Source: Dongia mobilis (GTDB lineage: Bacteria; Pseudomonadota; Alphaproteobacteria; Dongiales; Dongiaceae). Taken from it: a DNA stretch of 64,000 nucleotides. Positions within the stretch are counted from its first letter, which is position 1; each line of letters opens with the position of its first letter. The DNA is taken from positions 496,001-560,000 of the forward strand of contig NZ_SNYW01000006.1 in the NCBI RefSeq assembly GCF_004363235.1, in the 5' to 3' direction. Positions 1-64,000 of the stretch are shown here, one piece after another. Position numbers and translations under genes: made by a program. The notes beneath the pieces were generated by a model that searched no databases, was not told where the DNA came from, and worked only from the letters and a program-made list of their open reading frames with translations.

Positions 1-1
1 C

Positions 2-316
2 CCAGCGCTGGGTGCCGTCAACACCTTCCATTTCGGTGAAGGCAAGCCGGACCGCATGAAGGTGGTGGCCTTCGAGCCCGACCGGCGCGTCATCTGGGAA
101 TGCATCGATTCCGACCCGCAATGGATCGGCACCGAGATCAGCTTCGAGCTGGAACAGAGAAGGGACAAGGTGGCGGTCACGCTGAAACAGGAGAAATGGC
201 GCGCCGTCACCGAGTTCTACCGCTTCTGCAATTACAATTGGGGCGTCTTCCTTTTGAGCCTCAAGGGCTATTGCGAGGACGGCAAGGGGCTGCCCTACCA
301 GGACCGCAAGTTCTGA
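2..316 (+). CDS. SRPBCC-family protein, C-terminal part (5' truncated by window edge)
   Basis: The reading frame is open from the first bases of the window and ends with a TGA at 314-316, so only the last 104 residues are present. The fragment shows the alternating beta-strand pattern and the terminal helix (residues around WGVFLLSLKGYCEDG) typical of SRPBCC/AHSA1-like ligand-binding proteins, where a helix with a conserved Trp and a run of Leu closes the hydrophobic pocket. No catalytic residues are recognisable. It converges with the MFS gene on the other strand, with 4 bases between the stop codons, so it belongs to an operon lying to the left of the window. Function cannot be given beyond the fold; the assignment rests on sequence character only. 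Confidence 0.6.
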   Translation, partial: PALGAVNTFHFGEGKPDRMKVVAFEPDRRVIWECIDSDPQWIGTEISFELEQRRDKVAVTLKQEKWRAVTEFYRFCNYNWGVFLLSLKGYCEDGKGLPYQDRKF

Positions 317-320
317 GCCC

Positions 321-1562
321 TCATTCCGCTGGGAGCGGGGCGAGGCGCCCGGTACCGCGGTCCCTCATCAGGAACACCATCAGTCCGGCGAGGATCGCGA
401 GGAAGATGGAGGAGAGCCAGATCCACTCGTAGGTTCCGATATTGTCGAAGAGATAACCGCCGGCCATGGCGCCGAGTGCTCCGCCCAGGGAATGGCCGGC
501 AGAGATGAGGCCCATGGCGAGGCCCATAACGCGGAGACCGAGATGCGAAGCGGCGAGACTCGCCGTGGGCGGCACGGTCGAATAGTCGAAGATGCCGAAG
601 AGCACGGCAAAGACCATCAGCAGTTCGACCTCGACGCCGATGTTGAGGAGCACGATGAAGGTGAGGCCGCGCAGCACATAGATCCCGCCCAGCAGCGTCA
701 CCCGGTTCATGCGGTCGGTCAGCCAGCCGGAGAAGATCATCCCTAGCATGTTGACCGCCGAGAGCAGGCCATAGGCCGTGGCGCTGGTGACCGGCCCGAA
801 GCCGCAGAACTGGGCATAGGGCATGAGATGCGTCTCGATCACCCCTGTCGTGGTGAAGCCGCAGAGGAGGAAGCTCCAGAACAATATGTGGAAGGCGGGT
901 TTGGTCAGCAGATAGGCTGTGTCGGCGGCGAAGCTGCCCTGGCTGCCGTGATGCGCGGCGGCGCTGCCCGGGCGCGGCGCCAGCATGCGCCAGAGGAGCG
1001 GCGCCAGCATCAGGCAGGCGATGCCGATGGCGGCATAGCTCCAGCGCCAGCTGAATTGGGCAAGGACGAGGGCGATCAGCGGCACGATCAGGAATTGCCC
1101 GCCGGTCGAGCCCGAGGTGGCGATGCCAAGGGCGAGGCCGCGATTGCGCTCGAACAGGCGCGCGATCGCCGTCGAGACCACATGGGTGGCAACGATGCTG
1201 AAGCCGGCACCTGCGATCACGGCCAGCGCCAGGGAGAAAACGAAGCGGTTGCTGGTGGCGGCGATGGCGAGGCAGCCGATGCCGATGAGGACGAGGCCGC
1301 CCGCGAGCAGCACCCGGACACCATGCCGGTCGACCATCCGCCCGGCAATGGGGGCGAGGCCCGCCATGACGAGAAGCGTCACCGCGACCGTGTTGGAGAC
1401 ATGGCTCCTGGACCAGCCGAGCTCGCTTTCCCAGATCGGCATGACAAGGCCGGTCGCGGCGCGCGCCGAAAAGGCGAGGGCAAGTGCCAGGAAAGCAAAG
1501 CCGACCACCAGCCAGGGCAGCAGATTGAAAGTTGACTGGTCCGGTCTTGGTGCCTCGCTCAT
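321..1562 (-). CDS. MFS transporter, monocarboxylate-type
   Basis: Inner-membrane secondary transporter of 413 residues with about twelve hydrophobic segments, the usual length for the major facilitator superfamily. The loop between helices 2 and 3 has the MFS signature as GRMVDRHGVR (around residue 70), and a second copy GWLTDRMNRV starts the C-terminal half. The motif ELGWSRSHVS after helix 1 is common in the monocarboxylate/oxalate-formate antiporter branch, so a small organic anion is a reasonable but unproven substrate. The start ATG at 1562 was chosen because a GGATGAGAGA stretch precedes it and the transmembrane part begins about 18 residues in; the frame stays open upstream but codes for nothing membrane-like. 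It is monocistronic and diverges from the lipoprotein at 1776. Confidence 0.8.
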   Translation of the reverse strand: MSEAPRPDQSTFNLLPWLVVGFAFLALALAFSARAATGLVMPIWESELGWSRSHVSNTVAVTLLVMAGLAPIAGRMVDRHGVRVLLAGGLVLIGIGCLAIAATSNRFVFSLALAVIAGAGFSIVATHVVSTAIARLFERNRGLALGIATSGSTGGQFLIVPLIALVLAQFSWRWSYAAIGIACLMLAPLLWRMLAPRPGSAAAHHGSQGSFAADTAYLLTKPAFHILFWSFLLCGFTTTGVIETHLMPYAQFCGFGPVTSATAYGLLSAVNMLGMIFSGWLTDRMNRVTLLGGIYVLRGLTFIVLLNIGVEVELLMVFAVLFGIFDYSTVPPTASLAASHLGLRVMGLAMGLISAGHSLGGALGAMAGGYLFDNIGTYEWIWLSSIFLAILAGLMVFLMRDRGTGRLAPLPAE

Positions 1563-1775
1563 TCTCTCATCCAATTTTCTGTGATGCCGTTCGGATCTCG
1601 GACGGCGGGCGGTCGCATCGCACGATGACGCGGCGCGGTCCAGTACACAAGCCGTACCCGCCGGCAGGACAATCCTCGTCCCGCGAACCCGCAACGTGTG
1701 CCGCGTCATAGTCTTGGACCCCTGGTCCCGGCTAGTCTTGTCCATTCTTGCGCTCGATCCCGAGGAGGCCCTGCC

Positions 1776-2345
1776 ATGCGCAGCCTGCGGTCCGTGCTCT
1801 CCCTCCTGTTCGCCCTGGGCCTTGCCGCCTGCTTCGTGCAGCACGCCGAGCCGATCGGGGTGGCCGAGCCGGCCCGCGCCGGGCAATGGTCCGGCCTTTG
1901 GGTGGCACAGCCAGTCGAGCCCGGTGGCGAGCCCGGTTTCTTTCGGGTCGAGGATGTCGAGCCGTCCTCCGGGCGGTTCAGCGTGGCCGAGGCGGATCCC
2001 GACGGGAACCCGATCGAGGATGCCATTCCCCTGTTGTTGCGGCGTGTCGACGACACCTTGTTCATCGAGGTGCAGGAGAAGGACGGCGACCCCTGGCGCC
2101 TCTTTGTCGTGGCGTCGATGCAAGCCGACCGGCTCGAATTGGCCTGGAAACCGGTGGGTGAGCGGTTTGCTGTCGCCTTTACCGACGGGGCATTGGCCGG
2201 CCGCCTGGTGGTGGGGAGTGAGGTCGTGCCGGACGAACTGGTCCTCACCGATTTCACGCCGCAACGGCAAGGCCAATTCGCACGCAACTGGGCCGGCTTC
2301 TTCCTGCCGGAGCGCCTTGTCCTCATCCGGCCGGTCAACGAGTGA
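1776..2345 (+). CDS. Small predicted lipoprotein of unknown function
   Basis: This 189-residue protein begins with a lipoprotein signal peptide: MRSL, a Leu-rich core, and lipobox L-A-A-C at about residue 20. The mature part is acidic and beta-rich with no motif that I recognise. Phe follows the lipid-attached Cys, so by the +2 rule of E. coli it would go to the outer membrane. A clear ribosome site, GAGGAGG, lies at 1762-1768, eight bases before the ATG, which fixes this start against a longer in-frame extension beginning at 1698. The gene stands alone between divergent MFS and a long AT-rich gap. Function unknown. Confidence 0.7.
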   Translation: MRSLRSVLSLLFALGLAACFVQHAEPIGVAEPARAGQWSGLWVAQPVEPGGEPGFFRVEDVEPSSGRFSVAEADPDGNPIEDAIPLLLRRVDDTLFIEVQEKDGDPWRLFVVASMQADRLELAWKPVGERFAVAFTDGALAGRLVVGSEVVPDELVLTDFTPQRQGQFARNWAGFFLPERLVLIRPVNE

Positions 2346-2699
2346 ACCGCCCTTTCGCGGCCGACAGATGATGGCGGCCTTCCGCCGACTCGCGAGGCGC
2401 GGCAGATTTTTTGGGCCAGAATTCCTCGAATTCACCCCTGGATGTGCTGGATGTCCTAAAAGCGTACACAATAAGTAACTCAATTAAAAAGAAAACTTGC
2501 CAAAAATTCACATAAAATTTTAACGACTTGCGCTTTAGGATTGATTTTGTTGAGAATGAGAACCGCATCCTGTCGGGTGATTGGCTAAGGGGACAGGATG
2601 CCTTGGGCGCGAGTCCTGACGGGAATCGTTCTTGCCAATGCCTGGGTCCAACAGAAGGGATTTCGGGCAGAAGGGATGGCGGGAGCGAGCGAGGGGTGC
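2346..2699. other. 354-base intergenic region with AT-rich core
   Basis: No gene is supported here. The segment 2465-2570 is markedly AT-rich against the high-GC surroundings (runs such as CAATTAAAAAGAAAAC and CATAAAATTTTAAC), which suggests a promoter or protein-binding region for the acyltransferase gene at 2700. I could not find a -35/-10 pair with good spacing. The frame of the downstream gene is open back to 2598 but lacks a ribosome site there. Confidence 0.5.
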
Positions 2700-3635
2700 A
2701 TGACGCGGATCGAGAGCCAGTCCCAGATCGGGGGCCAGATCGAGGTTTCCGTCATCAAGGAGGTTGCTGACCTCCTGGAGGCGATGGAGATTCGCCGGGC
2801 GGTCTTCGTGCATGAATTCGGCTGCGCCGAGCACGAGGAATTCGACGGCAACGATTTCAGTGCCACCCAGATCATTGCCCGCGTGCACGGCCAGGTGGCC
2901 GGCACCATGCGGCTGCGCTATTTCGCCGATTTCGTCATTCCCGAACGCCTTGCCGTGCTGCCGCAATTTCGCAAGGGCCGCTATGGCGCCCGCGGCGTCG
3001 CCTTCGCGCTCGGCACCTTCGGCTTCAATTTCGCCCGCATGAAGGGCTATCGCCGCTTTGTCGGCTATTCGGTCCTGGGGTTGGAGCGTTTCTGGGACCA
3101 TCTTGCCATGGCCAGTGACGGTCGCGTCGAGCGCTATGGCGACCACAGCATCGAATGCTCCGGCTCGATCTGCATCGGCGTCTTCGGCGCCCTCGATCCG
3201 ATGAGCGGTGCGGTCGAGGGACGCGAGAACCATCATCTGCTGACCGCCTGCGAGGCCGATCTGCCGATGCTGGTGGCGGCCCGCGCCGCCGACATCCGCC
3301 GCGTGGCGGCCGAACTCGACGCCGCCGAGCGCGATCGCCAGGCGCATCTGGAACTGGTCATGGCCGGTACTGCCGCCAGCGACCGCCGTGCCAGCGACCG
3401 GCGCGGGACCGACCGTCGCGCCGGCGACCGGCGCCGCAACGACCGGCGTGCCGGCGAATGGTGGAATGCCGCCCCCTATCCGGGCGACCGGCGCCTCGCC
3501 AACCGGCGCTTGGCCGAGCGCCGCGACACGGCACAGGATCGCCGCGCCGCGGACCGCCGCACCGGCGACCGCCGCCAGGAACTGCGCCTCAGCCCAGCCG
3601 GCCAGCCGCAATTCGAATTCCACCAGATGGCGTGA
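2700..3635 (+). CDS. LuxI/FeeM-fold N-acyltransferase-like protein with Arg-rich DRR repeat tail
   Basis: A 311-residue cytoplasmic protein in two parts. Residues about 15-170 resemble the GNAT-related autoinducer synthase / N-acyl amino acid synthase fold: RRAVFVHEFG (32-41), E-F-D-G-N-D (47-52) and G-T-M-R-L-R (68-73) line up with the R, F, D, D and R positions conserved in LuxI enzymes. The Trp of LuxI is Cys42 here and the downstream E-x-x-R is not evident, so it is not a canonical homoserine lactone synthase. Residues about 225-295 form a strongly basic tail of xDRRx repeats, five of them perfectly spaced. The start is set by GAGGGG at 2691-2696, four bases before the ATG. It is monocistronic and converges with the methyltransferase gene. 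The acyl transfer activity is an inference from fold only; a plain GNAT acetyltransferase is the alternative. Confidence 0.6.
   Translation: MTRIESQSQIGGQIEVSVIKEVADLLEAMEIRRAVFVHEFGCAEHEEFDGNDFSATQIIARVHGQVAGTMRLRYFADFVIPERLAVLPQFRKGRYGARGVAFALGTFGFNFARMKGYRRFVGYSVLGLERFWDHLAMASDGRVERYGDHSIECSGSICIGVFGALDPMSGAVEGRENHHLLTACEADLPMLVAARAADIRRVAAELDAAERDRQAHLELVMAGTAASDRRASDRRGTDRRAGDRRRNDRRAGEWWNAAPYPGDRRLANRRLAERRDTAQDRRAADRRTGDRRQELRLSPAGQPQFEFHQMA
3378..3452 (+). repeat. Five tandem 15-base units coding xDRRx pentapeptides
   Basis: Units at 3378, 3393, 3408, 3423 and 3438 each carry GACCGxCG at the same place and encode SDRRA, SDRRG, TDRRA, GDRRR and NDRRA. A looser set of DRR, NRR and ERR triplets follows to about 3575 after an interruption (GEWWNAAPYP). 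The repeat keeps the frame. Confidence 0.9.
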
Positions 3636-3642
3636 CGGGGCG

Positions 3643-4251
3643 CTAGAAGCCCCGCCCGAATACCAGCCGCGACCAGGTGACTTCGTCGCGCTGGAACTTG
3701 TCCTTCTTCCCCGCGAGCATCAGTTTCGTCTCCAACCCCAGCGCCTCGCCGAGCGCGCGGATGTTGTCGTCATCGACCGGGAACATGCGTCGGCCCGGCG
3801 GCGTGGGGCCGTGACGCAAGGACAGCGCCAGGATGCCGCCGGGGGCGATCAGCTCCGCGACGTTCGCCAGGATAGAGCCGCGTTCTCCGGCGTCGAAATG
3901 CATCAGCACGGCGGTCAGCATGACGATGTCGAAGGTCTTGCCCCGTGCCCTGACCCGCGCGAGGTCGGGGAGGGAATCATCCAGCCACTCGATCAGCGGC
4001 GAGGGGTGCAGGCGCACGGCATGGGCGCGCATCTCGGCCACGGGCTCGACCGCCAGGACATGGTCGCCCATGGCCGCGAAACCGGCGGCGTCGCGCCCGG
4101 TGCCGGCGCCGATATCGAGCACGTGGCGCGGCTGCGGCGGAAAGAACGGAAAGATCGGCCGGTGCAGCGCCTCGAAGGTGAAGCTCTCATACTGGACGGC
4201 GAGCCGATCGGCTTCCCTGGCATAGCCATCCGTGCCGGGGATCGGCGTCAT
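3643..4251 (-). CDS. Class I SAM-dependent methyltransferase
   Basis: A 202-residue protein with the Rossmann-type methyltransferase core. Motif I is VLDIGAGTGRDAAGF near residue 47, followed by the acidic end of strand 2 (VLAVEP), then a DIVMLTAVLMHF stretch for motif IV and a GGILALSLRHG strand for the later motifs. There is no specificity domain, so the substrate (small molecule, lipid or protein) is open. The ATG at 4251 lies two bases after the stop of the MotB-like gene at 4254, so the gene is the last one of the 7878-to-3643 minus-strand set and is probably co-translated with the motor pair. Whether it works on that system is unknown. Confidence 0.8.
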   Translation of the reverse strand: MTPIPGTDGYAREADRLAVQYESFTFEALHRPIFPFFPPQPRHVLDIGAGTGRDAAGFAAMGDHVLAVEPVAEMRAHAVRLHPSPLIEWLDDSLPDLARVRARGKTFDIVMLTAVLMHFDAGERGSILANVAELIAPGGILALSLRHGPTPPGRRMFPVDDDNIRALGEALGLETKLMLAGKKDKFQRDEVTWSRLVFGRGF

Positions 4252-4253
4252 CC

Positions 4254-5405
4254 TCAGCGCTGGTCCAGCTTGAACTCGATGCGGCGGTTCTTGGTGAAGG
4301 CCTCGTCCGTATCGGCGGGGTCGAGCGGGCGGAACTCGGCGTAGCCGGCCGTCACCAGGCGGTCGGGCGGCAGGCCGCGATCGATCAGGTATTTGGCGAC
4401 GGCGACGGCGCGGGCGGTGGAAAGCTCCCAATTGGACGGGAACTGATAGGTGGCGATCGGCCGCTTGTCGGTATGCCCGTCGATGCGCAGCACCCAGTCG
4501 AGGTCTTCCGGAATGTTGAGCGAGAGCAGGATCAGCGTCGTCGCCAATTCGTCGAGCTGCGCCTTGCCGGCCTCCTCAATGGTGGCCGAGCCTGAGGCGA
4601 ACAGCACCTCCGACTGGAACACGAAACGGTCGCCGACGATGCGGATGTCGTCGCGATTGCCCAGCACCTCGCGCAGCCGGCCGAAGAATTCCGAGCGGTA
4701 GCGCGCCAGTTCCTCGACCTTCGACGCCAGCGCCGCGTTAAGGCGGTTGCCGAGATCGACGATCTGCACCTCCTGCTCCCTGGTCTTTGCCTCGGAAGCT
4801 TCGAGGAGGGCGGAGATGCGGGCCAGTTCCTGGCGGAGCGCCAGCGTCTGCTGATTGAGGATTTCCATCTGCAGCCTGGCCTCGTCGGTAATCTTCTGCT
4901 TCTCGTCATCGGCCGAGAGCAGTTTCTGTGAGAGATCGTCCTTGAGGCTCTGCAGGGCGGCGATGTCGGCCACCAGGGCGGCGATGCGCTCGCGGTCGGC
5001 GTCGATGGTCTGATAGGCCTCTGCCAGCTTTTTCGCCTGTTCCTCGGAAAGGGCCGATTGCCGCTGTGCCGCGTCGCGCTCGCCGATCACCACGGTGAGC
5101 TGGTCCTTCAACTGGTCGCGCTCGGCGGTGGAACTCGCCAGCTCGCCGGACATCTGCGACAGCTGGGCGCGGAGATCCTCGCTGGTCTTCTGCTCCATCG
5201 CCAGCATCGAGGCGATCTCCAGCACCTGCGCATTGAGCTTGGCGAGCGCGTCGTCGCGGCCGGAGAGGGCGAGCGAGAGGAACATCTGCGCCACCACGAA
5301 GACCATGAGGACGAAGACGATGACCATGAGAAGCGTCGACAGCACATCGACATAGCCCGGCCAGGCCTCGAGCGGTCTTGAGCGGCGGCCTCTGGCGGCG
5401 CTCAT
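4254..5405 (-). CDS. MotB-like envelope protein: one membrane helix, coiled coil, OmpA peptidoglycan domain
   Basis: A 383-residue protein. Residues 19-45 form one transmembrane helix that starts with an Asp in YVDVLSTLLMV, the position of the proton-binding Asp in MotB-type stators. Residues about 50-240 are a long heptad-rich coiled coil. Residues about 250-380 are an OmpA-like domain, with GHTDKRP and LSTARAVAVAKYL holding the Asp and Arg that bind peptidoglycan. The gene follows the MotA-like gene by 3 bases and precedes the methyltransferase by 2. Together with its neighbour it should form an ion-driven complex tied to the cell wall. No flagellar or Tol genes are nearby, so this is not the flagellar stator by context; the coiled coil is also much longer than in MotB. 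Confidence 0.8.
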   Translation of the reverse strand: MSAARGRRSRPLEAWPGYVDVLSTLLMVIVFVLMVFVVAQMFLSLALSGRDDALAKLNAQVLEIASMLAMEQKTSEDLRAQLSQMSGELASSTAERDQLKDQLTVVIGERDAAQRQSALSEEQAKKLAEAYQTIDADRERIAALVADIAALQSLKDDLSQKLLSADDEKQKITDEARLQMEILNQQTLALRQELARISALLEASEAKTREQEVQIVDLGNRLNAALASKVEELARYRSEFFGRLREVLGNRDDIRIVGDRFVFQSEVLFASGSATIEEAGKAQLDELATTLILLSLNIPEDLDWVLRIDGHTDKRPIATYQFPSNWELSTARAVAVAKYLIDRGLPPDRLVTAGYAEFRPLDPADTDEAFTKNRRIEFKLDQR

Positions 5406-5408
5406 GCC

Positions 5409-6554
5409 TTACCGCTCGCTGCTGGCGGCGGCGGCGATGGTGCGGGCCAACACCTTGATCTCGGCGCGGATGTCCTGGACCGACTGGTTGCGGCCCTGGG
5501 CCACATCCTCGGCCAGACGCGCGAGATGCGTGTCGATATTCCTGAGATGGGTCCGGCTGTTGGCGTCGATGCCGAAGCCGCCGCTGGCGGCGAGGTCGCC
5601 GAGGCGGCCCAGCGCGCTGCGCATCTCGCCCTGCATCTCGGCCAGGCGCGCCGTCACCTGCTGCTGGTTGTTGAGCTGGTCGCCCAGCATGACCAGCTGG
5701 TCGGCCAGCAGCTTGAAGCCCTGGGCCGAGGCGCCGCGCGCCTCCTCCGAGCGCTGCATGATGCGCTGCAGCTCGCCCATCGATTCCGCGGTCTGCTCCA
5801 GTAGCGCCTGGATATAGGCCGGGATCGGCTGGTCGCCGGCATCGGCGAAGGCGCCGCTGCCACTGGTGAGCCGGGTCTGGCCGGAGAGCCAATCCTCGAG
5901 CTCGTTGAAGAATCGGTTCTGCGCCTGGCTCGCCTGCAGTTCCAGGAAGCCGATGATGAGCGAGCCGGCGAGGCCGAAGAGCGAGGAGGAAAAGGCGATG
6001 CCCATGCCGGAAAGCGGTGCCGCCAGGCTGGACTTCAGCGTGTCGAAGGTGACGGCGGGGTCCTGGCCGCCGACAATCTGCAGATTGGTGATGGCATCGG
6101 CCACCCCCTTGACCGTGCCAAGCAGGCCCCAGAAGGTGCCGAGCAACCCTAAGAAGATCAGCAGGCTGGCGAGGTAGCGGCTGATCTCGCGGCTGTCGTC
6201 GAGGCGCGACTGGATGCCGTCCAGCAGCGAGCGCAGCGAGGAGGCGTTGAGGGTGAACCGCCCGGTCTTGTCCTTCAGCATTGCCGCCATGGGGGCGAGC
6301 AGGCGCGGCTGGGCGAAGCTGGACGGATAGCCGGCCTTGCGGAAATCCTCCAGCCAGTTGATGTCGGTGTTGAGGCGGATCACCTGCCAGAAGGTGAAAA
6401 TGATGCCGATCACCAGCACCACGATGATGCCGGAATTCAGGGCCGGATTGTGCGAGAAGGCAATCGAGATCGGCCCCGCCAACAGACCGGTGGTGAGGCC
6501 GACCGCCGCCAGCGCCACCAACATCCAGATCAGTTGACGTGTCGGTCGGCTCAT
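5409..6554 (-). CDS. MotA/TolQ/ExbB-like proton channel protein with C-terminal coiled coil
   Basis: A 381-residue inner-membrane protein. Two hydrophobic segments lie near residues 8-30 and 40-60, and two more near 130-155 and 185-210, the latter with LIFLGLLGTFWGLLGTVKGV and PLSGMGIAFSSSLFGLAGS, which match the MotA/TolQ/ExbB channel pattern (a Gly/Thr-rich helix pair). The last 130 residues are a cytoplasmic helical, coiled-coil tail (QRSEEARG ... LNNQQQVTARLAEMQ). It lies directly upstream of the MotB-like gene and the pair is certain to be co-transcribed. The tail is absent from TolQ and ExbB and could be where a cytoplasmic effector docks. Function beyond ion flow coupled to the wall is unknown. 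Confidence 0.8.
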   Translation of the reverse strand: MSRPTRQLIWMLVALAAVGLTTGLLAGPISIAFSHNPALNSGIIVVLVIGIIFTFWQVIRLNTDINWLEDFRKAGYPSSFAQPRLLAPMAAMLKDKTGRFTLNASSLRSLLDGIQSRLDDSREISRYLASLLIFLGLLGTFWGLLGTVKGVADAITNLQIVGGQDPAVTFDTLKSSLAAPLSGMGIAFSSSLFGLAGSLIIGFLELQASQAQNRFFNELEDWLSGQTRLTSGSGAFADAGDQPIPAYIQALLEQTAESMGELQRIMQRSEEARGASAQGFKLLADQLVMLGDQLNNQQQVTARLAEMQGEMRSALGRLGDLAASGGFGIDANSRTHLRNIDTHLARLAEDVAQGRNQSVQDIRAEIKVLARTIAAAASSER

Positions 6555-6612
6555 CGCGGATGGCTCATGTCAGAATTGCGCTGGTCGCAATCGCTCGCTG
6601 CCGGCGCGCCGG

Positions 6613-7878
6613 TCAGCCGGCACTCGGCACGATATCGACCCGGTCGGCCGGGCCGCCCTCGCTCTTCGAGCCCAGCGCCCGCACGTCGATGCGGTTCGAG
6701 CGCACGCCCTTGTTGATGAGGTATTTGCGCACCTCGAGGCCGCGCGAGAGTGCCTTGCGGCGGGCCTGGCTCTCGTTCTCGCCGCTGGCGCTGCTATAGG
6801 CCAGCACCTGCACCTTGATGCTGTCATCCGCCATCATGCGGTCGGCAATGGCGTCGAGTTCGCCGTTGGCACCGGCCGGCAGATCGTCGGCGCCGGGGTC
6901 GAAGACGAGGCGTGCCGAGCCGGCGGGGAGCGCCGCGGCGGCGGCATCTTCGGCCGGCGCTTCCGCCTCGGCGGCGGGTTCGACCGATGCGGTTTGGGTT
7001 TCGCCCTCGGCCGGCGGCTCGATGGTGGCGGGCTCGGCCGGCGCTGCCTCGCTGACGGGTTCTTCCGCTGCCGGCGCGGCCGGGGTCGCCTGAGCTTCAG
7101 CGGCTGCGGGTGCCGGGGCTGCCGCGATGGCACCGGCGGCGGTCTCGGCGGGCGAGGGTACGCTGGCCGGCACCTCGCTCGGCGGGGCCGGCGGGGTTGG
7201 CGGGCCGGATTCAAGCTGGGCCTCGACCGCCGCGACCTGAGCCGCCGCGGCTTGCTCGACCGCATCGGTGCTGGCGGCCTCACTCGGGACCACCTTGCGC
7301 GTCGTCTTCCGGGCGAAGTTCGGGTCGAACGGCTTGGCGCCGGGCTGCGGTGTCCCGATCAGGGCGACCGGCGCCTGGCCGGGGACGTTGAGATAGCTTT
7401 GCGGCGCGCCGGGATAGCCAAGCCCCGCCTGCTGCGGGGCATAGGGGTTGGCATAGGGCGCCACGAAGGGCGCCTGGGGAATCGGCGCGTTATAGGTGAT
7501 CGGGCTGACCGCCGCCGGCCGGCCGGCCGGTCCGGTCGTCACCTGACCGGGCAGGAACTGGCTGCTGGGCGCTGCATAGACCGGCTGATAGGCCGGCGTA
7601 CCATAATAGACTGGCGCAGCATAGGCCGGGGCCGCACCCTGCGGCGTGAAGACCGATTGCGGCTGTGCGCCCGGCGTTCCATAGGGCTGGTAGCCGGGGA
7701 CCGGGTAGCCCGGTGCCGCATAGGGATTGAGCGCGCTGTAGTTGACGGTGACCGGGCCGTTGCCTGCCTGCGGAAAATAATAGGCTTGCTGTGCCTCGGC
7801 CGTCCCGGCCAGCGCCATCAGCGATGCCGCCACCATGCCCGCCGCCAGAGCGCGTCCGGAAAAAGCCTTCTGGGTCAT
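6613..7878 (-). CDS. Exported Pro/Tyr/Ala-rich protein with degenerate OmpA-like domain
   Basis: A 421-residue protein with a Sec signal peptide (MTQKAFSGRALAAG, cleavage near TAEAQQ). Residues about 25-170 are low-complexity and rich in Pro, Tyr and Gly (repeats of PxYxxP type); residues 200-310 are Ala/Pro/Glu-rich, a likely flexible spacer. The last 110 residues fold as an OmpA-like domain (ARLVFDPGADDLP ... RKYLINKGVRSNRIDVRALG). The Arg of the peptidoglycan-binding pair is kept in ALSRGLEV, but the Asp expected in the TDxxGS loop is replaced in YSSASGEN, so muropeptide binding may be lost. It is the first gene of the minus-strand set, 58 bases ahead of the MotA-like gene, and may be the periplasmic partner of the motor. 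Confidence 0.7.
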   Translation of the reverse strand: MTQKAFSGRALAAGMVAASLMALAGTAEAQQAYYFPQAGNGPVTVNYSALNPYAAPGYPVPGYQPYGTPGAQPQSVFTPQGAAPAYAAPVYYGTPAYQPVYAAPSSQFLPGQVTTGPAGRPAAVSPITYNAPIPQAPFVAPYANPYAPQQAGLGYPGAPQSYLNVPGQAPVALIGTPQPGAKPFDPNFARKTTRKVVPSEAASTDAVEQAAAAQVAAVEAQLESGPPTPPAPPSEVPASVPSPAETAAGAIAAAPAPAAAEAQATPAAPAAEEPVSEAAPAEPATIEPPAEGETQTASVEPAAEAEAPAEDAAAAALPAGSARLVFDPGADDLPAGANGELDAIADRMMADDSIKVQVLAYSSASGENESQARRKALSRGLEVRKYLINKGVRSNRIDVRALGSKSEGGPADRVDIVPSAG

Positions 7879-8012
7879 ATCCCGCCTGCCACTGCCTTGA
7901 TTTTGTAGATCGCGATTTGGCGGTGACTATAACCGATCCGATTTTGTCCCTACAACCCGCGCTTTTGCGAAGCGGCAGAAGATGTTAGCGCCCACAGCCA
8001 TCGTCGCGCGCG

Positions 8013-8804
8013 TCAGCGGTGGCCGATCAGCGCCTGAATCGGTGCATGGAGGGTGTTGTTGCTGGCCAGGATCTCGCCCGACTTCAGCATGCTCTGCCCG
8101 CCCTTGAGATCGCTGACATAGCCGCCGGCCTCCTTCACCAGGACGATGCCGGCCGCCATGTCCCAGGGCGAAAGAAATTCTTCCCAGAAGCCGTCGTAAC
8201 GGCCCGCCGCGACATAGGCGAGGTCGAGGGCGGCCGCCCCCAGGCGCCGCACGCCGGCGGTCTCGCGCATCGCCTTGTCCATCTGGCCGAGGAAGCGGTC
8301 GAAATGACCGTGGCCGCGGAACGGGATGCCGGTGCCGAGCAGGCATTCGTTCATGTTCTTGCGCCCCGAGACGCGCATGCGCCGCTCGTTGAGGAAGGCG
8401 CCTGCCCCCTTCTCGGCCCAGAACAACTCGTCCTTGATCGGGTCGAAGACGACGCCGGCCACGATCTCGCCCTTGGCTTCGAGGGCGATCGAGATGGCGA
8501 AATGCGGAATCCCGTGCAGGAAATTGGTGGTGCCGTCGAGTGGGTCGCAGATCCAGCGATGATCCGGGTCGGAGCCTGCCTCGGTCCCGCTCTCCTCCAT
8601 CATGAAACCGAAGCCGGGCCGCGCCTTCTTCAGCTCTTCCTTGATGATGCGGTCGGCCTTGATGTCGGCATTGCTGACGAAATCGGCCGGCCCCTTCTGC
8701 GAGACCTGCAGCTGTTCCACCTCGCCGAAATCGCGGCGCAAGCTGCGGGCCGCCTTGTCGGCGGCCTTGCACATGACATTGATGAGGGCCGAACGGGTTG
8801 CCAT
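8013..8804 (-). CDS. suhB: Inositol monophosphatase family protein (SuhB-like)
   Basis: A cytoplasmic Mg2+-dependent phosphatase of 263 residues, the usual length. Metal-site motifs are complete: EESGT near residue 70, DPLDGTTNFLHG near residue 88, and WDMAAGIVLVKEAGG near residue 215. The family hydrolyses inositol-1-phosphate and related sugar phosphates; in proteobacteria SuhB also takes part in antitermination of rRNA transcription. It lies 21 bases downstream of efp and is probably co-transcribed with it. Exact substrate is not shown by the sequence. Confidence 0.9.
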   Translation of the reverse strand: MATRSALINVMCKAADKAARSLRRDFGEVEQLQVSQKGPADFVSNADIKADRIIKEELKKARPGFGFMMEESGTEAGSDPDHRWICDPLDGTTNFLHGIPHFAISIALEAKGEIVAGVVFDPIKDELFWAEKGAGAFLNERRMRVSGRKNMNECLLGTGIPFRGHGHFDRFLGQMDKAMRETAGVRRLGAAALDLAYVAAGRYDGFWEEFLSPWDMAAGIVLVKEAGGYVSDLKGGQSMLKSGEILASNNTLHAPIQALIGHR

Positions 8805-8825
8805 CGCTGGGTCAATCGCCTCCGC

Positions 8826-9392
8826 TCAGTCGCGCGCGCGTTCGACGTATTCGGAATCGGCTGTACGCACGACGATCCGGGTGCCGCTTTCGACATGGGG
8901 CGGCACCAGCACGCGGACACCGTTCTCCAGTACCGCCGGCTTGTAGGAAGAGGAGGCGGTCTGGCCCTTCACCACGGCATCGGCCTCGGTGATCAGGCAG
9001 ACCACGGTTTCCGGCAGGGTGACCGAGATGGGCGAATCCTCATAGCTCTCGACTGTCACCACCATGCCTTCCTGCAGATAGACCACCGGCTCGCCGATCA
9101 GATCTGCATTCACGGTCAATTGCTCGAAGGTCTCGTTGTCCATGAAGGTGTAGTCCTCGCCCGAGGAGAACAGGAACTGGTATTCCTTCTCATCGAGGCG
9201 CACGCGGTCGACCGTGTCCGACGAGCGGAAACGCTCGTTCAGCTTGGTCCCATCGCGGATGTCCTTCAGTTCCACCTGCAGGAAGGCGCCGCCCTTGCCG
9301 GGCTTCACATGCTGCGTCTTCACGGCGCGCCAGAGGCGGCCCTGGTGCTCGATGATGTTGCCGGGACGGATGGCGTTGCCGTTGATCTTCAT
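8826..9392 (-). CDS. efp: Elongation factor P
   Basis: A 188-residue translation factor that relieves ribosome stalling at polyproline. All three beta-barrel domains are present. The modified-loop lysine is in [10 protein letters not shown] (about residue 34), the EF-P form that is usually beta-lysylated by EpmA/EpmB, neither of which is in this window. The C-terminus has [18 protein letters not shown], as in other EF-P proteins. The start at 9392 ([11 protein letters not shown]) is the family start. The gene leads a two-gene unit with suhB. Confidence 0.95.
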
Positions 9393-9809
9393 GGCGACCT
9401 GGTCAGTTTCTCAAAAGTGGGGAAATAAGGGGAAATGGATTTTTTGCGAAAGCGGGCGGGTTCTAGCAGGAAGGACCCGGGGAGTAAACCGGGCCGCTGT
9501 TCGTTGGCAGACATCCCCGGCGATGTTCGCGGTTTGATCTAAGCAAGTTAACCGTTGCGGTCCAGAATGGCCAGGCGCTCAATCCGTGCCTCGTCGCACG
9601 CGACGCCGGGAAGCGGCCTGTCGAAAGTGTGTGGGGGGTGGGAGCGCATTGCGGCCTTTGCCTACAGAATCTCCCGATGGCGAGCTGGCCGTTGCCGGCC
9701 ATCATTGGGCGCTTTCCGGTGCGGTTTGGGCCGGGAGATGACGGCGGGATGATGGCATCCCTCGCGGGGGCGTATCTGGTGAGTGGGAAACCAGTTCCAA
9801 TTGGAAGAT
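9393..9809. other. 417-base intergenic region
   Basis: No credible gene is seen. Short open frames here on both strands have no ribosome site and no recognisable product. The part next to efp (9400-9450) is purine-rich on the plus strand and should hold the efp promoter on the minus strand. Nothing else stands out. Confidence 0.4.
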
Positions 9810-10412
9810 CTAGTTGTCGTCGCGGCGGAGCGCCAAGGCCACGGCCTGGAGGCGGTTACTGACGCCGAGTTTGCGGAAGATCGAGGTGAGATGCATCGCG
9901 ACCGTCATCGGTGCCATGGCGAGGTCGCGGGCGATTTCCTTGTTGGATTGGCCGCGGATGAGGCGGTCAAGCACATCCCGTTCGCGGCGGGTCAGCTCCC
10001 TGTGCCTGGGTTGTTCGTGGGCAGCTGCGCTGCCGGCAAAAATGCGCTGTGCCCCGCCTAGATGCTTGATCAAGGCCATGAGTTCATCCCAGCCGGCCTG
10101 GTGCGACAGCACAGCTGCGGCGCCGAGTTCGCGGGCGCGGATCTGGAAGGCGGCGTCAGGCTGATCCGTCAGCAACAGGATCCGCGACAGGGGGCAGGCA
10201 TCACGGATGGAGAGCAAGCCGCTAAGATTTGCCATGCCCGGCAGATTGTCCGAAAGCACGATGATGTCGAAAGACTCTTCGTCCCAGCAGAGATCGAGCG
10301 CGCGTTGCAGAGTGACGGCCAGAGTGGTCTGGATTTCGAGATCCTGGGTCTGCAAGGCGATGGCAATTGCCTCGCTCAGCAATACGCGGTGATCAGCAAA
10401 AAGAACCCGCAT
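9810..10412 (-). CDS. LuxR/NarL-type response regulator with degenerate receiver
   Basis: A 200-residue DNA-binding protein. Residues 1-120 are receiver-like, with Asp55 in VLSDNLPGM as phospho-acceptor candidate, but only one acid (Asp7) where two are normal, and AVLSHQ where the conserved Lys should be. Residues about 140-197 are a clear GerE/LuxR HTH (LTRRERDVLDRLIRGQSNKEIARDL ... VAMHLTSIFRKLGVSNR; quoted in parts). The start at 10412 is preferred because GGAGGA lies ten bases upstream; a longer ATG at 10430 has no ribosome site. It follows the chemoreceptor gene on the same strand by 257 bases. The missing residues suggest control other than classic phosphorylation. Confidence 0.8.
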   Translation of the reverse strand: MRVLFADHRVLLSEAIAIALQTQDLEIQTTLAVTLQRALDLCWDEESFDIIVLSDNLPGMANLSGLLSIRDACPLSRILLLTDQPDAAFQIRARELGAAAVLSHQAGWDELMALIKHLGGAQRIFAGSAAAHEQPRHRELTRRERDVLDRLIRGQSNKEIARDLAMAPMTVAMHLTSIFRKLGVSNRLQAVALALRRDDN

Positions 10413-10669
10413 GATGGCGCTGTCCTCCATCACTGTTGCGGTTGATTGCCGTTCAACGGACCCTGTTCCGTCTATCACGATTGACCGCACTGTAACCGCA
10501 GCCAAAACGCCGACGGGCAGGCATCTGCCTCAGGGGCCTACCGGTGGTCGCACCGGAAGGCGATACGGGTGATCAACCGGTTAGTTCCAGGCCGACCACT
10601 CGAGTTCAGCAAAAAAATTGATGAACATCAAATCCGGCCCATCCGGCCTGTCGCCGGATGGGCAGATGT

Positions 10670-12376
10670 TCAGGCCGCGCGCACGGTGTTAAGGAATTGA
10701 TCCACCTGCTTTCTCAACTCCTCGCCATATTGAGCCAGCGAGCCTGCGGCCCCCTGGACCTGGGTGGCGGCAGCACCCGTTTCACCGGCAGCCTGCTGGA
10801 CACTGGTGATATTCGAGGACACTTCCCTGGTGCCGTGCGATGCCTCCTCGACATTGCGGGCGATTTCGGAGGTCGCGGCACCCTGCTCCTCCACGGCGGA
10901 GGCGATGGCAGTCGAGATCTCGCTAATGCGCATGATGATGGCGCTGATGCCCTGAATGGCCGAGACGGCATCATTGGTCGCAGATTGAATGGTGCCGATC
11001 TGCGAGGAGATGTCATCCGTGGCCTTGCTGGTTTGGGTGGCCAGGCTCTTGACCTCCGACGCGACCACAGCGAAGCCCCGCCCCGCCTCGCCCGCGCGTG
11101 CCGCCTCGATGGTGGCGTTTAGGGCAAGCAGGTTGGTCTGGCTGGCGATGTCGCTGATCAGCTGGACGACGGTGCCGATCTGCTGCGCGGCTTCGGACAG
11201 GCTTTTGACGCTGCCGCTGGTGCGTTCGGCCTCGCGCACCGCCTGGCCAGCCACCGCCGAGGCTTCCGATACCTGACGCGAGATTTCGGAGACCGAACTG
11301 GAAAGTTCCTGCGCGGCGCTGGCGACGGTCTGGACGTTGGTGGCGGCCTGGTCGGATGCCGCCGCAACCGTGACCGCCTGGCGGGTGGTTTCCTCGGCGG
11401 TGGAGGACATGGTGAGGGCGGTCGCCTGCAATTCGGTGGCGGCCGAGGACACATTGCCGACAATGCCGCCGACGCTCGACTGGAAGCGATCGGCAAGCGC
11501 CAGCATGGATTGGCGTTTTTCGGCAGCGGCCCGTTCTTCGGCGGCGAGTTGTTCCCGCTTCAGTCGGTCGACCTCGATCGCGTTGTCCTTGAACACCTGG
11601 AGGGTGGCTGAGATCTCACCCACTTCATCCTTTCGCTCGGTGCCGTAGACCTTGACATTGAGGTCGCCGTTGGCGAGGTCGCGCAAGCAGCCGACGATCA
11701 GGCGGATGGGCTTGACGATGCCGAAGCGCGATATGATCCAGCCGAGCAGAATGCCGAGCACTAGGCCAAGCATCGCGATGGCACCGATGAAAAGGCTGCT
11801 TTTTTCATATTCAGCAGTGGCAGAGGCAGAGAATGTATCCACCTTGTTGCTGGTGTATTCCGAGAAAGCAACAATTGCGTCTTCCAGGGCCTTGGCGTCA
11901 TCCTGGCTGCTCAACGCTTCGGCAATAATTCGTTCCTGATGGCCCGTCACCTCAACTTGACCGCTTGCGGCTTCCGCTGCTGATAGCGTGCTGGCGAGAT
12001 TGGCCATGTATTTCTGATATGCGGCTTCGAGATCCGACAGCAAATCGATCTGACGCGCGTCAGCCGTTTCCTTGACTTCAGCGAGGCGGTCCTTGAACTG
12101 TTCTTCCAGGGTGCCGATCGTAGCCTTGGTGTTGGTAACAAATTCGGTTGTCGGGTTCGCGGCGACCTGAAACTCAGCTCGATTGAGGGCGATAACACTC
12201 TGGCGCATGCGCGCACCGGTAAAGGCCTCGCGCGAGGCCAGCTCCATTTCATTGCTGGCGTCGCTGAGGCTTTTCAACGAGGTCATGGCAGTTACCGTGA
12301 TGACCGCGCAGATTGCCAGCAGCACGCCAATAATGACGAATATCTTGGTAGAGATCTTGAAACGGGAGAGATTCAT
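10670..12376 (-). CDS. Methyl-accepting chemotaxis protein with helical-bundle sensor
   Basis: A 568-residue inner-membrane chemoreceptor. Transmembrane helix 1 spans about residues 11-32 and helix 2 about 193-215; the 160-residue periplasmic part between them is all helical ([20 protein letters not shown]), like four-helix-bundle or HBM sensors. A HAMP domain follows ([20 protein letters not shown]), then the signalling domain with the conserved hairpin tip around [20 protein letters not shown]. No C-terminal CheR-binding pentapeptide is visible. Its ligand cannot be told. The gene is alone, with the response regulator 257 bases downstream. Base composition of the N-terminal third is less GC-rich than the rest, common for sensor domains under fast change. 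Confidence 0.92.
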
Positions 12377-12875
12377 GACGGACGTTCCTCAATGCATATA
12401 TTCGCATACCGGTTGCAAGCGGTGCGTTGCGGGCGACATTGCGGAGGGTCGCGTTAAAAATATCTGAAAAAGGTATGGCGCATGATGCGCCCCCTAATCC
12501 ATTGGGTACGGCAAAGTGAACGACCCCTAAGTAGTTAGGGGCTCAAAATCGGGGCGCGTGCCGTGATCAGGCTTGGATGAAGTGCTTTTGCAGGGGGCGA
12601 TGTAGCAGTCACTCGCCTTCTAAGGGTGAAGGGCGATGCAGCGAAACGGCGGAGAGTTTGAAGACTGTCTGGCGTCAGCGCCCATGAGACAGCTTGCAGG
12701 ATCTAAGGAACGGAGGGTTTTGATCTCATCGTAACGACGCAGGTGTGAATATGAGGCCAAAACTAAACTCCCCAAAACCCCTAGAAGAAGGTGGATTAGC
12801 TACTGCGGCGAGCCACTCGGAAGCATCGGAAATCCAGGTTAGGGCAATACGTGCGAATCTTTTCACTCAGCCGTC
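12377..12875. other. 499-base intergenic region
   Basis: No gene is supported. The region is less GC-rich than its neighbours and holds a 7-bp hairpin at 12524-12541. The part next to 12377 should contain the promoter of the chemoreceptor on the minus strand. Confidence 0.4.
12524..12541. other. Perfect 7-bp inverted repeat
   Basis: CCCCTAA at 12524-12530, loop GTAG, TTAGGGG at 12535-12541. There is no T-run on either side, so it is not a standard terminator; a protein-binding site is possible. Confidence 0.5.
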
Positions 12876-13883
12876 CTAACCCCGCCCGAGATTTGTCAGT
12901 CGCTCAATCCGCTCGGCGAGCGACGGATGGGTGGCGAAGAGGGCGCTGCCACCGCTTTTGAAGGCCTTCACCGGGTTGACGATGAAGATGTGCTGGGTGG
13001 CGCGGTTGCCGATCTCCGGCGCCTTTTCCTTGTGGCCTTCCAGCACCTTGAGCGCGCCGATGAGGCCCAGCGGGTTGCGGGTCAATTGCACGGCGGTGGC
13101 GTCGGCCAGATATTCCCGCTGGCGCGAGACGGCAAAGCGCACCGCCTGGGCGGCGAGCGGCGCCAGGATCGCGAACAGGACCAGGATGAGGAGCACGATG
13201 AGCGCCCCGCCGCCCTTCTTGCCGGAGCTGCGCGAGCGGCCGCCCATGCGCAGCGAACGCAAGGCGAGGTCGGAAACGAGGGCGATCAGCCCCACCATGA
13301 TACCGACCGCCGCCATGTAGCGGATATCGAGGTTGAGGACATGGCCCATTTCGTGGGCGACGACGCCCTGCAGCTGTTCGCGGTTGAGGGATTTCAGGAG
13401 GCCGCGGGTGACGCCGATGGTGGCCTTCTGCGGGCTCATGCCGGTGGCAAAGGCGTTGAGGGCCTCGGTTTCGATGACAGCGACGCGCGGCTTCGGCAGG
13501 CCGGCGGCGATCGCCATCTCCTCGACCACGTTGTGCAGCACCGGCTCGGTCTCGGCCGTCACTTCCTCGGCACCGGTCAGCTTCATGATAATGCGGTCGC
13601 CCGACGAGAAGGTGACGATGCTGGCGATGATGCCAATTCCGCCGAGGGCAAGGGCGCCGAGGATGCCGAGGGCGCTGATGTTGAGCGTATCGGCGACCTG
13701 GTAATCGGCACTCGCCCAGGCTTCCAGCGCCCAGCCGATGACATAGCCGAGGATGAGGCCGAGCAGGATCAGGATCAGTATCAGCCAGCGCGTGTTGCGC
13801 CGGTTCTCGGCCTGGGCGGAGAGGAAATCGGTGCCGTTGACGCGCGGCCCGGTGACCGGCTCCGCAGTGACGGCGGCGTTCAT
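12876..13883 (-). CDS. htpX: M48 family membrane zinc metalloprotease (HtpX-like)
   Basis: A 335-residue inner-membrane protease. The zinc site H-E-M-G-H lies in QGVVAHEMGHVLNLDIRY (about residue 178), and the third ligand Glu in SRQREYLADATAV. Hydrophobic segments flank it: two near residues 32-95 and two near 190-255, with the active site facing the cytoplasm as in HtpX. The family degrades damaged membrane proteins. The lemA gene is 6 bases upstream on the same strand, a pairing seen in many bacteria. The N-terminus is longer by about 25 polar residues than E. coli HtpX, so it is a relative rather than a strict orthologue. Confidence 0.85.
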   Translation of the reverse strand: MNAAVTAEPVTGPRVNGTDFLSAQAENRRNTRWLILILILLGLILGYVIGWALEAWASADYQVADTLNISALGILGALALGGIGIIASIVTFSSGDRIIMKLTGAEEVTAETEPVLHNVVEEMAIAAGLPKPRVAVIETEALNAFATGMSPQKATIGVTRGLLKSLNREQLQGVVAHEMGHVLNLDIRYMAAVGIMVGLIALVSDLALRSLRMGGRSRSSGKKGGGALIVLLILVLFAILAPLAAQAVRFAVSRQREYLADATAVQLTRNPLGLIGALKVLEGHKEKAPEIGNRATQHIFIVNPVKAFKSGGSALFATHPSLAERIERLTNLGRG

Positions 13884-13889
13884 CGGCGC

Positions 13890-14468
13890 CTAGCGCAGAT
13901 CGACCTTGGGGGCCGCCTCGACCGCGGCGCGTTCCGCTTCCGCCACCTGCCACAAAGTCGCCTGCTCGAAGCCGAAGCGGCCGGCGATGAGATTGTCCGG
14001 GAAGCTCAGCACGGCGGTGTTATAGGCGGTCGCGGAATCGTTGTAGAACTGGCGCGCGAAGCCGATCTTGTTCTCGGTGCTGGAGAGTTCCTCCATTAAT
14101 TGCTGCACCGTCTCGTTGGCCTTCAGATTGGGGTAATTCTCGGAGAGGGCGAAGAGGCGGCCGAGCGAGGCGGTAAGCGCGCTCTCGGCATTGAGCGAGG
14201 CGGCGCTGGGTGTCGCCGTGCCGGCATTGGCCTTGACCGCGGAATTGCGCGCCTCGATCACCTGGCGCAGCGTCTCCTGCTCATAGCCCATGTAATCCTT
14301 GACGCTCTCGACCAGATTGGGAATGAGATCGTAGCGGCGCTTCAACTGCACATCGATCTGCGCCCAGCCATTGGCCACCTGGGTCTTGAGGCGCACCAGC
14401 CGGTTGTAGAGCGAAACGCCCCAGAACCCGATCGCCACGATCAGGCCGAGCACGATCCAGAATGCCAT
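13890..14468 (-). CDS. lemA: LemA family protein
   Basis: A 192-residue protein with one N-terminal membrane helix (MAFWIVLGLIVAIGFWGVSL) and a helical-bundle body outside the cytoplasm. Family hallmarks are present: NRLVRLKTQVANGWAQIDVQLKRR (given in part, near residue 22), RYDLIPNLVESVKDYMG and the tail ARQFYNDSATAYNT ... FPDNLIAGRFGF. LemA proteins have no known enzyme activity and are often paired with M48 proteases, as here, which suggests a shared role in membrane-protein quality control. A 15-base tandem duplication lies just upstream of its start. Confidence 0.92.
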   Translation of the reverse strand: MAFWIVLGLIVAIGFWGVSLYNRLVRLKTQVANGWAQIDVQLKRRYDLIPNLVESVKDYMGYEQETLRQVIEARNSAVKANAGTATPSAASLNAESALTASLGRLFALSENYPNLKANETVQQLMEELSSTENKIGFARQFYNDSATAYNTAVLSFPDNLIAGRFGFEQATLWQVAEAERAAVEAAPKVDLR

Positions 14469-14483
14469 CGCTGTTTCCCTCGG

Positions 14484-14513
14484 GTTGAATGCCCAGATGT
14501 TGAATGCCCAGAA
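14484..14513. repeat. 15-base tandem duplication in the lemA leader
   Basis: GTTGAATGCCCAGAT at 14484-14498 is followed at once by GTTGAATGCCCAGAA at 14499-14513, one mismatch. It lies 16-45 bases upstream of the lemA start on the minus strand, thus in its 5' leader or promoter. Confidence 0.9.
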
Positions 14514-14726
14514 TGCGCGCGCCCGCGTCCGCCAACCCCCGCATCAGACCCGGCGGCGCCATCCTGCCGCATTGGTCCCGGATCGGCAATCGGCCCGGCT
14601 GCGGGCGCGCGATTCGCGGGCCCACCCACCACCTCCGCGGGGCCCCGGGCGGTCGTTTTCCTCTGGTAGGCGGCGATGCCCAGAGGGCCCCATATCTAGT
14701 TGTTTTAATGTCGAAAAGGTTTATTT

Positions 14727-14741
14727 GTTCTCTTTTCGATC
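14727..14741. promoter_or_regulatory. Candidate LexA (SOS) box before recA
   Basis: GTTCTCTTTTCGATC matches the alphaproteobacterial LexA site GTTC-N7-GTTC at seven of eight fixed positions (A for T in the second half). It lies 98 bases before the recA ATG in an AT-rich stretch, the expected place for the recA promoter. Confidence 0.5.
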
Positions 14742-14839
14742 TAAATACTTTACAACCGGAACAAAGAATGTACATTGAGGCCATTCGGCGCCGAAATTGT
14801 CACCCCTCCGGTGCTGTGATCTAAGGTGGGAGAACGCTT

Positions 14840-15913
<1,074 letters not shown>

Positions 15914-16067
15914 GATTGGTCGCCCTGCGCGGGCGGCTCTGGTGACTTCCGCCGCCAGAAAGGTGGCAAGCGCTCTCTCTCCGGCAGGCGCGCCGGTCCG
16001 GGACCAACCCCTGGCCGGCGCGCTTCGTCGTCTGGAAGAATGTGTTGTCGCCGGCAAGCCGCCCGGC

Positions 16068-17219
16068 TCAGCGCGTGCGCAGGAAGCAGAATCGTTCGAT
16101 CCGCCGCAGCAGATCCTTTTGTCCGCGACTTCCGGTCTTGGCGAGGGCCGCCTTCAACTGCTTCCGGGCGGTATCGCCCTTGATGCGGCGTGCGCGCGCG
16201 AAGCTCTCGACGTCCTCGCCTGCGGCGAGGGCACCCACCACGCGCAGTTCCGCGTCGGTAAGGTCGAACAGCGCGGCAAAACGCTGCAACTCCAGCTCCG
16301 AGAAACTGTGCTCCAGGTCGAGGGGCGTCACGGTGACCAGGATCATCTCGCCCGGGACGTCCATTTCGCCGGGACCGCTCAGCTGACGCATCAGGCGAAC
16401 GCCGAACTGGCGCCCGGTCCGGGCATCGACCACCAGCGCGCCTGTCCCTGAAGCCGGATCGGCGGATGATGGCGTCGGGTTCCGCATCGTCGCGATCGCC
16501 CGCTGCAGTGCTGCATTCGTGCGACTGTCGCTGAAGGCCAGGGCGCCCTCCTGCTGCTGCATCATCCCGGCGCGGATCAGTTCCTCGGCCAGGCGATTGC
16601 TGAAGCGGATTCGACCGCGCGCATCGACCAGCAGCACGGCCTTGCCGCTGTCATGCCACAGCTGACCCAGCATGTCGCGCTGGGTCGCGATGTCGCGCAG
16701 ATGAAGATGCAGCCGCAGGCTCTGCGCGATATGCGGCATGAAGGCCTGCAGCCGCATCGTCTCGCGGCGGGAGAAAACGCCGGGACGACCCTTCGCCACC
16801 CCATACCAGATGAGCGTGCCGCCCATCGACATATGCGCCCCGGTGATGTCGTGCAGCCCGTTCTTCAACTGAAAGTCCTGATAAACGGGACTGTTCTGCC
16901 GTTCCTCCGCCGACCAGATGTCCCGATCCGCGATGACGGCGCCGGCATCGGTGTGCAATCTGCGGGGAACCCGTGGATCGATCGGCAGGTAGTCGCGCAT
17001 ATAGGCGCGGATGGCCTCCGGTTCGCCATGTTCGAAGCGGTTCAGGATCTCGGTCCGGCGCGCGGCATCGTAGACCATCAGATGCGTCGATTCGGCGCCG
17101 ATATCCGCGGCGATGCCGTTCATGATACGCGGCCACAATTCCGGTGCCGACGCCGCTTCGTAGATCTCCTGAACCAGGCGCGAAAACGCGTCCCCGGCCG
17201 CATCCAATCCGCAAATCAT
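16068..17219 (-). CDS. LuxR-type transcriptional regulator with GAF/PAS-like sensor region
   Basis: A 383-residue regulator. The first 180 residues (YEAASAPELWPRIM ... STHLMVYDAARR) resemble the GAF-like sensor found in a large family of alphaproteobacterial LuxR proteins; residues about 195-300 look PAS-like (GKAVLLVDARGRIRFSNRLAEELI, in part). Residues about 315-383 are the HTH (FDLTDAELRVVGALAAGEDV, then ARARRIKGDTARKQLKAAL). It is not a canonical acyl-homoserine-lactone receptor. The start at 17219 (MICGLDAAG) is a best guess, since no good ribosome site is seen; the frame remains open to 17423. It diverges from three exported-protein genes, and a 20-bp palindrome sits 41 bases before this start, suggesting that it controls both itself and them. 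Confidence 0.75.
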   Translation of the reverse strand: MICGLDAAGDAFSRLVQEIYEAASAPELWPRIMNGIAADIGAESTHLMVYDAARRTEILNRFEHGEPEAIRAYMRDYLPIDPRVPRRLHTDAGAVIADRDIWSAEERQNSPVYQDFQLKNGLHDITGAHMSMGGTLIWYGVAKGRPGVFSRRETMRLQAFMPHIAQSLRLHLHLRDIATQRDMLGQLWHDSGKAVLLVDARGRIRFSNRLAEELIRAGMMQQQEGALAFSDSRTNAALQRAIATMRNPTPSSADPASGTGALVVDARTGRQFGVRLMRQLSGPGEMDVPGEMILVTVTPLDLEHSFSELELQRFAALFDLTDAELRVVGALAAGEDVESFARARRIKGDTARKQLKAALAKTGSRGQKDLLRRIERFCFLRTR

Positions 17220-17259
17220 GACAGCATGATTAGCGGGATGAAACTCGAATGCAACGATC

Positions 17260-17279
17260 CATTCCCCAAATGGGGAATG
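17260..17279. promoter_or_regulatory. 20-bp perfect palindrome, likely operator
   Basis: CATTCCCCA at 17260-17268 and TGGGGAATG at 17271-17279 are perfect inverse complements around a 2-base centre. The site is 41 bases from the LuxR-type gene start and 68 bases from the lipoprotein start at 17347. Length and symmetry suit a dimeric HTH regulator, and the neighbouring LuxR-type protein is the obvious candidate (inference). Confidence 0.65.
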
Positions 17280-17346
17280 CGCCGGCGCCAATCCGCCGCT
17301 ATTCAGTACATAGACGTGAGATTTGCCATGGAACAGTCGAGGAAAG

Positions 17347-18294
17347 ATGCGCCACAACATCCTGACGCTTGCCGTTCTGCTGCCCCTGGCCGGGGCGGTC
17401 CTTGTCGCCTGCGAGCCTGGCATGGGGCCGTTTCAGCCAAGCCCCTTTGCCGGTTTTCCGCCGAATTTTGCCGATGCCAAGCTGAACGCCTATCGTGCGC
17501 AGTATCTCTCCGACATCTCGCAACTTGAGGCCGATCCGACCGCCTTCATGGGCAGAAACCAGCCGGGGATTACCTGTGCCATGTCGGCAGAGGCGCAAAA
17601 GGCCTTTGCCGAGGCCAGCTATATGCCGCCGCTCAATGAACGGAGCCCGACCTGGGAAAAAGTCACCAGCGCCAACGACTACCAAAAGAGCCCGCCGATC
17701 TTCGACCAGGCCACCGTCAAACTGCTGGAAGGCGATTGCACCGGCGGCGCGATCAACGGCCGGGCAAGCGTGCATGCCCGCTACAATCGCCTCGATCGAA
17801 GCGGTTTCGTGGCCGCGCAGCAGGGCGAGTATGTGAGCTTTCAAATCCTGGCGGTCGAGCTTCGCGAGACCTGCGACTATCTACAGTCGCGGCGCGCTGG
17901 GAATTGTGCGCGATACCAAGTGCTGACGCTCTCGGGCGCCACCATGTTCGAGGGCAAGCTGCTGCCCGACCAGGGTGGCGTGGCCCACAAAATTTTCGTC
18001 TTCGATTACGGCGCCTATGCCGATGACCGCGAGCGCGGGGTAGGTGTCGCCTTCCAGACCTATGGCGACAGCCACCCATTTGCGGGCCAGAACACCACGC
18101 TTGCCCGCTTGCCCGATGGCGCCGATCTGATCCGCTATGAAGAATATGCCGGCGGCGAGCCGCCGTCAGTCATCTATTCCCGTCTGCTGCCGGACTATCT
18201 GTTGCACGGACCGCTCTATTGGGGCGGCGGCATCGAGATGTCCTGCTACGACCATGGCAAGGAGGTTATGCGCGTGGATTGCGGGAGCGAATGA
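17347..18294 (+). CDS. Predicted lipoprotein of unknown function, first gene of exported-protein operon
   Basis: A 315-residue protein with a lipoprotein signal peptide (MRHNILTLAVLLPLAGAV, lipobox L-V-A-C near residue 22). Glu follows the Cys. The mature part has scattered Cys residues (for example GITCAMS, EGDCTGG, RETCDYL, GNCARY, MSCYDHG, VDCGSE), which suggests disulphides in the periplasm or outside. No known domain is recognised. GAGGAAAG precedes the ATG at 17347, which favours it over an upstream ATG at 17323. Its stop overlaps the next start (ATGA at 18291). It is divergent from the LuxR-type regulator. Confidence 0.7.
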   Translation: MRHNILTLAVLLPLAGAVLVACEPGMGPFQPSPFAGFPPNFADAKLNAYRAQYLSDISQLEADPTAFMGRNQPGITCAMSAEAQKAFAEASYMPPLNERSPTWEKVTSANDYQKSPPIFDQATVKLLEGDCTGGAINGRASVHARYNRLDRSGFVAAQQGEYVSFQILAVELRETCDYLQSRRAGNCARYQVLTLSGATMFEGKLLPDQGGVAHKIFVFDYGAYADDRERGVGVAFQTYGDSHPFAGQNTTLARLPDGADLIRYEEYAGGEPPSVIYSRLLPDYLLHGPLYWGGGIEMSCYDHGKEVMRVDCGSE

Positions 18295-19340
18295 TGAGCA
18301 TCATCCGCCTTATCCTTTTGCTGCTCCTCGCTGGCCCGTCGACGGCACTTGCCCAGGAAGGCATTGAGGTCAGCCCGGAAGCGCTGCAGCAACTCATCGA
18401 CCAGCAGCCGCTGGTGCCAAAGATCCCCGCCCGGCGCGACGGCTACGAGCTGCGCGATACCGCCGGCGGCGGCAAGGAGGGCGTATCGTTCCACAATGGC
18501 GATGCCTTCATCGGCGCCTTCCGCAAGAGCGTGTCGCCAACCGGCCGCATGAGCCATTGGGTCTTCGATCGTGGCATCTACGCCACGCAAGACGGCGACC
18601 GCTACAGCGGAACCTTCTATTATTTCCACTTCATGTATACCGAACTGGAAAAGGCGGCGACGCTGCTGCCGCAGGATGGCACCTATATCCTGGTCGGCAG
18701 CCATCTGCCGAGGGGCGGGCTGCCGAAATCCGGGATATTCTATGGCTACGTCCAGCAGCAGAAGCAGTTGGACTGGCTGGAAGCGAGCGAGGCATTCCTG
18801 GCCGAGTTCGAGCAGGAACATGCGCAACAGGCCCAACTCTACGTCGCCAAGATCCGCCGGGAGGAGGCGGAAGCCGCGGCCGAGGCGGAGAGCGGGTTTT
18901 CCTTCGGGCAGGCTCTGGCGCTGGGCCTGGGTGCCGCCGTCATCGGCACGGCGGATATTCCCTCAGCCGATGCCCTTCAAATCGGCGCGGCCCTGGCGAC
19001 GGATGTGCTGAGCGGCGGCCAGACAAACGCCCTCGGCCAGTATACGAACAACCAGCAATCGGCGCTGCAATCCGCCACCGCGAATTCGGCCGGTTCCGGC
19101 GCCGGCTCCCCGGCCGGGGAGCCGGCGGCGACGGCGCAGTCCAGCTATCAGAGCGAGCAGGTGACCATTACCTGTCCGTCCGGTGTCTCCAGCGTCATTC
19201 CCCTATCCTTCAAGACCCAGGCCTGTCGCAGTGCCATGATCTCGTTTGCCAAGGCCTATGCCTGCAACATGATCGATGACATGAACGCCGCGGCGGCGAG
19301 CTGCCAGAATGCGTGCGGAAACGCCCAATGCCGCGAATGA
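18291..19340 (+). CDS. Secreted protein of unknown function, second gene of exported-protein operon
   Basis: A 349-residue protein with a Sec signal peptide (MMSIIRLILLLLLAGPSTALAQ, cut near ALA-QEG; quoted in parts here as MMSIIRLI and STALAQ). Residues 40-150 hold a Gly/Tyr-rich beta segment (GDRYSGTFYYFHFMY) that may be MORN-like; residues about 155-205 are a charged helix rich in Glu and Gln; 205-300 are Ala/Gly/Ser/Gln-rich and low complexity; the last 50 residues carry several Cys (TCPSG, QACRSA, YACNM, SCQNACGNAQC). The two ATG codons at 18291 and 18294 are both possible. It overlaps the genes on both sides by four bases, so translation is probably coupled. Confidence 0.7.
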   Translation: MMSIIRLILLLLLAGPSTALAQEGIEVSPEALQQLIDQQPLVPKIPARRDGYELRDTAGGGKEGVSFHNGDAFIGAFRKSVSPTGRMSHWVFDRGIYATQDGDRYSGTFYYFHFMYTELEKAATLLPQDGTYILVGSHLPRGGLPKSGIFYGYVQQQKQLDWLEASEAFLAEFEQEHAQQAQLYVAKIRREEAEAAAEAESGFSFGQALALGLGAAVIGTADIPSADALQIGAALATDVLSGGQTNALGQYTNNQQSALQSATANSAGSGAGSPAGEPAATAQSSYQSEQVTITCPSGVSSVIPLSFKTQACRSAMISFAKAYACNMIDDMNAAAASCQNACGNAQCRE

Positions 19341-19855
19341 ACCTGAAAAACCTGCTGGCGGCGCCGCTGCTGTCCGGCGCGCTGTTGTCCGGCACGCTGC
19401 TGGCGCATTCCGCCCGCGCCGAGACGGTCGACTATGTTATGCTGGACGAGGCCACCAGGGCTGCCATCAAGCAGGCGTGCCATGGCTGGATCCTCCAGGA
19501 CGCGGTCGACCGCATTGCCTCCTGGATCGATGCCGTCGCGCCGCTCTGCGATGCCGAGGAAGCGGCCCGGCTGCGCGCCTTGGCACAGCCGGCGCAGCCC
19601 GTTCCGCCTAAGCAGGCGATCGGCCAGGTGCCGAGCGATATCGGCGGCACCGGCTCCTGGGACCCGATCCGCATCGAGTGCCAGAACGAATACATGTGCG
19701 TCACCCAGCGCAAGCGGGCCGAGGTCATGGGCCGGCCGGTCAACCTCGCCGAATACCAGCGCATCGCCGCAGATTGCGATGGCGAGTATTGGTGCATCGA
19801 GGCCGCCTTCGACAAGTTGCCCGATCTCGATATCCCGCCGGCGGCGCAGCAATAG
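19337..19855 (+). CDS. Secreted Cys-containing protein, third gene of exported-protein operon
   Basis: A 172-residue protein with a signal peptide that contains a five-residue repeat (LLSGA, LLSGT) coded by a 15-base duplication, cut near HSARA-ET. The mature protein has Cys pairs (QACHGW, PLCDAE, IECQNEYMCV, ADCDGEYWCI). No domain is recognised. The start at 19337 overlaps the previous stop as ATGA; an in-frame ATG at 19328 is possible too. Gene order and overlaps tie it to the two genes before it. The three proteins share export signals and Cys content, which hints that they act together in the envelope (inference). Confidence 0.65.
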   Translation: MNLKNLLAAPLLSGALLSGTLLAHSARAETVDYVMLDEATRAAIKQACHGWILQDAVDRIASWIDAVAPLCDAEEAARLRALAQPAQPVPPKQAIGQVPSDIGGTGSWDPIRIECQNEYMCVTQRKRAEVMGRPVNLAEYQRIAADCDGEYWCIEAAFDKLPDLDIPPAAQQ

Positions 19856-20027
19856 GTGGACACCGCGCGGAACACGGCGATAGAACTTCCATCTGCGCCG
19901 GTGGTGACGACGCCCGTCGGCAGGAGGCCAAGCGTGGAATAACCTATCCCGCCTGGACGGCTGCCCTCGCCTGAACGCCGCAGCGCGGTGCTGTACGGAA
20001 GGTTCGCCTGCGGCTATCTTGCCGGCC

Positions 20028-20669
20028 ATGAACGGGACCATTCCAGCCATCATCCTGGCCGGCGGGCGTGCGTCCCGCCTCGGCGGTGGGGACAAATGTC
20101 TGCGGGTGCTTGGCGGGCGGCCGCTGCTCGCCCATGTGATCGACGCGATCGCGCCGCAGGCCTCGCCCCTCATCCTCAACGCCAATGGCGACGCGTTGCG
20201 CTTTGCCGCCTTCAATCTGCCGGTGGTGGCCGATGACCTGCCCGACCAGCCGGGACCGCTCGCCGGCATCCTCGCCGGGCTCGATTGGGTGGCGGCACAG
20301 CGGCCCGGGACCGAATGCGCGCTCAGCGTCCCGGCCGATTGCCCTTTCCTGCCGCCCGATCTGGTGGTGCGCCTCGCCGACGTCCGGGCCCGGCACGATG
20401 CCGAGATCGCGCTCGCCGAAAGCGACGGGCGTCTGCACCCCGTGATCGGCCTCTGGTCCGTCGCCTTGCGCAGTGATCTGCGCCGCGCCCTGACCGTCGA
20501 CGGCTTGCGCAAGGTCGAACGCTTCTGTGACCGCCGTCGCAGCATCCGCGTGAACTTCGGCACGGTTGGCGGCGACCCCTTCTTCAACATCAACACGGAT
20601 GCAGACCTTGTGGCGGCGGAGCGCCGCCTCGCATCGGTCGGTCCAGCCGCAGCCGGAGTTTCATCTTGA
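20028..20669 (+). CDS. mobA: Molybdenum cofactor guanylyltransferase
   Basis: A 213-residue cytoplasmic enzyme that joins GMP to molybdopterin to make the bis-MGD precursor. The nucleotide-binding loop is AIILAGGRASRLGGGDKCL near residue 7, followed by DDLPDQPGPLAGILAGL and the metal-binding PADCPFLPPDL. The C-terminal FFNINTDADLV is also typical. The ATG at 20028 is chosen over a TTG at 20019. The stop overlaps the start of the next gene (TTGA at 20666), so they are probably co-translated although the next product has no link to Moco that I can see. Confidence 0.92.
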   Translation: MNGTIPAIILAGGRASRLGGGDKCLRVLGGRPLLAHVIDAIAPQASPLILNANGDALRFAAFNLPVVADDLPDQPGPLAGILAGLDWVAAQRPGTECALSVPADCPFLPPDLVVRLADVRARHDAEIALAESDGRLHPVIGLWSVALRSDLRRALTVDGLRKVERFCDRRRSIRVNFGTVGGDPFFNINTDADLVAAERRLASVGPAAAGVSS

Positions 20670-22009
20670 CCTGCCGTTCCCTTGTCACCCCAGGTGCCGT
20701 CCTCGGCGCCTGCACCTTCCTGTTGCCGTTGCCGGGGCTCGCAGCCGATCTCGCCGCGTCCGAAATGGACGCCATCTGCGGCGACCGCGCCGGCTGCCAG
20801 ATCATCGCGGTCAGCGACGCGGGCCGCGGCGCCACTGGCGCCGACCAGCGTGTCGCCGAGATCGTCCTTGCCCTGGACCCGGCGATGGTGGAACAGGGGG
20901 AGGTCGGCTGTCGCTCGACCGAGGCGGCGCTGGCGGGTGGCGATCCCGATGGCGGGCGCGAGTTCTGGCTGCTGGCCGGCGATGCCGCGCCGGTCCAGAT
21001 CCTGTCGCTCTGCAATGACGGCTATGGCGCATCCGGCGTTGGGGAGGATCTGGTCGAGATCGGCGACAACATCGTCACCCACAGCCAGTATGGCGGCTCC
21101 GCCTGGCGCTGGCAGGTGAGCAAGACCATCCGGCTCGACCCGCTCGCGGTGCTGCGCGAGGAAAGCTGCTCCTATCACAACGTGGCGCCGGGCAGCGGCC
21201 GCCTGACCTTGGTCGATCACACGACCCTGTCGGCGCGCGAATATGGCTGGGTGGTTGCCGGCAGGGCGGAGGATGACCTGCCGATGGGCTGTCCCGAGGC
21301 GCCGGCGGATGCCACCCTTCCTTTGCCGCCACAGCCCGCAGGTGAAACGCTGGCGGGATATGCCGTGCCGGCACCCTTCGCCGCCGATGCCAGCCAAATG
21401 CCGGAGGGGACCACGCTGGGAAGCTGCGGCCTGTCGCTGGCGACCGATGGCGCCAGGGGCTTCCTCATTCACGGTGCGGCGGCGGCGCCCGAGCGTGCCG
21501 CGGAACTTCGCGTCATCGCCGAGACCGAAAACGCGCTCCTCATTCAGGTGCGCGACCCGTTGGCCAGCGACAATGCCGGGGCGACGTCATGGGTCGGCCA
21601 GCCCCATGTCGAGATCTGGACGGCGCAGGAGGGCGCCGGCGATGGCGCCACCGAGCACGTCCAGATCGGCATCACCCTGGACGGCCTGGTGCATGAGGGC
21701 AAGGGCAAGCTGGCGCAGCCGCCGGCGGTCACGTCATGGCCGGCGCTGGACGAGTTGGGCCGCGAGGTCACGGTCCTGCGCGTGGTCTGGGCCGATCCCT
21801 ATGGCTTCCTCGCCGGGCTCGGCGTGGTCTATTCGCAAGCAGAAGGGGGCCGGCAGAAGCGCCTCGTCGCCAATGCGCCGATCCGCAAGAACACGCCGCT
21901 CTTCCTGCCCGGCGTCTGGAGCCATTATCCGGATGATTCCGGCATTCCCAATGGTGGTTGCGCTTTCACCGGCGAGCCGCCGCGACTTGACCTCGACTCC
22001 ACTCCCTGA
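20666..22009 (+). CDS. Exported protein of unknown function
   Basis: A 447-residue protein starting with TTG at 20666 (GGAG ten bases upstream) and overlapping the mobA stop. A signal peptide is present (MTCRSLVTPGAVLGAC, cut near GLAAD). The mature part has two similar-looking halves rich in Asp, Gly and beta strands, with Cys at intervals (AICGDRAGCQI, GCRSTE, LCNDG, SCSYH, GCPEAP, SCGLS). No enzyme motif is recognised. The N-terminal part reads like a periplasmic inhibitor or binding protein, but this is a guess. A CtrA-type box follows its stop by 14 bases. Confidence 0.65.
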   Translation: MTCRSLVTPGAVLGACTFLLPLPGLAADLAASEMDAICGDRAGCQIIAVSDAGRGATGADQRVAEIVLALDPAMVEQGEVGCRSTEAALAGGDPDGGREFWLLAGDAAPVQILSLCNDGYGASGVGEDLVEIGDNIVTHSQYGGSAWRWQVSKTIRLDPLAVLREESCSYHNVAPGSGRLTLVDHTTLSAREYGWVVAGRAEDDLPMGCPEAPADATLPLPPQPAGETLAGYAVPAPFAADASQMPEGTTLGSCGLSLATDGARGFLIHGAAAAPERAAELRVIAETENALLIQVRDPLASDNAGATSWVGQPHVEIWTAQEGAGDGATEHVQIGITLDGLVHEGKGKLAQPPAVTSWPALDELGREVTVLRVVWADPYGFLAGLGVVYSQAEGGRQKRLVANAPIRKNTPLFLPGVWSHYPDDSGIPNGGCAFTGEPPRLDLDSTP

Positions 22010-22023
22010 TTGGTCGCGCAATG

Positions 22024-22038
22024 TTAACGCAGATTTAA
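22024..22038. promoter_or_regulatory. CtrA-type box TTAA-N7-TTAA
   Basis: TTAACGCAGATTTAA is an exact match to the full CtrA recognition pattern. It is intergenic and lies about 100 bases before the chemoreceptor start at 22139. CtrA controls motility and chemotaxis genes in many alphaproteobacteria, so the context fits. Confidence 0.65.
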
Positions 22039-22092
22039 GCTTCTCGACGGATTAATTCCCTATTCTCGATTTCTGAAATCGCCAAATTCAGG

Positions 22093-22134
22093 TCGCCAGC
22101 TATCGATCGCCAGCTGTTGATCGCCAGGGGGAAT
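22093..22134 (+). repeat. Three 14-base tandem units in the chemoreceptor leader
   Basis: TCGCCAGCTATCGA at 22093, TCGCCAGCTGTTGA at 22107 and the diverged TCGCCAGGGGGAAT at 22121. The last copy includes the ribosome site (GGGGGA) of the gene at 22139. Confidence 0.85.
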
Positions 22135-22138
22135 GATC

Positions 22139-24304
22139 ATGTCCGTCGCAGAACAATCAAGTGGCACCGGCAAGGGGCGCATGGGCTTGCGCGCTCGCGT
22201 TTTGCTGTCCGGCATTCTGGTGATGTTTGCCGGTATCGGCGGTGCCGGCGGATTTGCCGGCTGGACCGCCTACAAGCAGGCGGAAAGCGACGCGATCGAC
22301 AATCTGCAAGCGATCGCACAGGGTGCGGCACGGCAGGTGACCGGCGCCATCCAGCCGGCCATCGACATTGCCGAAACCATCGGCCGCGCCATGGAAGGCG
22401 CCAAGCAATCCGCCATGCCGCGCACCCAGATCAAGGATCTGGTGGTGCCGGTGATCGGCGCCAAGCCGGATTATGCCGGCAGCACGGTGGCCTTCGAGCC
22501 CAACGGCTATGACGGCAACGATGCCGCCTTCGCCGGCCAGGCACCGGAGCAGGATGCCGAGGGCCGCTTCGTGCCCTATTACTACAATTCCGATTCGGGC
22601 GTCGCGATCGAGACGCTGGTGATGACGATCGACGCCGGCATCGAGGGCTGGTACTCGGTCCCGCTCGCCAACAAGCGCACCACGCTGACGCCACCCTATA
22701 TCTATCCGATCGACAACGTGCCGGTGCTGATGGCGACGGTGAGCGTGCCGATGATGGATGGCAGTACCGCCTTCGGCATCGCCACGATCGACATGAAGAT
22801 GACCAAGTTGACCGAGGAACTCGGCCGCATCCGCCCGATGGAGAGCGGCGAGGTTCTGTTGCTCAGCGACAACGGAATCTGGGCTGCCAATCCCGACGCC
22901 AACCGGCTGGGCGAGGTCATCGCCACCGAAAGCTTTGTCGAGAAGAATGCCGCCGGCGAAGATGAAACCAAGACCCGCGACTTCGCCGCCGAATTGCCGC
23001 TGAAATCGCAATACGACCAGTTCCTGGCGAGCAAGGCCACCACACCCTGGGTCAAGGTGGATGCCACCAGCGGCAATTACCTGGTCTTCATGCCGATCAG
23101 CTTTGCCGGCCCCAGCGAGATCTGGACGCTGGTCATTCGCGTGCCGGTCGCGACCGTGCTGGCCAAGGCAAACCAGCTGCTCTGGACCATCGCCGCCATC
23201 GTGGTGGCGGCGCTGCTGCTTGGTGCCATCGTCTTCGCCTGGGTCGGCAACCGCATCGCCAAGCCGATCGTCGCCCTGGCCCAGGTGACCAGCGATGTGG
23301 CCCACGGCAACTTCGCCGCCGATGTCAGGGGCACCGAACGCGGCGACGAAATCGGCGAACTGGCGCGGTCGGTTGAGGTGCTGAAGCAGGGCCAGCAGGA
23401 AAAGGTGCAGCTCGAGGCCGAGCAGAAGGCCGCCGCCGCCCGCGCCGCCGAGGAGAAGCGCGCCGCCATGCAGGCGCTGGCCGATTCCTTCGAACGTTCG
23501 GTCAAGGGCGTGGTCGACATGGTCGCCAAATCCGCCCAGCAATTGCAGGACCATGCCCGCTCGATGACCGATGTCGCGGAGGGTGCGACCCACCGGATCG
23601 GCGAGGCCTCCGGCGCCACCGACCAGGCCTCGGGCAGCGTCGATGCCGTGGCCGCGGCGGCGGAACAGCTCTCCGCCTCGATCAGCGAAATCAGCCGCCA
23701 GGTGGCGAGTTCGTCCGAGGTGGCACGTGCCGCCGTGGGCGAGATCGGCAGCGCCAACGAGACCATGAAAGGCCTGGTCGCCGTCTCGCAGCGGATCGGC
23801 GAGGTGGTGAAGCTGATCACGGCGATCGCCGAGCAGACCAATCTGTTGGCGCTCAATGCCACCATCGAGGCGGCGCGCGCCGGCGAGGCCGGTAAGGGCT
23901 TTGCCGTCGTCGCCAACGAGGTGAAGGCGCTGGCCAGCCAGACTACCAAGGCGACCGAGGGTATTTCGGTCGAGATCCAGGCGATCCAGGGCTCGACCGA
24001 CAATGTCGCCAAGGCGATGGCGACGGTGACGCGCACGATCGAGCGCATCGACGAGATCTCGAGCTCGATCGCGGCCGCGGTCGAGGAGCAATCGGCGGCG
24101 ACGCGGGAAATCTCCAGCAACGCGCAGCAGGCTTCCGGCGGCACCCAGGCGGTGCGCCAGAACGTCACCGGCGTCGAGACGGCCGTGCGCTCGGCGCGCG
24201 ACACCGCTTCCGGCGTGCTGAGTGCGGCCGAGATGATGGCCGAGCAGGCCCGCTCGCTCAATCGCGAGGTCGAATCCTTCATCAGCCAAATCCGCGCCGG
24301 GTAG
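22139..24304 (+). CDS. Methyl-accepting chemotaxis protein with periplasmic dCache sensor
   Basis: A 721-residue chemoreceptor. Transmembrane helix 1 lies near residues 20-42. A 290-residue periplasmic region follows with dCache features ([56 protein letters not shown] in part). Helix 2 lies near residues 340-362, then HAMP ([20 protein letters not shown]) and the signalling domain with the hairpin tip ([20 protein letters not shown]). The start at 22139 gives proper spacing from GGGGGA (22127-22132); the ATG at 22133 is too close. The sensor is clearly homologous to the lipoprotein coded 24 bases downstream. Bivalent dCache receptors often sense amino acids or organic acids, but no ligand motif is certain here. 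Confidence 0.93.
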
Positions 24305-24328
24305 CGTCATCCGATGCGGGGAAAGCCT

Positions 24329-25219
24329 ATGCCGGAACGCCGCACGACAGCATGGTCGGCGGCAGCATGTATCCTGCTGGCGCTGGCTCTGACGGGATGT
24401 GCCGATGACGGAAGGCGCGCGGCGCAACGCACCGAAGCCGAGGCCGTGGCGCGCCTGGCCGCTACCTTCGTGGCCGATCTGCGGGGCGATGCGGAAAGGC
24501 TCGCGGCGGAGGTCGTGACGGCACGAACTGCCGGACGGCCGCGCACCGACATCTCGGCGATCGCCGAGGCGGTGCTGCGGGATAAACCCGATCGCCTCGG
24601 GATCAGTGTGGCCTTCGAGCCCGATGGCTATGACGGCGACGACGCCGGTCACGAGAGTCAGCGCCCCGTGGGCGACAAATCGGGCAGATTTGGTGTCTAC
24701 TATTTTCGCAGCGGGGATGGATCTGTGGTGGCCGATAATCTTCAGATGACGGCCGAGGCGGGTATCGATCTCTGGTACTCGCCGGTCATTGCGACCGGAA
24801 GAAAGAGACTGGACGAGCCGTTCCGCTATCCGCTGGGTGGTGTCGAGCAGCCGATCTCGTCGATCCTTCTGCCGCTTGTCGCCGATGGAAACATTATTGG
24901 CGTAGCCACTGTCGAAACGCTGATGACGCCCGTGATTGACGAGATCGCGGCGCGCGATCAGGCCTGGCCCGGCCGGATCTGGGTGATCAGCGAGGCCGGG
25001 AACTGGATCGTTCATGCCGATGCGTCGCGGAACGGAACAACAATCGACAGCGCCACGGCTCAATCGCCAGAGGAAGTAGTCGCGCTGGAAACCTATCGCG
25101 ATCTGCTGAGCAGCGACCGGACAGTGTCCGACGGTACCGCGGGTCCCTTCGCGCTGCGTGTCACCTTCGAGGATTTGCAGCAGAGCTGGATCGTCATCAC
25201 CACGCCGATCGGAGAGTAA
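24329..25219 (+). CDS. Stand-alone dCache sensor lipoprotein, paralogue of the chemoreceptor's ligand domain
   Basis: A 296-residue protein with a lipoprotein signal peptide (lipobox L-T-G-C near residue 23, followed by A-D-D; no Asp at +2, so outer membrane by the E. coli rule). The mature part follows the chemoreceptor sensor motif by motif: VAFEPDGYDGDD against [12 protein letters not shown], a YYF/YYY motif, EAGIDLWYSPV against [11 protein letters not shown], and a GVATVET strand against GIATIDM. It ends with WIVITTPIGE, exactly where the receptor enters its second membrane helix ([13 protein letters not shown]). HAMP and signalling parts are absent. The start at 24329 is supported by GCGGGGAAAG upstream. 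Likely a duplicated sensor turned into a tethered binding protein (inference). Confidence 0.8.
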   Translation: MPERRTTAWSAAACILLALALTGCADDGRRAAQRTEAEAVARLAATFVADLRGDAERLAAEVVTARTAGRPRTDISAIAEAVLRDKPDRLGISVAFEPDGYDGDDAGHESQRPVGDKSGRFGVYYFRSGDGSVVADNLQMTAEAGIDLWYSPVIATGRKRLDEPFRYPLGGVEQPISSILLPLVADGNIIGVATVETLMTPVIDEIAARDQAWPGRIWVISEAGNWIVHADASRNGTTIDSATAQSPEEVVALETYRDLLSSDRTVSDGTAGPFALRVTFEDLQQSWIVITTPIGE

Positions 25220-25355
25220 CCGGAACCTGCCGCGAGGCGCGAAACACTCCGGTCAGGTGTCAGGGAAGAAAATCAGAAAATCCTCGACCGCCACCGCGCT
25301 CTTGGCCTAGCCTCGCTGCCGGTTCAATCGTTCTGGTTCCGGGGAGTCTCGCAAA

Positions 25356-26276
25356 ATGGGACAGGCACGCATTGCCGTCATCGGCAACGGCATCATCGGG
25401 CATGGTGTCGCCCAGGTCTTCGCCGCCGCGGGACACCCGGTGACGATGGTTGGGCGCAGTGCCGCGAGCCTCGATGGCGCGCTCGCCAATATCCGCAAGA
25501 GCCTCGCCGACTTCGTCGCCAACGACCTGCTGAGCGGATCCGAAGCGGATGCCGCGGTGGCGCGGATCAGGACCAGCACGCAACTCGCTGACGCGGCCGA
25601 TGCCGAGATGGTGATCGAGGCGGTGACCGAGGATCTGCCGCTGAAGCTGGAGATCTTCGGCGAGCTTGACCGGCTCTGTCCGCCGCAGACCATCCTCGGT
25701 TCCTCGAGCGGCCAGCCGGCGAGCGCGCTCGTCGCCAAGGTGCGCCACCGTGAACGCGTCATCGCCACCCATTTCTGGTATCCGCCCCAGCTCATCCCAC
25801 TGGTCGAAATCTGCGGCGGGCCTTTTTGCGCGCCCGACATACTCCAGCGCACCGTGGCCCTTATCCGCGGCGCCGGCAAGGAGCCGGTGGTGATCGAGAA
25901 GGAAGTGAAGGGCTTCATCGGCAACCGCCTGCAATTCGCGCTGTTGCGCGAGGCCTGGGCTTTGTGGGCCGATGGCGTCGCCTCGGCGGATGCCATCGAT
26001 GCGGTGGTTAAGGCCAGCTTCGGCCGCCGCATCGACATCACCGGTCCGATCGAATCCGCCGATATCGGCGGCCTCGCCACCATGGTGGCCTTCGGCAATT
26101 CGCTCATCCCCGATCTCTCGACCGCATCGCAGGCGCCAGAGAAGGTGGCGGCCAGGCTGCAATCGGGTGCCGCCATGCCGGGCATCTACGACTGGTCGAG
26201 GCGCGACGCCGGTGAATTGCGGGCCCAGCGCATGGCGGAATTGTTCCGCTGGCTGAAGGCCGACCGCGCGAAATAG
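25356..26276 (+). CDS. 3-hydroxyacyl-CoA dehydrogenase family protein
   Basis: A 306-residue two-domain oxidoreductase. The Rossmann loop is IGNGIIGHGVAQVFAAAGH near residue 9. The strand that normally ends in Asp for NAD binding reads MVGRS, so the acid is missing and an Arg follows, which may shift the cofactor to NADP (inference). The catalytic His is in VIATHFWYPPQLIPLVE and its Glu partner in VEICGG; the C-terminal domain has KGFIGNRLQFALLREAW. It is single-domain, without the hydratase fused in FadB. The next gene, a FAD oxidoreductase, starts 25 bases later, so both may serve one degradation pathway, perhaps of a hydroxy acid or amino acid derivative. Confidence 0.85.
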   Translation: MGQARIAVIGNGIIGHGVAQVFAAAGHPVTMVGRSAASLDGALANIRKSLADFVANDLLSGSEADAAVARIRTSTQLADAADAEMVIEAVTEDLPLKLEIFGELDRLCPPQTILGSSSGQPASALVAKVRHRERVIATHFWYPPQLIPLVEICGGPFCAPDILQRTVALIRGAGKEPVVIEKEVKGFIGNRLQFALLREAWALWADGVASADAIDAVVKASFGRRIDITGPIESADIGGLATMVAFGNSLIPDLSTASQAPEKVAARLQSGAAMPGIYDWSRRDAGELRAQRMAELFRWLKADRAK

Positions 26277-26301
26277 TCAGGCAACAGGTTTTGGCAGCAA
26301 G

Positions 26302-27576
26302 ATGAAGACAGATCCCTTCTGGTGGGAAGCCGCCCCGCGCCCTGAGATTGCCCCGCCCGACCTGCCGCTTCAGGCCGATATCGTCATCATCGGCTCGGGC
26401 TATACTGGCCTCATCGCGGCGCTCAAGCTGACCGAGGCGGGGTGTCATGTGGTGGTGCTGGAGGCGGGCCAGATCGGCAGCGGTGCCTCCAGCCGCAATT
26501 CCGGCTTCGTTGGCCGGACGCTCAAATACTCTTTCGGCGATCTGGTGAAGGCAAAGGGGCTCGATCACGCCATCGCCACCTATCGCGAGATGCAGACAGC
26601 GTTCGAGGCGGTCGCGCTCACGGTCGCGGAATACCGCATCGATTGCGGCTTCAAGCAGCACGGCCGGCTGGTGCTGGCCGAGACGGCGGCGCAATTCGAG
26701 GACCTGAAGCGCGAATACGAGCTGCGCCACAAGCATCTGGGTGCGCCTTTCGAGGTGCTGGACCGGCCGGCACTCACTGGCGAGATCGGCTCGGACCGCT
26801 ATGTCGGCGGCGTCATCCTGCCGGATCTGGGATCGATCCATCCCGGGCTCTATCACCAGGGCCTGGTTGCGGCCGCGCAGAAACTCGGTATCGCCCTGCA
26901 TCCCCTGACCCGCGCCAGCAGCATCCGGCGCGGCGCGGGCGGCTTTGCCGTGAAGACGTCGCGCGGCGACATCGCGGCGCGCGACGTCATCCTGGCGACC
27001 AATGGCTATACCGACGGTCTGGTGCCCTGGCTGCAGCGACGCCTCATTCCCTTCGATGCCTGGAAGGTGGCGACCGAGGAATTGCCGCCGGGCCTCATCG
27101 ACCAGTTGCTGCCGAAGGACCGCACCTATATCGATTCCTACATGAACATCGACGCCATCCGCCGCTCGCCGGACGGCCGTCGGATCCTCTATTGCGGCAA
27201 GACGGGCCAGCGCAGCAACCAACAGATGATGGCGCGGCGCCTGCTGGGCGAGTTGCAGGCGATCTTCCCGGCACTGGGCGATGTCGAACTGACGCATTCC
27301 TGGACCGGTCGCTGCGCCGCCAGCTTCGACCTGCTGCCGCATATCGGCACCCATGAGGGCATGCATTACGCCGTCGGCTATTGCTTCGCCGGCCTGCCGA
27401 TGGGCTCGCATTTCGGCCGCCTGCTGGCGCAGCGCATCCTGGCGCCGGGGACGGCGCCATCGGTCTTTGCCGATCAGCCCTTCCCGACCGTGCCGCTTTA
27501 CGGCGGCAACAACTGGTTCGTGCCCTGGATGATGCGCTGGTACGATTTCAAGGAAGGCAAGAAGCACGCCGCCTGA
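26302..27576 (+). CDS. FAD-dependent amine/amino acid oxidoreductase (DAO family)
   Basis: A 424-residue flavoprotein. The dinucleotide fold is at residues 27-55 (IVIIGSGYTGLIAALKLTEAG, ending VVLEAG, in part), followed by the SGASSRNSGFVG loop typical of the PuuB/OrdL-like oxidases that act on gamma-glutamyl-putrescine and other amines. The C-terminal FAD contact is YAVGYCFAGLPMGSHFGRLLA. The extra N-terminus DPFWWEAAPRP is also seen in this subfamily. It is downstream of the hydroxyacyl-CoA dehydrogenase-like gene and convergent with the acyltransferase. Substrate is not certain. Confidence 0.85.
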   Translation: MKTDPFWWEAAPRPEIAPPDLPLQADIVIIGSGYTGLIAALKLTEAGCHVVVLEAGQIGSGASSRNSGFVGRTLKYSFGDLVKAKGLDHAIATYREMQTAFEAVALTVAEYRIDCGFKQHGRLVLAETAAQFEDLKREYELRHKHLGAPFEVLDRPALTGEIGSDRYVGGVILPDLGSIHPGLYHQGLVAAAQKLGIALHPLTRASSIRRGAGGFAVKTSRGDIAARDVILATNGYTDGLVPWLQRRLIPFDAWKVATEELPPGLIDQLLPKDRTYIDSYMNIDAIRRSPDGRRILYCGKTGQRSNQQMMARRLLGELQAIFPALGDVELTHSWTGRCAASFDLLPHIGTHEGMHYAVGYCFAGLPMGSHFGRLLAQRILAPGTAPSVFADQPFPTVPLYGGNNWFVPWMMRWYDFKEGKKHAA

Positions 27577-27602
27577 GGCGGCCTTGCGTCAGCAGATGGA
27601 AG

Positions 27603-28466
27603 TCAGGCGATGATGCCGTGGAAGCCGGGCCGCGAGGCCGGGTTGCCGAGCCATTCGGTGCGGGCGCGGAGATGCCGGCTCAGTTCATGCGGGTCGCGCA
27701 TGGCGGCAAGGCCCTCATAGGGCAGTACATCGCCGATGGTGACGCGGAACTCGCCGCCGATCTTGTTGGCGATCTCATGCACCAGGAAGGCGAGCCTGGC
27801 CGTCATGCTGATATGGCTGGCGATCTGGAAGAGGCGGCTGTTCTGGCCGTGGAAATACATCGGCACAACATTGGCCTGGGCGGCATGGATCAGGCGCGCG
27901 GTGAACGGTTTCCAGTCGAAATCCACGGCGCGCCTGGCAAACGGTGTGGGCGTGGTCGCGACGGCTCCGGCCGGGAACACGACCAGGCAACCGCCTGCCA
28001 TGATGTGTTCGCGGGCGATGGCGCGCGATTGCAGCGTCGTCGCCCTGGCCGCCGGGGTGGGATCGAAATCGACCGGCAGGATGAAGCGCTGGATCTCGGC
28101 ATCGGGCGGATAGAGGCGGGCATGGGTCAGCACCTTGAAGTCACCGCGCACACGGTTGGCGAGGTGCCCGATCAGGATGCCGTCGACCAGGCCGAAGGGG
28201 TGGTTGGCGACGATGACCAGCGGCCCGGATGCCGGCAGGCGGGCGAGTTTCTGGGAATCGTAGTCGAGGCTGAGTTCGAGGAGGCGCATCGCCGCCTCCC
28301 AGAAATCGACCGATCCCTTCATCTCGGCCTCGTAGAGGTCGTAGAGCCGCCGCAGACGGGTCTGGCCGGTCAGGGTCTCGATGACCCGGATGGCGCAGCG
28401 CGACAGGCGCGTGTCGGCAGGGCTGGCATAGGAGAGGTCGATCGTGTCATCAGCGGTGGTAGCCAT
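27603..28466 (-). CDS. PlsC-like lysophospholipid acyltransferase family protein
   Basis: A 287-residue acyltransferase. The catalytic His-Asp motif appears as NHPFGLVDG (H-x4-D pattern with one shift), followed by PPDAEIQRFILPVDF and the substrate-binding FPAGAVATT. This form resembles the hemolysin-like/OlsA-type branch, which acylates lysolipids or ornithine lipid precursors, more than classic PlsC. The ATG at 28466 is preceded by CAGGAACC; an open frame extends to 28499 without better support. A parS-like site lies 61 bases upstream. Membrane-associated but no clear transmembrane helix. Confidence 0.8.
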   Translation of the reverse strand: MATTADDTIDLSYASPADTRLSRCAIRVIETLTGQTRLRRLYDLYEAEMKGSVDFWEAAMRLLELSLDYDSQKLARLPASGPLVIVANHPFGLVDGILIGHLANRVRGDFKVLTHARLYPPDAEIQRFILPVDFDPTPAARATTLQSRAIAREHIMAGGCLVVFPAGAVATTPTPFARRAVDFDWKPFTARLIHAAQANVVPMYFHGQNSRLFQIASHISMTARLAFLVHEIANKIGGEFRVTIGDVLPYEGLAAMRDPHELSRHLRARTEWLGNPASRPGFHGIIA

Positions 28467-28804
28467 GGTTCCTGGATAGGCCGCCAAGGTTGCACGCACA
28501 TCTCAACAGGATGACATTTATGTTGTTGTTTCACGTGAAATAAATAATTACGCATAAAATCAATTGATTGAATCCGTAAATTGTAGCGGGGGAACGCCGG
28601 CGGAACCTTTCGCGATCATGCAGGGCGAATGTCCTTGTGCCTCGAAACTGCGTAAATACAATCACTTGATGCCACACTCTTAAGATATTACTCTCGTTCG
28701 CTGCTTGTGCCGGTTTGTACTCATTTCGAGTCGCCGCCGAGTCGCACCCGAGTCGCGCTTTGATATCGCTTGCTTTTCTGCCCCTGGCGGCCAAGGTTTC
28801 CGGA
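28467..28804. other. 338-base AT-rich intergenic region with palindromes
   Basis: The centre (28510-28700) is clearly AT-rich compared with the flanking genes. It contains the parS-like site and a second 12-bp palindrome, AATCAATTGATT, at 28558-28569. It should also hold divergent promoters for the acyltransferase and the aminotransferase. No credible gene is present. Confidence 0.6.
28527..28542. other. parS-like ParB binding site
   Basis: TGTTTCACGTGAAATA matches the bacterial parS consensus TGTTTCACGTGAAACA at 15 of 16 bases, with a perfect 12-bp core palindrome TTTCACGTGAAA. It is intergenic. Such sites are bound by ParB and cluster near the replication origin, so this part of the chromosome may be origin-proximal. 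Confidence 0.8.
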
Positions 28805-30046
28805 ATGAATCAGGATCGTGTCGAGTCGCTGGCCCAGTTCCATCCCTTCACGCGGCTCAACAAGCTGTTGGAAGGTGTCGCCCCCGGGGGCGGGAATACG
28901 CCTTTGCTGTTATCCCTGGGCGAGCCGCAATTCCAGCCGCCGGGCTTTGCCGTCGAGGCCATCGCTAGCGCAAAGGACGCCTGGAGCAAATACCCGCCGA
29001 CGGCAGGGAATGAGGCTTTCCGGGCGGCGGTCGCCGCCTGGCTCGGCCGCCGCTATGGCCTGGAACCGGGCTTCGTCGATCCCGAGGGGATGATCCTGCC
29101 CGTTTCCGGCACGCGCGAGGCCCTGTTCCACATCGCCCTCTCAGCGGTAGCCAGCGGCCTGCCCCGCGGCAAGGGCAGGGTGCTGATGGGCAATCCATTC
29201 TATCACACCTATGCCGGGGCGGCCGTGGTGGCGGGGGGCGAACCCGCCTTCCTGCCAGCCGGCCGCGCCACGGATTTCCTGCCGGACCCGGATGCGGTGC
29301 CGGCCGAGCTCCTCTCGCAGACGGCGATGGTCTATCTCTGCTCGCCGGCCAACCCGCAGGGTGCCGTCGCCGGAAAGGATTTCTGGCGGCGCTGGATTGC
29401 GCTTGCGCGCCGGCATGATTTCATCATCGCGGCCGACGAATGTTATGCCGAGATCTATTCTGCCGCGCCGCCGCCCGGTGCCCTCGAGGCCGCGCAGGAA
29501 ACCGGCGCGTGCGATCATGTCGTGGCCTTTCATTCCCTTTCCAAGCGATCCTCGGCGCCGGGCATGCGCTCCGGCTTCGTCGCCGGCGACCGCCGGCAAC
29601 TGGCCCGTATCGCCCAGCTGATCAATTATGGCGGCGTCGCCGTGCCGCTGCCGGTGCTGGCCGCTTCGACCGCACTCTGGTCGGACGAGGCGCATGTGGC
29701 CGAGAACCGCGCCCGCTACCGGCAGACCTTCGACATCGCCGAGCGCGTTCTCTCCCCTCTCTTCGGAACCGTGCGGCCGGCCGGCGGTTTCTTCCTCTGG
29801 CTCGAGGTCGGCGACGGCGAGGCGGCGGCGAGGGCGCTCTGGCAGGAGGCAGCGATCAAGGTATTGCCGGGCGGCTATATGAGCCGGGTCGACGAACAGG
29901 GGCGCAACCCGGGTGCCGGTTTCATTCGCGTGGCGCTGGTCTACGAGCCGGCGATGATGGAAGGCGCCCTCGGTCGCATGGCCCAGGTGCTGGCCCGTCT
30001 CGAAGGCAGGCGATCCGTGGCCCGGGCCGCGGGACAAGGGGGGTAA
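28805..30046 (+). CDS. dapC: PLP-dependent aminotransferase, DapC-like (N-succinyl-diaminopimelate aminotransferase)
   Basis: A 413-residue fold-type I aminotransferase. The Schiff-base Lys is residue 247 in [21 protein letters not shown] (part), a context characteristic of DapC; substrate and cofactor contacts include [34 protein letters not shown] and ADECYAEIY. The enzyme would convert the keto form of succinyl-amino-pimelate in lysine and meso-DAP synthesis. The start at 28805 (MNQDRVESL) matches the family; an open frame extends 90 bases upstream without a product-like sequence. ftsK follows 4 bases after its stop. The gene symbol is likely but other class I aminotransferases cannot be excluded. 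Confidence 0.75.
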
Positions 30047-30050
30047 GATT

Positions 30051-32513
30051 ATGGCGGCAAATGGCGGCATGACGCTGCAATCCGGTTTCGGGCTCGGCAA
30101 TCTGGGGCCGTTCCTGAAGCGGCGGATGACCGAACTGCTCGGCTTCGCCCTCATCCTCGCCGGTCTCGCCTATCTCCTCGCCCTGCTGACGGCAAGCGGC
30201 AGCGATCCCAGCCTCAACCGCGCCTCGGACCAGCCGATCGCCAATATCTTCGGGGCGGGCGGCGCCATCTTTGCCGATTTCGTCCTGCAGGGACTGGGGC
30301 TGGCCGCCCTGGTGGTGCCCGGCGCATTTTTCGCCTGGGGCGTCCTTTTGCTGCGCGACCACCATCTGCGCCGGATCTGGGCCAAGCTGGTGCTGCTGCC
30401 GGTGGGTGCGCTGCTGCTCGCCGCCGCCTTTGCCGTCCTGCCGGGTACCGGCCAATGGCCCTGGCTGACTGGGCTCGGCGGCCTAGCCGGGCAGATGATC
30501 CTGGCCGGCTCGGCGGGCGATGGCGGCCTGGTGGCGCTGGTCGCCGGCATCGCCGCCGGTACGGATCCGGCGCTGGTCGAGCGGCTGGCGGCGCTGGGCC
30601 TCTTCGCGCTCGGGCTTTTCGTTCTCTATCATGTGCTCGGCATCGGCGTCGGCGGCTATCTCCGCTTCGGCCGGGGTGTCGCGCGCATGGGCCGCAATGT
30701 CGGCGAGGCGATCGATCGCGGTCGCAGCAGCATAGGCGAAGGCGGGCCCCGGCTGCCGCGCTTCTCGTTCCGCCTGCCGCGCCTCGGCGGCGGGCAGCGG
30801 CCGGCGGCTGCGCCGCGACGCGAACCGCGCTTCGACGACGATGCCGAGGATCACCGGCCGGCCATCGAGATGCCGCATGAACCGGAACAGCCCGAGCGCG
30901 CTGGCCGGCTGGTCGTGGCGCCGGTGCAGAAGCCGCGCGAGAAGGCAAAGCCTGCCAAGGTGGCGAAGAACACGCGCCAGGCCAAGCTGGCGCTGGACGA
31001 AAGCGATTTCGAACTGCCGCCGGTCGATATCCTCTCCCTGCCCACGGCCAATCTGGCCGTGCAGCGCATCAACGAAGAGAGCCTGGAGAAGAACGCGCGC
31101 CTGCTCGAGACCGTGCTGGATGATTTCGGCGTCAAGGGCGAGATCGTGAAGGTGCGGCCCGGTCCGGTGGTGACGCTCTATGAACTGGAACCGGCACCTG
31201 GCACCAAGACCAGCCGCGTGGTCGGTCTCGCCGACGACGTCGCGCGCTCGATGAGCGCCGTCTCGGTCCGCATCGCGGTGGTGCCGGGGCGCAGCGTCAT
31301 CGGGATCGAACTGCCCAATCGAGAGCGCGAGGTGGTCGCCTTCCGCGAGCTCATCGAGGATGACAGCTACCAGTCGACGCAGAGCCGCCTCGCCCTGGTC
31401 CTCGGCAAGGATATCGGCGGGGCCCCCATCGTGGTCGATCTCGCGCGCATGCCGCATCTGCTCATCGCCGGCACCACCGGCTCGGGCAAGTCGGTCGCCA
31501 TCAACACCATGATCCTGTCGCTGCTCTACCGGCTGACGCCGGAGCAGTGCAAGTTCATCATGATCGATCCCAAGATGCTGGAACTTTCCGTCTATGACGG
31601 TATCCCCCACCTGCTCTCGCCCGTGGTGACCGAACCGAAGAAGGCGATCGTGGCGCTCCGCTGGGTGGTGCGCGAGATGGAGAACCGCTATCGCGCCATG
31701 TCGCGCCTGGGTGTCCGCAACATCGACGGCTTCAACCAGCGCCTGGAACAGGCGCGCGCCGCCGGCGAGACGCTGACCCGGCGGGTGCAGACCGGCTTCG
31801 ATCCAGAGACCGGCCAGCCGGTCTATGAGGAGGAGCCGTTCGATCTCACCGCCCTGCCGTTCATCGTCGTCGTGGTCGACGAGATGGCGGATCTGATGCT
31901 GGTGGCGGGGAAGGAGATCGAGGCGGCGATCCAGCGCCTGGCGCAGATGGCGCGCGCCGCCGGGATCCACATCATCATGGCCACCCAGCGCCCCTCGGTC
32001 GACGTCATCACCGGCACGATCAAGGCCAACTTCCCGACCCGCATCAGCTTCCATGTCACCACCAAGATCGACAGCCGAACAATTCTTGGTGAAATGGGGG
32101 CCGAACAACTGTTGGGACAGGGTGACATGCTCTATATGGCCAATGGCGGGCGCATCACCCGCGTTCACGGCCCGTTCGTTTCCGACCGCGAGGTGGAATC
32201 GATCGTGCGCTTCCTGAAGGAGCAGGGCGAGCCGTCCTATATCGAGGAAGTGACGCAGGATGACGAGGAGGGTGGTGGCCTTGACGGCTTCGACGGTGAA
32301 CCCGGCGGTGGTTCGGGCGACGAGCTCTACGACCGCGCCATCGCCATCGTCACGCGCGAGAAAAAGGCCTCGGTCAGCTTCGTGCAGCGCCATCTGCAGA
32401 TCGGCTATAACCGGGCGGCCCGCATCATCGAGCGGATGGAAAAGGAAGGCGTGGTCAGCCCCGCCAATCATGTCGGCAAGCGCGAAGTTCTGGCGCGCGG
32501 CCTCGACGACTAG
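30051..32513 (+). CDS. ftsK: DNA translocase FtsK
   Basis: An 820-residue septal DNA pump. Four hydrophobic segments occupy residues about 25-215, then a variable Arg/Pro-rich linker to about 330 (shorter than in E. coli), then the motor: the alpha domain with [21 protein letters not shown], Walker A GTTGSGKS near residue 478, Walker [13 protein letters not shown], and [15 protein letters not shown]. The C-terminal gamma winged helix ([20 protein letters not shown]) that reads KOPS sequences is intact. It sits between dapC and lolA, an arrangement consistent with alphaproteobacteria, and close to a parS-like site. Confidence 0.97.
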
Positions 32514-32530
32514 GAAAGGATTGCCGCAAC

Positions 32531-33190
32531 GTGACTGATCTAATCGCCACCCGGCGCCGGGTGCTGGCCCTTGCCGGCGGACTCGCCGTCCTGCCGCTGC
32601 TGGCCAGCCCGCATTTCGGCGGACTGGCCGCGGCAGATGCCGTGCCGGCGAACCTGACCCCGGAGGATCGGAGCGATATCGGCCGCATCGAGGACTACCT
32701 CAACGGCATCACCACGATGCAGGCCAAGTTCCAGCAATACTCGGCCAAGGGCGGCATCGCCTTCGGCACGATCTATCTGAAGCGGCCAGGCTTCATCCGC
32801 ATCGAATATGATCCGCCTTCGCCGATGCTGATCGTCTCGGACAGCGTCTCGCTGCACTATTACGACCCGGAGCTGGACCAGATCAACCGCGTGCCGGTGT
32901 CGTCGTCGCCGATCTGGTTCCTGCTGAAGGATGAAGTGCGTTTCGGCGGCGACGTCACGGTGACCGCATTCCAGCGCGCCCCCAATTCCTTTGCCATCAC
33001 CATCCGCCAGACCGACGACGCCGAGGAAGGCGCGGTCATGCTTGAGCTGGGCGACCGGCCGCTGGAACTGCGGCAATGGACGGTGACGGATGCCAAGAGC
33101 CAGGAAGTGCGCGTCGGCCTGTTCAACGCGCAATTCGGCATGGATCTGGACCAGCAGCTGTTCCGCGTCCCGCGCAAGCGGAACAACTGA
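32531..33190 (+). CDS. lolA: Outer-membrane lipoprotein carrier protein LolA
   Basis: A 219-residue periplasmic chaperone that ferries lipoproteins from LolCDE to the outer membrane. The signal peptide carries a double Arg (TRRRVLALAGGLAVLPLLAS, in part), so Tat export is possible. The body shows the LolA pattern YLNGITTMQAKFQQYSAKGG, then GTIYLKRPGFIRIEYDPPSP and LIVSDSVSLHYYDPELDQ. The GTG start at 32531 follows ftsK by 17 bases; AGGAAAGG precedes it. The window codes several lipoproteins that would be its clients. Confidence 0.93.
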   Translation: MTDLIATRRRVLALAGGLAVLPLLASPHFGGLAAADAVPANLTPEDRSDIGRIEDYLNGITTMQAKFQQYSAKGGIAFGTIYLKRPGFIRIEYDPPSPMLIVSDSVSLHYYDPELDQINRVPVSSSPIWFLLKDEVRFGGDVTVTAFQRAPNSFAITIRQTDDAEEGAVMLELGDRPLELRQWTVTDAKSQEVRVGLFNAQFGMDLDQQLFRVPRKRNN

Positions 33191-33197
33191 CGCCGGA

Positions 33198-33674
33198 TCA
33201 GCGGTTGCGCCGGTAGTCGACGAAGGCGAACAGCATGTTGACCGTCTCGCCGTCGGACGAGAGCGGCATGGCCAGCGATCCCACTTCGCTCAGCCTTGGA
33301 TTGGGCGCCAGCACCTCTTCCTGGTCGTAGATCGGGCGGCGCATCTCGACCACCGTCCGATAGGTACGGAATCCCTCCTCCGGCGTCACCGCGAAGACAT
33401 GCTCGCGCACATCCTTGCCGGTCGGGTCATAGCCACGGGCCTCGACCTCGTCCGTTCCCACCAGCCGGTAAGTCAGGCGCAGCGGATCCTGGGCGACATC
33501 GATCAGGATGATGCCCGGCAGCAGGTCGCGGATTTCGCTGGGATCGATATCGGCGCGCGACGGCATCAGCCGCGTGCCGCGCTTGGCATTCCAATAGTCA
33601 TAGGCCCTGCGCACCTTGGCGCTGCACAGAGTGAGGAAGGAATCGTCGGTAATGCGGCGAAAAGGCGTACTCAT
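33198..33674 (-). CDS. PAS domain protein (PAS_5 family)
   Basis: A 158-residue cytoplasmic protein made of one PAS-like domain of the alphaproteobacterial PAS_5 type: YWNAKRGTRLMPSRADIDPSEI near residue 28 (in part), DLLPGIILIDV, LTYRLVGTDEVEARGYDPTGKDV, then MPLSSDGETVNMLFAFVDYR. No output domain is attached. Start at ATG 33674 rather than an upstream TTG. It converges with lolA. A relative of similar size is coded at 61267. Such proteins are common and uncharacterised; a ligand or partner cannot be named. Confidence 0.8.
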   Translation of the reverse strand: MSTPFRRITDDSFLTLCSAKVRRAYDYWNAKRGTRLMPSRADIDPSEIRDLLPGIILIDVAQDPLRLTYRLVGTDEVEARGYDPTGKDVREHVFAVTPEEGFRTYRTVVEMRRPIYDQEEVLAPNPRLSEVGSLAMPLSSDGETVNMLFAFVDYRRNR

Positions 33675-33706
33675 GGGCAATATCTGGCAGAAGACCGGGG
33701 ATTTGG

Positions 33707-34662
33707 CTACGCCTCATCCTGTCGCAAGGTGACAGCGGCCCCGAGCAGGGCCAAGGTGTGGTCGAGGATGACGAAGATCGGCATCGCCTGCAACAGCGAG
33801 GAAAGGCGCCCCTTGTCGAGAAAACGCCGCTCGAACGGGCTGTCCGGCAGGACCGGCAGCAGCCGCGGCACGATGCCGCCGCCGAGATAGACGCCGCCGC
33901 TGGAGCCGAGGGTGAGGGCGAGGTCGCCGGCGACCGATCCCAGGATGGCGCAGAACCGCGTCAGCGCTTCGCGGGCGGTCCGCTCGCCCCGCTCGAGGCC
34001 GCGGGCGGAGATTTCGGCGGGGCTCGGGCGTTCCGCCGGCTCGCCCGCGCGGTGGCGGAGGAATTCGTAGATGTTGACGAGGCCGTCGCCGGAGAGCAGC
34101 CGCTCGTTGGAGACGCGACCGATGCGCAGTTGCAGGAAGCGCAGCAACTCCATCTCGAGATCGTCCTGGGGCGCGAAGCCGACATGCCCCCCTTCGCCGG
34201 CCAGCGCCACCCATCCGCCATGCCGGTCGCAGACCAGGCCGGAGACGCCGAGGCCGGTGCCGGGCCCGAGAACGGCGCAGGCGCCCCGGGGCTCGGCGAT
34301 GCCCGCGCGCAATCGGTGCAATCCGTCGGGCTTGGCCTGGGGGATGCCCAGCGAGAGCGCCTCGAAATCGTTGACCGTGCGGAAGTGCCGCCAGCCGAAC
34401 TCGGCCGCCAGTGCCTGGCGCGAAAAACGCCAGGTCGAGTTGGTGAACTCGATCTGGTCGTCGCGCGCCGGGCAGGCGACGGCGAAGCAGGCATCGACCG
34501 GTTTTTCGCCGGCCCAGTCCAGATAGGTGGCGATGGCGGCGCCGATATCGGGGAAATCGCGCGCCGAGAGCGTCTTCATCCGCTCGACCGACGTCGCGTC
34601 GCGGCGGCAGAGCGCGAAGCGCGCATTGGTGCCGCCGATATCCGCCACCAGGAAAAGCCCGC

Positions 34663-34666
<4 letters not shown>
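33707..34666 (-). CDS. glk: Glucokinase
   Basis: A 319-residue ATP-dependent sugar kinase of the bacterial Glk group. The phosphate loop is [12 protein letters not shown] near residue 8; substrate contacts are in [19 protein letters not shown] and the [12 protein letters not shown] loop; EGGHVGFAP and [14 protein letters not shown] are also present. It feeds glucose-6-phosphate to zwf. It is the last gene of the zwf-pgl-edd-glk operon and its ATG overlaps the edd stop by four bases, indicating coupled translation. Confidence 0.95.
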
Positions 34667-36483
<1,817 letters not shown>

Positions 36484-36509
36484 GGTGGTCCTCATGCTTG
36501 GCAATTGCG

Positions 36510-37214
36510 TCAGATGCAGGTCAGGATCTCGACCGGCACGCGGTCCTGGCGCAGCAGCGCCGTTAACGGCAGGCGATCGTCACCCTTCTCGATATTGGCC
36601 ATCGCCTGCGCCAAGACAACCCGCTTTTCCGCGCCCGGCACGGCGAGGAAGAGGTGCCGCGTGTCGGTGAGGGCGCGCAGAGTCAGCCCGATGCGCGGAT
36701 GGCCCTTGGCCGGGGCGGTCAGGACCATGAGGTCCAAGGCGGCGTCGATCCGCAGGGCCGGCCCGGTCTCGGCACGGCCCGGAAACAGTGACGCGATATG
36801 TCCATCCTCGCCCATGCCGAGGAAGACGGCGTCGAACGGGCGCGGGATCGCGCCCAGTGCGCGGGCGATATCCGGCAGGGCATCGGCCGGCGACGGCAGT
36901 TGCCGGTAGAGGCTGCAGGCCTGTGCCGTGTCAGCTTTGTCCCGCAGCAGATGGCGGCGGATCAGGCCCTCATTGCTGTCGGGATGGTCGGAGGCAACCC
37001 AGCGCTCGTCGCAGGGAATGACGGTGACCTTCGCCCAGGGGATATCGGCACGTGACAAATGGTCGAACACGGCCACCGGCGTGCTGCCGCCCGGCACCAC
37101 CAAGCTGGCCGCCCCGCGTGCCGCGACGGCCTCGCGCAAGATTTGGGCGAGGCGTGCAGCCAGCGCGACAGCGAGGGCGTCGCGGCTGTCGAATGTCCGC
37201 TCGTGGACCGTCAC
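36510..37214 (-). CDS. pgl: 6-phosphogluconolactonase
   Basis: A 234-residue enzyme that hydrolyses 6-phosphogluconolactone, made by zwf, to 6-phosphogluconate for edd. Family motifs: [51 protein letters not shown] and the Lys/Arg pair in [12 protein letters not shown]. The GTG at 37214, one base after the zwf stop and preceded by GAGGAC, is preferred. An upstream GTG at 37250 would add residues that only mirror the zwf coding end. Confidence 0.93.
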
Positions 37215-37215
37215 G

Positions 37216-38709
37216 TCAGAAATCGTCCTCGTGCCAGGTCCGGCCGTCACGTTCGATCAGGGCGATGGCGGCATTGGGGCCCCAGGAGCCGGCGGCATAG
37301 GGCTTCGGCGTCAAGCCGGTTTCCGCCCAGCCCTCGCGGATGCGATCGATCCACTGCCAGGCGGCTTCCAGCTCGTCCACCCGCATGAAAAGCGCGGGCC
37401 GGCCGCGGATCACGTCCAACAGCAGGCGCTCATAGGCGTCCGGCGAGCGGCCGCCGAAGGTCTCATTGAAGGAAAGGTCGAGCGCCGTCTGGCGCAGCTT
37501 CAACTCGCCCGGGCCGCGCCCCTTGTTGAGCATGACGAGGCGTATACCCTCGTCCGGCTGCAGGCGCATCACCAGCTTGTTGGGGTGGATGATGCCGGCC
37601 GAGGCGGGGTAGGGCGAATGCGGCGGCGTCTTGAACTGCACCACGATCTCGGACGAGCGCGCCGGCAGGCGCTTGCCGGTGCGGACATAGAACGGCACGC
37701 CGGCCCAGCGCCAGTTGTCGATGGCGATCCTGATGGCGACGAAGGTCTCGGTATTACTGGCGGCTCCCGAATCGGTTTCCTCTAGATAGCCGGGCACGCC
37801 ATTGCCCTCGACCGTGCCGGCGCGATATTGGCCGCGGACGGTGGATTGCGCGACATCCTCGACCCCGATCGGGTGCAATGCGCGCAGGACCTTCAGCTTC
37901 TCGTCGCGGATCATATCCGCGTCCAGCGTCGACGGCGGCTCCATGGCAGCGAGGCAGACCAGCTGCAGCAGGTGGTTCTGCACCATGTCGCGCAGCGCGC
38001 CGGATTCGTTGTAATAGGTCCAGCGCCCGCCGACCCCCACCGTTTCCGCCACCGAGATCTGCACGTGGTCGATATGGGTGCGGTTCCACAGGGGCTCGAA
38101 CAGGGCGTTGGCGAAGCGCAGCACCATCAGGTTCTGCACCGTCTCCTTGCCGAGATAATGGTCGATCCGGTAGGTCTGCGGTTCGGTGAAGGCAGCGGCG
38201 ACGGCGGCGTTGATGGCCTGGGCCGTAGCGAGGTCCTTGCCGAGCGGCTTTTCCAGCACGAGGCGGGATTCCGGAGTCACCAGGCCGAGGGATTTGAGAT
38301 GTGCGGCAATCGGGCCGAAGAGATCCGGCGCCGTCGCCAGATAGAACGCGCGCACGACATCGGCGCGTCCCTGCAGCGCGGCGACGAGATCGCGATAGGA
38401 TGCCGCATCGGTAGCGTCCAGGCTGATATAGTGCAGGCGGCCGGCGAAGCGTTCCCAGGCGGCCTCGTCGAACGGGCCATGAATCGCGTCGCCCGGCGAA
38501 TGGACGACGCATTCGTCATGCATCAGGCGCAGGAAATCCGCTTTCTCCATTTGGCCGCGGGAAACGGCAATGATGCGCCCGTCATCCGGCAGCCGCCGCT
38601 CGCGGTCGAGATGATAGAGCGCCGGAATGAGCTTGCGGCGCGCGAGGTCGCCGCGTCCGCCGAATACGATCATGTCGAACGGGTGTGAGATAAGCGTCTT
38701 GGCGGTCAT
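37216..38709 (-). CDS. zwf: Glucose-6-phosphate dehydrogenase
   Basis: A 497-residue NADP(H)-linked enzyme, first step of the Entner-Doudoroff and pentose phosphate routes. The coenzyme loop is VFGGRGDLARRKLIPALYHL near residue 15; the active-site motif is RIDHYLGKETVQNLMVLRFAN with His and Lys. The start ATG at 38709 has AAGGACAG upstream. It heads the zwf-pgl-edd-glk operon; the following genes are packed with gaps of 1 base, 26 bases and an overlap. The 492-base region before it should hold its promoter. Confidence 0.97.
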   Translation of the reverse strand: MTAKTLISHPFDMIVFGGRGDLARRKLIPALYHLDRERRLPDDGRIIAVSRGQMEKADFLRLMHDECVVHSPGDAIHGPFDEAAWERFAGRLHYISLDATDAASYRDLVAALQGRADVVRAFYLATAPDLFGPIAAHLKSLGLVTPESRLVLEKPLGKDLATAQAINAAVAAAFTEPQTYRIDHYLGKETVQNLMVLRFANALFEPLWNRTHIDHVQISVAETVGVGGRWTYYNESGALRDMVQNHLLQLVCLAAMEPPSTLDADMIRDEKLKVLRALHPIGVEDVAQSTVRGQYRAGTVEGNGVPGYLEETDSGAASNTETFVAIRIAIDNWRWAGVPFYVRTGKRLPARSSEIVVQFKTPPHSPYPASAGIIHPNKLVMRLQPDEGIRLVMLNKGRGPGELKLRQTALDLSFNETFGGRSPDAYERLLLDVIRGRPALFMRVDELEAAWQWIDRIREGWAETGLTPKPYAAGSWGPNAAIALIERDGRTWHEDDF

Positions 38710-38898
38710 TTCTGTCCTTATGGATATCCCCTTGCGGGTAGCGGGCGGGAAGCGGGACCGGATCGACCGGTGGCGGTGGCGCAAGCAAACCCTGCCCCAG
38801 TTGCAGCCAAATCTTGTCGCGGCCCAATCTTGCATGGTTGCGCTGTCATATTCCAGTGTCGCAATGGCGTCCGCATCGGCTCGGCAGAGGTGGGCCGG

Positions 38899-38934
38899 GG
38901 TGGCGGGCCGGGCGGTGGCGGGCCGGGCGGTGGC
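38899..38934. repeat. 15-base tandem repeat, 2.4 copies
   Basis: GGTGGCGGGCCGGGC at 38899-38913 is repeated exactly at 38914-38928 and begins a third time (GGTGGC) at 38929. It lies about 190 bases upstream of zwf. Confidence 0.9.
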
Positions 38935-39143
38935 AAGGCGGTAACCGCCGGCAATCGGATCCGCGGCCGGCATCCCGCTTGCGGGGGGGTGTTGCCGCGC
39001 TTCAACCCGGGCACGTTCTGATTGCAGATGACGGAACAGTAGCCGGTGTGCCCCGTGCCGGAAGGTGCCTGGCATGTCCCCTGGGCATTTCCGCTGGCGA
39101 CCGCCTGCGCGGGACGGCTATATTGCGCCACAATTTCCGCGCA

Positions 39144-39194
39144 CCCACGTCTCCAGTCGACATCTCCGGCCCACATCTCCAACCCACATCTCCA
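39144..39194. repeat. Imperfect 12-14 base tandem repeat before the sulfotransferase
   Basis: CCCACGTCTCCA (39144), a diverged CGACATCTCCGG (39158), CCCACATCTCCA (39170) and CCCACATCTCCA (39183). The array ends seven bases before the ATG at 39202, where a ribosome site should be. Confidence 0.85.
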
Positions 39195-39201
39195 GGTTGC
39201 C

Positions 39202-40029
39202 ATGTTCTTGTCCCCTCGCCGTGCCCGCAAGCTCATCGACCAGGTCGACCGGCTGAGCGCGCGGGCCCACAGCCTCCTGGAGCGGCGCGCCTATCCCGGG
39301 CGCGGGACACATTTCCCGCCGATCATCATTTTCGCCCAGCCGAAATCCGCCAGCGTCTTCATCCATCGTGCCATAAGGCGCACTTTGCAGGTGCCGTTCT
39401 ATCGTGTCGGGGTCGGCGGGATACATCATTCCTCGATCGGCTATTCCCAACTCGCGCATTTTTCCAAGGGAAACGTGGTTTCGCGCGAACATCTTCCGGG
39501 CAGTCCGTTCATGCTGCAGGCCCTGGCGGCCGCCGGCATCGGCAAGGCTGTGCTGCATGTCCGCAATCCCAGTGATTCCGTCGTCTCCTGGACCAGGATG
39601 GTCGACCGGACGCTGGAGACGCGGGGCATGGCGGGGGCGGCATTGCTGTGCGAACGGGTCCTGCCCGCCGACTATCCGCAGTGGTCGTTCCCCGACAAGC
39701 TGCGTTGGCAGATCGCAAACTATCTCCCGCTGCAAGTCGCGTGGATCGAGAATTGGCTGCAACTGGCTGATTCGCAGCAGGACGTGAATCTGCTGGTGAC
39801 GACCTACGAGGAGTTTGCCGCCGATCCCCGCGCCTATGTGGCGAGGGTGCTTGAGCATTTCGACATTCATTTGCCGGCCTCGGAAATCTCGCTGCCTTCA
39901 GCCGAGATTGGTCGCAGCAATATCTTCAGCGCCGACGGAAACAAATGGGCCGGCCTCGATAGCGAATTGCACGACATGGCGCGCGACCGGGTACCGGAGT
40001 CCTTGCGGGCGGGCTTCGGCTGGGGGTGA
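39202..40029 (+). CDS. Sulfotransferase family protein
   Basis: A 275-residue enzyme likely to move sulfate from PAPS to an acceptor. The 5'-phosphosulfate loop appears as IIIFAQPKSASVFIHRAI near residue 35, in place of the usual PKSGTTW, and the 3'-phosphate motif as VLHVRNPSDSVVSWTRMV near residue 115. A later VTTYEEFAADPRAYVARVLEHF matches the helix of the family that ends the fold. The neighbours are sugar-nucleotide genes, so a surface polysaccharide or glycolipid is the most likely acceptor (inference). The ATG at 39202 is chosen by homology; no clear ribosome site, as tandem repeats fill that place. Confidence 0.8.
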   Translation: MFLSPRRARKLIDQVDRLSARAHSLLERRAYPGRGTHFPPIIIFAQPKSASVFIHRAIRRTLQVPFYRVGVGGIHHSSIGYSQLAHFSKGNVVSREHLPGSPFMLQALAAAGIGKAVLHVRNPSDSVVSWTRMVDRTLETRGMAGAALLCERVLPADYPQWSFPDKLRWQIANYLPLQVAWIENWLQLADSQQDVNLLVTTYEEFAADPRAYVARVLEHFDIHLPASEISLPSAEIGRSNIFSADGNKWAGLDSELHDMARDRVPESLRAGFGWG

Positions 40030-40075
40030 CGCTGCAGCGACGACTGGCTTCCCGCGCTGCGCATTCGCCGTGCGT

Positions 40076-41722
40076 CTAGTTCCAGGCGCCGCCCTTCCAG
40101 CGCCCGGGATCGAGCAGCCAGTCGGGAAAGTGCGGTCGGGATTGCTCGATGCGTTCGATCGCCTCGCGGCTGAGCAGGGGTGCTTCGAACAGTCGCATGT
40201 TGGCGGCCAGCTGTGCCTCGTTCTCGACCCCCAGTACCAGGCCATGAATCCAGCCGAGCGAGCGCAGATAGCCGACCAGGAGATGCGCAACGCTGGCCAA
40301 TCCCAGTTCCCGGGTCAGGCCCTGCAGCCAGTCGATCAGGCGCTGCGCCATCGCCGGATCGCGGGCCGGCCAGCCGCCGACATCGCCGCTCAAAAGGACG
40401 CCCTGCAGAAAGACGCTGCGAGCATGTACGACGATGTCCGGGCGCTCGGCCAGCAGGGCAGGAATGCCGGCCTGCCGCCAGCGGTGGTCGAGGATGTTGG
40501 CGGGCAGCTGGATCTGTTCGACATCGGGGTCGCCGATCGCCTGTTCCGCCTCGATTGCGTTCTGCACCGAGATGCCGAGCCGGCCGATGATGCCCTGGTC
40601 GCGCATCTCCAGCAGGCAGCGCCAGGCGGCGCCGTTCCAGGAGGTCCTGGTATGGGCGAGGTGCAGCAGCAGGACCGGCAAATGCCTGGTTCGCAAGGCG
40701 CGGCATGACGCGAAAACGCTGGCCTGGACGGCGCTGCGGACAGCCCATTCGGGTGCGTCGGCGGGCACGAAGAAGAACGGGTCCAGCTTGGTGACGACTG
40801 CCGGCGCCGCCGACCCGAGCCCGGCCAGGGCGTCGCCGACGCGTTCCTCGCTGCGGCCGTAATTGCGTGCCGTGTCGAACTGGCGGACGCCGATTTCGGC
40901 GGCCCTGTGCAGCAGGGATGTGGCACCGGCATCATCCGGCATGGAAAATTTGCGCAGTGTGCCGTAGGGCAGGCCGATCTGTACGGTGCCGAGGACGAAT
41001 TCGGCCGCCCGATCGGGTGCGGCGGGCCGCGGCCCCAGCAGCCAGTCCTTCTCCGGCGTCTGCGCAAGGCGCTCGACCAGCTGGCGCCAGGGCACCGTGA
41101 TTGGATCGGCGATGCCGGCGAACAGGGCCTTGATGCGGACGTAATCGGCGAAACTGACGACGGCACAGCGATAGCGGGCGGTGTCGATCCCGCCGGCGAG
41201 ATCGTTGACGGCGGCGACGCGGCCAAGCCGCCAAAGCACGGCAGTAGGCAGTTGTCTCTCCGCCGCATTTGCCTGACCCGCGAAGCGGCGCAGGGCACCG
41301 ACGCGAATTGCCTCGCCCCGGACACCGAAGGGCAGCCCGGCTTCGGGCCAGGCCGTGCCGAGGATGTCGCCATCCCCGCCGGCAAGCCCGTCCGCCAGCA
41401 TTGCCGCGAAATCGCCGTCCGGCACGACATCGTCGTCCGTGAAGCGAACCACGATGTCGTCGTCCGCCAAATCGCCGGCGCAGGTTAGGAGTAGAGCCAG
41501 ACCGTCATCGCCGGCGCCGCGGACAACTTTCAGCCCCCTGGCAATTGCTGCGGCGCAAAGGCTGTCGTTGCCCGGATCGCGCGACGCGGCCAGCACCGTC
41601 TGGTGACCGCCATTGCCCGCCCGGAGTGCCGCCAGCACGGCGAGGGGAATCCCGGCCACGGGCAGCAGCGGCCTGCCCGGCAGGCGTTGTGGCGGCGACC
41701 TCACTTCGACGACAATGCGCAT
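40076..41722 (-). CDS. Fusion protein: SpsF-like cytidylyltransferase plus aldo/keto reductase
   Basis: A 548-residue two-domain protein. Residues 1-235 look like the SpsF/KdsB sugar nucleotidyltransferase fold: RLPGRPLLPVAGIPLAVL near residue 12, TVLAASRDPGNDS, and DIVVRFTDDDVVPD. Residues about 240-548 form an aldo/keto reductase: FVLGTVQIGLPYG, FDTARNYGRSEERVGDAL, VVTKLDPF and LLLHLAH supply the Asp, Tyr, Lys and His of the catalytic set. Both functions occur in pathways for CMP-activated nonulosonic or deoxy sugars. ATG at 41722 is preferred to TTG at 41728. It is divergent from the PseF-like gene. Whether the transferase half is active is not certain, as its RLPG loop lacks the usual Arg-Met start. 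Confidence 0.8.
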   Translation of the reverse strand: MRIVVEVRSPPQRLPGRPLLPVAGIPLAVLAALRAGNGGHQTVLAASRDPGNDSLCAAAIARGLKVVRGAGDDGLALLLTCAGDLADDDIVVRFTDDDVVPDGDFAAMLADGLAGGDGDILGTAWPEAGLPFGVRGEAIRVGALRRFAGQANAAERQLPTAVLWRLGRVAAVNDLAGGIDTARYRCAVVSFADYVRIKALFAGIADPITVPWRQLVERLAQTPEKDWLLGPRPAAPDRAAEFVLGTVQIGLPYGTLRKFSMPDDAGATSLLHRAAEIGVRQFDTARNYGRSEERVGDALAGLGSAAPAVVTKLDPFFFVPADAPEWAVRSAVQASVFASCRALRTRHLPVLLLHLAHTRTSWNGAAWRCLLEMRDQGIIGRLGISVQNAIEAEQAIGDPDVEQIQLPANILDHRWRQAGIPALLAERPDIVVHARSVFLQGVLLSGDVGGWPARDPAMAQRLIDWLQGLTRELGLASVAHLLVGYLRSLGWIHGLVLGVENEAQLAANMRLFEAPLLSREAIERIEQSRPHFPDWLLDPGRWKGGAWN

Positions 41723-41909
41723 TTGCAACTCTTGAACGAAATTGCCGGGCCGGATAAGGCTAGGGCCGAGCCCGCGCGAAATCTACCCGGTGGGTTTCCA
41801 CGAAAGCAACCAGGGTAGAGTGGCGGCACCCCTGGCCGGGGGCGCAGCCAGCCTGGAACGGTAGGCCAGCAGACCGTCGGCCAAGGGCGGCGCAATCCGG
41901 GGCGAGAGT

Positions 41910-42605
41910 ATGTTATCAGCCATCAGCCTTGCAGTGATCCCGGCGCGCGGCGGCTCGCGCCGCATCCCGCGCAAGAACATCGTCGATTTCCGGGGCCGCC
42001 CGCTGATCGCCTGGACCATCGAGGCGGCGCGCGAGAGCGGCTGCTTTGCCGACGTGCTGGTCAGTACGGACGACGCCGAGATCGCGGAAATCGCCCGCTC
42101 CTGTGGGGCCGCCGCGCCCTTCCTGCGCCGCAATAACAGCGACGACCAGGCGCCCTCCTCGCTGGCGACGATCGAGGCGCTGGCGCAATATGCCGACTGG
42201 TCCGGAGGGATGCCGGCGGTGGTGGCACAATTGCTGCCGACCTGCCCGCTGCGCGGGGCAAGTCTGGTGCGCGATGCGTTCGCCGATTTCGCGGCCCACG
42301 ATGCCGATTTCCTGTTGAGTTGCACCGATTTCGGCCCGCTCAACCCGTGGTGGGCCGCAACCCTTGATGCCGATGGGTGCCCGCGCCCGCTCTTTCCCGA
42401 GGCAATGACGAAGCGCTCTCAGGACCTGCCGCCGGTCTTCATGCCGTCTGGCGCCATCTGGCTGGCGCGGGTGCCCGCACTCCTCGCGGCGCGCAGCTTC
42501 TATGGTCCCGGCCATCGCTACTGGCCGATGGACTGGCTGGCCGGATTCGACATCGACACGCCGGAAGACCTTGCCATCGCCCGGGCGTTGGCAACCCGGG
42601 GTTAG
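41910..42605 (+). CDS. Acylneuraminate cytidylyltransferase family protein (PseF/NeuA-like)
   Basis: A 231-residue CMP-sugar synthetase. The nucleotide loop is AVIPARGGSRRIPRKNIVDFRGRPLIAW (near residue 8, in part), then DVLVSTDDAEIAEIARSCGA and AQLLPTCPLRGASLV, and the metal Asp in the C-terminal DIDTPEDLAIA. It would couple CTP to a nonulosonic acid such as pseudaminic or legionaminic acid for surface decoration. The synthase and aminotransferase genes of such a pathway are not in the window. ATG at 41910 has GGGGCGAGAG upstream. The SDR follows by 98 bases. Confidence 0.85.
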   Translation: MLSAISLAVIPARGGSRRIPRKNIVDFRGRPLIAWTIEAARESGCFADVLVSTDDAEIAEIARSCGAAAPFLRRNNSDDQAPSSLATIEALAQYADWSGGMPAVVAQLLPTCPLRGASLVRDAFADFAAHDADFLLSCTDFGPLNPWWAATLDADGCPRPLFPEAMTKRSQDLPPVFMPSGAIWLARVPALLAARSFYGPGHRYWPMDWLAGFDIDTPEDLAIARALATRG

Positions 42606-42703
42606 GGGGCTGAGGTCGACGTGAGGCTTGGAACTGGATAGCCTGACGCGCATCCGCCAACGCCGCGCCGAGCGGCCGGGATCATCAAGGGGAACAGCAG
42701 CCA

Positions 42704-43528
42704 GTGGCATCAACTGCAAGACGCAAATCGCCGATCAAGGGTTCGGCCAGCAAAGAATCTGATGGGGTGCGGGCCGGCGCTGTCCTGGTGACGGGTGCCA
42801 GCGGCCTCCTGGGCAGCGCCCTGGTCGATCGTCTGCTGGCTTCCGGCCGCTCTGTGGTCGCGGTCTATCGGACGCAGGCCAGTCTGGCGGCGGCGCGCGC
42901 GCGGCTGCAGCCCCATATCGCGGAGAACCGCGTCTTTCCGGTGGTCGCCGATCTGATGAAGACAGGTGCGGAAAGCCGGCTGGTGGCGGATCTCCGCCGC
43001 CGGCATCTGCCTGTCGCCGCCTTCGTCCATTGCGCCCGCAGCCGCGACAAGCTGAAGGTGCAGGGCGTGCCCACCGCCCAGCAATGGAGCGAGGAATACC
43101 TGCTCGCCGTGGGCGTGCCGCACAACCTCGCCCTCGCGCTGGCGGCCGACCCCGCGATCGGCCTTCGCCGTGTGGTGCTGATCGGTTCGATGTACGGTGT
43201 GGTGGCGGTTTCGCCGCATCTCTATCCGAAGGGTGCCGTGCCGGCGCCGATCCATTACGGCGTGGCCCGGGCTGCCCTCATTCATCTCGCTAGGGAGATG
43301 GCGGTGCGTCTGGCGCCGAATGGGGTCACGGTCAATGCCGTTTCGCTGGGCGGGATCGAGGGACGTGCCGCGACGGACTTCAAGAGACGCTATGCCAGAT
43401 TGTGTCCGGCCGGGCGCATGCTGAAGGTGACTGAGGCCGTGGCGCCGATCGAATTCCTCCTCAGCGATGACGCGGAAGGGATCACCGGACAGAACCTGAT
43501 CGTGGATGGCGGCTGGTCGATTTGGTGA
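42704..43528 (+). CDS. SDR-family oxidoreductase with altered catalytic residues
   Basis: A 274-residue Rossmann protein, with a 28-residue polar N-terminal extension. The dinucleotide loop is VLVTGASGLLGSALVD. The usual NNAG strand reads FVHCARS, and the catalytic pair reads HYGVARAAL, giving Tyr-x-x-x-Arg rather than Tyr-x-x-x-Lys; the Ser is in LIGSMYG. The C-terminus (EFLLSDDAEGITGQNLIVDGGWSIW, part) is classic SDR. The GTG start follows AAGGGGA. Related proteins accompany CMP-sugar genes (for example PtmA next to PtmB in flagellin glycosylation), so a sugar role is likely; catalysis may be changed. Confidence 0.75.
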   Translation: MASTARRKSPIKGSASKESDGVRAGAVLVTGASGLLGSALVDRLLASGRSVVAVYRTQASLAAARARLQPHIAENRVFPVVADLMKTGAESRLVADLRRRHLPVAAFVHCARSRDKLKVQGVPTAQQWSEEYLLAVGVPHNLALALAADPAIGLRRVVLIGSMYGVVAVSPHLYPKGAVPAPIHYGVARAALIHLAREMAVRLAPNGVTVNAVSLGGIEGRAATDFKRRYARLCPAGRMLKVTEAVAPIEFLLSDDAEGITGQNLIVDGGWSIW

Positions 43529-43585
43529 GAGCTGCCGAGTTGCCACAGGATGGCGACGGCCGTAGGCGTAGGAATCGGCGCGCGA

Positions 43586-43660
43586 TGGTGGGTGCGACAG
43601 GGATTGAACCTGTGACCCCTACCGTGTGAAGGTAGTGCTCTCCCGCTGAGCTACGCACCC
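43586..43660 (-). tRNA. tRNA-Val (anticodon CAC)
   Basis: Read on the minus strand, GGGTGCG pairs with CGCACCC across a full cloverleaf with D arm (AGCTCAGCGGGAGAGCA in part), anticodon loop TTCACAC and T loop GGTTCAATCC. CCA is encoded. Length 75 bases. Confidence 0.95.
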
Positions 43661-43868
43661 GACCGGAGCTGGCGGCCAGATGCGAGAGGCGGCCGCCGCT
43701 GTGAGGGGCGTTGTTTAGCTTCCGGCCTGCCGCCTGTCAATTGACCGCGCAAATGACCCCGTCGTGTTTCTGTCACGCTGACGTGAGGTCCGTGCTTGCA
43801 CCTTGACAGGATGCGGTGGAAGGCCGATCTCAGAGACCTGGATCCCGGAGATTCCCTGAGGCAGATCA

Positions 43869-44702
43869 ATGCGTTACTTTGGGCGGCAGTTCGCGAGCCT
43901 GGCATCTGGCCTAGCATCCGGCCTGATATCCGGTCTGGCGTTCTGGCTGAGCCTTGGTGCGTTGCCTGCTCAGGCCGCCGAGCCGGTGACGCTGACCTAT
44001 ACCGGATATATGGCCGGACTGCCGGTCTTTTCCCTGACCGCGCAGGTGAAGCTGCCGGGCGAGGGCAAGGCCGCCGGCAATGGCGCCTACAGCCTCAATG
44101 CCGATGCCGCGACCAGCGGCAATTTCCGCCTGCTCTATCCCTATCGCGCGACAATGGTGAGCAGCGGCAGCCTGGCCGAGCAGAAGGCGGCGCCGAAGCA
44201 GTTCCGATCGGTTGCCGAAATCATGGGCAGGCAGGAGGCGGTGACGCTGACCTATGGCCAGGGCGGCGCCGTCGCCATCGAGGCGGTGCCGCTGACCCGC
44301 CAGGCGCAGGATGCCGCGAACCGCGGCTTTGCGCGTGGCACCATCGACCCCGCCAGTGCCATCGTGGCGGCGGTGGCGAAATTCGCCGCCACGGCCAGCT
44401 GCGCCGGCACCTATCAGTTGTTCGACGGGGTGCGCCGCTATGACCTCGAACTCAGCCAGGGCGGCTTTGCCGATCTCGCCCCATTGGCACAATCCTATTA
44501 CGATGGTTCCGCCACCGAATGCGTGGCCCAGCCGAGGCTGCTGGAAGGCTTCGCGCCCAGTGCCATGAGTTCGCAATTCTATCCGCAATCGGCGCGGCTG
44601 TTCCTGGCGCCGGCCGTGCCCGGCTTCCCCGCGGTGCCGGTCCGCATCGAGGCGCAGAACGCGCTGGGCCTGATGACGCTGGATCTGACCGGAGTCAGAT
44701 AG
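43869..44702 (+). CDS. DUF3108-type exported protein
   Basis: A 277-residue protein with a signal peptide that contains a four-residue repeat (LASG, LASG, LISG, LAFW) coded by 12-base duplications, cut near AQAAE. The mature part starts LTYTGYMAGLPVFSL, then has alternating strands and TLTYGQGGAV, like the DUF3108 family of predicted periplasmic proteins common in alphaproteobacteria. No catalytic motif. GAGG precedes the ATG by eight bases. It is convergent with gph. Role unknown; possible link to envelope lipids is speculation. Confidence 0.75.
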   Translation: MRYFGRQFASLASGLASGLISGLAFWLSLGALPAQAAEPVTLTYTGYMAGLPVFSLTAQVKLPGEGKAAGNGAYSLNADAATSGNFRLLYPYRATMVSSGSLAEQKAAPKQFRSVAEIMGRQEAVTLTYGQGGAVAIEAVPLTRQAQDAANRGFARGTIDPASAIVAAVAKFAATASCAGTYQLFDGVRRYDLELSQGGFADLAPLAQSYYDGSATECVAQPRLLEGFAPSAMSSQFYPQSARLFLAPAVPGFPAVPVRIEAQNALGLMTLDLTGVR

Positions 44703-44705
44703 GAA

Positions 44706-45383
44706 TCAGGTGCGGTCCAGTCTCTCGATCAGCGGCGGCAGATCGGCAAAGCGCGCCACCTCGTGATAGGCACCCTGTTCGGCGGCATCGGCCGGTCTGC
44801 CATAACCCGATGGAATGATCACAGCCTCAATTGCGGCCGCCCTGGCGGTGGCGAGGTCGGTATAACTGTCGCCGATCATCAGCGCACATTCCGGCGCCGC
44901 ATCGTCGCCGCCGGCGGCCGCGATTGCCGCCAGCAGCGGTTCCCTGGCGGGCTTGCGCTGCGGCAGCGAGTCGCCGCCGATGATCGCGGCGAACAATTCC
45001 ACCAGGCCGAAATGCCGCAGCACCAGTTCGGTGGCGGCCTTCGGCTTGTTGGTGCAAAGCGCCAGGCGGCGGCCCTCGCGCCGGAACCCTTCCAGGCTCT
45101 CGCGTACCTTGGGATAAAGCACCGTGCGTCGGGTCGAGGCCGCCTCGTAGAATACCTTGAAGCGCGGCATGAAGCCGGCGGCCGCCTCCTGGATGCCGGC
45201 GGCGGCAAGCGCCCGCTCGAGCAGTACCGGCGCGCCGTCGCCAATCATGCGCTTGACGGCGGCCAGTTCGAGCGGCGCCCGGCCCAACTCGCCCAGCAGA
45301 ACGTTGACGGCATCGGCGATGTCGGGCGCCGAATCGATCAGCGTCCCGTCCAGATCGAACACCAGATATTGCCGCCGCGCCAT
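44706..45383 (-). CDS. gph: HAD-family phosphoglycolate phosphatase
   Basis: A 225-residue phosphatase. The nucleophile motif is FDLDGTLIDSAPDIADAVN near residue 8; motif II is ALCTNKPKAATEL and motif III/IV LPQRKPAREP and ALMIGDSYTDLATARAA. The cap domain (residues about 20-85) is of the Gph type, so 2-phosphoglycolate is the likely substrate, though other small phosphates are possible. Start at 45383 (MARRQYLVF) with GGGCGGAAAT upstream. Divergent from glmU. Confidence 0.85.
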   Translation of the reverse strand: MARRQYLVFDLDGTLIDSAPDIADAVNVLLGELGRAPLELAAVKRMIGDGAPVLLERALAAAGIQEAAAGFMPRFKVFYEAASTRRTVLYPKVRESLEGFRREGRRLALCTNKPKAATELVLRHFGLVELFAAIIGGDSLPQRKPAREPLLAAIAAAGGDDAAPECALMIGDSYTDLATARAAAIEAVIIPSGYGRPADAAEQGAYHEVARFADLPPLIERLDRT

Positions 45384-45518
45384 ATTTCCGCCCTTTTCGC
45401 CTGTATTCTGGAGTGATCTTCCGCCGAACGGATTGCTGGGGGTTGGATTGCCGGGGGTGGATATGGCATTTTCCGCCCCGTCGCAAGCCTGCCTCAGCAC
45501 TCGGGAATATCATCCATC

Positions 45519-46874
45519 ATGTCCGCCCAGGATCGGATCGCCGCCATTATCCTTGCCGCCGGCAAGGGCACGCGCATGAAATCGACGCTGCCCAAGGTGA
45601 TGCACCGCATCGCCGGGCGCAGCATGATCGGCCATGTCCTGGCCAATCTGGCGCCGCTGCAGCCGCAACGCGTCGCCGTCGTCGTGGCGCCGGGCATGGA
45701 GGGGGTCAAGGCCGAGGTGGCGCCGGCGCCGATCGCCGTCCAGGGCGAGCAATTGGGCACCGGCCACGCAGTGCGCTCAGCCCGCGATGCGGTAGGTGCC
45801 TTCGCCGGCACCATACTGATCCTGTTCGGCGACACCCCCTTCGTCTCGACCGAGACCCTGCGCCGCCTGGTAGAGCGGCGCGGCGCGAAGGACGAGCCTG
45901 CCGTGGTCGTGCTGGGCATGCGCCCGGCCGATGCCGGCGCCTATGGCCGCCTGGTGCTGGACGGGCAGGGCAATCTCGAGCGCATCGTCGAGTTCAAGGA
46001 GGCGACGGCCGCCGAGCGCGCCATCGGCCTGTGCAATTCCGGCGTCATGGCGGTCGACGGCACCATCCTTTGGACGCTGCTGGATCTCATCAGGAACGAC
46101 AATGCCAAGGGCGAATACTATCTCACCGATATCGTGGCGCTGGCCCGTGCCGACGGGCGCAATTGCGCCGTGGTCGAGGCGCCGGAGACCGAATTGCTGG
46201 GGGTCAATTCCCGCGCCGAACTCGCCGTCGCGGAAGCGCTCTACCAGGACCAGCGGCGACAGGCTGCAATGGAAGCGGGTGCCACGCTGATTGATCCAGG
46301 GACGGTCTATTTCGCAGCCGATACCGAACTCGGCCGCGATGTGGTGGTCGGCCCCAATGTCGTCTTCGGTGCCGGTGTCCGGGTTGCCGACAATGTCGAG
46401 ATCCGTGCCTTCTGCCATATCGAGGGTGCGGTGATCGGTGCGGGCGCCGTGATCGGCCCATTCGCGCGGCTGCGAACGGGAACGACGATCGGCGAAGGTG
46501 CCCATGTCGGCAATTTCGTCGAGGTGAAGAACAGCGAGCTTGGCGCCGGAGCTAAGGCCAATCACCTTTCCTATCTGGGCGATGCCGATGTGGGGGCAAA
46601 ATCCAACATCGGTGCCGGCACCATTACCTGCAATTACGACGGCTTCCTGAAGGCGCGGACCGAGATCGGCCAAGACGCCTTCATCGGCTCGAATTCCGCC
46701 CTGGTAGCGCCGGTCCGCATCGGCGCCGGGGCGATCGTCGGTGCTGGCTCCGTCATCACCCGCGACGTCGAGGCGGATGCGATTGCGGTGGCGCGCGGCG
46801 AGCAGGTGGCGCGCGCAGGCAAGGCGAGGGAGTTTCGCGACCGCCGCCGCAAGATGAAATCGGACAAGAAGTAA
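45519..46874 (+). CDS. glmU: Bifunctional GlcNAc-1-P uridyltransferase / GlcN-1-P acetyltransferase
   Basis: A 451-residue enzyme that makes UDP-GlcNAc for peptidoglycan and lipopolysaccharide. The N-terminal uridyltransferase has IILAAGKGTRMKSTLPKVMH and EQLGTGHAV; the C-terminal left-handed beta-helix (hexapeptide repeats from about residue 250: IDPGTV, VVVGPNVVFG, GPFARLRTGT) contains the acetyltransferase with GAGTITCNYDGF. glmS follows 20 bases later, so the two form one operon for amino-sugar supply. Confidence 0.97.
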   Translation: MSAQDRIAAIILAAGKGTRMKSTLPKVMHRIAGRSMIGHVLANLAPLQPQRVAVVVAPGMEGVKAEVAPAPIAVQGEQLGTGHAVRSARDAVGAFAGTILILFGDTPFVSTETLRRLVERRGAKDEPAVVVLGMRPADAGAYGRLVLDGQGNLERIVEFKEATAAERAIGLCNSGVMAVDGTILWTLLDLIRNDNAKGEYYLTDIVALARADGRNCAVVEAPETELLGVNSRAELAVAEALYQDQRRQAAMEAGATLIDPGTVYFAADTELGRDVVVGPNVVFGAGVRVADNVEIRAFCHIEGAVIGAGAVIGPFARLRTGTTIGEGAHVGNFVEVKNSELGAGAKANHLSYLGDADVGAKSNIGAGTITCNYDGFLKARTEIGQDAFIGSNSALVAPVRIGAGAIVGAGSVITRDVEADAIAVARGEQVARAGKAREFRDRRRKMKSDKK

Positions 46875-46894
46875 TCCTCGAGGAGAGCGCCAGC

Positions 46895-48715
46895 ATGTGC
46901 GGCATCGTCGGCATCATCGGCAAGGCGGAAGTGGCGCCACTTTTGTTTGACGGACTGAAGCGGCTGGAATATCGCGGCTACGATTCGGCCGGCATCGCCA
47001 CGCTGAAGGATGGCCGCATCGACCGACGCCGCGCCGAGGGCAAGCTCGGCAATCTCGGCGCCGTGCTGCAAGCGCAGCCGCTCGCCGGCACCATCGGCAT
47101 CGGCCACACCCGCTGGGCGACCCATGGCCGTCCGTCCGAGAACAACGCGCATCCCCATGCCACCGACAAGGTCGCCATCGTCCATAACGGCATCATCGAG
47201 AACTTCCAGGAATTGCGCGACGAACTGGGGTCGCTCGGCAAGAAGTTCACCACCGACACCGACACCGAGGTGGTGGCGCATCTGCTGACCCATTATGTCG
47301 AGCACGGCCATTCGCCGGAACAGGCGATGGAACGCGCCATGGGTCGCCTGCACGGCGCCTTCTCGCTTGCCATCCTGTTCGCCGACCGGCCGGATATCAT
47401 CGTCGGCGCGCGCCGCGGCTCGCCGCTGGCGATCGGCTTCGGCGACGGCGAGATGTTCCTGGGTTCGGATGCGATGGCGCTGGCCCCATTCACCAACCGC
47501 ATCTGCTATCTCGAGGAGGACGACTGGGCGGTCCTCTCGATGGATGGCGCCACGATCTATAACGACGGCCGCCGGGTCAATCGCGAGATTGTGCAGACGG
47601 CGCTCTCTGGCGCCCTCATCGGCAAGGGCAACCACCGCCATTTCATGATGAAGGAGATCGCCGAGCAGCCGACCGTGATCGGCGACACGCTGCAGGCCTT
47701 CATGAATCCGCTGGAACGGCGCATCCAATTGCCGGACCTGCCGGTCGATCTCGCCGGGCTCTCGCGCCTTACCATCGTTGCCTGCGGCACGGCGAGCCTT
47801 GCCGGCCATGTCGCCAAATACTGGCTGGAGAGTGTCGCCCGGCTGCCGGTCGAACTCGACGTCGCCTCGGAATTCCGCTATCGCCAGGCGCCGATGGATC
47901 CGGACGGCGCCCTGATGGTGATCTCGCAATCGGGCGAGACGGCGGACACGCTGGCGGCCCTGCGCTACGCCAAATCGCTGGGTCAGAAGGTGCTGGCCGT
48001 GCTCAACGTGCCGGAAAGCACGATCGGCCGCGAAAGCGATGTGGTCCTGCATACCCTGGCCGGGCCTGAGATCGGTGTCGCCTCGACCAAGGCCTTCACC
48101 ACGCAATTGGTGCTGCTGGCCTGCTTCGCCATAGCGGTGGCGCGAGCGCGCGGTGTCATCGATGCGGCTCGCGAGGCGGAATTGTCGTCGGCCCTGACCG
48201 AGTTGCCGGCGCGCATTGCCGAGGTGCTCAATCACGATGTGCATATCCGCGAAATCGCGCTCAAGGTGGCAGAGGCACGCGACGTGCTATTCCTCGGTCG
48301 CGGCACCTCCTATCCGATCGCGCTGGAGGGGGCACTGAAGCTGAAGGAGATCTCCTACATCCATGCCGAGGGCTATGCTGCCGGCGAGATGAAGCACGGC
48401 CCCATCGCCCTTATCGACGAGAATGTGCCGGTGATCGTGGTGGCGCCGTCGGACGAACTGTTCGACAAGACCTTCTCGAACCTGCAGGAGGTGATGGCGC
48501 GCGGCGGCAGGGTGGTGTTCCTGTCGGATGCCGACGGTATCCGCAAGCTGGGTGGACAGGCGATGGCGGCGGTGGAACTGCCGAGGGTCGACCCCTTCGT
48601 GGCGCCGATCCTCTATACCATTCCGGTGCAGCTGCTCGCCTATCACGCGGCGGTCGCCAAGGGCACCGATGTCGACCAGCCGCGCAACCTCGCCAAGAGT
48701 GTCACGGTGGAATGA
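46895..48715 (+). CDS. glmS: Glutamine-fructose-6-phosphate aminotransferase
   Basis: A 606-residue enzyme that makes glucosamine-6-phosphate. Cys2 (MCGIVGIIG) is the glutaminase nucleophile; RWATHGRPSENNAHPH and GFGDGEMFLGSDA belong to the N-terminal domain. Two SIS domains follow (VACGTASLAGHVAKYW and LGRGTSYPIALEGALKLKEI). The C-terminus LAKSVTVE is the standard ending. Co-transcribed with glmU. No glmS ribozyme is expected or seen in the short gap. Confidence 0.97.
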   Translation: MCGIVGIIGKAEVAPLLFDGLKRLEYRGYDSAGIATLKDGRIDRRRAEGKLGNLGAVLQAQPLAGTIGIGHTRWATHGRPSENNAHPHATDKVAIVHNGIIENFQELRDELGSLGKKFTTDTDTEVVAHLLTHYVEHGHSPEQAMERAMGRLHGAFSLAILFADRPDIIVGARRGSPLAIGFGDGEMFLGSDAMALAPFTNRICYLEEDDWAVLSMDGATIYNDGRRVNREIVQTALSGALIGKGNHRHFMMKEIAEQPTVIGDTLQAFMNPLERRIQLPDLPVDLAGLSRLTIVACGTASLAGHVAKYWLESVARLPVELDVASEFRYRQAPMDPDGALMVISQSGETADTLAALRYAKSLGQKVLAVLNVPESTIGRESDVVLHTLAGPEIGVASTKAFTTQLVLLACFAIAVARARGVIDAAREAELSSALTELPARIAEVLNHDVHIREIALKVAEARDVLFLGRGTSYPIALEGALKLKEISYIHAEGYAAGEMKHGPIALIDENVPVIVVAPSDELFDKTFSNLQEVMARGGRVVFLSDADGIRKLGGQAMAAVELPRVDPFVAPILYTIPVQLLAYHAAVAKGTDVDQPRNLAKSVTVE

Positions 48716-48721
48716 GCGCCG

Positions 48722-49627
48722 CTATTCGGTGAAATCGGTTCGCCGATAGCCCATGTAATAGAGCAGGCCGGTCAAGTCGGCGTGGTTGAGCTGGCAGCGG
48801 ATGGCGCCGCGGACCCTTTCCTTGCCGCGATAGGCGCAGCCCATGCCGGCGGCGGAAAGCATCGGGATGTCATTGGCGCCGTCGCCGATGGCGGCTGCGG
48901 CGTCGAGATCGAGGCCGAGCTTTTTTGCGAGGTGCTTGAGCCGTCCCAATTTGCCGTATTCGCCGTCGGGATCGACGATCGGCGGCACCAGCTTGCCGGT
49001 GGTCCTGCCGTCCTTCATCTCGAAATCATTGGCGATGTCGGCGAAGAAGCCGACCCGGTCGCGCACCCGGCTGGTGAAATAGCGGAAACCGCCGGATACG
49101 AGGGCGGTATAGGCGCCGTCGGCGCGCAGGGTGCGGATGAGGGTGGTGGCGCCAGGCGACAATTCCACCTTGGCATAGGCGGCGGCGAACTGCTCCTCGC
49201 CAAGGCCGGCGAGCAGCTTTGCGCGCTCGATCAGGCTCTCGGTGAAGCCGATCTCGCCATTGACCGATTTCCGGGTGAGAGCGTCGATCGCTGCCTTGTC
49301 CCTGGCGAAGACCGAAAGATCGTCCAGCGTTTCGCCGGTGACGATGGTGGCGTCCATGTCGCAGATCAGCAGGCGCTTCTTGCGCCCGAGCACCGGCTGG
49401 GCATAACAATCGACTGGCCGGGCCTGCAGCAGCGACCGGGCGATGTCCTGTGCCGCTGCCGGTGCGATCTGGCCGAAGCCGATGTCGCAGGCAAGGCCCG
49501 GCGCCAGCCAGTCGGCCTCGCCCGGCGATCCGCCGGCCCCGGCAAGGGCGCCGCGGATGGCGCGAATGATGCCGTCATCAAGGCCCGAGGCCTTGGGTGC
49601 GGAAACAAGGGTAAGAACGCAATTCAT
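48722..49627 (-). CDS. serB: Phosphoserine phosphatase
   Basis: A 301-residue HAD enzyme for the last step of serine synthesis. The nucleophile motif is ICDMDATIVTGETLDDL near residue 88, then LRADGAYTALVSGGFRYF and AIGDGANDIPMLSAAGMG. The first 85 residues (MNCVLTLVSAP ...) are the ACT-like N-terminal part normal for this length. Its ATG (49627-49625) overlaps the miaA ATG on the other strand (49626-49628) within one CATG. Convergent with glmS. Confidence 0.95.
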   Translation of the reverse strand: MNCVLTLVSAPKASGLDDGIIRAIRGALAGAGGSPGEADWLAPGLACDIGFGQIAPAAAQDIARSLLQARPVDCYAQPVLGRKKRLLICDMDATIVTGETLDDLSVFARDKAAIDALTRKSVNGEIGFTESLIERAKLLAGLGEEQFAAAYAKVELSPGATTLIRTLRADGAYTALVSGGFRYFTSRVRDRVGFFADIANDFEMKDGRTTGKLVPPIVDPDGEYGKLGRLKHLAKKLGLDLDAAAAIGDGANDIPMLSAAGMGCAYRGKERVRGAIRCQLNHADLTGLLYYMGYRRTDFTE

Positions 49628-50630
49628 GGTCGGTGGCCGTATAGAGGAATCCAAACTGCCCGACAAGGGCAGCGCAGTACCGGCCGGCAGGGTCGTGATC
49701 CTGGCCGGCCCGACCGCCAGCGGAAAATCGGCGCTGGCCCTGGCCCTGGCCGAGGAGTTTGGCGGCGAGATCGTGAATGCGGATTCCATGCAGGTCTATC
49801 GCGATCTGCCGATCCTGACGGCGCAGCCCGATGCCGCCGAGCGGGCCCGCGTTCCGCATCACCTTTATGGCTTCCTGTCGCTGGCCGACACCTGCGACGC
49901 GCAGGGCTGGGCGCAGCGGGCGGCGGCCGAGATCGCGGCGATCCTGGCGCGCGGCGGCCTGCCGATCGTGGTCGGCGGCACCGGCCTCTATCTCCGGGCA
50001 CTGATCGAGGGCTTCAGCCCGATGCCGGCAATTCCCGCAGCGATCCGGGATCAGGCGCGCGATGCAGTCGCCCAACAGGGGAGTGCCGCCATCCATGCCG
50101 AATTGCGGCGCCATGACCCGGAATTGGCGGCGAAGCTGCCGCCGGGCGACCGGCAGCGCATCGCCCGCGCCCATGAAGTCTGGCTGGCGACGGGACGGCC
50201 GCTTTCCTGGTGGCAGGCCCAGCCCAGGATCGCGCCGACGCCGCACCGTTTTCACGCCTTCGCCCTGATGCCGGAACGGGCAGCACTCTATGCCGGGATC
50301 GATGCCCGCTTCCTCGGCATGCTCGCCCGGGGCGCCTTTGACGAGGTGCGGCAGGCGCTGGCCCAGCCGGGTCGGCCGGAGGCGGGCGGTCGGAAGGCGC
50401 TCGGTTTTGCCGAACTCGCCGCCTGGGCAACCGGGCGCATCGACCGGGAGACCGCCGTCGCTGCCGCCCAGACCGCCAGCCGGCGCTATGCCAAGCGGCA
50501 GCTGACCTGGCTGCGGTACCAAATGCCCTCGGCGAACATTATATCGCCTGATGAGCCAGCCATGAAATTTTCGCAAAGTTCTATGGCGCAAATGCGCCAG
50601 AAAATTCGCGATTTGATGTTGACCCCCTGA
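49626..50630 (+). CDS. miaA: tRNA dimethylallyltransferase
   Basis: A 334-residue enzyme that adds an isopentenyl group to A37 of tRNAs reading UNN codons. The P-loop is LAGPTASGKSALALALAEEF, followed by VNADSMQVYRDLPILTAQP, VVGGTGLYLRALIEGF and the C-terminal RRYAKRQLTWLRYQ. The ATG at 49626 overlaps the serB start on the other strand. A GTG at 49695 just before the P-loop is a possible later start. The C-terminus carries about 30 extra residues (SANIISPDEP onward) of unknown use. Confidence 0.93.
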   Translation: MVGGRIEESKLPDKGSAVPAGRVVILAGPTASGKSALALALAEEFGGEIVNADSMQVYRDLPILTAQPDAAERARVPHHLYGFLSLADTCDAQGWAQRAAAEIAAILARGGLPIVVGGTGLYLRALIEGFSPMPAIPAAIRDQARDAVAQQGSAAIHAELRRHDPELAAKLPPGDRQRIARAHEVWLATGRPLSWWQAQPRIAPTPHRFHAFALMPERAALYAGIDARFLGMLARGAFDEVRQALAQPGRPEAGGRKALGFAELAAWATGRIDRETAVAAAQTASRRYAKRQLTWLRYQMPSANIISPDEPAMKFSQSSMAQMRQKIRDLMLTP

Positions 50631-50656
50631 GGGTCTGACACTAAGGTCCGCCGCAC

Positions 50657-50692
50657 CGCAGCGCGATCTCGCTCTGCGACATGTATTTTTTT
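50657..50692 (+). terminator. Hairpin plus T-run upstream of ilvB (terminator or attenuator)
   Basis: CGCAG at 50657-50661 pairs with CTGCG at 50674-50678, with an inner GCG/CGC pair possible, and seven T follow at 50686-50692. It sits 27 bases after the miaA stop and 56 bases before the ilvB ATG. It may end miaA transcription or act as a leader terminator for ilvB. No leader peptide rich in Val, Leu or Ile was found. Confidence 0.4.
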
Positions 50693-50747
50693 GCCCGCAA
50701 GGGTCGGCAACAGACGGCGCGAACGGAAAGAGCGCGAGGATCGGATC

Positions 50748-52508
50748 ATGGCTGCAGAACCAATCACCGGTGCGGAAATCATCGTCAAAGCACTGATTGA
50801 TCAAGGGGTTGAGGTCATTTTCGGCTATCCCGGCGGGGCCGTGCTGCCCCTCTATGACGCGCTCTTCAAGCAGAACAAGGTGCGACATATCCTTGTGCGC
50901 CATGAGCAGGCGGCAGTCCATGCGGCCGAGGGCTATGCCCGTTCGACCGGCAAGGTCGGTGTCGTCCTGGTGACCTCGGGTCCCGGTGCCACCAATGCGG
51001 TGACGGGTCTCACCGATGCGCTCATGGATTCAATTCCCATTGTCTGCCTGACCGGCCAGGTGCCAACTCACCTGATTGGCAACGACGCCTTCCAGGAAGC
51101 GGACACGACCGGCATTACCCGACCCTGCACCAAGCACAATTACCTGGTGAAGTCGGTCGAGGACCTGTCGCGCAAGATCCACGAGGCCTTCTATGTGGCC
51201 CGCTCCGGCCGGCCAGGCCCCGTCGTCATCGACCTGCCCAAGGACGTGCAGCAGGCGAAGTATGAATATGTCAATCATGCCGGCCAGCGTCACCGCACCT
51301 ACAACCCGCAGCAGAAGCCGGACCGCGCAGCGGTCGAGCGCGCGGTGGAGTTGATGGCGCAGGCCAAGCGGCCGCTCTTCTATGTGGGCGGTGGCGCGGT
51401 CAATTCCGGCCCGCTCGCCTGCAAGATGCTGACCGATTTCGTGCGCCTGACCGGCTTCCCCTGCACGCAGACGCTGATGGGCCTCGGCGCTTTCCCGGGT
51501 TCCGATCCGCTCTCGCTCGGCATGGTCGGCATGCACGGCATGTACGAATCCAATCTCGCGATGCACGATTGCGACGTCATGATCAATATCGGCGCGCGCT
51601 TCGACGACCGCGTCACCGGCCGCCTCAACGCGTTCTCGCCGGGCTCGAAGAAGATCCATGTCGATATCGATCCCAGTTCGATCAACAAATCGGTCCGCGT
51701 CGACATCCCGGTGGTGGGTGATGTCGGCCATGTGGTCGAGGAGATGATGCGCATCTGGAAGGCCCGCCAGGTGAAGACCGATAGCAAGGCGCTGGCGGCC
51801 TGGTGGGACCAGATCAACCAGTGGCGCGCCCGCGACTGCCTGAAGTTCAAGCCGTCGGATTCGATCATCAAGCCGCAGTTTGCGCTGCAGCGCCTCTATG
51901 AGGCAGTGAAGCAGAAGGATTTCTACATCACCACGGAGGTCGGCCAGCACCAGATGTGGGCGGCGCAGTTCCTCAAGTTCGAGAAGCCCAACCGCTGGAT
52001 GACTTCGGGCGGCCTCGGCACCATGGGTTATGGCCTGCCGGCCGCCTATGGCGTGCAGGTGGCGCATCCGGAGGCATTGGTCATCGACGTCGCCGGCGAG
52101 GCCTCGATCCTGATGAACATCCAGGAGATGGCGACGCTGGTGCAGTACCGCCTGCCGGTCAAGATCTTCATTCTCAACAACAAGTGGATGGGGATGGTGC
52201 GCCAGTGGCAGGAATTGTTGCATGGCGGGCGCTATTCCGAATCCTATTCCGACGCGCTGCCTGACTTCGTGAAACTCGCCGAGGCCTTCGGCGCCCGCGG
52301 CCTGCGCGCGGAGAAGACCGGCGACCTCGACGACGTCATCAAGGAGATGATCGCCATCAAGGGGCCGGTCATCGTCGACGTCTGTGTCGACGAGAAGGAA
52401 AACTGCTTCCCGATGATTCCGTCGGGCGCGCCGCACAACGAAATGCTCCTCGGCCCCGAAGACCAGAGCGCCAAGCCGGTCTCGGAAGAGGGCATGGTGC
52501 TGGTCTGA
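50748..52508 (+). CDS. ilvB: Acetolactate synthase, large subunit
   Basis: A 586-residue ThDP enzyme that starts branched-chain amino acid synthesis. ThDP activation Glu is in VRHEQAAVHAAEGYAR; GYPGGAVLPLYDAL is the N-terminal signature; GARFDDRVTGRLNAF is the middle domain; the ThDP/Mg motif is GEASILMNIQEM with NNKWMGMVRQWQE. Note that the usual Gly-Asp-Gly is GEA here, with Asp in VIDVAGEAS, a form known in alphaproteobacterial IlvB/IlvI. The ATG at 50748 follows GCGAGGATC. ilvH and ilvC come next. Confidence 0.95.
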   Translation: MAAEPITGAEIIVKALIDQGVEVIFGYPGGAVLPLYDALFKQNKVRHILVRHEQAAVHAAEGYARSTGKVGVVLVTSGPGATNAVTGLTDALMDSIPIVCLTGQVPTHLIGNDAFQEADTTGITRPCTKHNYLVKSVEDLSRKIHEAFYVARSGRPGPVVIDLPKDVQQAKYEYVNHAGQRHRTYNPQQKPDRAAVERAVELMAQAKRPLFYVGGGAVNSGPLACKMLTDFVRLTGFPCTQTLMGLGAFPGSDPLSLGMVGMHGMYESNLAMHDCDVMINIGARFDDRVTGRLNAFSPGSKKIHVDIDPSSINKSVRVDIPVVGDVGHVVEEMMRIWKARQVKTDSKALAAWWDQINQWRARDCLKFKPSDSIIKPQFALQRLYEAVKQKDFYITTEVGQHQMWAAQFLKFEKPNRWMTSGGLGTMGYGLPAAYGVQVAHPEALVIDVAGEASILMNIQEMATLVQYRLPVKIFILNNKWMGMVRQWQELLHGGRYSESYSDALPDFVKLAEAFGARGLRAEKTGDLDDVIKEMIAIKGPVIVDVCVDEKENCFPMIPSGAPHNEMLLGPEDQSAKPVSEEGMVLV

Positions 52509-52617
52509 GCGAACCGGACCGGCCATGAGCGGCGCCAAGCGGCAATTGGGGGTTATCTCGGGCGTCGCCGCTTTTCCGGCGGCGGCGCAGGATGGGGCAA
52601 TAGCAAGCGTGAAAGAC

Positions 52618-53118
52618 ATGACGATCGAACGCCATACCATGTCCGTGCTGGTCGACAACGAGGCGGGTGTCCTGGCCCGTGTCATCGGCCTGTTCTCGGG
52701 GCGCGGCTACAACATCGAAAGCCTGACAGTGGCCGAGGTCGATGCAGCGAAGCATCTCTCGCGCATCACCGTGGTGACCACCGGCACGCCGATGATCATC
52801 GAGCAGATCAAGAACCAGCTGCAGCGCCTGGTGCCGGTCCACGGCGTCACCGACCTCACCGTCGAAGGGCCGTCGCTGGAACGCGAGATGGCGCTGGTCA
52901 AGGTGGTGGGCAGCGGCGAGAAGCGCGTGGAATCCCTGCGCATCGCCGATATCTTTCGTGCCCGCGTGGTCGATTCCACCATCGAGAGCTTCGTCTTCGA
53001 GATGACCGGCTCGACCGAGAAGCTCAACGCGTTCATCAACCTGATGCAGCCTCTGGGCCTCGCCGACGTATCGCGCACCGGCATCGTCGCCATGAAGCGC
53101 GGCACCGAATCCAACTGA
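52618..53118 (+). CDS. ilvH: Acetolactate synthase, small (regulatory) subunit
   Basis: A 166-residue subunit that activates IlvB and gives feedback control by valine. The ACT domain is MSVLVDNEAGVLARVIGLFSGRGYNIESLTV (near residue 8, in part), followed by a second domain with MALVKVVGSGEKRVE and ARVVDSTIESFVFEMTG. The ATG at 52618 fits the family start; a GTG at 52609 and an ATG at 52525 lie in frame upstream, but the extra residues (SGAKRQLGVIS) do not look like family sequence. The 109-base gap after ilvB is otherwise empty. Confidence 0.93.
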   Translation: MTIERHTMSVLVDNEAGVLARVIGLFSGRGYNIESLTVAEVDAAKHLSRITVVTTGTPMIIEQIKNQLQRLVPVHGVTDLTVEGPSLEREMALVKVVGSGEKRVESLRIADIFRARVVDSTIESFVFEMTGSTEKLNAFINLMQPLGLADVSRTGIVAMKRGTESN

Positions 53119-53172
53119 TCCGACAACCGATGCGACAGGCCGGCCTTGCGCGGCCGGCAGACGTTATACTGA

Positions 53173-54204
<1,032 letters not shown>

Positions 54205-54227
54205 AAGGTTTTTTTGCAGCTGAAGAG

Positions 54228-54258
54228 ACGGCGCCGGGCGCTTCCGGCGCCGTTTTTC
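54228..54258 (+). terminator. Rho-independent terminator after ilvC
   Basis: ACGGCGCCGG pairs with CCGGCGCCGT (10-bp stem, six-base loop) and five T follow. It lies 24 bases after the ilvC stop. Confidence 0.9.
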
Positions 54259-54281
54259 TTGCCGGGCGCCCAACCGCCGGT

Positions 54282-54608
54282 CTAGGCGGTACGGGGCCCC
54301 AGCAGGATGATGCCGGCGCCGATCAGGCAGATCGCGACGCCAATCATGTCCCAGCGATCGGGCCTTACCCCTTCGACCGCCCAGAGCCAGAACAGCGATG
54401 CCGCGATGTAGACGCCGCCATAGGCGGCATAGGCGCGGCCCGCCGCATCGCTGTCGACCAGGGTCAGCAGCCAGGCAAAGAGGATCAACGACACGACGCC
54501 CAGCGGCAGCCACCAGATCGACTTGCCCATGCGTGCCCAGGCCCAGAAGGCAAAACACCCGCCGATCTCCGCAAGGGCTGCGCCGATATAGGCGGCAATG
54601 CTGGCCAT
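54282..54608 (-). CDS. ynfA: YnfA-family small membrane protein
   Basis: A 108-residue inner-membrane protein with four transmembrane helices, the exact size of the YnfA/UPF0060 family, distantly related to small multidrug resistance exporters. Family motifs: [18 protein letters not shown] near residue 15, [19 protein letters not shown], and [19 protein letters not shown]. The ATG at 54608 fits the family; AAGGA is close to it. A GTG at 54632 is possible. Convergent with ilvC. Transport role in E. coli relatives is proposed; substrate unknown here. Confidence 0.85.
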
Positions 54609-56104
<1,496 letters not shown>

Positions 56105-56111
56105 AGGGCAG

Positions 56112-56134
56112 TTCCGGCGGCGGAAGTTTTTTTT
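56112..56134 (+). terminator. Short hairpin with T8 between mreB and mreC
   Basis: TTCCG at 56112-56116 pairs with CGGAA at 56121-56125 (loop GCGG), then G and eight T (56127-56134). It starts 8 bases after the mreB stop. The 5-bp stem is weak, so it may act as a partial terminator. Confidence 0.5.
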
Positions 56135-56303
56135 GAGAATTTGCCCGCTGCAGCCCGGCTTGGTAATTGCGCTTTAACCCTGCCTGTGGAAAAATGCTCT
56201 AAGTGGTTGATCGGGTTCATCGTGACGGATGATATTCCTGTGTCGGCCGGTTTGCGGCAATATTGTTACCGGGCGGTGACGCACACGCCGGGAGGGTGCT
56301 TCG

Positions 56304-57209
56304 GTGAATAAGCGTACGGGCGCGATCGGAACCGCTGCCATTACCCGATCCTGGACCCAGCGATTCACTTTCGGCCTGATGATCGCCTTTGCTTTCGGCC
56401 TGATGCTGGTCGGAAAGCCGGATTCCGTTCTGGTCAGTCATGTCCGCATGATGACGATCGATCTAGCGGCGCCGGTGATCAACGCGGTCTCGCAGCCGAT
56501 CGATGCGGCGCGCGAAACCGTCGGCGATGTCAGCGACTATCTCCAGTTGAAGGCTGAAAACGAGGCATTGCGGCGGCAGAACGAGACGCTGATCGAATGG
56601 CAGCGCGTCGCCCGCGAATTGCAGGCCGAGAATGCCGGGCTGCGTGACCTGCTGCATTTCCAGCCGTCGCCGCGCGCCAGTTTCATCTCGGCGCCGGTGG
56701 TTTCCGACACCTCGTCGAGCTTCCTGCGCTCGCTCATTGTGCTCGCCGGCAAGCGGGCCGGGGTCGAGAAGGGGCAGGCGGCGGTGACCGGCGCCGGCCT
56801 CGCCGGTCGTGTGCTCGAGGTGGGCGAGAAATCGGCGCGCATCCTCCTGATCACCGATATCAGCGCGCGCGTGCCCGTGGTGGCCGAGCGCAGCCGCGAC
56901 CAGGCGGTGCTGGCCGGGCGCAATTCCGGCCTGCCGGAACTGCTCTATTTGCCGCGCGACAGCGATCTCAAGGTCGGCGACCGCATCGTGACGTCTGGGC
57001 AGGGCGGAGTCTTCCCGGCGGGCCTGCCGGTGGGCGAGGTGACGAGCGTCGCCGGCGGCAGGGTCGAAGTACGGCCGTTCGTGGATTTCAGCCGGCTCGA
57101 GATGCTGCGCATCATCGATTTCAACCTGCCGGGCATCCTGAAGCAGGATCTCGGTGTCGACACGACGCAAGTGCTCGAGCCGTGGGCGTCCGGCGAGGAT
57201 GAGCGGTGA
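56304..57209 (+). CDS. mreC: Rod-shape determining protein MreC
   Basis: A 301-residue protein with one inner-membrane helix (near residues 25-45), a coiled coil (YLQLKAENEALRRQNETLI) and the two-lobed beta-barrel periplasmic body (RVLEVGEKSARILLITD, GDRIVTSGQGGVFPAGLPVG). It bridges MreB and the PBP2-RodA synthase. GTG start at 56304 with GGGAGGG upstream. The stop overlaps the mreD start (GTGA at 57206). Confidence 0.95.
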   Translation: MNKRTGAIGTAAITRSWTQRFTFGLMIAFAFGLMLVGKPDSVLVSHVRMMTIDLAAPVINAVSQPIDAARETVGDVSDYLQLKAENEALRRQNETLIEWQRVARELQAENAGLRDLLHFQPSPRASFISAPVVSDTSSSFLRSLIVLAGKRAGVEKGQAAVTGAGLAGRVLEVGEKSARILLITDISARVPVVAERSRDQAVLAGRNSGLPELLYLPRDSDLKVGDRIVTSGQGGVFPAGLPVGEVTSVAGGRVEVRPFVDFSRLEMLRIIDFNLPGILKQDLGVDTTQVLEPWASGEDER

Positions 57210-57724
57210 TCAGGCCGACCATCGGGCAGCAGCTTGATTTCGCCTGGCGCGCGGCACTACCCGTCACCCTGACCCTGCTGCTGCTGTTCCTGACCATGCT
57301 GCCCTGGCACCTGCCCAAGCTCGGCACGGTGGGTGCGGCCTGTGTTTTCGTCTCGGTCTTCTTTTGGTCGCTGCATCAGCCGGGGCTGATGTCCATGTGG
57401 GGCGCACTGGCGATCGGGCTTGTCCACGACCTGATGACGCTGGCGCCGTTCGGCATCGGTCTCCTCGTCATCCTGCTGGTTCATGGCGTCGCGGTTTCGC
57501 GCCGCAAGGCGGTCATCGCCCTGCCGTTCCTGCTGGAATGGCTGGTCTTCGGCCTGGTGGCGGCCGGCGCTTCGCTGCTGACCTGGCTGCTGGTCTCGCT
57601 GCTGCACGAGCAGTTCGTCGATCTCGGCGAGGCTCTGCAACTGTTCCTGCTGGCCTTCACCTGCTATCCCCCGCTCGCCGCCGTCTTCGCCTGGGTGGAG
57701 CGGCGCTACATTTCCGGCGCCTGA
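57206..57724 (+). CDS. mreD: Rod-shape determining protein MreD
   Basis: A 172-residue membrane protein with five or six hydrophobic helices. Family character is seen in SLHQPGLMSMWGALAIGLVHDLM and PFGIGLLVILLVHGVAVS. The GTG start overlaps the mreC stop by four bases. The mrdA gene follows after 10 bases. Part of the elongasome; exact action is not known. Confidence 0.9.
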   Translation: MIRPTIGQQLDFAWRAALPVTLTLLLLFLTMLPWHLPKLGTVGAACVFVSVFFWSLHQPGLMSMWGALAIGLVHDLMTLAPFGIGLLVILLVHGVAVSRRKAVIALPFLLEWLVFGLVAAGASLLTWLLVSLLHEQFVDLGEALQLFLLAFTCYPPLAAVFAWVERRYISGA

Positions 57725-57734
57725 GGTCGCGGAC

Positions 57735-59657
57735 GTGGCCGGCACCAAGCAGCAATCCCAGAATCAGGCGAAAGTGTTTTCGCGCCGCGTCGCCATCCTG
57801 GGCGGCCTGCAAACCGTGCTGGTAGGTGCGCTGGCCTCGCGCCTCTACTACCTGCAGGTGGTCGAGGCGGACAAATACGCGCTGCTGGCGGAGGAGAACC
57901 GCATCAGCGTCCGGTTGCTGCCGCCGCCGCGCGGCCTCATCCTGGACCGGTTCGGTGTGCCGCTGGCCGCCAATTTCCCCAACTACCGGGCCATCCTTGT
58001 GGCCGAGCGGACCAAGGATCTCGATCGGACGCTGGGCGATTTCGCCCGCCTTATTCCGCTCTCCGAGCGCGAGCGTGCCAAGGTCATGCGCGAGCTGAAA
58101 CGAAACCGGGCCTTCACGCCGATCCCGATCAAGGAGGACCTGACCTGGGAACAGATGAGCCAGGTCGAACTGAACCTGCCGGAACTGCCGGGCGTTTCGA
58201 TCGAAGCCGACCAGAAGCGCTATTATCCCTATGCCGGCCTGACCGCCCATATCCTCGGCTATGTGCAGATACCGAACGAGAAGGAAGTGGCGGCGGATCC
58301 GGATCCGCTGCTGACACTGCCCGGCTTCCGCATCGGCCGGAACGGTCTCGAGAAATTCTACGACCGGGCGCTGCGCGGCAGTGCCGGCCGCTCGGCGCAG
58401 GAAGTCAATTCCGTCGGCCGCGTCATCCGGGAGTTGTCGCGCGACGAGGGCCAGCCGGGCAACGACCTCGTCACCACCATCGATATCGGCCTGCAGGAAT
58501 TCGCCCAGCAGCGTATTTCGGCCGAACAATCATGTTCCTGCGTCGTCATGGACATCTTTACCGGCGAGGTATTGACCATGGCCTCGACGCCGACCTTCGA
58601 CCCGGCGTCGTTCTACAACGGCATCACGCCCGAGGAATGGCAGAGCCTCAATGCCGACATGTACCGACCGCTCACCAACAAGACCATTTCCGACGGCTAT
58701 GCGCCAGGCTCGACGTTCAAGATGATGACGACCCTGGCTGCGTTGGAGGCCGGCATCAGCCCGAATTTCAGTGTTTTCTGCCCGGGCCACTACATCTTCG
58801 GCCCGATGCGGCTGCATTGCTGGAAGAAGGAGGGGCACGGCCATGTCGACATGCTGGACGCGCTCCAGCATTCCTGCGACGTCTATTATTACGACATCTC
58901 GCGCCGGGTCGGCGTCGATGCCATCGCGGAGGTGTCGCGGCGGTTCGGCCTCGGCCAGCCGACCGGGATCGATCTTCCCGGCGAGAAGCCGGGCGTTATT
59001 CCGGACCAGGCCTGGAAGCTGGGTACGCTGGGCGAGAAATGGTATCCCGGCGAGACACTGGTCGCCGGCATCGGCCAGGGCTTCATCCTGACGACGCCGT
59101 TGCAGCTTTGCGTCATGACGGCGCGCATCGCCAATGGCGGCTATGCGGTAACGCCGCATATCTTCAAGCGTTTCGGTGCCTCGGCGCCGCCCAGTTCCGA
59201 TCCGCTGGTCGCCGCCGCGCAATCCGGCCGCGCCGACGCGCTGGGCTTTCCCGCCATGGCGGTCAACCAGGAACATCTCGCCATCCTGCGGCGCGGGATG
59301 GATCTAGTCACCAACGAGGCGCGCGGTACCGCCTATCGCCGCCGCATCGAGATTCCCGGCATGGAAATGGCCGGCAAGACCGGCACCAGTCAGGTACGGC
59401 GCATCACCATGGCGGAACGATCGACCGGCGTACGCAAGAATGAGGACCTGCCCTGGCAGTTCCGCGACCACGCGCTGTTCGTCGCCTATGCGCCGGTGCA
59501 CCAGCCGCGCTATGCCATCTCGGTCGTGGTCGAGCATGGCGGCGGCGGCTCGACCTATGCCGCGCCGATCGCGCGCGACATCCTGATCGAGTGCCAGCGC
59601 CGCGATCCGTCGCGCCGCAATCCAAATGCCGAAGGCGGCCGCCGGGAAATGCCATGA
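57735..59657 (+). CDS. mrdA: Peptidoglycan transpeptidase PBP2
   Basis: A 640-residue class B penicillin-binding protein that crosslinks lateral wall peptidoglycan. One membrane helix (near residues 15-37), a dimer/pedestal domain, then the transpeptidase with catalytic Ser in APGSTFKMM, second motif S-C-D in QHSCDVYYYD and KTGTSQV. GTG start at 57735. It is placed between mreD and rodA, as in most alphaproteobacteria. Confidence 0.96.
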   Translation: MAGTKQQSQNQAKVFSRRVAILGGLQTVLVGALASRLYYLQVVEADKYALLAEENRISVRLLPPPRGLILDRFGVPLAANFPNYRAILVAERTKDLDRTLGDFARLIPLSERERAKVMRELKRNRAFTPIPIKEDLTWEQMSQVELNLPELPGVSIEADQKRYYPYAGLTAHILGYVQIPNEKEVAADPDPLLTLPGFRIGRNGLEKFYDRALRGSAGRSAQEVNSVGRVIRELSRDEGQPGNDLVTTIDIGLQEFAQQRISAEQSCSCVVMDIFTGEVLTMASTPTFDPASFYNGITPEEWQSLNADMYRPLTNKTISDGYAPGSTFKMMTTLAALEAGISPNFSVFCPGHYIFGPMRLHCWKKEGHGHVDMLDALQHSCDVYYYDISRRVGVDAIAEVSRRFGLGQPTGIDLPGEKPGVIPDQAWKLGTLGEKWYPGETLVAGIGQGFILTTPLQLCVMTARIANGGYAVTPHIFKRFGASAPPSSDPLVAAAQSGRADALGFPAMAVNQEHLAILRRGMDLVTNEARGTAYRRRIEIPGMEMAGKTGTSQVRRITMAERSTGVRKNEDLPWQFRDHALFVAYAPVHQPRYAISVVVEHGGGGSTYAAPIARDILIECQRRDPSRRNPNAEGGRREMP

Positions 59658-59673
59658 CGAGGGAGACTTCCTG

Positions 59674-60837
59674 ATGTTCGTCATGACGCCGATGGGGCGC
59701 AACCAGCAGAAGAAGCTGACCCTTAAGGAGAAGCTGCTGGGCCTCAACTGGAGCCTGATCGTGCTGATCACGATCGTCGCCTCGGTCGGCTTCGCGACGC
59801 TCTATTCCGCCGCTTACGGCAATGCCGAACCGTGGATGGTCGCGCATATGAAGCGGTACGGGCTGGCGGTCGTCGGCATGATCATCCTGGCGATGATCGA
59901 TCTCAGGCTCTACATGCGCTTTGCCTACGCCTTCTACGCTTTTGCGCTCGTGCTCCTCGTCTATGTCGAGTTTTTTGGCGAGATCGGCATGGGCGCCCAG
60001 CGCTGGATCAACCTGGGCTTCATGCAACTGCAGCCGTCGGAAATGATGAAGATCGCGCTGGTGCTGAGCCTCGCCCGCTATTTCCACGGCCTCGGCTGGG
60101 ATGCGGTCGGCAAGCCCTGGGTACTCATCCCGCCGCTCGGCCTCGTGCTGATGCCGGCCGGTCTGGTCATGAAGCAGCCGGATCTCGGCACCGCCGGTAC
60201 GCTCATCATCTGCGGCGGCGCCATGTTCTTTGCCGCCGGCGTGCGCTGGTGGAAGTTCGTCATCGTGCTGGCGCTCGGCATCGGTGCGGCCTATTTCGCC
60301 TGGCATTCCGACCTGATGCACGACTACCAGAAGGCCCGCGTCCTGACCTTCCTCAACCCGGAAGCCGATCCGCGCGGTGCCGGCTATCACACGATCCAGT
60401 CGAAGATCGCACTGGGATCGGGCGGTGTCTGGGGCAAGGGATTCCTGCAGGGCACCCAGAGCCATCTCGACTTCCTGCCGGAACGGCAGACCGATTTCAT
60501 CTTCACCATGTTCGCCGAGGAATGGGGCCTCGTGGGCGGGCTGGTCCTGCTGGCGCTCTATTCCCTGCTGGTCTGCTATGGCATTGCGATTGCGCTCCGC
60601 TGCCGCTCGGAATTCGGCAAGTTCCTGGCCTATGGGCTCAGCTTCAACCTGTTCACCTATTTCTTCATCAATACAGCCATGGTCATGGGGCTCATTCCGG
60701 TGGTCGGCGTGCCGTTGCCGCTGATTTCCTATGGCGGCACGGCAATGCTGACCGTTATGGCCGGATTCGGCCTGATGATGTCGGTCTATCTGCACCGGGA
60801 CACCAAACTGACCCGCAGCGGCCGGGAAGAGGACTGA
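59674..60837 (+). CDS. rodA: Peptidoglycan glycosyltransferase RodA
   Basis: A 387-residue SEDS polymerase with about ten membrane helices, partner of PBP2. Family motifs: GAQRWINLGFMQLQPSEMMKI, MKQPDLGTAGTL (with the catalytic-site Asp), and PVVGVPLPLISYGGTAMLT. The ATG at 59674 is set by GAGGGAG at 59659-59665. Last gene of the mre-mrdA-rodA group. Its stop is followed by a promoter-like gap and tRNA-Lys. Confidence 0.96.
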   Translation: MFVMTPMGRNQQKKLTLKEKLLGLNWSLIVLITIVASVGFATLYSAAYGNAEPWMVAHMKRYGLAVVGMIILAMIDLRLYMRFAYAFYAFALVLLVYVEFFGEIGMGAQRWINLGFMQLQPSEMMKIALVLSLARYFHGLGWDAVGKPWVLIPPLGLVLMPAGLVMKQPDLGTAGTLIICGGAMFFAAGVRWWKFVIVLALGIGAAYFAWHSDLMHDYQKARVLTFLNPEADPRGAGYHTIQSKIALGSGGVWGKGFLQGTQSHLDFLPERQTDFIFTMFAEEWGLVGGLVLLALYSLLVCYGIAIALRCRSEFGKFLAYGLSFNLFTYFFINTAMVMGLIPVVGVPLPLISYGGTAMLTVMAGFGLMMSVYLHRDTKLTRSGREED

Positions 60838-60964
60838 CGCCAGGCTGGCGGAACGGCGATTTTCGTTGCCGGATCAAGGTATTATTTTGTTGTCGACAGG
60901 GCATGGTGCGTTTGCTATACCGCGCGCCGGCCGGCCGACAACCCGGTCTTCCGCGCGATCTGGC

Positions 60965-61040
<76 letters not shown>

Positions 61041-61266
61041 TTTTCTCCGATGAAAATGCTGGGGTTTGTGAGATCCGGCGGGAAGCTTCCCGACCGACAT
61101 CGGCTCTCCTTTGCGCCTGGCAATCGGTCCGGATCCGATCTTGCGTCGGCGCCGAGCTCATGTTGCTCTGGCCGGGTGCAAAACCTCTCCAGGGCGAGTT
61201 GCGGTGATGGATCGAAGCGGGAGTGAGAGGGTCAGGACGGAAAGGATCGAGGCGGGAGAGGGCGGC

Positions 61267-61737
61267 ATGCGCCCGAACGTCGCGCGGCTCTTCGATTTCT
61301 GGCTGCGCATCGGTGGCGGCACGACGCCGGAGCGGGCCGCGGTCGATCCTGTCGACCTCAAGGACATTCTGCCGAACCTGATGCTGGTCGAATTCACGCC
61401 GGCACCGTTCCGCGTGCGCTATCGCCTGACGGGTACTTTTGTGGACCAGCAGACCGGCCTCAACCTCACGGGGCGCTATCTCGACGAGTTCTGCCATGGC
61501 GACGGGCGCGACAGCGTGCAGCAACTGATCGACGGCTACCGGCTTTGTGCCGAAACGGGCCGGCCATACCACGGCGTCTATGAATGGCCGACCGTGCACG
61601 GTTACCCGCGCCAGATCGGTTTTGGCCTTTTTCCCCTGCTGGTTGGCGGCAGGGTTACCCAGGCGCTCTCGATCGAGGACTATTCGGACATCACGCCGGA
61701 CATCCACCTCACCAACTGGGTGGCGCCCGTACGCTAG
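61267..61737 (+). CDS. PAS domain protein (PAS_5 family), second copy in window
   Basis: A 156-residue single-domain protein. The pattern DFWLRIGGGTTPERAAVDPVDLKDILPNLMLVEF (in part), RVRYRLTGTFVDQQTGLNLTGRYLDE and FPLLVGGRVTQALSIEDY follows that of the protein at 33198-33674, which is almost the same size. No output domain. The ATG at 61267 is supported by GGGAG and GAGGG upstream; an ATG at 61207 would add 20 residues with a weaker site. Alone between tRNA-Lys and a lipoprotein gene. Function unknown. Confidence 0.78.
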   Translation: MRPNVARLFDFWLRIGGGTTPERAAVDPVDLKDILPNLMLVEFTPAPFRVRYRLTGTFVDQQTGLNLTGRYLDEFCHGDGRDSVQQLIDGYRLCAETGRPYHGVYEWPTVHGYPRQIGFGLFPLLVGGRVTQALSIEDYSDITPDIHLTNWVAPVR

Positions 61738-61974
61738 CTCCCCGGCGTTTGTCTTCGGCGTTCGCCGCCTGATTCCGGCCCGATTTCGGCCGATGTGCGA
61801 TCGCCGAAAAAATATTTTCGCCACGATGGAACCCATTGTCTGCCAGCGCATTCAGCAGTTGCTCCAGGCGTGTCCGCGTGGTCACTATCTTGATCTTGCC
61901 CCCGACGGGCAGGTCGGATATCAGCACCGACGCTCCAATCCGGGGGACCAGCAGGCGCTGCCTAGGGCAACGGT

Positions 61975-62661
61975 ATGAAAGTTCACGTTTTTTCTCAGTT
62001 GTTCAAAGGAACGGTAGCTGCCTTGCTCCTGTCTGCCTGCGCTCAGACCGGCATGGAACCGCAGCCGGCTGCGCCGGCGCAGTCGGCCACCACGGCTGTC
62101 GTCGCCCCATCGCCCGAACCGCTGCTTCCGGTCCTGAAACCGGGTACCAAGGTGCGCGCGCCAGCCAAGCCGAAGCTCGACGCCGACGCCCCCGACAGCG
62201 GCGCGGCCGGTACCGGGGCGGAAGCGGCGGGTGGATCGGGTTCCGAGGCGTCCGGCACGGAATCGCCCGGCAATACGTCGCCGGGCAATGCAGGCACCAA
62301 TGTGCCGGAAATGCCGGCCGTGCCCGAAGGCGGCGCGCCGCTGTCCGGCAGTCTCACCGAACCCGTCTATCAGCCGGCCGAGCCGGAACCGGTCGAGACC
62401 GGATCGCCGGACGACCTGCGCGGCCAGACCGAAATCCAGGTGATGGCTGCGCTGGGCTCGCCGGCCAGCACGCGCGCCGACGGGGCCAGCACCATCTGGA
62501 GCTATCAAGCCGGCGACTGCACACTGGATATCTATTTCTTTCTCGACGTGGCCGACAATCAGCGCCGGGCGCTGAGCTATGAACTGGCCGCACCGCAACC
62601 AGGGACGCCGGCGGCGGAGCGCTGTTACCAGGCGCTGAAGGCAGCTGCGGCTTCGCGCTAG
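61975..62661 (+). CDS. Predicted lipoprotein with Pro/Gly/Ala-rich linker and BamE-like end
   Basis: A 228-residue protein with a lipobox (L-L-S-A-C near residue 22; Ala follows the Cys). Residues 25-140 are low complexity (Pro, Ala, Gly, Ser, Glu). The last 75 residues (DLRGQTEIQVMAALGSPASTR ... TIWSYQAGDCTLDIYFFLD; in parts) resemble the SmpA/OmlA (BamE) fold, where a start LxG and a later W-Y strand are typical. It may be an outer-membrane protein. The response regulator starts 15 bases downstream, so the three genes to the end of the window may be one unit. Confidence 0.65.
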   Translation: MKVHVFSQLFKGTVAALLLSACAQTGMEPQPAAPAQSATTAVVAPSPEPLLPVLKPGTKVRAPAKPKLDADAPDSGAAGTGAEAAGGSGSEASGTESPGNTSPGNAGTNVPEMPAVPEGGAPLSGSLTEPVYQPAEPEPVETGSPDDLRGQTEIQVMAALGSPASTRADGASTIWSYQAGDCTLDIYFFLDVADNQRRALSYELAAPQPGTPAAERCYQALKAAAASR

Positions 62662-62676
62662 GACGAAAGGAATTCT

Positions 62677-63435
62677 ATGGCGGAAGGCACCCGTATCGTC
62701 GTGGTTGACGACGACGATCTGTTTCGTCCGATGCTGGTCGGCAACCTGACCGAGGCAGGCTTTGTCGTGCGCGAGTTCCCGGCGCCGGACCAGGCGCTGG
62801 ATGCTCTCAGCGCCGACAGTGTCGCCGCCGATACTGCGCTTGACCTCTTGATCCTCGACTGGAAGATGCCGGGCCTGACCGGGCTCGAACTGCTGCAGCG
62901 CCTGCGTCAGATCGGCGTCATGACCCCGGCCATCTTCCTTACCTCGCTCGACGATGTGATCTACGAGGAGGCGGCGCTCAAGGCGGGGGCCATCGATTTC
63001 GTCGGCAAGACGCGCAGCTTTGCCATCCTTCAGCGGCGCATCGAACTTGCGCTGAGCCGCAGCGAAACCGGCGAAACGAGCGAAAGCCCCAGGGATGGCG
63101 GCGATGCGGTGGTCGAAATCGGGCCGCTGACCCTCGACGCCGGTTCGCATGCGATCACCTGGCAGAACCAGCCGGTCAGCCTGACGCTGGGCGAGTTCAA
63201 ATCGGTGGCGCTGATGGTGCGTGCCGGGCGCGACGTCAGCTATCGCGAGATCTACGACGCCTTGCGCGGCGAGAATTTCGCGGCCGGGCAGGGACCCGAC
63301 GGCTACCGCGCCAATGTGCGGGCGCTGATCAAGCGGGTGCGCCAGAAATTCCTTGCCGTCGATCCGGGCTTCGACGCGATCGAGAATTTCCCCGGCTTCG
63401 GCTATCGCTGGCGCACCGCCGACAAGGATGCCTGA
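62677..63435 (+). CDS. OmpR-type response regulator
   Basis: A 252-residue two-component regulator. The receiver has acids at 11-13 (VVVDDDDLF), phospho-acceptor Asp61 in LLILDWKMPG, and a Lys in DFVGKTRS. The C-terminal winged helix (LTLGEFKSVALMVRAGRDVSYREIY, in part; then ANVRALIKRVRQKF and FGYRW) is of the OmpR/PhoB type. GAAAGGAA precedes the ATG. Its histidine kinase follows 53 bases later. Partner and targets not known; a ChvI-like envelope regulator is one possibility. Confidence 0.9.
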   Translation: MAEGTRIVVVDDDDLFRPMLVGNLTEAGFVVREFPAPDQALDALSADSVAADTALDLLILDWKMPGLTGLELLQRLRQIGVMTPAIFLTSLDDVIYEEAALKAGAIDFVGKTRSFAILQRRIELALSRSETGETSESPRDGGDAVVEIGPLTLDAGSHAITWQNQPVSLTLGEFKSVALMVRAGRDVSYREIYDALRGENFAAGQGPDGYRANVRALIKRVRQKFLAVDPGFDAIENFPGFGYRWRTADKDA

Positions 63436-63488
63436 TGCCGTCACGCCAGACAGATGACGCCGGCTGAGGGGCGGCTGGGGGTAGGGGG

Positions 63489-64000
63489 ATGCTGAAGACA
63501 CTGCTTGGATCGGTTCTCGTCAAGCTGGTTCTGATCGGCCTCGTCTTCCTGACCGTGCCGATGATCCTCTATGCCCGCTTTGCCGCCGTCGACGAGGAGC
63601 GGCAGCAATTGCTGCTCGCTAACCTGCAGAACCAGGGTTACCTGCTGGCACAGGGGCTGGAACTGTCGCTGCGCGCCGAGGGGGCGAAGGCGCCGGTCGC
63701 CGCGTCGTCATGGGTTGCGCGCTTCGGCACCTCGTCGCTGCGCATCAAGCTGCTGCTGCGGCCGGTGGGCGAGCAGCAGAGCTTCTATTATGTCGCCGCC
63801 TATCCCGCCATCGATGCCGCCTATCTCGACGCCGAGAGGCAGGCGCTGGTCAATGCGGGCCTCCTCAGCAAGGTCGAGGAAAGCTGTGCCGGCAACCGCT
63901 CATTGAGCCAGACCTTCACCGGGCCCACCGGCACGATCGAGATCCTGACCTCCATCTCGCCCTTCCATACCGAGGTCGGGTGCTGGGCGGTGATCACCGC
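63489..64000 (+). CDS. Sensor histidine kinase, N-terminal part (3' truncated by window edge)
   Basis: An open frame from ATG 63489 (GTAGGGGG just before) runs to the end of the window. The 170 residues seen begin with a membrane helix (VLVKLVLIGLVFLTVPMILY) followed by a periplasmic sensor region (FAAVDEERQQLLLANLQNQG ... SFYYVAAYPAIDA). The HAMP, dimer and ATPase domains would lie beyond the edge. The kinase call is by context, as it directly follows an OmpR-type regulator, and by topology. Confidence 0.7.
   Translation, partial: MLKTLLGSVLVKLVLIGLVFLTVPMILYARFAAVDEERQQLLLANLQNQGYLLAQGLELSLRAEGAKAPVAASSWVARFGTSSLRIKLLLRPVGEQQSFYYVAAYPAIDAAYLDAERQALVNAGLLSKVEESCAGNRSLSQTFTGPTGTIEILTSISPFHTEVGCWAVIT

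Follow-up and report, generated by a model that had tools for sequence, protein, structure and literature searches.

A putative lipoprotein consisting of a chemoreceptor's sensor domain alone is encoded beside the receptor in Dongia

In a window of 64,000 nucleotides from Dongia mobilis, by which we mean the whole stretch of DNA analysed here, a chemoreceptor gene is followed directly by a gene whose product resembles the sensor domain of that receptor and little else. This raises the question of what a sensor without an output might be, how it arose and what it might do beside the receptor. The original prediction held that the downstream product is a lipoprotein that matches the periplasmic region of the receptor motif by motif, carries a lipobox in place of the first membrane helix and stops ahead of the second. 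The features of the locus are collected in Table 1.

Table 1. Features of the receptor–lipoprotein locus (positions are those of the window)
Feature	Position	Strand	Basis
447-aa protein, synteny marker upstream of receptor	20666..22009	+	no Pfam or NCBIfam match
Methyl-accepting chemotaxis protein (MCP)	22139..24304	+	TM1, dCache sensor, TM2, HAMP, MCP signalling domain
Receptor periplasmic dCache sensor, probably of amine (dCache_1AM) type	22253..23188	+	model pLDDT 87.8; solved matches; motif positions
Sensor-only putative lipoprotein, 296 aa	24329..25219	+	longest ORF from 24314
Predicted signal peptide and lipobox (...LALTGC)	24329..24400	+	sequence; hydropathy peak at residue 7
Lipoprotein dCache domain, amine pocket partly altered	24401..25216	+	model pLDDT 86.5; top solved structure 9heh
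3-hydroxyacyl-CoA dehydrogenase-like (3HCDH-like) enzyme, synteny marker downstream of pair	25356..26276	+	PF02737, 1e-51
FAD-dependent amine/amino-acid oxidoreductase-like enzyme	26302..27576	+	180.6 bits with an L-pipecolate oxidase model whose cut-off is 600; conserved synteny

The receptor frame was called at 22133–24304 (+), its start being given as either 22133 or 22139. By Pfam and hydropathy its product has the two transmembrane helices (peaks at residues 23 and 353), HAMP domain (E = 2e-9) and signalling domain (PF00015, E = 5e-29) of an MCP, and it also matches PF22673 (E = 2e-12). For the gene downstream we favour the start at 24329, as did the original prediction, because a Shine–Dalgarno-like GGGGAAAG directly precedes it. 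The N-terminus of the product, MPERRTTAWSAAACILLALALTGC, contains a lipobox (LTGC) whose predicted lipidated cysteine is encoded at 24398–24400 and followed by A-D-D; that of its counterpart in a second Dongia genome, G001, is MLTAGRLAAVLFAAIIAGC (IAGC), both lipoboxes being recognised purely from pattern and hydropathy. A second hydrophobic stretch, at residue 176 (1.56), falls within the folded domain, and the C-terminus (...SWIVITTPIGE) lies three residues beyond the proline aligned to that of the receptor's ...VP, ahead of the point that matches the second membrane helix of the receptor. The reading frame stops after the sensor, and Pfam finds no HAMP or MCP signalling domain in the product at E values up to 1. 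These features support the view that it is the receptor's sensor domain alone, putatively lipid-anchored and encoded beside the receptor.

BLASTP of the two periplasmic parts gives 74 identical residues in 234 (119 bits), and the E value of 7e-36 for this single comparison indicates that the similarity is not due to chance. The motifs to which the original prediction pointed (VAFEPxGYDGxD, the YYF/YYY turn, AGIxxWYS and GxAT) are all present in this alignment; its two further claims are borne out by the N-terminal hydrophobic stretch, which is a signal peptide ending in LALTGC where the receptor has its first membrane helix, and by the C-terminus described above. A structural match between the sensors, on which that prediction turned, is likewise found. 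AlphaFold2, supplied with alignments of the window proteins and named relatives, predicts confident dCache folds for both (pTM 0.85 for the lipoprotein, in which model residues 117–122 fall below a pLDDT of 50, and 0.84 for the receptor), and the two were compared through their common solved matches rather than by superposing the models. In Foldseek the sensor of MkcA (9heh) heads the list for each, with E = 2e-20 for the lipoprotein, followed by PctD, PacA, McpX and TlpQ in an order that differs between the two, other dCache sensors being interspersed. The best solved matches of the receptor sensor are MkcA, PctD (7prq) and PacA (7psg). Sequence searches of solved structures return the same set, with 9heh at the top for the lipoprotein and 7psg for the receptor. 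By model and best match the lipoprotein is thus a dCache domain, and neither Pfam nor Foldseek relates it to a substrate-binding protein family. Its Pfam scores all lie below the cut-offs (PF22673, 19.6 bits against 27; dCache_1, 13.1 against 45), so that a scan at those cut-offs would overlook it. Within the whole genome (4.19 Mb in 14 contigs) its best paralogue is the adjacent receptor (E = 4e-34); frames of 700, 710 and 780 aa follow at 5e-21 to 1e-10, and there are two weak matches at 0.02 and 0.16.

Which ligand might the two sensors bind? PacA, PctD and McpX define an amine-binding type, dCache_1AM, whose motif is reported in kinases, chemoreceptors, second-messenger receptors and Ser/Thr phosphatases, according to the part of a preprint covered here (PMC10104139). 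Ten residues named in that part were followed through an alignment of the receptor with PctD, a mapping supported by the fact that the ten named residues hit the correct letters at a constant offset of 11. The two alignments compared (A4 and A5) consist of 11 sequences chosen among the window proteins and the related-locus records, without the G006 receptor, the broken G004 receptor (see below) and more distant paralogues. All eight receptors in A5, that of the window and seven others, have R D Y W Y Y Y M T D there. Judged against the residues named in the text of the preprint, the window receptor fits the amine motif in its arginine, both aspartates, methionine and aromatics; its counterpart of W155 is Tyr, that of F188 is Trp and that of S217 is Thr. 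It probably detects amines.

The corresponding residues are R D Y W Y F Y I S E in the window lipoprotein; in the sensor-only proteins (hereafter solos) of two other Dongia genomes they are R G Y W Y G Y T T D (G001, where the alignment is less sure) and R D Y W Y Y Y L S D (G004). All three match the receptors at the positions of R103, W155, F188, Y189 and Y206; the last four are aromatic in every solo, and both lipoproteins keep the aromatic cage. The three solos retain 34, 29 and 40 of the 61 columns that are invariant among receptors. The ligand-contacting aspartate, D235 of PctD, is a glutamate in the window lipoprotein, which in addition changes M to I and Y to F, and in G001 the D133 position is Gly and that of M215 is Thr. 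Replacement of D235 by Ala lowered the choline affinity of PctD 162-fold, and in two domains that departed from the motif at one position no binding was seen to any of the tested amines; Glu at this position is absent from the mutant table in the part covered (PMC10104139). The lipoprotein lacks the complete amine motif, and because of the Glu we treat it as related to dCache_1AM rather than as a member.

The pairing extends beyond the genome in which it was first noticed. Our genus sample comprised seven Dongia genomes (G000–G006, G000 being that of the window; G001, JACPDN010000002; G002, JAEUKV010000279; G003, NZ_CAKZGO010000022; G004, NZ_CAMDRA010000011) and our family sample 17, among them G013 (JAJYUT010000004), from another genus. 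The receptor followed by the 3HCDH-like gene is found in six of the seven Dongia genomes; in G005 there was neither a 3HCDH-like gene at E = 1e-60 nor a close receptor copy. A solo occurs in three of the seven, hence in three of the six with the receptor, and in all three it lies beside the receptor. In G001 the order of receptor and lipoprotein is identical, at the same locus: a 305-aa lipoprotein, 28% identical to that of the window, is encoded between the receptor and the 3HCDH-like gene, 80 bases after the receptor. The G004 solo lies upstream of the receptor and has membrane helices, a C-terminal one with a short tail and no HAMP domain, and a first one in another frame. The receptor in G004 is itself broken by one frameshift and one in-frame stop near the end, which are possible assembly errors; the adjacent ORFs are open.

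A profile of the three solos, with every first-look candidate scored, matches 14 of the 17 family genomes at E = 1e-8, and the frames listed besides the solos and two pieces of the G004 receptor are of 560–791 aa; this search found no solo in the other 10 family genomes. Among nine named loci, inspected up to 7 kb on each side, two have a solo (the G001 and G004 records). A first contig scan with the lipoprotein gave 73 stretches that fit a pattern, none of which encodes a relative, and a search by gene order gave nothing beyond the 17 family genomes.

Wider scans covered 385 genomes of the class and 398 of the phylum, with at most six first-look candidates scored per genome, so that misses are possible. 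The class scan, at E = 1e-15, gave 60 matches, and its frames shorter than 590 aa are two Dongia solos and one frame at a contig end; in the phylum the only frames shorter than 500 aa besides the Dongia pair are six of 406–439 aa. Four of these (G444, G448, G521:C4 and G711) were rejected as further solos, since they are seemingly soluble and carry a piece of the MCP signalling domain. The other two start close to a contig end, G521:C49 (424 aa) at a distance of 385 bases and C42 (433 aa) at 454. Searching 115 class genomes with PF22673 gave 44 matches in frames of at least 502 aa and no solo, a weak control because two of the three known solos fall below the cut-off of the model. With PF02743, 117 of 150 phylum genomes had a match, with three frames below 400 aa among the matches listed. 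One of the three is cut by a contig end; G517:C1 (385 aa) was rejected since it continues past the sensor into a stretch that by eye is HAMP-like and is followed by a separate signalling-domain ORF, as in a broken receptor; and G440:C1 (339 aa) is only 85 bases away from the start of its contig. The matches listed also include three longer frames, two of 472 aa and the third of 488 aa. Among the short dCache frames checked as further cases, G440:C8 (290 aa) and G271:C25 (338 aa) were rejected since both run off contig ends.

The origin of the solos was examined in a tree of 45 sensors, from which we left out two weak matches (L006 and L007), repeated records of a single place, stretches shorter than 220 aa, and near copies sharing a 50-residue stretch, including L084. 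All three solos fall into a single clade (support 99/94) whose sister is the clade of the six Dongia receptors, and together with these and the G013 receptor they form one group (99/97). Their end branches are 1.13, 1.82 and 2.35, as against 0.017–0.6 for the seven receptors of the group, so that the solos evolve much faster. The tree program warns that long branches meet. Long-branch attraction was rejected, as trees with a single solo place each within or sister to the receptor group, with support of 88/73 for G000, 47/97 for G001 and 98/94 for G004, weak for two of them. A recent duplication was also rejected for this genome: the window lipoprotein as sister of its own receptor has p-AU = 0.007. 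Its grouping with the G000 and G002 receptors (p = 0.13), and that of the G004 solo with a piece of its own receptor (p = 0.08), were not rejected. Given this rejected sister pairing, and since in the tree the two lineages part at the base of the Dongia receptors, the lipoprotein does not look like a recent copy. G006 has no solo, although its receptor is nearly identical to that of G001; the flanks of the G001 solo, each about 83% identical, abut in G006, G001 having about 1,020 extra bases. From the abutting flanks and the tree, a recent and precise loss in G006 is the simplest reading. Thus, the lipoprotein appears to be a paralogue of the receptor that lost the signalling half, the split lying within one small genus. 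In the simplest history, a single old duplication would have been followed by loss of the output half and then by exchange of the membrane helices for a lipid anchor, the gene being lost repeatedly.

In one alternative the solo is a relic: after duplication of the receptor gene one copy would have been stripped of its signalling half and would now be drifting to loss, its product made and without a selected role. The long branches, the three genomes that have the receptor and no solo, and the precise absence in G006 agree with it, as do the changed pocket aspartate, the out-of-frame first helix of the G004 solo and the damaged G004 receptor. Third-position GC points the same way, being lower in the solo than in the receptor both in the window (0.73 versus 0.86) and in G001 (0.64 versus 0.74). 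A relic would, however, not be expected to acquire a lipobox, and the two lipoproteins, for all their divergence, both have uninterrupted reading frames and retain lipobox and aromatic cage. We simulated neutral decay of the receptor sensor with substitutions only, uniform sites and an assumed base composition: 33 of 1000 copies were free of stops at 60% identity, 15 at 45% and 7 at 32%, and this even without indels. We consider decay somewhat unlikely as an explanation. Preferential conservation of the binding module is not clear in the window and G001 solos by a shuffle test. Identity of the window solo to the receptor is 50/130 in the distal and 25/94 in the proximal module, a difference reached by 433 of 10,000 shuffles; it is larger in a distant plain receptor (136 of 10,000) and absent in the G001 solo (7109 of 10,000).

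The surroundings of the pair bear on a further possibility. The lipoprotein start lies 24 bases beyond the receptor stop, and this tight spacing suggests one transcript. Between 21950 and 25420 we found no promoter and one terminator, against 0.4 and 2.3 expected from shuffles, and an Rfam scan of 21000–26500 gave nothing; the G001 locus has two promoter-like sites against 0.4 expected and no terminator. Homologues of the 447-aa protein lie upstream in G001, G003, G004 and G006 as well, and the 3HCDH-like gene is found in the same six Dongia genomes and in G015, its NCBIfam matches all being below cut-off. Two nearby enzymes have weak family matches that include amine or carnitine substrates, again all below cut-off. 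Such enzymes would suit a lipoprotein that binds another amine or small molecule on behalf of another partner, be it an uptake system, an enzyme or another receptor, adjacency then recording its birthplace. The altered pocket residues and fast divergence would fit as well. On the other side, Pfam and NCBIfam give no transporter family among the seven proteins scanned between 20019 and 28499, one of which matches nothing, and a free-standing function would not need the position beside the receptor that is seen in three of three genomes. A new specificity of this kind seems unlikely to us.

Where the product would reside bears on how it could act. In E. coli an Ala after the lipobox cysteine directs a lipoprotein to the outer membrane, and Ala is the residue directly after the cysteine in both lipoproteins, that of the window and that of G001. 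By this rule both would be in the outer membrane, away from the membrane of the receptor, a placement easier to reconcile with a sponge or shuttle in the periplasm than with a direct complex with the receptor. Such a complex is nevertheless conceivable, as dCache receptors dimerise through their N-terminal helix and the lipoprotein model keeps a long one (residues 2–43): the lipoprotein could pair with the periplasmic domain of the receptor through it and damp or retune the receptor. This helix is, however, the least conserved part, with 7 of 43 residues identical between lipoprotein and receptor, and anchorage by lipid in the other membrane would make the pairing difficult; we regard such pairing as improbable.

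The reading that we prefer, in the tentative sense that it is quite possible and still short of probable, is that the lipoprotein binds amines without signalling and alters what ligand the receptor encounters. A paralogue of an amine-type chemoreceptor would have lost its HAMP and signalling domains, exchanged the first membrane helix for a lipoprotein signal and dropped the second. Its product, presumably exported and tethered in the periplasm by lipid, would bind amine without signalling, and might alter the free ligand reaching the adjacent receptor, as a buffer or competitor, or present ligand to it. The homology, predicted fold, loss of domains, lipobox, adjacency and recurrence are established in the sequences. 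In favour of this reading are the homology and fold, the probable amine type of the receptor, the pocket positions retained in the solos, their recurrence at one locus and membership of one clade, frames that are open where nearly all simulated decays had stops, and the tight spacing. A stepwise series adds to this, from the G004 form, with its first helix in another frame, a second helix and no HAMP domain, to the lipoproteins of G000 and G001. Against it are the Asp-to-Glu change, the pocket changes in G001, the long branches and low third-position GC, the absence of a solo from three of six genomes with the receptor, a binding module that is not clearly favoured and the predicted outer-membrane placement; the pocket changes, the patchy occurrence and the rapid evolution are also compatible with slow decay or with a new ligand. 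The fuller claim is that a chemoreceptor gene gave rise to a lipid-anchored, signalling-free copy of its sensor that binds amines and, acting as a sponge, a decoy or a co-receptor, retunes its parent. It would be the first such system to derive from a receptor's own sensor instead of a transport binding protein, with a half-way form, a sensor with membrane helices and no output, in a sister species; we hold this claim to be doubtful.

Several known systems resemble parts of this arrangement. Periplasmic binding proteins such as MBP feed chemoreceptors such as Tar, and if the co-receptor reading is right both cases have a separate periplasmic protein that binds ligand before the receptor does; MBP, however, has a fold of its own type, common with transporters, whereas here no transporter is found among the seven neighbours scanned. 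Soluble decoy receptors in animals, whose function there has been measured, are likewise signalling-free copies of a receptor's binding domain, a role that is a possibility here. The sensors of PacA, PctD and McpX (6d8v), like the related ones of MkcA, TlpQ (6fu4) and McpU (6f9g), have the same fold as both window proteins, and at the positions followed here the residues of the receptor, and mostly those of the lipoprotein, are compatible with their amine motif. The dCache_1AM systems, however, are sensor domains of receptors, whereas the lipoprotein has no output domain, a predicted lipid anchor and Glu for the ligand Asp. BasB, the partner of BasT in Halobacterium and Haloferax, is a lipid-anchored binding protein. 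Like the lipoprotein it is separate and encoded as a pair with a chemotaxis transducer, but it belongs to the ABC substrate-binding superfamily, unlike the sensor fold of its receptor, whereas here the free protein copies the receptor's sensor (PMC2841640, in the part covered). The original prediction knew of no described system of this form, and we found no description of a sensor-only dCache lipoprotein beside a chemoreceptor in the literature searched (titles and abstract openings, with few subscription papers), which is weak evidence of novelty because most subscription papers lie outside that search. The word lipoprotein is absent from the part covered of a paper on the Cache superfamily (PMC4822843).

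The sensor-only lipoprotein is thus a case that Pfam cut-offs overlook. The forms found in Dongia suggest a stepwise route from a receptor, through a membrane sensor without output, to a lipoprotein, by which the sensor of a receptor becomes a free protein. The usual accounts of bacterial sensing invoke receptors, either by themselves or aided by transport binding proteins; a sensor copy made free beside its receptor would, if true, be a third way to set sensitivity.

In the genus Dongia, the receptor of the G004 genome, which is a Dongia mobilis MAG (locus L036, 4920–7072, − strand), is interrupted by a single frameshift and a single in-frame stop close to its end, and the ORFs that adjoin it are open; the damage may be an assembly error or may mark decay of the receptor/sensor-only pair in this genome. 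The intergenic stretch between receptor and lipoprotein in G001, another Dongia genome, holds a perfect inverted repeat of 11 bp with a loop of 10 bases (L035, within 6617–6698), with no T-run following it in the sequence.

The signalling part of orthologues and relatives of the window receptor is matched by a further ORF in the window, with 41–47% identity over 347–478 residues. Four proteins of 380–389 residues from the wider phylum search for short dCache frames carry an MCP signalling fragment in their N-terminal part, whereas their dCache_1AM-like domain is C-terminal. Neither a signal peptide nor a membrane helix was seen in them by eye and, judged from sequence, they are seemingly soluble chemoreceptors of reversed domain order.

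Coordinates of features at the Dongia mobilis locus (window) and at loci L097–L100
Feature	Locus	Position	Strand	Remark
Further chemoreceptor-like ORF	window	10670–12376	−	
447-aa protein	window	20666–22009		upstream of receptor; signal peptide by eye
Two enzymes, 3HCDH-like and FAD amine-oxidoreductase-like	window	25356–27576		downstream of receptor/lipoprotein pair
MCP-fragment/dCache_1AM-like protein	L097	4607–5764	+	
MCP-fragment/dCache_1AM-like protein	L098	4617–5774	+	
MCP-fragment/dCache_1AM-like protein	L099	4675–5844	−	
MCP-fragment/dCache_1AM-like protein	L100	4157–5299	+	

The 447-aa protein gave no match in Pfam and NCBIfam scans and has homologues of 52–53% identity in G001, G003, G004 and G006, all Dongia genomes. 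Both downstream enzymes keep synteny with the receptor. Their NCBIfam scores lie far below every cut-off, the sub-cut-off matches including the carnitine 3-dehydrogenase and L-pipecolate oxidase models, and these syntenic enzymes may hint at which ligand the receptor senses.
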